Below, in pieces: positions 1-21,067 of a stretch of DNA of 21,067 bases (its first letter is position 1; each line of letters starts with the position of its first letter). Source of the stretch: Candidatus Desantisbacteria bacterium CG1_02_49_89 (GTDB lineage: Bacteria; Desantisbacteria; UBA1551); contig MNUP01000070.1 of assembly GCA_001871075.1 (NCBI GenBank), positions 1 through 21,067 of the forward strand. Reading direction: 5' to 3'. The position numbers and the translations under genes were made by a program. The notes beneath the pieces are model-generated. The model was not told the DNA's origin and searched no databases. It saw only the letters and a program-made list of their open reading frames with translations.

Positions 1-5
1 AGGAG
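1..5 (+). promoter_or_regulatory. Ribosome binding site of the GH4 gene
   Basis: AGGAG lies four bases before the ATG at 10 and fixes that start. The upstream promoter is outside the window, so the gene could be internal to an operon. Confidence 0.75.
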
Positions 6-9
6 TTAT

Positions 10-1329
10 ATGAAAAATATTAAGGTGGTTGTAATGGGGGCGGGAAGCCTTGTTTTCGGCAGGGGTATGATAACCGACCTGCTTAGTGACGAAAACCTGA
101 GAAAGGTTGACCCGGCTATAACGCTTGTGGACACTGACGAAAAAGCCCTTGACAGGATGCTTGGGCTTTCGAAACTGCTGAAAGAACGCCTGAAGTCAAA
201 TGCGGCTATCAGCGCAACGCCTGACAGGAAAAAAGCCCTGGAAGGCGCTGACTACATAATTTCCGCTGTCACCAAAAGACGGATGGACCTGTGGGAAAAG
301 GACTTCTTCGTGCCCAACTCCTTCGGGTTCAGGCAGGCGTTCGGGGAGTGCGGCGGGCCCGGAGCCGCTTTCCACACTTTGCGCAACCTGAATATCCTGA
401 TGCCTATATGCAAGGACGCGGAACAGATCTGCCCGGACGCGTGGTTCATGAGCTTCTCAAACCCGGAGAACCGCATTGTCATGGGAATAAAATACCTTAC
501 GAAATTAAAAGTAATGGGGATGTGCCACGGGGTTTTCGGCACGCGCAACGCGGTCGCGAGGATACTGGGCAGAAAGGACGAGGAAGTCGACATAACCGTG
601 GCAGGCATAAACCATTTCCACTGGGTGCTGAAGGCTAAGGACGTAAAAACCGGGAAAGATCTGCTCCCGGAGATGAACGAAAAGCTGTCCGCGTCAGACT
701 GCGGGCTTGCGCCGCTTGTGAAAAGAATGTACGACGTGTTCGGCCTGCTTCCCTTCCCCTCCCCGGACCACATAGCCGAATACGTGGCGTTCGGGTATGA
801 CCTCACAGGCCCTGACTGGTTCACCCACCAGGACAAGGTGCACGCGTCAAGGGAGGAAAAGCACAACTACGGCGTATTCGCGCAGACGTACGAGGACCTC
901 AACCTGATGGCGGATGGGAAAAAGCCGGTGCCGGACGAGATGCTGCGCCACTCAGGGGAAATAGCGACCTCGGTGATAGCGAGTATTGAGCTTGACAGAA
1001 AAAAGAGGGAACTGGCAATGACAATTCCCAACGAGGGACCCGCGATATCCAACCTGCCTGAGGACGCGATAGTCGAAGTGCCTGCTGTTGTGGACGCGAA
1101 AGGTATACACGCGGAGAAAGTCGGCCCTTTGCCTGAGCCCATCGCGGCGATGATAAGGACGCAGATAACCATACAGAAACTCGTGATCGAGGCGTTCAGG
1201 CAGAAGTCAAAAAAGATACTGCTCCAGGCGCTTGCGCTTGACCCGGTTGTTGACAGCCTGGATAATGCAAAGGAAATGATGGACCAGATGATAAGGATAG
1301 AAGAAGACTTTTTGCCGGAACTGAAATAA
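10..1329 (+). CDS. Glycoside hydrolase family 4 (NAD- and divalent-metal-dependent glycosidase)
   Basis: Probable cytoplasmic GH4 glycosidase of 439 residues, a normal family length. GH4 enzymes cleave glycosidic bonds by a redox-elimination route using NAD and usually Mn(II). Seen here: an N-terminal Rossmann start with VVMGAGS (residues 7-13) and a downstream acidic strand end (LVDTD, 39-43); the family segment SFSNPENR (148-155); the metal-ligand motif CHG at 172-174; and INHFHW at 200-205, whose H202 matches the second metal ligand. By known GH4 signatures, His after the Cys groups it with alpha-glucosidase, alpha-galactosidase and alpha-glucuronidase types rather than 6-phospho-glycosidases, which carry Asn or Asp there. 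The CHG form is closest to glucuronidases, but the substrate cannot be fixed from this. There is no signal peptide. The next clear gene in the same direction starts 411 bases later, so co-transcription with it is uncertain. Confidence 0.93.
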   Translation: MKNIKVVVMGAGSLVFGRGMITDLLSDENLRKVDPAITLVDTDEKALDRMLGLSKLLKERLKSNAAISATPDRKKALEGADYIISAVTKRRMDLWEKDFFVPNSFGFRQAFGECGGPGAAFHTLRNLNILMPICKDAEQICPDAWFMSFSNPENRIVMGIKYLTKLKVMGMCHGVFGTRNAVARILGRKDEEVDITVAGINHFHWVLKAKDVKTGKDLLPEMNEKLSASDCGLAPLVKRMYDVFGLLPFPSPDHIAEYVAFGYDLTGPDWFTHQDKVHASREEKHNYGVFAQTYEDLNLMADGKKPVPDEMLRHSGEIATSVIASIELDRKKRELAMTIPNEGPAISNLPEDAIVEVPAVVDAKGIHAEKVGPLPEPIAAMIRTQITIQKLVIEAFRQKSKKILLQALALDPVVDSLDNAKEMMDQMIRIEEDFLPELK

Positions 1330-1379
1330 AGGAGAAAACTGCAGATTCTCGAGTCAATACATATAAAGATAGCCCAAAA

Positions 1380-1398
1380 CTTGCACAGCTTGTGCAAG
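1380..1398. promoter_or_regulatory. Perfect 8-bp inverted repeat, possible operator or RNA hairpin
   Basis: CTTGCACA, loop GCT, TGTGCAAG. The arms are perfect and sit 50 bases after the GH4 stop. No T-run follows, so it is not a typical terminator. A protein-binding site or an mRNA end-protecting hairpin are both possible; I cannot tell which. Confidence 0.35.
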
Positions 1399-1527
1399 AA
1401 ATATCCTGGGGACAGAACATAGTAATTATGCAGAGAATCAAAAATAGAGAAAAGGATTAAGAGAATAGCAAATAATAAAAGATATGCAAGATACCGGATA
1501 TTGCTGCGACCATAAAAAGGAAAGGAG

Positions 1528-1626
1528 ATGAAAGACAATATGGGATTTGTATGGTGGCGAATACTGCCGATAATCTACGCCCTGACCTGGCTTGAAAGCT
1601 GGAAATCTTTAAGGAGGAAGGTTTGA
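1528..1626 (+). CDS. Possible small single-pass membrane protein (32 residues)
   Basis: A short open frame that starts at ATG 1528, or more likely at the in-frame ATG at 1540, because AAGGAG (1522-1527) lies about 12 bases before the latter and only one base before the former. The peptide has a hydrophobic middle with WWRILPIIYALTWL followed by a basic end (KSLRRKV), which resembles one membrane segment with a positive tail. Four of 32 residues are Trp. I recognise no family. It could equally be a decayed remnant or chance. Confidence 0.3.
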   Translation: MKDNMGFVWWRILPIIYALTWLESWKSLRRKV

Positions 1627-1628
1627 TA

Positions 1629-1646
1629 TCAGGGCTTAAGCCCTGA
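1629..1646. repeat. 18-base perfect palindrome
   Basis: TCAGGGCTTAAGCCCTGA is fully self-complementary and lies directly after the stop of the small open frame. It has no T-run. It may be a member of a dispersed palindromic repeat family, which only a genome search can show. Confidence 0.5.
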
Positions 1647-1730
1647 GTTACGGAATCTTAAGGCTGATTTCATCGCTGAAATCGTTCTTTAAATAATCAC
1701 TGTAATCATCAGTTAAAATCACCGTAATCA

Positions 1731-1735
1731 GGGAG
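1731..1735 (+). promoter_or_regulatory. Ribosome binding site of the Nif3-family gene
   Basis: GGGAG five bases before the ATG at 1741 supports this start. Confidence 0.6.
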
Positions 1736-1740
1736 TAAAT

Positions 1741-2544
1741 ATGAAAGTGAAAGAATTTGAGGAATACCTTGTAAAAAGGCGGAAGGAGTTCGCGAAGAAG
1801 TTCGGGCAGGAAATAAACGAGCTGGGGCAGGAAGAAGGGCTTAAAATAGGAAGCCCTGACGCGGAAGTCACCGGGATCCTGGTAACCTGGATGATGACAA
1901 AGGAAGCGATAGCCGAAGCCGCGAAACAAAAATGCAGCCTGATACTGTGCCACGAGACCCCGTGGTTCGGGGACAACTGGAATACTAAAAACCCTTCGAT
2001 ACCTTTGTGGCGGGTGAACAACGAGCGCAAAGACCTTGCTCTTGAGAACAGCCTGAACGTTATCCAGTGCCATTCAACCCTTGACGAGATACTTATAACA
2101 GACACGTTCGGCGAGTTCCTGGGCCTGCCAAAACCTTCCATCCAGGCGTGGCGGCTTATAAACATATACGATATACCGGCTCTGCCGCTTAAAAAACTCG
2201 CGGACCAGGTAAAGAAGAAAACCGGGCTGAAAACCATCAGGGTGACAGGCAACATGAACAGGAAGGTGAGCAAGGTCGGGCTTATTTACGGCGGGATAGG
2301 ATTGAGCATAAACCTTGGTTTCTGGGAAGGACAGCTGAAGTGGAACCCGGAGGTCCTGATAGCAGGGGAAATGGACGAATACGCTATGCGGTACGCTATA
2401 GACAACTATATCTGCGCGATAGAAACAACACATCCTGTAAGCGAGGAGCCGGGGCTTGAAAAGTTCTGCGAAGAGCTGAAGCAAGACCTGCCGGGAATGA
2501 AGGTGGCGTTCCACAGGGTGGGAATGTCCTGGAATTACGTGTAA
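1741..2544 (+). CDS. Nif3-like (DUF34) dinuclear metal centre protein
   Basis: A 267-residue protein matching the Nif3/YbgI family, which forms hexameric rings with a two-metal site; the physiological substrate is not firmly known for the family. Visible motifs: CHETPWFGD at 70-78, in the place of the usual HHP metal motif, with H71; CHSTLDE at 110-116, matching the H-[ST]-x-L-D segment with H111 and D115; and THPVSEEPGLE at 230-240, with H231 and E235 matching the closing H-x-x-[ST]-E ligands. The first motif has Cys-His-Glu where many members have His-His-Pro, so one metal site may differ. The stop codon lies inside a 12-base word (ACGTGTAAGGTG, 2537-2548) repeated exactly at 2611-2622, so the gene end borders repeat DNA. 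No functional link to the GH4 enzyme is evident. Confidence 0.82.
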   Translation: MKVKEFEEYLVKRRKEFAKKFGQEINELGQEEGLKIGSPDAEVTGILVTWMMTKEAIAEAAKQKCSLILCHETPWFGDNWNTKNPSIPLWRVNNERKDLALENSLNVIQCHSTLDEILITDTFGEFLGLPKPSIQAWRLINIYDIPALPLKKLADQVKKKTGLKTIRVTGNMNRKVSKVGLIYGGIGLSINLGFWEGQLKWNPEVLIAGEMDEYAMRYAIDNYICAIETTHPVSEEPGLEKFCEELKQDLPGMKVAFHRVGMSWNYV

Positions 2545-2548
2545 GGTG

Positions 2549-2600
2549 CCCGCCCGCCTCTACGGCGGGCGAGGTCTCGCCCCGAGGTTGATCGGGGCGG
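2549..2600. repeat. Double-hairpin element, copy 1
   Basis: Stem 1 is GCCCGCC/GGCGGGC (2552-2558 and 2564-2570). A GAGGTCTC junction follows, then stem 2 CGCCCCGA/TCGGGGCG (2578-2585 and 2592-2599). Copies with the same plan lie at 2742-2794, 3859-3910 and 3981-4035. Confidence 0.7.
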
Positions 2601-2602
2601 AT

Positions 2603-2627
2603 AACGTGTCACGTGTAAGGTGTAAGG
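2603..2627. repeat. Heptamer array of the ACGTGTA type
   Basis: About three and a half copies of a 7-base word (ACGTGTC, ACGTGTA, AGGTGTA, AGG). The word is closely related to the GTAACGT triplets inside the giant gene at 8344-8364 and 14002-14022. Confidence 0.7.
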
Positions 2628-2644
2628 GGAAGATATTACAAAAG

Positions 2645-2694
2645 AAATCCCCCTCAATCCCCCTTTATTAAAGGGGGAAACAGGGGGATTATTT
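2645..2694. repeat. Nested C5/G5 inverted repeat, copy 1
   Basis: Inner stem CCCCCTTT/AAAGGGGG (2659-2666 and 2670-2677, loop ATT) inside an outer stem AATCCCCCT/AGGGGGATT. ATTTTATT follows on the plus strand, so it could act as a terminator for the Nif3 gene. A second copy, interrupted by 30 bases, lies at 4037-4114. Confidence 0.65.
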
Positions 2695-2741
2695 TATTCG
2701 CATGCAGAATATTAAAAAATGTTATGTTTGCTGACAACTCA

Positions 2742-2794
2742 CCCACCCCGACTTTCTGTCGGGGCGAGGTCTCGCCCGCGCTGAAGACGGGCGG
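2742..2794. repeat. Double-hairpin element, copy 2
   Basis: CCCCGAC...GTCGGGG, then GCGAGGTCTCGC, then CCCG...CGGG. It has the same plan and the same GAGGTCTC junction as copy 1. TGACAACT words lie on both sides (2732-2739 and 2795-2810). Confidence 0.65.
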
Positions 2795-2810
2795 ACAACT
2801 GACAACTGAC
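2794..2810. repeat. Heptamer array of the GACAACT type
   Basis: GACAACT repeated twice, then GAC. The same word occurs just left of the adjacent double-hairpin element. Confidence 0.6.
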
Positions 2811-2852
2811 TATAGCAACCACGAATTAACACGAATTTGCACGGATTATTTA

Positions 2853-2880
2853 CATTCAGCATCTAGCATTCGGCATTCAG
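2853..2880. repeat. Heptamer array of the CATTCAG type, four units
   Basis: CATTCAG, CATCTAG, CATTCGG, CATTCAG: exactly four units of seven bases with a few substitutions. Confidence 0.75.
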
Positions 2881-2890
2881 CAGATTTTAC

Positions 2891-2911
2891 ACATGACTCA
2901 TGACACATGAC
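2891..2911. repeat. Heptamer array of the ACATGAC type, overlapping the arsM stop codon
   Basis: ACATGAC, TCATGAC, ACATGAC. The arsM stop (TGA, 2898-2900 on the minus strand) lies at the start of the second unit, so the last codons of arsM (SHVS) are built from the array. Confidence 0.75.
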
Positions 2912-3716
2912 TGCCTTTAACTGCGTAGACCTTGATGCTGAGGACGTTGCGGGCGGCGGCTGAAATATCTTTCCCGGAGATCTTTATAACCTTCATTATT
3001 GCCTGGGCAGTGGGATCATTCGCAAGGCAGTCGATCGGAAAAACAGATTCGTCTTTTATCTCTATCCTGCCAAACCCCGCTTTCTTTATCATCCCCAGGT
3101 ATTCCTCTTTCTTCACAGCTCCGGATATGCAGCCCACGTAAGCTGCAACCGAACCCATTATGGCTTTGGGCAGGTTTTTAAGCAGGACTATGTCCGAGAC
3201 CATCATCCTTCCACCCGGCTTAAGCACCCTGAACGCCTCTTTAAAAACCTTTCCCTTGTCAGGCGCGAGATTTATCACGCAGTTGGAAATTATGGCGTCG
3301 ACGGAGTCGTCCTCAACAGGCAGGTTCTCGATCTCCCCGAGCCTGAACTCGACGTTCTTGTAACCGCCTTTCTGCGCGTTCTTCCTGGCTTTTGCCACCA
3401 TTTCCGGGGTCATGTCGATCCCGATCACCCTGCCTTTGGTCCCGACCTTTTTCGCGGAAAGAAAACAGTCAAAACCCGCGCCTGCCCCAAGGTCCAGGAC
3501 GGTTTCCCCTTGTTTCAGGGACGCAAGCGCGACCGGGTTGCCGCAACCAAGCCCGAGGTTGGCGCCTTCAGGCACAGAGCCCATTTCCTTGTCAGAATAC
3601 CCTACGGTCTTGCTTATCTTTTCCGCGGTCCCGCCTCCGCAGCAGCCGCAGCTGCTTTTCTGCTTCGCTATCCTGCCGTAACCCTTTTTTACTATCTTTT
3701 TCACGTCTTGCTTCAT
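2898..3716 (-). CDS. arsM: Arsenite S-adenosylmethionine methyltransferase
   Basis: Probable cytoplasmic enzyme that transfers methyl groups from S-adenosylmethionine to As(III), giving methylated and volatile arsenicals. It has 272 residues, typical for bacterial ArsM. Visible: a Cys-rich start (CGCC, 23-26); the ArsM hallmark [20 protein letters not shown] (40-59); Rossmann methyltransferase motif [14 protein letters not shown] (73-85); acidic strand IGIDM (98-102); motif-IV region [11 protein letters not shown] (140-150); and post-I segment [12 protein letters not shown] (164-175). C146 and C196 are 50 residues apart, as are the paired As(III)-binding cysteines known in the family, and C58 in GLGCG is a likely third ligand. 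The start is fixed by AGGAGG at 3725-3730. No arsR, arsB or arsC lies beside it, so it stands alone. Its 3' end lies in a heptamer array. Confidence 0.92.
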
Positions 3717-3724
3717 TTTTTAAA

Positions 3725-3730
3725 CCTCCT
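3725..3730 (-). promoter_or_regulatory. Ribosome binding site of arsM
   Basis: On the minus strand AGGAGG lies eight bases before the ATG at 3716. Confidence 0.8.
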
Positions 3731-3779
3731 CTACCAAAAAAAGGCGCTTAATAGCTCAAGAAAAAGATTTCCCCCTTGC

Positions 3780-3841
3780 AGTCCCGATATAGAATCGGGA
3801 CTAAACGCAGGGACCTTCGCCCGCCAATAATCGTGGCGGGC
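3780..3841. repeat. Two perfect hairpins upstream of arsM
   Basis: AGTCCCGAT-loop-ATCGGGACT (3780-3802) and GCCCGCCA-loop-TGGCGGGC (3819-3841). They lie 65-125 bases before the arsM start on its coding strand, so they could fall in its leader RNA, but they resemble the dispersed hairpins elsewhere in this gap. Confidence 0.5.
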
Positions 3842-3858
3842 TACGGCACGAAAGCACT

Positions 3859-3910
3859 CCGCCCGTCTTTCAGCGGGCGAGACTTCGCCCACCTAAAAGG
3901 ATGGGCGAGG
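3859..3910. repeat. Double-hairpin element, copy 3
   Basis: GCCCG...CGGGC (3861-3878), a GCGAGACTTCGC junction, then TCGCCCA...TGGGCGA (3885-3908). Confidence 0.6.
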
Positions 3911-3980
3911 AAAGCATGAAAGAGACTTTTCACAGGGAACCCTCCACCAAGATTGGCGGACAGGTAAATTGAGCCCCTAT

Positions 3981-4035
3981 CCGCCCCGACATAAAGTCGG
4001 AGCGAGACCTCGCTCCGATGTCAATCGGAGCGGGC
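3981..4035. repeat. Double-hairpin element, copy 4, with compensating changes
   Basis: CCGAC...GTCGG, then GGAGCGAGACCTCGCTCC, then TCCGA...TCGGA. Where copies 1 and 2 have GGGGCG/CGCCCC at the junction, this copy has GGAGCG/CGCTCC, so both sides changed together and pairing is kept. Confidence 0.6.
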
Positions 4036-4036
4036 A

Positions 4037-4114
4037 AAATCCCCCTCAATCCTACTACGCCAAGGCTTCGAAGGATAAATCCCCCTTTGATAAAGGGGGA
4101 AGAAGGGGGATTTA
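4037..4114. repeat. C5/G5 inverted repeat, copy 2, with a 30-base nested insert
   Basis: It matches the copy at 2645-2694 on both sides (AAATCCCCCTCAAT and CCCCCTTT/AAAGGGGG at 4081-4099), but 4051-4080 is an extra segment. The insert is bounded by ATCCT (4049-4053) and AGGAT (4072-4076), an inverted pair, which suggests a small palindromic element placed inside a larger one. Confidence 0.6.
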
Positions 4115-4137
4115 TTTCACGCGGACGCGGAACCGTT

Positions 4138-4184
4138 CTGGATAATTGGACGACTGGATAATTAGACGATTGGTTTTAACCAAT
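4138..4184. repeat. 16-base tandem pair and short hairpin after the giant gene
   Basis: CTGGATAATTGGACGA is followed by CTGGATAATTAGACGA (4138-4169), then ATTGGTT-TT-AACCAAT (4169-4184). The hairpin lies 12 bases past the stop of the giant gene. The lack of a T-run makes it a weak terminator candidate. Confidence 0.5.
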
Positions 4185-4195
4185 TATCAAATTAT

Positions 4196-7100
4196 CTACT
4201 TAACCCTCACCCGGAATCGTATTGCCTTTGTCTCATTGATTCCGAGGGAACCGACGCGCCAGCGCAGGCCTTTCACGTTGCTCGCCCCTGAAGCCGGCGA
4301 ACCCGCGATCCAGGTTAAAAATGCGGTGTCGGTTGTGTAAGCCCAGGTCTCAGAGACAGTTATAGAATCCATGTTTACAAAGTTTACAAGGTTACAAGTC
4401 GAAGTATCAAAGGACCTTGTATCTACGACAATGTTGTTAATGGCAGTTTCAGTTCCAATATTTTTAATGTATATCGTGTATTCAACAGTGTCAGACTGCC
4501 AGAACCTCATCGGCATCGAACCTGTCTCGCCGGAACGTATGTTCATCTGGACCTTTGAAGTCAGGACTGTTGGCTTTGTAACCGTTTCCTGCTGCGTATC
4601 CGTCCATGTCCAGGAATCGGTCCTTGTAACCGTGGTCACGGGGTTTCCTCCCGACTTATCCCTGTAATACACTGTTTTGGAACCGGAAGACAGGTAGACT
4701 ATGGACGTGTTAGCCCACGTGGTTCCAGAAACTGAGAACGAACCTTTGGCCGATGTTGTCAGCAGTTGAACCGTATCATTATAGAGAACCGCGGTGTTTC
4801 CGAACCCGTCTCCTGCTTTTATGAACACAGGCGCCGTGCTTACGCTTGTTATCGTGAACGGTATGGTATTCGCGAACCTGAGAAAGCGGATAGTAACTGT
4901 CTCGGTTTGCGTATCAGTGGCCAGTGGCCAGTGGTCAGCAGTCAGCACGGGAGAACCGACGGCAAAGTCGCGGTAGTAAAAAGAGCCCACTCCGCTTGAG
5001 AACGTGATCACGGTAGTATTAGCCCACGAAATATCTGACACTGAAAATGAACCGGAACTGGAATTTGTGGACAGGCTTACCGTATCATTGAAGATCTCAT
5101 CCGCTCCGCCAGAATTCCCTGCCGCGGCTGCCGTAACCTGCGGGGACGTATCCCCTGCCCTGATCCTGAAAGAAGGAGACACGAAATCCAATTTAGTTGC
5201 GGTGAACGTGAGTGTTGGGCTTCTGCGGAGCATCATATCATCAACCCAGCATGTCCCGGAAAAACCGCCGTCTGTCACAACACGCTGCACAACGCCTGTG
5301 TATGTTGTCGAGTTCCAGATAATAGACCTGTATTCCCAGGTTTGCAGGTCCGGAGTGCAGGTAAGGTTGGGGTCATCTGTAACGTCAGCTAAGTCTATGT
5401 AACAGCTGCCCGGGTTGTGCTGGGACCAGAACCAGGCGCTGTATAAGTAATTGGAATTCTGCTGGACCGGAACACTTGCCTGTGTGATGGAAGCGCTGGG
5501 GCCGCCTGTTTTGCACATAATTGAAAAACTGCCTGTATGGGTCCGGGCTGAGTCCCTGAACTGGTTTACTGCCATGTTCCAGCCTGAAGCAGAAATCCCT
5601 GCGCCCAACTCAAACGACGGATTATTTGTTGCCATCATCACGTTTTCGTATATTGTGTTCCCGCCGCAGGCCGCGCAAACCGTGTCCTGGCCCGCGTACC
5701 CTGAATAGATAGTAAAAGTGCACATACCATTAGAACCAGTTGGTTGGTTGGTTGGTTGGATAGTAACTGAGTTGCCTCTTGAGGCGGCAAGCGTCACCGT
5801 TTTGCCGGCAACCGGGAATCCGTAAGTATCCGCGATAAAAACAACAGCGGTGGCCACGGACGTTCCGTTGTCAGCAGGGACCTGATGGGGATTGAAAGTT
5901 ATGTATGATGCGTTCGCGTTCGCTCCCTGCGCGACCACTGTTTCGATCTGCGTGTCCCCGGTAAACGACGCGCGGTACGCGGTTATTATGTAGCTGCCTG
6001 TATTCGGGTTTTTGTAATAAACCGTAACCTCTCCGCTTTGCAAAGTCACGGAGGTCGTGTTCACCCAGTTAAACCTGTCCACGGAGAAATACCCGGTCCC
6101 TGAGTTCTGGAGACCGAAGGTGTTGTTGTTTGTCACGTCCTTGTTACCCACGCCGTCCTGCGCCTGGATGGTTATTTCAGGAGTAGGATTGTTCACCGTA
6201 GTAGTGCGCGCCGGAGTGGTTATTTTCAGCCTGTTCGCGGTAAAATATATATTCGCCCTGCCGGTATAGCTCGCGCTGATCTCGTCCGCGCTCAGCGCGC
6301 GGTTATAAAGCCTTACTTCATCAAGCGTTCCCTGCATCTGCCAGCCGCCTATGAAAAAGTGCTCCGCGGGCGCGGTGTCAATTACAAAAGATGCCTGGAC
6401 GCTTGTGGCTCTCAGAGTGTTGTCTATGTAGGTCCTGCCGTAATTCCCGTCATAGGTTGCCACGATATGATGCCATGCCCTGTCAGCCACGCCTTCCACC
6501 TGCATTGTGAGATAATTGGAACCGCCCTTCGGGTTTATCACGACGTAGACCGCGCTGCCGCCTTGCCGTAAAGCCCAGGGAGCGTCATCATACGGGTACC
6601 TTTTACCCGCGACCATCATCCATCCCTTGGACCAGGCGGGATCAGGAACAAGGTTCGCCCACACCTCTATGGTGAGCGCGCCCGGGATCCGCAGGCTTGA
6701 ACCGTTGCCGCAGTCAGCGTAATCGCCGGTCCCGCTCAGCTGCATGGCTGAGCCGAAAGCGGCGTCCGGAAAGGAAACCCACGCGGGGCTGCCGACAAGG
6801 CTGCCGTTATTGCCGTTGCCTGAAAGGTCGCTGGCATTGGAGTCAAGGTGCCAGATGCCCACAGCCCCGTATTTGTCCGTGCCCCGCCCTATTGTTTTCC
6901 CCCCGCAGAACGCGGTAATGGTATCCAGCCCTACGTAGGAGGAAAAGACCGTGAAAGTGCATTGCCCGCTTGCGCTGGTTGTCTGGGGGTTGACAGTCCC
7001 GTTAACGCTGTCCCTGATAGTGTCCGAATTGCCCCTTGTGGTCTGAAGCGTCACTAATTTGCCGGATAGCGGTATCCCGAAATAATTCTCATTCACGGTA

Positions 7101-10100
7101 ACCACCACCGTGCACCTGGACGAATTATCCGCCGGGACCAGGTATGGATAGAACGTAATGTATGAAGCAGTTTCCCCTGCCACAGCCGCGGTTATGGTCT
7201 CGGTTTGTGTATCTGCGATAAGCGATAAGCGATAAGCGGTCAGTCTGGGATTGCTTATGTTGCCGTCCCTGTAGTAAAAGATCCCGGCGCCTGAGCTCAG
7301 GTAAATGTTGGTGGTATCAGACCAGGGGCTGATATTGACCGAAAATTTCCCCTGGGCTGAGGAAGACAGGAGCGTGACCGTGTTATTGAAAAGTAATACC
7401 TTATTCCCGGTATTATCCTGCGCCTCAACCGCGATCGAAGGCGAAGGGGCGTACTGGCTGGAAGAGAACGGAGGGGTCGTTATTTTTAATTTCGCGGCGC
7501 TCGCGCTGAAATTGACCGCGTCTATCTTTATGTCGTCAAAATGGACGTGAGAATCTTCCGTCTTCAGGCGGAACTTTGAATACACCGCGGGGCTGCCCGC
7601 GGGCCTTGCCCACTCCGCGATAAAACTATTGTTCAGCCACCATCTTACTTTTGACTGGGTGACATCTATCCTGACCTCATACCATTTGTTGTAGGTTATT
7701 GCCTCGCCCAGCTGCTGGGTAACGGAATATACCGTCCCTCCTGTTTTCTGCCTGATCTCAAAATAGTTCGGGCCGAAGGTGGAGTCGTTGTTGCGCACTG
7801 ACCATTCGAGGAAGTTGCTGGCGCTGCTGTAAAAGATCAGGTGCGCCGCGGTGGCTCCGCCGTACCCGTTCGCCATCTTTAACCGGACATAGAGCGTCCC
7901 GCCTGAGAATTCCAGCAAGGTCTCCGAGATACCAGTGCCATCCATGTCCCCGCTGTATTCATTGTTTTCCACCTGCCAGGTCCCTGCCAGCGCGGCCCAG
8001 CCTGAGGCGCCTCCGGTAAAATTCGCAATAAGGGTGTCGCCGATGGTCTTTGTGTCGCAGACCGCCTTTACAGCCGCGTCCCCCGCGGAAACCGAAGAGA
8101 TAGTGAATGTCGCCTGCCCGTTGGAGTCCGTGATCTGCTGGACTGCCTGGATAGTGTCTGTATTTCCCCTGTTCGTGTAAAGCGACACGTTCTTCCCTGA
8201 CAGCGCGGCGCTGACATCGCTCTTCACGCTTACCGTGACAGTGCACTTTGCCCCTGTTGAAACCACCGGAGGATTGAGGACAAGGTAAGAAAGGGTGCTG
8301 CTTGCGACCGCGGCCGTGATGGTTTCTGTTTGAGTGTCAGCGAGTAACGTGTAACGTGTAACGGTTAAAACAGGGCTGCCGACCGTCAGGTCCTTGTAGA
8401 AGAAAACTCCCGCGCCTGAGCTGAACCGGATGACGGTCGTGTCAGACCAGGGATCATCGTTCAGAGAGAATTTCCCGTTCACTGAAGAGGAATATAGTAC
8501 CGCGGTGTTGTTGAAAAGCAGGTCCTTGTTCCCGCCGCTGTCCTGCGCCTCCACTGTGACCTGGGACGAAGGCTTGAACTGATTCACGGAAAACGGAGGT
8601 GTTGTGATCTTCAGCCTTGTGCCGGCCGGGCTGAAATTTACCGCGCCTATTTTCAGGTCATCATAATGTGTGTGCGAAGAACCTGCTTCCAGCTGCAGTT
8701 TTGAATACACGGCCGCGGAGCCTCCGACAGGACGCGCCCATTCCGCTATAAACCTGTTGTTCAGCCACCACCTGACTTTTTCCTGCGTAACCTCTATCCT
8801 GACCTCATACCACTTATCATACAGGATCTCTTCCCCGGCAGGCTGGATAGACACATAAGGAATTCCGCCTGCGACCTGCTTGATCATATACTGGTCCGGG
8901 ATCCACGTGGAATCACTATTATATATAGCCCACTCAAAGAAATTATTCGGGTCTTTGTAGAAGATCATATGGGAAGACGTGATGCCGCCGTAACCGTTCA
9001 TCATTTTTAGCCGGATATAAACAGTTCCGCCCGGGAACGCAAACGGCGTCTCTGCTACGCCGTCCGCGCCTGCGTCGCCGCTGTATTCATTCGACTCGAT
9101 CAGCCAGGTCCCGCTCTTCGCTGCCCAGTTCAAAGAACTGCTGAAATAATCAAGCAGCGTGTTTGAAATTGTGGCTGAATCGCAGGCGGCCTTTATTGCC
9201 GCGTCCCCCGCGTATATTGAGGAAACCGTGAAGGTTGCCTGCCCGTTCACATCAGTCAGCTGGCTTGCCGGCTGGACAGGATCAGAATTGCCGCGGCTTG
9301 AATAAAGAGTGACTGTCCTGCCTGTAAGTATTCCGCCGGTGTCGCTTTTCACGCTGACCGTAACCGTGCATTTTGAAGTCCCGCCAGCGGAAACTACAGG
9401 CGGGCTCAGGACAAAATATGAAGGGTTCCCGGTTATCGTTATTGTCTGCGTGTCCGCGATAAGCGACAAACGATAAGCGGTTATCACGGGGCTGCCAGGG
9501 TTGCTGTCTTTGTAATAGAAAGTTCCCTGGCCTGAAGAAAGATAAATATTCGTCGTGTCCTGCCATGAAACGCCGTTTATTGAGAACCTTCCTGTTGCTG
9601 AAGAGGATAAAAGCGTAATACTCTCATTGAAAATCACGTCTATGCCACCTGAATTTCCCCTTGCCTCCACCGAAACCGGCAGGGAGGCGGTATTCGCCGG
9701 GATCGCCTGCGCAAACGAGGTTATTTTCAGTCTCGTAGAAATGAAGCTCATTGTAGGTATCCGTTCAAGCCGGACCGCGTCAAACCAGGCTGTCCCGTCA
9801 GGGCTGCCATCCGTGACGCAGCGCAAAATCGCCGTGGTTTCGCTCCCGCTGTACCATGTTCCCTGCAGAAGCTCCCAGGCACTTTTCCCCTGCGTCGAAT
9901 ACAGCGCGCAGTCCGAGCCTGGCGAGGGGCGGTCATTCATGTCAAAATACGCCTGCCCGGAGGATGAAAATGAATTAAAGATCCTGCCGGAGAGCTTGTA
10001 GGAAGAGCCGGGGATTATTTTGGCGACAGAGATCCGCGTAGACGTGTCCGAACCAATAAAGGTTGATCTCAAAGAATAATTACCGGAGTAGGACCTGTCG

Positions 10101-13100
10101 GAAGAACGTATATGGTTCAAGCCTTCGGCCCAGCCTGAAGCGTCGTTGCCTGTCCCGGTTTCGAAGGATGGGTTCGCGACGATGTTCTCCAGGATGGCGT
10201 ATACCCCGTTGTAAACAGCGCTTATCATTTCATTCCCGGCGTAATACGAGGAGATCGTGAAGGTTGCCTGGCCGTTGGCGTCGCTCACAGCGGATCCCGG
10301 GTTTACCGTTCTCAGGATGGGATTTTCCAGGACCAGGCTCAGGGTCTCGCCGGAAACAGGAAAGCCGGTATTGCTCCTGATCTCTGCCATGACAGTTGTT
10401 GTCGAAGCCCCGTTCGCAGCAAGCACCGGAGTATTTACCTTAATATATGAACAGAAGTAATTTGGCCCCTGGGTGTCCAGAACGGTCACGTTCTTTGCAA
10501 ACGCGCCACCGAACCACGCAACGCCTTCTTCGAGCATCCTCCAGTCAGTCAGGTATACGCCCGGCGTTTCAGGAGCTGTCATCTTTACTGTAAATGCCTT
10601 GGTCTCATTCCTCCATATTATATCGTCCTTTGAAAGGAACTGCCTGTTGAATGTGAACGGGTCAGCATCCCCGACCGCGCCCAGCTTATACGCCTCCGTG
10701 TCCGTCCATTCAAGATTCCCGTTGTTCAAAACCGTGACCTGTGCAAAATACTGGCAGCCCGCGTGCATAGTGTCGGGTATCGTATTATTTAAAAACTGGG
10801 CGTCCCTTGTTTCCGGAAGGTTAAAGAACTCCGAGTCAAGAAGCCCTTTCTGAAGGTACCTTTCCTTATTATGTTTCAGGCGCAGCAGGGTGTGGTCATA
10901 CCTTCCGCTCAGCCAGTCGTATAATACCTGCCTGGAATCCAGGAACGGATAGATGTTTTCGGACAGCCACAGGTTTTCAAAAGCTGATTTCATCCCCGGG
11001 ACCGGGGCTTTCAGGTCGTTGGTAATAATGGTATTGATCGAATTAAAAACGCCGTCCGCGAAAGAAGTATCGTCCGCGTAGTCGCACGCGGTCGCGTAAA
11101 CCGATCTTATCTGTTCCGCGTCCTGGATCCGCTCTGCCAGGTACCGCACCCTGTCTGACGCGTTGATAATGGTGTCAAGGCTGTCCTGGTTGAAACGGGT
11201 TGAAGGGCGGTAACTGTTGAAGGTTGCCAAAGCCGGATCAGCCAGGGCCAGCATCGCGCTCGCCTTGCTTGCGGGGCTTGGTATGTCCCTGCTGTAGTTC
11301 CCCCAGAAAGGGTCGTCCCAGAACAGCCACCAGTTCCAGGAAGCATTCTGCCCTGCCTGGCCATAGGTGGAAAGGTCATGTATCACGTAATCGGTCTCGC
11401 TCATCTGCCGTATCGCATTAGATAGGTCGTCCGATATGGAGCCGAAGAACTGGTACGAGAACCTGCGGCCGAAATAGTTCTCGCTCTCATTGTATGTCTT
11501 CGCAATGTCATCCAGGGACCAGGCGCACTCAGCGCCGAAGATCCTCCCGTAGTAACCGACGCCGTGCATATGGTCCCTCTCGTCCAGCCAGTCCGTGTTT
11601 ATCATCCCGTCCACATTCTGTTTCGTCATGCCGTACTTCGTGAGGGACTTGATGTTCTTGTTGCCGCGCCTGAAATTGGGGAATATGCGCAGCCACGCGC
11701 TTATGCCGGGCATCATCCACTGCCTTCGACCCGAGTTGGCTATAAGGTCCACGTTGGGGTACGATGTGCGGTCCTCAAGCGAATCCGAACAGTTATATTC
11801 CCAGTTCATTATTATCGTGTCCAGGGGCAGGGTCGGGGAGTCGGTCAGGATCTGGGGGTGCGCGATTATCGCGTCCATACACAGGATCACTGTTTCATTG
11901 TAAACGCCTTTTAGGGTATCGTATAATCTATTGACGTGCTGTATGAATATGCCGTCCTTGCCTATCTGGTCAGCCAGTTCCTTGGACTGGCCCGCGCCCA
12001 TGTCGTAGGCCTCGTCGCATCCTATGAAAAAGAACAAAGACTGGTTGAAAGCCGGGCAAAGCTCGCCGAAAAGGCTATCCAGCAAAGTGTATGAGCCGGC
12101 GTTGGCTATGGCGAATGACCAGGGCGACGCCGGCACTTCCGCGTACTGGTTATACGCGGGCAGGGACAGCAGGTTCGCCTGGTGGCCCAGCGATTCGAAC
12201 AGCGGGTAAAATTCAACATGCCGCTGTTTGGCGTAGTACGAGATATCCTGGACCTCTGCCGCGGTGAGCGGCCCCCAGCCTACCCCGATATCCGGATGGT
12301 TCGCGAAATAGAACGTCACCTCTATATACGGCTCGAAACAGTTCATCTTGTAATAACTGAAAATGTCCATCATCTGCTTCAGGTAATCCACCGTGGGCCT
12401 TTGCCCGCGGGATATGTCCTCGGACATGCCCCTGTACCTGACTATGGGAAAATCCCTTATCTTGGCGGCTGTAACCGTCTTGTTCTGCCCGCTCTTGTCA
12501 AGAAGCTGCCGCAATGTTACCAGGCCGTAGAAAAGCCCTGTGGAATGCCTTGCGGAAATTATAACGAAATTCGCGTCTTCAACTATTTCAAGGATGTAAC
12601 CTTCATCTCCTATACCCGGGTCAGCTTCAATGCCTTTCTGCTTGCATATCTGGTCGAATAGCCCATCCTGGGAAGGGATGCCGGCAAGTATAGAGTTGGC
12701 AAGCGCGCCTGTGTCAAAACCCGAAGTGACGGGCACAGTAACGCCGAAATAGGACTGGATATCGTCCCTTAAAAGATCCGCGGCGAGAATGTCGTCCGCT
12801 GAAGCTGAGGAACTGAGCACTATTTTCGTGTTCGCGTCTATAATGAATCCTCTTCCCTCGAACGGGCAGTACCTTGCTTCCTTAGGCTCGGGTATAACGT
12901 AGCCGGTGGACAGGATCCTGATATTATCCCAGTCTGTCTGGCCTGCTCCTGCTGAAGGCTCGCAATCCCCGAGCAGAAATCCGGTAAGTGTGGTCGTGTC
13001 CTTCCAGACATAGCCGCTGTCCCACACCAGCGCTCCTGTGGAGGAATCGTAAACAAGCATCTGAAAACTTCCGGTGTTTATCAGCGCGTCCACATCGTAC

Positions 13101-16100
13101 CAGGTCCCTGCTGATAGCGCAGGCCCTGATACCCTCTGCGCCCATGCCCCGCTCTGCTCGGTCCACAGAGAACAGGGGCCGGAATTCAGTATGAAAGCAA
13201 AGTCCCAGGTGCGCGCCCCTGCCAGGCGCGACTCGAGCATCTGGCTGTCCTGGCCGATCGTTACCGGCTTGAAGCTGTACCGCAGCCTTATGCCGTTCGG
13301 CGGGACAAAATAATCTGACTTGGTCTGGACCCCGTCGTGGTTCCAGGAGCCGCTGGCGTAAGTGTGGAACTGGCCCCCGCTTATGGACGCGCTGCCTGTT
13401 AAGCTCCATACGCCCGCGTCATCTTCATTCGGGCCGAACTCCCTCTGGAAAGACCAGACCCTCACGTCATCCCACCAGGTCTCAGCATCCCCGCGGTTCG
13501 GCTCAGCATCACCCAGTAAAAATCCGATCCCGCTTGTCGGCTCAATCGGGTATTCTGATGGGTTCCAGAAAGTATCTCCTGTATCCCTGTTCTTAACAAG
13601 GACCTTGAAACCCGCGCGTTTTATTGTTGCCTTCACGTAATACCAGGTGCCAAGCGTTATTGTGCCCGGGCTTGTCGCGCGCAGGACCCAGTTCGGGTCT
13701 CCCACGTCCTTCGTATATACCTGGGCATACTGGCTGTTAATGACCACGAAAAGGAAACGGTGATATTCCGCTCCGCCGATCCTGGACTCGAACATCTGGC
13801 TGTCCGCACCTGCCTTTATCGCCTTAAAACAGTATTCGACTTCAAGCCCGTCCCTGGGAACTAAGTAGTCCCGTTTTGTGCGGAACCCGTCCCTGTTCCA
13901 GGAGCCGCTGGCTGACGTGTGGATCGCGCCGCTTTCGATCGAGACGTTATTTATCCATACCCAGTCGGACATCTGAATGTTCTCGGTCTGGGTGTCAGCG
14001 AGTAACGTGTAACGTGTAACGGTTAAGACAGGGCTGCCTACGCTGTTATCACGGTAATAAAAGGAACCGAGGCCGTTCTTGAGGGTGATCACAGTGGTGT
14101 TCACCCAGTTCGTGTTGGAAACAGAGAAGGTGCCGGAACCTGAGCTGGTTGACAGCGTGACCGTGTTGTTAAAATTAATGTCCAGGTCTCCGGTATTATC
14201 CTGCGCCTCCACCGTTATCAGGGGCGAAATACAGTTCGGCGGAATGCTGAAAGAGGGAGTGGTAATTTTCAGCCTGGCGGCGATCACGGGATAAAAATAG
14301 AAGTTCGCCCTTTTATCAAAGCTCATCCTTATTTCAGTGTCGCTCAAAGCACGGTTGTAGATCCTGACCTCGTCTATGTAACCGTCGAAATACCTGTTCG
14401 CGCCGTTATCGTCCCTGCCGATCTGGACCGGCCCGCCGACATCCGGATTTATGGTCCCCTGTATGGAAAACGTGTTCATAAGAACCCCGTCTTCATATAT
14501 CCTGATGGCGCTGCCGTCATAGGAACCGGCGTAATGGTGCCACTGGGTCAGGCTTTTCGCGGAACTATATTGCGCCGCCACCCACTCCGAACCGTAAACG
14601 CAGACATAAAAATAAAGGTCTTTTGTCCCCTGCCACGGATGCAGTATGTACGCGTCCCTTTTACTGACAAGCATCCCGTACGAGTTCCAGTTGGGCGTGT
14701 TGCTTTTCGCCCACAGTTCGATGGTAACCGCTGTTGTATTATTCAGGCTCTGGGAATACGAAACTTCCGCGTAATCGCCTGTCCCGTTGAATTTCAAAGC
14801 TGAACCTGATGAAGCATTATCAGGGGCTGATGCCCAGGCAGGCCCGTAAAGCGCGCATATGTTCCCGTTTCCCGAAACATCCAGAGTATCCGTGTCAAAA
14901 TTCCATATCCCGGCCGCGCCGTATTTATTCACGCCGCGCGTTATCGTCCTCCCGGAGCAGACCGCGAAGATCGTGTCATACCCTGCGAACGCAGAGGTTA
15001 TCGTGAAAGTGCATTTGCCCCGGATATCCGTTGTCTGCGTGTTGCCTGCGGTGCTCCCAACGCTGTCCCTTATCGTGTCAGAATTTCCCCTGGTGGTTTG
15101 TAGCGTCACCAATTTATTGGTGATAGGGAATCCATAGGTATCATTGATTGTAACAACAGCTGTGCACCTGGCAAAACCGTTCGCCGCGACCCGGTAAGGG
15201 ATAAAGGTAATATATGAAGCGGTCTCATTCACTCCCTGCGCAGCTATTATTTCTGTCTGTGTGTCCGCGATAAGCGATGTGCGATACGCGGTTATCACGA
15301 AAACGCCGGTATTCGGGTTCCTGTAGTAAAAGACCGCGCCGCCTGCGGACATCGTGATGACGGTTGTGTTTATCCAGTTTATCCTGTCAACCGAAAAAAC
15401 CCCGGAGTTTAAGGAAGAAAAAAGCGCGGCCGTGCCGTTGAAAGTAGCGTCTTTCACGCCGAACTCGTCCTGCATCTCTATTATCACCCCTGGCGAGGGA
15501 TTGCCCTGCGTGACCGCGAACGGAGGCGTCATGATCCTCAGCGCCGGGCGCACGAAGCTTATGGCGGGTACCCTCTGCAGTTTTACGTCGTCGAACCAGG
15601 CGGTCCCCCTTGGGCTCCCGTCAGTGACACAGCGCACCTGCACTGAAGTGTAAGCGGCGCTTGGCCAGCTGCCTTCCAGGTATTCCCACCTGTTGGCGCC
15701 ATTCGTCGACACGAGGTTGGGCTCTCCGGCTGCATCCCCCAGGTCATAGTAAGCCTGGCCCTGGGTGAGCGAGTTGTATATCCATCCTGACAACCTGTAA
15801 ACGGAGTTCCGCGCTACCAAGATGGTGCCCGAATAACTCGAGGTCGCTGTTTCAGCGAAAGTGGACCTTAACGAGTAAAGCCCGGTGTGAAGCCTGTCAG
15901 CGTAACGGTTGTGGTTCGTGCCTTCGGCCCAGTCAGCCGCGTTGTACCCGCTGCCGTCCTCATAGGAAAAATTGGGCGCTATGTTAAGCGTAATCGTCGC
16001 GCCAAGGCATATCACTACCACTGAATCGTCCCCGGTGTAAGGAGAGCGTATCAGCCCTTCGCATTGCCCGTACGCGTCTGTCAGCCCCGGCTGCACCACG

Positions 16101-19100
16101 GTGTCATAAAGGGAACCGCGCGAGGTCACGATCGTCACCTGTGCCCCCTCAATGGGTACGCCGTATCCCCCTTTCACATATATGGCCACGGTGCAGTTAT
16201 TCAACCCGTCAGCAGGCACAAGGGACGTTGAAACGGTAAAATAGGAAAGGGTTTCGGAGCGGGTTTGGACAGGGATAAGCATCACTGTCTCCACCTTGCT
16301 GTCAGGAGCGTCAACAATGTTCAGGTCTATCCTTCCTGACCCGTTTCCCACAGGGGTATTCAGCTGGACCTTTGCGAGCTTCCTTGTCCCGTGCACCCAC
16401 GCGCTGTAATCGCAGGGAGCCGCGCTGACGGTGAAAGTCACGTTATTCGTGCCGGTATTGACGCGGGTGATGAACCAGTACCAGTGTTCCAGGCGGGAGG
16501 ATTCGCCTGTGGAAGCCCAGCCTGTGTCTGAATTGAGGACGCTGATGGCGCGCGGCACCCCATTGACGTTTATTGCGCAGGCCGGGGTGTTAAATGCCAC
16601 GGAGGAAGAGCATAGTATTATGAATTCGGGCTTTGAATAAGTTGTCGGGACATTGATCTGGGCTATGCCTGAAAAGCCGTTCGCCCTCGAGTCAGAATAG
16701 CTGGTAACGGTTATCGTGGCTGAATTGCCCGGGAAATAAACCAGCGTGTCCTGGTTATTCGCCGGCGTTATGGGGTCTATGACCTTGACCGCCCTGGTGC
16801 ATCCCGGCTCAGAGTAAAGGTTATACGTTGCGGCGGTCGCTGTGTCATACCGGCATCCCATGATCACCGGACGGACAAGCTCGGTCTCAGGGAAAACCTC
16901 AAAAACAAGCGCTTCGTAAGCCCCTATCCTGAAAACAATGCTATCCCCGTAAAGGAACATATTGTTGTAAATATACCTGTACAGGTAGGTTATTTTGATA
17001 AAATGGTTCCCTGTCATCTGCCTGAACCCTATGGAAGAATTGAACGATATACTGATATTTTTTTCCTCAACGAACGGGTTGCGCACGAAAATGATCCCCC
17101 GCCCGCCTGCAAAATGGGAATATCCGTAAATCCACCTGTCCTCAGGGTCACCGAGTATCAGCCTTGTCTTGAAAAGGATGTCCTGGTTCTGCCTCTGCCA
17201 TTTCATAAGCTGGGCAAGGAACCCCCACCCGGGCGAGTCCAGGTAATTGTTGTTCACGTAAAGGGAGTTCAGGAGCGAGCCGCGGCACACAACCGTAACC
17301 GCGTCGTTCTGCCATGGCTCAGAGGTCTGGACATCCACTCCCAGCACTTCCTGGCCTGAAGGCGACAGCGACGGCCACATTTTGCACCCATCCCTGTACC
17401 CCGCGCATCTGCGCGTCGTATAGGCATCCTTATAATTAAGGGCGGGCACTATCCCGTACGGGTAGTCGTCCACATGGTTGCCGATTATGGAATCGGAATA
17501 CTGCAGCCACCAGGGGCTTTTGTTCCAGGTAGCGGTAGGCTCTGTCCAGAAATCAGGCTTATAATAGTGTATGGCGCGCAGGTTCAGCACGTACCTGTCA
17601 ATGTTCGCTTCCACACCGTAATCCCCGGAAAAATGGCCGTGTGTTGAGTTGTCGTGAGCGAAAGGCCAGAACCCGTCGAACTTGTTCAGGGACATATTGT
17701 AGGTGTTTATGTGGCTGAGGTCTGTCTTTATGAATTCAGCTCCATATTTCGGGCCTGCCAGGCACAGCATTTTCATCCAGCCCGTGCTGAACGCTTCGTA
17801 TCCCTGGGCCTCAGCCCAGTCATTGTCCAGCGCGAAGGGATAACAGGAGGAGGGTGACATCCACAGGCCCAGCCTGGTGTTCATCGCGTCAGCTTTTGTT
17901 TTCAGCCTTGAAAAACCCAGCGGGAACTTGCCGGTATTGATCTTCCAGATGGAGAATTTATCCGACCAGCCCGCGTCCACAAGAAAGGAATCAAAACTCG
18001 CGCCGTAGGGGTCAAAGAGCTTGGCCTTGAAAACGTCCATCAGGTCAAGGCATTCAGATTCGCTGAAATCAAACGGAAGCGTCCACCAGGTGCAGTAGCT
18101 GATATGGCAGTGAGGGGTAGTGTCCGGGCGGTTCTCGTCTATGTAATCTATGAAGGCGTTCTGCGCGTCCCCTATCGCCGAAACCCCGATCACGGCTTTC
18201 TTGGTCTGCGTGAAACCCTTCGGCATCACTCTTCCGGGGAAGTGTTTCAGCACTATAACGCTTCCCGAATAATTATTATACCCGGCTATGTATTCCAGGC
18301 CCAGGAACAGGTTGCCGCAGTAAATGGGGTCGCCGAAACCTCCGGCGGTTAGCGGCCCGCCTGATATCGTGAAGGTCTCGACCTGCGCGTCCATCAGCCA
18401 GGCTGTGTCAGCGCCTATTTCAACGGTCAGACCGAATTCCTTATTGGACGAAAAAACAGAATTCTCTCCGGTCAGCTTGTTCTTTACCGAAGTTGTCCTG
18501 ACCTTTCCGCCCGAGAAATCCACGGTCCTTTCAAGATAATTATTGCCCAGGACTATGTCAGAGGAATTCTGCGTCACGTATACGCCGCTGTTCGGAAGGA
18601 AGGTGTCGTAAACAAGTCTTGCGTCCAGCCAGTCAGCGTGGTCAGAAGCAATGCCGTCACCCGCGTCCGTGACTTTCAGCTTCAGCCATTTTTTCCCCGC
18701 GATAGAAACGTCAACAGTATCCGCGGCAGCCGCGCTGTCCATCACCGAGCTTGTGTAAAGAGTGTCCCCGTCAGCCACAACGTAGAACCTGACAGTGCCG
18801 TTCGGCACCTCGCTGTCCTTCCCAACCAAGCACCGGAACCTTTTGAAGGAAACCTTCAGGCTCGCGAGGTCAAATATGATCTCGGAATTCGCGTGCGTGC
18901 CAAGCCCGCGGGTGAAAGTCTCGCCTTTCACCGCGAGCGTGTTGCCTTCAACGGACCTGCTGATGCCCAGCGAGCCCCAGTCCTGCTGGGAGTGTACCGG
19001 CTCAACCTCATCCAGGTACATAAAATCCGGGGCAGGTGTTTCTCCGCCGTTCTTCAGGGAAACGGATTTATAGGTGTAGAATTTCCCTGAACCCAGTTCG

Positions 19101-20201
19101 TAGCACAGTTTCGCCCGCATTGCCGGAGAATCGCTTTTTAGAAGGAACTCCACCTGCCTGCCGCCGTCCGAAAGCGGGCGGATCGTGTAGGTATTGTACA
19201 GTAGGTTGTCGTTTGTAAGGGTATATCTGGGCAGGGACACGCCGTAATAGGTCTTGAAAGCAATGTCGTTTGCCGGCTGCGGAGAGTCCATACTGAACGC
19301 CATCCCCTGCGGATAAGGATTTACGGTCGCGCCGTAGGTTATGTACCTGTTGCCGTAATCCCCGCCCGGGGAATCCACCTCAAAGTAATAGGTATCCGAC
19401 GGGTTAACCGGCACCAGGTTGAACGCGAACGAATACCAACCCTTGCTGCCAATGGCTGAATAAGGAAGGGTTGCTGTGGCAAGCGCGGCCCCTTTTGAGG
19501 GCGGGGGGTCGGTGTATAATATGACATTAAGCGGGTCCTGGGGAGAGCCGAGTTTTTCAATCACTATGTCTATGCGGCTTACGTTTGTGACCGCAGGTCC
19601 TGTGATAAAACTCTGGCCCCCGTAGCTGTGGAAGTCCACTGTCGTGAACGCGGCGTCGTTCCCGGCAAGCGGATTGCGCATCTGAAAATGTATGCCGCCG
19701 GGATAGGGATTTGAAGTTGACCCGTATTCAAGATACTTGTTGCTCGCGTCGCCTCCAGCGCATTTCCATTCCATGTAATACGGCGGCGTATCTGTCAGGT
19801 TTAAAGCAGGCGAGAAGGAAAACGTATACCAGGCGTTGCCGCTGATCTCCGAAGGAGCAAGGGTGTCAGAACCTAAAAGGACGCCCGGGGTTGGCGGGGT
19901 GTCAGGATACACGTAAAGGACAATGCTTTCCGAAGGGCTGCCGATCTTTTCCAAATGCAGCCTGACTTCCTTCATCGTTGTGCCGACGGGCGTGAAGGAC
20001 TGCCCCCCCATACGATGTATTGTTCCCGTATATGGCGTCTAAGGCGGTCGCGAAATTCTCCTGGGACTGGTCAAACTGCCGTATGGCATGCAGGGCGGTG
20101 GTATCCCCTGTCTGGGTCTGGTCAGGGGAATCAACAGTGCCTGCCAAAGCAGCGCCGGTCGTTAAAAAAACCAAAATTAGGGACAAACATCTTTTTTTCA
20201 T
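4196..20201 (-). CDS. Giant secreted multidomain glycan-degrading protein (GH36-like and GH20), frame broken near the N-terminus
   Basis: One continuous frame of 5270 codons runs from 20008 to 4196. The ATG at 20011 cannot be the true start: it lies inside a conserved YGGQSF motif that recurs at full length about 128 residues later (SYGGQSF). In the next frame, 20201 to 20010 encodes a signal peptide (MKKRCLSLILVFLTTGAALA) and joins as ...NTSY-GGQSFTP if one G is removed from the seven-G run at 20003-20009. The restored protein has about 5334 residues. Domain order: signal peptide; two QSFTP sandwiches; NPCBM; GH36-like barrel; two triads; two concanavalin-like domains; GH20b plus GH20; NBR1-like Ig; five triads; one more repeat; DUF11-like tail. 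There is no LPXTG, dockerin or C-terminal membrane segment, so release or an unknown anchor is likely. A sigma70-type promoter lies just upstream. The likely role is extracellular breakdown of a GalNAc/GlcNAc-bearing polymer. Whether the break is real or an assembly error is open. Confidence 0.92.
4199..4580 (-). other. C-terminal DUF11-like domain of the giant protein
   Basis: Residues about 5208-5334. It begins after QETVTK and contains WQSDTVEYTIYIKNIGTETA, a typical DUF11/'conserved repeat' opening, and ends INETKAIRFRVRVK. Such domains are common at the ends of long surface proteins. No sorting motif follows. Confidence 0.6.
4915..4948. repeat. In-frame heptamer array, CAGTGGC type
   Basis: CAGTGGC, CAGTGGC, CAGTGGT, CAGCAGT, CAGCAC. 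In the giant protein it encodes the stretch LTADHWPLATD of the seventh 110-residue repeat. Confidence 0.7.
5739..5760. repeat. Tetranucleotide array (GTTG)x5 inside the coding region
   Basis: Five GTTG units encode IQPTNQPT in the last Big_1 domain of the giant protein. One unit gained or lost would shift the frame of the last 1.5 kb of the gene. Confidence 0.8.
7215..7239. repeat. In-frame octamer array (GCGATAAG)x3
   Basis: Three perfect GCGATAAG units, then CGG. It encodes TAYRLSLIAD just before DTQTET of the fifth repeat in the giant protein. Confidence 0.8.
8344..8364. repeat. In-frame heptamer array (GTAACGT)x3
   Basis: GTAACGT, GTAACGT, GTAACGG. It encodes TVTRYTLL before ADTQTET of the fourth repeat. 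The same array occurs at 14002-14022. Confidence 0.85.
9456..9480. repeat. In-frame octamer array, GCGATAAG type with substitutions
   Basis: GCGATAAG, CGACAAAC, GATAAGCGG. It encodes TAYRLSLIAD of the third repeat, the same peptide as the perfect array at 7215-7239. Confidence 0.7.
10460..13985 (-). other. Concanavalin-like pair, GH20 hexosaminidase and NBR1-like Ig domain of the giant protein
   Basis: Two similar sandwich domains (about 13985-13440 and 13440-12905; shared SGSWN.DG..TK.DY and GFLLGD.EP) precede the GH20 part. The GH20b-type domain (residues about 2433-2583) ends with GYILEI...VIISARHSTGLFYG and LRQLL. The GH20 barrel opens with IRDFPIVRYRGMSEDISRG, matching the family's D.P...RG...D.SR start, and carries the catalytic pair D2729-E2730 in FIGCDEAYDMG (codons at 12011-12016), where Asp assists the substrate acetamide and Glu is the acid. 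A helical stretch of about 150 residues follows, then an NBR1-like Ig domain (about 10790-10475) with MHAGCQYFAQVTVLNNGNLE and PGVYLTDWRM. Known GH20 activity is release of terminal GlcNAc or GalNAc, or lacto-N-biose; which one applies here is unknown. Confidence 0.8.
14002..14022. repeat. In-frame heptamer array (GTAACGT)x3, second coding copy
   Basis: Identical in its 21 bases to the array at 8344-8364, 5.6 kb away. It encodes TVTRYTLL before ADTQTE of the second repeat. Confidence 0.85.
15267..15291. repeat. In-frame octamer array, degenerate GCGATAAG type
   Basis: GCGATAAG, CGATGTGC, GATACGCGG. It encodes TAYRTSLIAD of the first repeat. Confidence 0.55.
16890..19040 (-). other. NPCBM domain and clan GH-D-like (GH36-like) catalytic region of the giant protein
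   Basis: NPCBM (residues about 388-530) shows the family core GLGTHANSEIIFDL and a closing DHADWLDARLVYD. A beta-sandwich then leads into a barrel (to residue about 1104) with FLVDAGWSDKFSIW, FPLGFSRLK, LGLWMSPSS and EFIKTDLSH. These match the 'D.GW', 'LWM.P' and 'K.D' strands of GH27/GH36 melibiases, where the Asp after Lys is the nucleophile: D827 here (codon 17720-17722). I cannot identify the acid/base with confidence. The expected substrate class is an alpha-galactoside or alpha-N-acetylgalactosaminide. A divergent clan member with another specificity is possible. Confidence 0.65.
19245..20012 (-). repeat. Tandem pair of QSFTP-type sandwich repeats at the N-terminus of the giant protein
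   Basis: Two units of about 128 residues. Each starts YGGQSF, continues with a hydrophobic strand ending EK[IL]GSP, a YxDxPP segment, a 'W/GWYSF.F' strand, and ends 'YGxTxNPYPxGxxFxM...NDxAF'. Such units occur in surface proteins that carry several adhesion modules. The match between unit 1 and unit 2 shows that the codons before 20011 belong to the same protein. Confidence 0.8.
20003..20009 (-). other. Seven-G run that breaks the giant reading frame
   Basis: On the coding strand TAT GGG GGG G CAG TCC. With six G the frame reads Y-G-G-Q-S-F from the signal-peptide side; with seven it shifts and stops at 19902. It is either a sequencing or assembly error, or a true slippage site able to switch the protein off. 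Confidence 0.85.
20010..20201 (-). other. N-terminal segment with signal peptide of the giant protein
   Basis: 64 codons from the ATG at 20201. MKKR is followed by a hydrophobic core (LSLILVFLTTGAA) and an ALA-G site at 18-21, a standard type I signal peptide. There is no lipobox. The rest, rich in Gln, Asp and Thr, leads into the first QSFTP repeat. Its ribosome site is weak (AAGAGA about 12 bases before the ATG). Confidence 0.8.
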
Positions 20202-20253
20202 ATATTAAAGTCTCTTAAATAAAAATATTATATTAAATATCTAAGGAGATTAT

Positions 20254-20282
20254 AATATATCACATTTTCAGCCTGTTGTCAA
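20254..20282 (-). promoter_or_regulatory. Sigma70-type promoter of the giant gene
   Basis: On the minus strand there is a -35 box TTGACA (20277-20282), a 17-base spacer and a -10 box TATATT (20254-20259). Transcription would start near 20247, about 45 bases before the ATG at 20201. This supports 20201 rather than 20011 as the gene start. Confidence 0.7.
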
Positions 20283-20305
20283 CTTTTCCCTGAAATATCC
20301 CTAAA

Positions 20306-20335
20306 ATAAAAAATCCACCGTTTTTGCCGGTGGAT
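20306..20335 (-). terminator. Rho-independent terminator (minus strand)
   Basis: On the minus strand ATCCACCG, a loop, CGGTGGAT, then TTTTTATTTT. It ends transcripts coming from the right, such as the HEPN-like gene, and directly follows the short coding remnant at 20345-20425. It separates those from the giant gene's promoter. Confidence 0.75.
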
Positions 20336-20344
20336 AAGGAATGT

Positions 20345-20425
20345 TTATGGACTTTCCCTGAACCCGTAAGACTTTATTCCTGTCCCTTTTTTTATCGCTG
20401 TAATCGTTTGTGTAGTGCTGAATAT
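20345..20425 (-). pseudogene. Possible C-terminal remnant of an unknown gene
   Basis: Between a stop at 20426-20428 and a TAA at 20345-20347, 26 codons read IFSTTQTITAIKKGTGIKSY then GFRESP, with no start codon or ribosome site. The stop is nine bases before a good terminator, as expected for the end of a real gene. I do not recognise the protein. It may be what is left after a rearrangement that brought in the AT-rich gene to its right, or it may be chance. Confidence 0.3.
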
Positions 20426-20453
20426 TTATTTATCAAAGATAGATTTTATATTA

Positions 20454-20828
20454 TTATACTTTATGATTTCGAAACCAATTGATTAATCTATAAATTACTT
20501 CCAGATTCGCTGGGAGACTATTTATAAATAGAAATATTTTTGTTTGATTAAACTCTCCGATTTTAGGGTGTATAGAGTCGTTACGTTGTACACGAATCAT
20601 TTCATATAAAGATAAGAGATGTTCAGTTGATCCCTGGTGAATTTCATATGCAATTTTTTTAGATTTTATTAAACAATCAATAGTAGATTGTATTTCTTTA
20701 AGAATTAAAGGTAGGCGCAGTCGATCTAATAATTCTTTTATATAGCTTTTCTTTTGAGAATCTTTAACGGCTTTGCCAATTGTTTCTAAAAGCAGCAATA
20801 TAGCTGATTCCGATGCAGCTCCCAGCAT
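20454..20828 (-). pseudogene. HEPN-like protein, 5' part missing
   Basis: 124 residues remain. The helical composition and the motif RNDSIHP (R82 to H87, an R-x4-H pattern preceded by MIRVQ) suggest the HEPN superfamily, which includes RNases in toxin and defence systems as well as non-catalytic members. The ATG at 20828 has no ribosome site, and the start MLGAASESAIL looks like an internal helix (related proteins have similar VM-G-AxE stretches well inside the chain). The frame continues upstream as H-H-T-S-V before a TGA, across the edge of an inverted-repeat element at 20834. The gene therefore seems cut by that element. The region is clearly AT-richer than its neighbours, hinting at foreign origin. 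The function is not known. Confidence 0.5.
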
Positions 20829-20835
20829 GACACTA

Positions 20836-20999
20836 GTGTGGTGTCACATAAATCCCTTGACATTTGATTCTGCTTTGAGTTGTCATTGCGAGCGACCAAA
20901 GGGAGCGTGGCAATCTCGATTTTTAGGTCGAGATTGCTTCGTCGTTAACACTCCTCGCAATGACAGCCCAAATGTAAAGATCTGTTAGAGACACCACAC
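20836..20999. mobile_element. 164-bp MITE-like element with terminal inverted repeats and TA flanks, copy 1
   Basis: The ends are GTGTGGTGTC (20836-20845) and GACACCACAC (20990-20999), with TA on both sides (20834-20835 and 21000-21001). TA duplication is typical of IS630/Tc1-mariner type transposition. There is no coding capacity, so movement would need a transposase elsewhere. Inside, ACATTTG/CAAATGT (20860-20866 and 20969-20975) flank another palindrome. Confidence 0.65.
20881..20965. repeat. 85-bp nested palindrome inside the MITE-like element
   Basis: Outer arms TGTCATTGCGAG (20881-20892) and CTCGCAATGACA (20954-20965) are perfect. Inner arms GCAATCTCGA (20910-20919) and TCGAGATTGC (20928-20937) form a second stem. 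Sequences of this TCATTGCGAG type are dispersed in many bacterial genomes. It can fold as a long hairpin in DNA or RNA. Confidence 0.7.
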
Positions 21000-21001
21000 T
21001 A

Positions 21002-21067
21002 GTGTGGTGTTACATAAATCCCTTGACATTTGATTCTGCTTTGAGTTGTCATTGCGAGCGACCAAAG
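21002..21067. mobile_element. MITE-like element, copy 2 (cut by the window end)
   Basis: It starts right after the shared TA at 21000-21001 and matches the first 66 bases of copy 1 with one difference (C at 20844 is T at 21010). The two copies are head-to-tail with a 166-base period, so a longer tandem array may continue outside the window. Confidence 0.65.

Follow-up and report, generated by a model that had tools for sequence, protein, structure and literature searches.

It has long been asked why heptanucleotide repeats dominate among the microsatellites of bacteria. In LSSR-rich genomes no repeat class is more common, and slippage by 7 nt has been proposed for the LSSRs (Mrazek et al. 2007, summarised in PMC4679880); the TAACTGA heptamers of Beggiatoaceae overlap stop codons and lie at protein ends (MacGregor 2015, PMC4679880). 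These two systems and the cyanobacterial STRR resemble the repeats described here: all are tandem 7-nt units, mostly intergenic, present in two to several copies, sometimes overlapping stops and patchily distributed across phyla. REP/BIME and REPIN elements with TnpA_REP (RAYT) (PMC8266576, PMC3116915) are alike in being high-copy palindromes with two hairpins per unit, and in REPtrons (PMC8266576) Y1 genes are flanked by palindrome arrays. Rickettsia palindromic elements (RPEs), which are ~150-bp palindromes of ten families (reviewed in PMC10969869), lie in frame in unrelated metabolic genes and add a peptide to the product.

The genome studied here differs from the LSSR, STRR and TAACTGA cases in using at least 50 words, in having arrays interrupted by cassettes and in carrying insertions centrally within essential enzymes; TAACTGA repeats lie mainly at the protein periphery, and related heptamers are rare in that genome (PMC4679880). 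The RPEs, by their description, differ from the simple heptamer arrays of many words found here, with or without cassettes. As far as our literature searches show, many words together with nested cassettes inside essential enzymes are a new combination.

The window, the whole stretch of DNA analyzed (21,067 nt), is one contig of Candidatus Desantisbacteria bacterium CG1_02_49_89, a 2.48-Mb draft genome of 150 contigs that is 93.5% complete and 1.8% contaminated. The nearest relative among the genomes compared is another Desantisbacteria metagenome-assembled genome (MAG) of the same order, Candidatus Desantisbacteria bacterium CG1_02_38_46 (the sister; 252 kb sampled), in keeping with the view of the initial annotation that the context is not cyanobacterial; the LeuRS of the nearest-relative genome is 100% identical to that of CG1_02_38_46. 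The key rates for the period-7 excess come from an unselected 445-kb sample of the own genome. Repeat coverage and ORF calls are heuristic, use simple ORF rules and cover 776 kb of the 2.48 Mb, partly chosen for hits.

Positions 2537 through 2911 are a mosaic of heptamer arrays, two ~52-nt cassettes, a CCCCCT hairpin and a ~95-bp composite block, set between two convergent genes:

1741-2544, plus strand: DUF34/NIF3 family gene; stop codon TAA at 2542-2544 within the first array (ACGTGTA-A)
2537-2549, plus strand: left half of the ACGTGTA/AGGTG heptamer array; the word matches 2603-2627 across the hairpin cassette
2550-2600: double-hairpin cassette B, copy 1; core GGGCGAGGTCTCGCCC at 2567-2582; fold z = -4.76
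2601-2630, plus strand: right half of the ACGTGTA/AGGTGTA array
2646-2691: CCCCCT hairpin AATCCCCCTCAATCCCCCTTTATTAAAGGGGGAAACAGGGGGATT, dispersed in the own genome; terminator-like on the minus strand
2733-2739, plus strand: single GACAACT unit left of cassette copy 2
2740-2793: double-hairpin cassette B, copy 2; core at 2762-2777; nested within the GACAACT array; fold z = -3.2
2794-2810, plus strand: GACAACT tandem array
2817-2848, plus strand: period-10 array CACGAATT; left part of the composite block 2817-2912
2853-2882, plus strand: CATTCAG heptamer array of four diverged units; middle of the composite block
2891-2912, plus strand: ACATGAC/TCATGAC heptamer array; right part of the composite block; holds the methyltransferase stop codon
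2898-3716, minus strand: class I methyltransferase gene, arsM-like via Pfam Methyltransf_31; stop codon at 2898-2900 within the last array

Direct reading and TRF confirmed the four different heptamer words that the initial annotation had listed. ACGTGTA lies at 2537-2543 and 2611-2617, 74 apart, with the variants AACGTGT(C) and AGGTGTA at 2603-2624; GACAACT lies at 2733-2739, 2794-2800 and 2801-2807; CATTCAG/CATCTAG/CATTCGG/CATTCAG fills 2853-2880, and ACATGAC/TCATGAC/ACATGAC fills 2891-2911. The same annotation had correctly placed the arsM stop inside the ACATGAC array and the Nif3 stop inside a word repeated 74 bases away; it lacked the additional period-10 array (CACGAATTAA, about 2817-2848) and overlooked the two similar ~52-nt GC-rich double hairpins that separate the ACGTGTA copies and the GACAACT copies. 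Each cassette interrupts one array, leaving the ACGTGTA halves on either side of copy 1 and the GACAACT units on either side of copy 2, and ACGTGTA therefore recurs 74 bases away. Identity at lag 7 within 2537-2911 amounts to 130 matches (expected 91 ± 8), a value reached by 0 of 2000 dinucleotide shuffles; lags 6 and 8 do not depart from the same shuffles. An orthologue of the arsM-like methyltransferase was looked for in the sister and was not found. The CCCCCT...AAAGGGGG hairpin (2646-2691) has close copies in at least 5 of 40 other genomes, mostly distant relatives, and is the one element of this region to recur in several unrelated genomes among those 40.

The preference for a period of seven extends across the genome. 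In the 445-kb sample, intergenic sequence has an identity of 0.3025 at lag 7, compared with a background of ~0.266, and further peaks lie at 14 and 21. When arrays are defined as exact tandem repeats with a run of at least 10, the same sample holds 157-169 arrays of period 7 and 52-60 of period 8 per Mb, with few at neighboring lengths. Five comparison genomes have 0-22 period-7 arrays per Mb, and in 1.26 Mb drawn from 80 named loci of other bacteria plus a few archaea the mean is 16 per Mb; the density here is roughly seven or more times that of the comparison genomes, with dozens of words within one genome. In the sampled sequence period 7 is over-represented whatever the word, and the excess belongs to no single word family, since the arrays use at least 50 canonical heptamer words. 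As in LSSR and STRR, tandem units of 7 nt outnumber those of other lengths. The TAACTGA pattern of one word directly upstream of starts contrasts with this diversity and with the position of the repeats, into which stops fall more often than starts (80 vs. 49 of 293 ORFs).

A change of word under a fixed period, as proposed in the initial annotation, can be seen directly in a giant surface-protein ORF elsewhere in the window:

4196-20011, minus strand: giant adhesin-like ORF, 5271 aa, with Big_1, Invasin_D3, Laminin_G_3, NPCBM and GH20 domains
4880-4957, minus strand: loop coded by CCACTGG heptamers LTADHWPLATDTQTE
7178-7255, minus strand: paralogous loop coded by TTATCGC heptamers LTAYRLSLIADTQTE
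8303-8380, minus strand: paralogous loop coded by ACACGTT heptamers LTVTRYTLLADTQTE
13961-14038, minus strand: paralogous loop coded by ACACGTT heptamers

The paralogous units share ..YYRD..SPVLT-xxxxxxx-ADTQTE, and the variable part is coded by one of the three words. Its length is constant, at roughly the 21 nt (seven residues) that three 7-nt units would give, so that three words occupy one slot.

Words are also shared between loci. The word of 94 of 121 array sites is present at another locus (null mean 17, maximum 31), and 32 of 54 coding-sequence arrays use a word of the intergenic arrays (null 1.6). Parts of the 2537-2911 block have 62 BLAST matches in the own genome. The composite block 2817-2912 consists of the period-10 array, four CATTCAG-like units, GATTTTAC and CATGAC units; this order is kept at several other loci, where the individual heptamers vary. 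Altogether, dispersed repeats make up 46% of 100 kb of intergenic and 1.8% of 676 kb of coding sequence. Because period 7 is enriched for many words, yet words recur across loci, a length rule and word copying are both present, although some of the shared words could stem from sequence preference instead of copying. For this region the initial annotation had favored a single copying process over a single mobile sequence: the period-7 process with changing words stands, whereas the exclusion of mobile sequence fails on the BLAST matches, the ordered composite block, the fixed-length cassettes and the sharing of words above chance, which together amount to dispersed families. The region calls for a period-7 process together with sequence copying or mobility. 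Broad sharing of a word across phyla was considered as well and is unsupported; GACAACTGACAACTGA was found in 2 of 191 other genomes and the reversed word in 1 of 191.

Repeats lie in frame inside housekeeping genes, namely those for LeuRS, HisF, a MiaB-like protein, RibD, a LeuC-like aconitase, fumarase and PyrD, and 38 repeat stretches fall well within ORFs in the own-genome sample. The in-gene units measure 20-180 nt and are often plain arrays. Relative to homologues of solved structure, HisF has an insert of 63 residues, the LeuC-like aconitase one of about 40 to 60, fumarase one of ~16 and PyrD one of ~14; peptides encoded by repeats thus add as many as about 60 residues to essential enzymes. 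Comparison with orthologues in the sister, for four genes of which three were chosen for carrying repeats, shows that the sister lacks a 27-nt AGTGTCC array and a second insert of ~30 nt (a hairpin nested in the AGTGTCC word) in LeuRS, a ~183-nt mosaic in HisF, a 45-nt GTCGTGC array in the MiaB-like gene and a AGTTTACA array in RibD. No seed is visible at the array sites in the sister's LeuRS, HisF and MiaB-like genes. Five of the six own insertions of at least 6 residues in 55 orthologue pairs are repeat sequence, in a set that included LeuRS, HisF and the MiaB-like gene on purpose and whose unbiased part is small. Neither conserved termini nor target duplication was found for the pure in-gene arrays. 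As with the RPEs, the inserts are in frame in unrelated metabolic genes and add a peptide. They can be placed against the sister lineage and read in conserved proteins with an inferable ancestral sequence; it is therefore directly testable where heptamer arrays originate, how large their step is, what they target and how they spread, and the genome lends itself to work on the emergence and movement of such repeats.

Taken with the word sharing and the ordered composite blocks, in-gene arrays at sites with no visible seed in the sister require copying between loci. We consider it probable that 2537-2911 is a mosaic of dispersed repeats in which copying in 7-nt steps makes and rewrites arrays, ectopic copying spreads them and hairpin cassettes insert into them; on the best reading, the repeats have expanded in this Desantisbacteria lineage. 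Slippage-like copying that favors 7-nt steps, as the period suggests, would make, maintain and slowly rewrite the arrays (whose units are sometimes 8 or 10 nt long), and such a step would preserve the period as words turn over. Arrays would then be copied to new sites, singly or together with neighboring modules, for which ectopic copying may be the route, and cassettes of fixed length (~52 nt for the double-hairpin type, ~26 nt for the single-hairpin type) would enter arrays without target duplication. Insertions would persist in spacers, at gene ends, where they may supply stops, and inside genes if the frame stays open.

A groundwater Nitrospinota MAG (JACQEW010000332.1) has an intact LeuRS gene with CGAATCC, CAGAAGA and CAGAAGC arrays, two of which occupy the same loops as sites 2 and 3 of the Desantisbacteria LeuRS. 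Since these are other heptamer words in two of the same loops, a dedicated or strongly biased copying activity with a 7-nt step might write, swap and spread words across bacterial genomes, in frame in essential enzymes too, replacing the word but keeping slot and period, and operate independently in unrelated phyla; we regard this wider proposal as doubtful. Further heptamer arrays lie just downstream of the LeuRS gene in JACQEW010000332.1.

Local replication slippage alone, with each array grown in place from a chance 7-nt duplication (7-nt polymerase contact length), would account for a strong length preference with harmonics across many words and fits the prevalence of heptanucleotides in LSSR-rich genomes summarised in PMC4679880. 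It is nevertheless unlikely as the whole explanation, given that words recur across loci far above chance, that coding arrays use intergenic words, that multi-module blocks keep their order and that the sister's genes have no visible seed at the array sites.

The hairpin cassettes bear on a second alternative, that a transposon system of the REP/REPIN or MITE type (Y1/HUH) mobilizes everything, with the arrays as passengers or internal parts. The cassette B core GGGCGAGGTCTCGCCC occurs at 79 exact sites spread over many contigs of the own genome and is absent from all 58 other genomes searched, the sister included. Cassette length is near-constant at ~52 nt with two hairpins, and the stems covary: across 36 sampled copies the inner stem positions vary in matched pairs, one pair being, for instance, C-G, A-T or T-A. 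A word of at least 7 nt is shared by both sides in 18 of 45 cassettes, compared with 4.7% (maximum 15.9%) upon random re-pairing of sides. The second cassette type, a single hairpin of ~26 nt, often follows ...GTC within arrays, and the array phase resumes behind it. Set against the terminal inverted repeats and target-site duplication of MITEs, the cassettes are hairpins, and at the best-defined sites there is no target duplication and the array phase is uninterrupted. Period-7 target-site duplication was considered as a source of the heptamers, as cassettes sit between identical words, and was rejected as a general source because the phase crosses the best-defined cassettes with no extra unit and most arrays are cassette-free.

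The own genome has 10 Y1_Tnp matches. Two of these genes (L092 and L093; G000:C23) are flanked by GTAACTC-type palindrome arrays, GTAACTCAAACCTTCAGGTTTGA / CTTCAGGGCTTTAGCCCTGAGTTAC, in a REPtron-like arrangement, and one flank starts with GTCGTGC heptamers. A GTAG-like tetranucleotide is seen by eye beside some palindromes (GTAGCCGCAGGC), and a conserved AATCCTTG palindrome is flanked outward by arrays in inverted orientation. By analogy with REP systems, the palindromes that flank the Y1 genes are probably moved by Y1 (HUH) enzymes, which may also act on the 52-nt cassette or the heptamer arrays. Unlike REP/REPIN units, the 52-nt cassettes are nested in tandem arrays and often lie within genes; at the window's 52-nt cassette neither a GTAG-type motif nor a Y1-gene association was found. 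The Y1 genes with their palindrome arrays, the fixed-length cassettes at GTC-type targets with no duplication and the arrays running outward from the AATCCTTG palindrome all speak for a transposon system. As the mover of everything it is nevertheless improbable: the pure arrays in the LeuRS, MiaB-like, RibD and LeuC-like genes have no hairpin or common ends, period 7 as such is left unexplained and, in the unrelated Nitrospinota MAG, different words fill the same loops of LeuRS.

The stable hairpins and the one terminator-like site would suit an intergenic block with a function for the two convergent genes, for instance as a bidirectional terminator or in stabilising mRNA. This is very unlikely; tandem and divergent gaps hold these repeats to at least the same extent, and the repeats also sit within genes, so a role tied to convergent genes is rejected and the convergent setting named in the initial annotation is incidental. 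A draft-genome artefact or contamination, conceivable in a MAG of 150 contigs, is extremely improbable given the completeness and low contamination of the assembly, the repeats within genes 71-80% identical to those of the Desantisbacteria relative, arrays of 20-40 nt (below read length) and cassette cores on many contigs.

Two further observations concern palindromes. The palindromic core CAAGGAATTTATT..AATAAATCCTTG has outward tails, in inverted orientation, of GTTGACAC octamers or TTCATAA heptamers, so that the same palindromic head carries different array words at different loci (L080, minus strand ~1386-1500, with a plus-strand counterpart near 4049; L072, L015, L049 and others). The sister's MiaB-like gene (L164) has palindromic inserts of its own, one encoding CAINRTITNTKNEQ.., and a similar palindrome encodes KCAINRTATKRKPEGLPYKI in an ORF of the own genome (L060:18962-19019).

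Follow-up and report, generated by a model that had tools for sequence, protein, structure and literature searches.

Arrays of several heptamer words at one site of a repeated domain in Candidatus Desantisbacteria bacterium CG1_02_49_89, and their likeness to a genome-wide pool of words

How can short tandem arrays of different words come to occupy one and the same site in homologous copies of a protein domain, and is such a site targeted or tolerated? This question is raised by a giant gene in the window, by which we mean the whole stretch of DNA analysed (21,067 nt; contig C58 of a 150-contig, 2.48 Mb genome). The gene (4196-20011) encodes eight copies of a 104-residue domain with the C-terminal motif ADTQTET, and all six of its arrays, which are made of three words (four arrays clean, two degenerate), immediately precede DTQTE on the minus strand of the ORF. 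The features of the window are as follows.

4196..20011, minus strand: giant gene of 5271 aa (5,271-codon ORF), secreted-protein-like, with NPCBM, Laminin_G_3, GH20-like and Big_1/Invasin_D3 domains plus the repeated 104-residue domain
15242..15547, minus strand: 104-residue domain, copy 1
15267..15289, minus strand: degenerate GCTTATC-type array encoding AYRTSLIA (15/26 period-7 matches)
13970..14281, minus strand: 104-residue domain, copy 2
14002..14021, minus strand: clean array (CGTTACA)2.9 encoding VTRYTL (TRF and exact-period scan)
9431..9736, minus strand: 104-residue domain, copy 3
9456..9478, minus strand: degenerate GCTTATC-type array encoding AYRLSLIA (16/26 period-7 matches)
8312..8620, minus strand: 104-residue domain, copy 4, tree sister of copy 5 with a different word
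8344..8363, minus strand: clean array (CGTTACA)2.9 encoding VTRYTL (TRF and exact-period scan)
7187..7498, minus strand: 104-residue domain, copy 5
7215..7238, minus strand: clean array (GCTTATC)3.4 encoding AYRLSLIA (TRF and exact-period scan)
5933..6238, minus strand: 104-residue domain, copy 6, AYR-type peptide, array nearly decayed
4892..5200, minus strand: 104-residue domain, copy 7
4915..4938, minus strand: array (CCACTGG)3.4 encoding ADHWPLAT (TRF and exact-period scan)
4574..4882, minus strand: 104-residue domain, copy 8 (TVTRTDSWTWTDTQQ), without array; near-same plain sequence in three other giant genes
2602..2625, no strand: intergenic array of the TAACGTG (= GTAACGT) word family
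2794..2810, no strand: intergenic array (GACAACT)2.4
2853..2882, no strand: intergenic array of CATTCAG-like words
2892..2912, no strand: intergenic array of CATGACT-like words

The six arrays before DTQTE in an eight-copy domain, first reported in a first-pass annotation of this DNA, were confirmed, four by TRF and an exact-period scan and two as imperfect arrays by their period-7 matches, and the intergenic words at 2602-2912 were present as it described. It had given the units as 7 and 8 bases; the 7-nt arrays hold, and the clean GCGATAA unit is likewise 7 nt, not 8. The gap-free alignment that it claimed for the site extends to seven of the eight copies, the TVTRTDSWTWTDTQQ copy being two residues longer and without an array. 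In a synonymous test, in which the peptide was fixed and the codons were redrawn from genome usage, each clean site array recurred with P ≤ 3.5e-4. The series of AYR-type copies looks like one array at successive stages of decay.

The 104-residue domain matched no Pfam family at a useful score. Big or Invasin models gave no match to the eight domain members at E up to 1, and the nearest Ig-type Pfam match was fn3_3 (0.07), in one member only. An AlphaFold model of low confidence (pLDDT 49.5, used for this one property) is beta-rich. Judging by its variability in sequence, the array site is probably a loop. A profile search also gave a weak match of the domain to camelid VHH chains in which the array site falls on the CDR3/J region; we regard this as a lead only.

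A domain profile search of the genome returned 96 matches, in most of which the site is written in ordinary codons and the peptide resembles PVITVSRxGLxxDTQ. Exact arrays of 16-25 nt occupy the site in 10 of the 96 (ACACGTT in four, GCTTATC or GCGTATC in two, CCACTGG in one, GCTATGA/GCTATCA in two and TTTCAGC in one); a second CCACTGG copy, at C91:6383, is imperfect and stands outside this count. Elsewhere in the domain, no exact array was found among the 96 matches. The spacing from T (or S) to D is ten residues in typical plain copies and likewise in all array copies that are in frame, and the array peptides all respect the A/V, L and D positions of the domain. Ordinary copies of the site have no period-7 bias (match fraction 0.256) and offer no period-7 codon 'seed'. 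These data show that, at the positions where ordinary copies carry ordinary codons, a minimum of four unrelated word families is found instead, with the length unchanged.

The relationships among the copies were assessed with a domain tree built without the site, from 85 columns, in which many forks are unresolved. The word families are scattered over this tree, and several well-supported sister pairs differ at the site: C138:517 (GCGTATC) and C21:17383 (GCTATGA), with support 99/93; C58:7187 (GCTTATC) and C58:8312 (ACACGTT), which are copies 5 and 4 of the window, with support 98/95; and C116:5761 (array) and C116:3205 (plain), with support 99/89. At the DNA level all three pairs are free of indels at the site, and the closest, C138:517 and C21:17383, is identical at 482/622 positions. 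Similarly, a DNA alignment of the last two domains of four giant genes has no indel across the site, and their words are different. The claim of the first-pass annotation that unrelated words had been written into one spot of the domain is thus borne out between closely related copies, where, by sequence comparison, the words appear to have replaced older sequence without a change in length. Exchange of parts of domains could mimic or contribute to such swapping of words, given a tree of 85 columns.

One copy departs from the fixed length. A fifth word, TTTCAGC, stands at the site of the C116 copy 1945-2211, in an array at C116:1938-1953; compared with the array copy C116:5761, the spacing is shorter by 14 nt (two units). 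Where the array ends the frame runs into a stop codon, and a different frame then continues for about 610 codons, which include more copies of the domain. The length suggests a loss of units in this copy, which is a single case from one fragmented assembly.

The words are part of a larger population. Exact period-7 arrays of at least 18 nt were counted in a 739 kb sample that was non-random, contigs with domain copies or GTAACGT hits having been deliberately included; 81 were observed, against 1 in Markov-1 DNA. The same sample held 31 period-8 arrays (0 in Markov-1 DNA) and 14 period-14 arrays, with few or none at other short periods. About 50 canonical words were seen, of which the commonest together make up a minority of the arrays. 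ACACGTT (= GTAACGT, canonical AACGTGT), which is among the commonest, was located at 31 places in the sample that lie outside the domain, and its reversed word at none; the 20-mer GTAACGTGTAACGTGTAACG of the same word has 9 matches in the genome and its reversed control 0. TAACGTG, GACAACT and CATGACT also recur elsewhere far above the reversed-word control, and CATTCAG does not. The excess of GCTTATC, GCGTATC and CCACTGG outside the domain is weak or absent, so that a local origin is possible for these words. Two checks that the first-pass annotation had proposed on its own reading, one on whether the words are rare elsewhere and one on whether ordinary copies vary as ordinary codons do, left that reading standing: the commonest word is abundant outside the domain, and ordinary copies in this genome have ordinary codons without the period.

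Words are common to intergenic DNA and genes. The density of arrays, with ORFs taken by a crude longest-ORF rule and the values therefore approximate, is 1.09/kb in intergenic and 0.118/kb in coding DNA, about 9-fold apart. Words with stops on both strands number 29 between genes and 6 in genes, and this near confinement to intergenic DNA is as selection would predict. Within genes, the first 50 codons hold 29 of 76 arrays on 12.9% of the coding DNA (p 2.5e-8), often in apparent signal peptides such as FYFQLSAFSFQLCRAE and LLFFTLHVTRYTAFAEG. An inverted partner within 200 nt was found for 1 of 77 in-gene arrays. A near-palindromic character was considered as a common property of the words and rejected, their distances being only modestly different from those of all heptamers. 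The density of arrays is 110/Mb here and 7/Mb in the only relative of the same order (15-fold fewer), and (ACACGTT)3 is present in this genome only, being absent from 289 other genomes. The genome has therefore undergone a lineage-specific, genome-wide burst of short tandem arrays, whose period is usually 7 and sometimes 8.

Arrays also lie in frame in conserved enzymes, namely LeuRS, V-ATPase subunit A, HypF, a radical SAM protein and an AIRS-family protein. Inside genes, arrays persist chiefly near the N-terminus, at the domain site and at dispersed points in enzymes. In the radical-SAM gene, which is 65% identical to that of the relative, a 26-nt array replaces sequence with a net change of -1 residue, and a 31-nt octamer array goes with a net change of +2. 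In V-ATPase subunit A, about 27 residues are inserted that neither the relatives found nor the aligned solved homologue have, and LeuRS has about 7 extra residues at one array and about 2 at another relative to its aligned solved homologue. Both replacement (the radical-SAM gene) and insertion (V-ATPase A, LeuRS) are thus seen in these genes, and more than one mode exists.

The density of arrays is about 3/kb at the site, about 1/kb between genes and 0.12/kb in coding DNA. The 96 sites of about 33 nt each come to 3.2 kb, in which about three arrays would be expected at the intergenic density. The ten arrays seen exceed this number, and the five word families are compatible with it. Duplication of array-bearing copies can close the gap between the site and intergenic DNA, so tolerance together with domain duplication is enough and targeting is not needed. 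Of the two words that the first-pass annotation had offered for the site, 'tolerated' fits best, since arrays are also over-represented in the first 50 codons and occur within housekeeping enzymes; its 'targeted' hotspot found no support.

Based on these results, we consider it probable that a burst of words supplied the arrays, that existing arrays or paralogous copies were copied into the site, that selection filtered the products and that duplication and exchange spread them. This course of events takes in the dispersal, the sharing of words, the length-neutral replacement, the differing words of sisters and the single frameshift that were observed, and adds steps of copying and selection that we infer. 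In replication or repair, the template would switch to an array already present, or to a paralogous copy of the domain, and then return, so that some 20-27 nt would be overwritten with a new word. Selection would then keep those outcomes in which the frame, the length of the loop and certain residues (T, A/V, L and D, for instance) are preserved. Once in place, an array may gain or lose whole units, each 7-nt step shifting the frame, as in the one frameshifted copy, and arrays would then spread by domain duplication and by exchange between copies. Gene conversion, proposed in the first-pass annotation, is a plausible mechanism, if an inferred one.

Two other routes to an array at the site seem unlikely. 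A mobile array might insert in frame (three units make 21 nt), with the old loop residues later deleted, and the additions of about 27 residues in V-ATPase A and about 7 in LeuRS show that insertions exist; but none of the 96 domain copies was seen to combine an array with a loop lengthened by 7 residues, as an intermediate would, each of four word families comes out at precisely the ordinary length, and sister copies have no indel at the site. We find it similarly doubtful that slippage copied one 7-nt unit over its neighbours, such that the word grew from local codons. The plain copy C116:3205 (GCATCCC GCATTGG GCTTTCA GC), which is the sister of a GCTATGA/GCTATCA array copy, has 14/26 period-7 matches, as local growth might leave, and several site words are rare elsewhere. 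However, ordinary sites have no such bias, and unrelated loci share the same words, ACACGTT in particular, a recurrence that events of a purely local kind would not bring about.

A more far-reaching proposal, which we think improbable, is that an Ig-like surface-domain loop in 96 copies is diversified by words from the heptamer pool and switchable off by frameshifts, forming a word-based diversification and contingency system. It is very unlikely that a dedicated enzyme writes heptamer arrays at such loops for surface-protein diversification or phase variation. The excess of the site over intergenic DNA and the frame-shifting effect of heptamer steps, with one copy frameshifted at its array, would suit such a writer, but arrays lie across the genome, including in essential cytoplasmic enzymes, and the count of five word families at the site fits a neutral expectation of about three. 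Searches for two writer families brought no evident writer to light: Y1 transposases gave 10 matches here and 3 in the relative, and reverse transcriptase one partial match, with no link to the arrays seen for either. Finally, the reading of the arrays as ordinary coding sequence that looks repetitive through peptide constraint and codon bias agrees with the fit of all array peptides to the A/V, L and D positions, but it is refuted by the synonymous redraws for every clean array, and the commonest site word is a widespread dispersed one.

The first-pass annotation did not know the phenomenon to be described; both repeats of heptamers and repeat DNA lying in frame in proteins have been described before, and the present case is closest to these two, in variant form. 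Heptanucleotides have been reported to outnumber other long repeats in the majority of surveyed genomes, and it was expected that genes would tolerate TAACTGA arrays between modules or at protein ends (PMC4679880). A description also exists of the heptameric repeats of Xanthomonas and Nostoc (GGGAATC, GGGGAYT), and it notes that detailed literature on repeats of this kind was lacking (PMC4692102). These heptameric LSSRs, together with cyanobacterial STRRs and the TAACTGA repeats of Beggiatoaceae, resemble the arrays reported here in being dispersed, short, mostly intergenic, lineage-specific and limited in genes by stop codons (PMC4679880, PMC4692102). The tandem 7-nt excess and the intergenic over-representation of that class are both found here, but no word is dominant: about 50 coexist, in contrast to the one or few of the TAACTGA and GGGAATC cases. 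Here, furthermore, arrays are frequent near N-termini and present in housekeeping enzymes, and, by replacement, a single homologous site in a repeated domain has come to hold several words. In a partial search of the literature, we found no described case of several heptamer words exchanging at such a site.

Repeat DNA that lies in frame in conserved proteins has been described in Rickettsia (PMC2229807, citing Ogata et al. 2000). The palindromic elements there (RPEs) and other MITEs fused into proteins are, like the arrays here, tolerated in frame in conserved genes; RPEs are palindromes of 105-146 bp inserted whole, whereas the word arrays here are of about 20-30 nt, often replace sequence and have no inverted repeats at the site. 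We thus found the in-frame presence in conserved genes that marks this class, and no element of about 100-150 bp with terminal inverted repeats. In phase-variable simple sequence repeats, a change of unit number shifts the frame and can switch a surface protein, and one copy here is two units short and frameshifted; the arrays here have only about three units, and the shortened copy, whose loss of units is read from its length, is a single example from one assembly. Bacterial Ig-like repeats (Big_1, Invasin_D3) are beta-rich and occur in large secreted proteins, and true Big_1 domains lie in the same giant gene, whereas the 104-residue domain itself has no useful Pfam match.

In many bacteria, long simple repeats are most often heptameric. 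For the question of how such repeats spread, the 96-copy domain is a natural experiment, in which one site is seen with and without arrays, with several words and in a fixed frame. The site points to replacement over insertion, and it links an intergenic pool of words to protein sequence. It also warns that repeat DNA makes up parts of conserved proteins in genomes of this kind, and it provides a natural record of repeat DNA rewriting proteins where this is tolerated.

The TTTCAGC array at one copy of the domain site (the stretch just before DTQTE in the 104-residue repeat) marks the exact frameshift position in a giant gene of contig C116, where ~610 codons then follow in another frame:

L084 (C116), 1938-1953: TTTCAGC array at the domain site, frameshift point of this giant gene

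The profile of the domain alignment has weak similarity to camelid VHH domains; the best-matching VHH chain reached an E-value of ~1e-4, yet its best single stretch gave 0.006.

The octamer word AACGTGTC, which has a core in common with the heptamer AACGTGT, lies within several genes and there encodes the peptide CQRVNVST (sequence pieces L031, L036, L094 and L095, and others). An array of this octamer is contained in an insertion of ~27 residues in the V-ATPase catalytic subunit A, and the insertion is missing in the relatives checked:

L094 (C92), 4212-4241: V-ATPase catalytic subunit A, insertion with AACGTGTC octamer array

The intergenic stretches listed next share a near-palindromic core with the approximate sequence GCAAGGAATT..ATTTAAAT..AATTCCTTGC; it is flanked by arrays of the heptamer AATTATG, and inverted arms are frequent at it:

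L018, 7681-7740: AATTATG arrays and core, intergenic
L095, 15850-15930: AATTATG arrays and core, intergenic
L096, 4770-4850: AATTATG arrays and core, intergenic
L019, 3723-3790: AATTATG arrays and core, intergenic

The core is also paired with other words, for example ATCCTGG and GTGTCAAC. Further short dispersed words (AATCACCGTAATCACTGTAATC, GTCATTGCGAG, TTTCCACGAAAGCAC and AACTCTGTAAACTTTG) were observed at 1692-1728 of the window and in many intergenic regions of the genome. Matches to Y1-type transposases number 10 in this genome, on several contigs, versus 3 in the relative.
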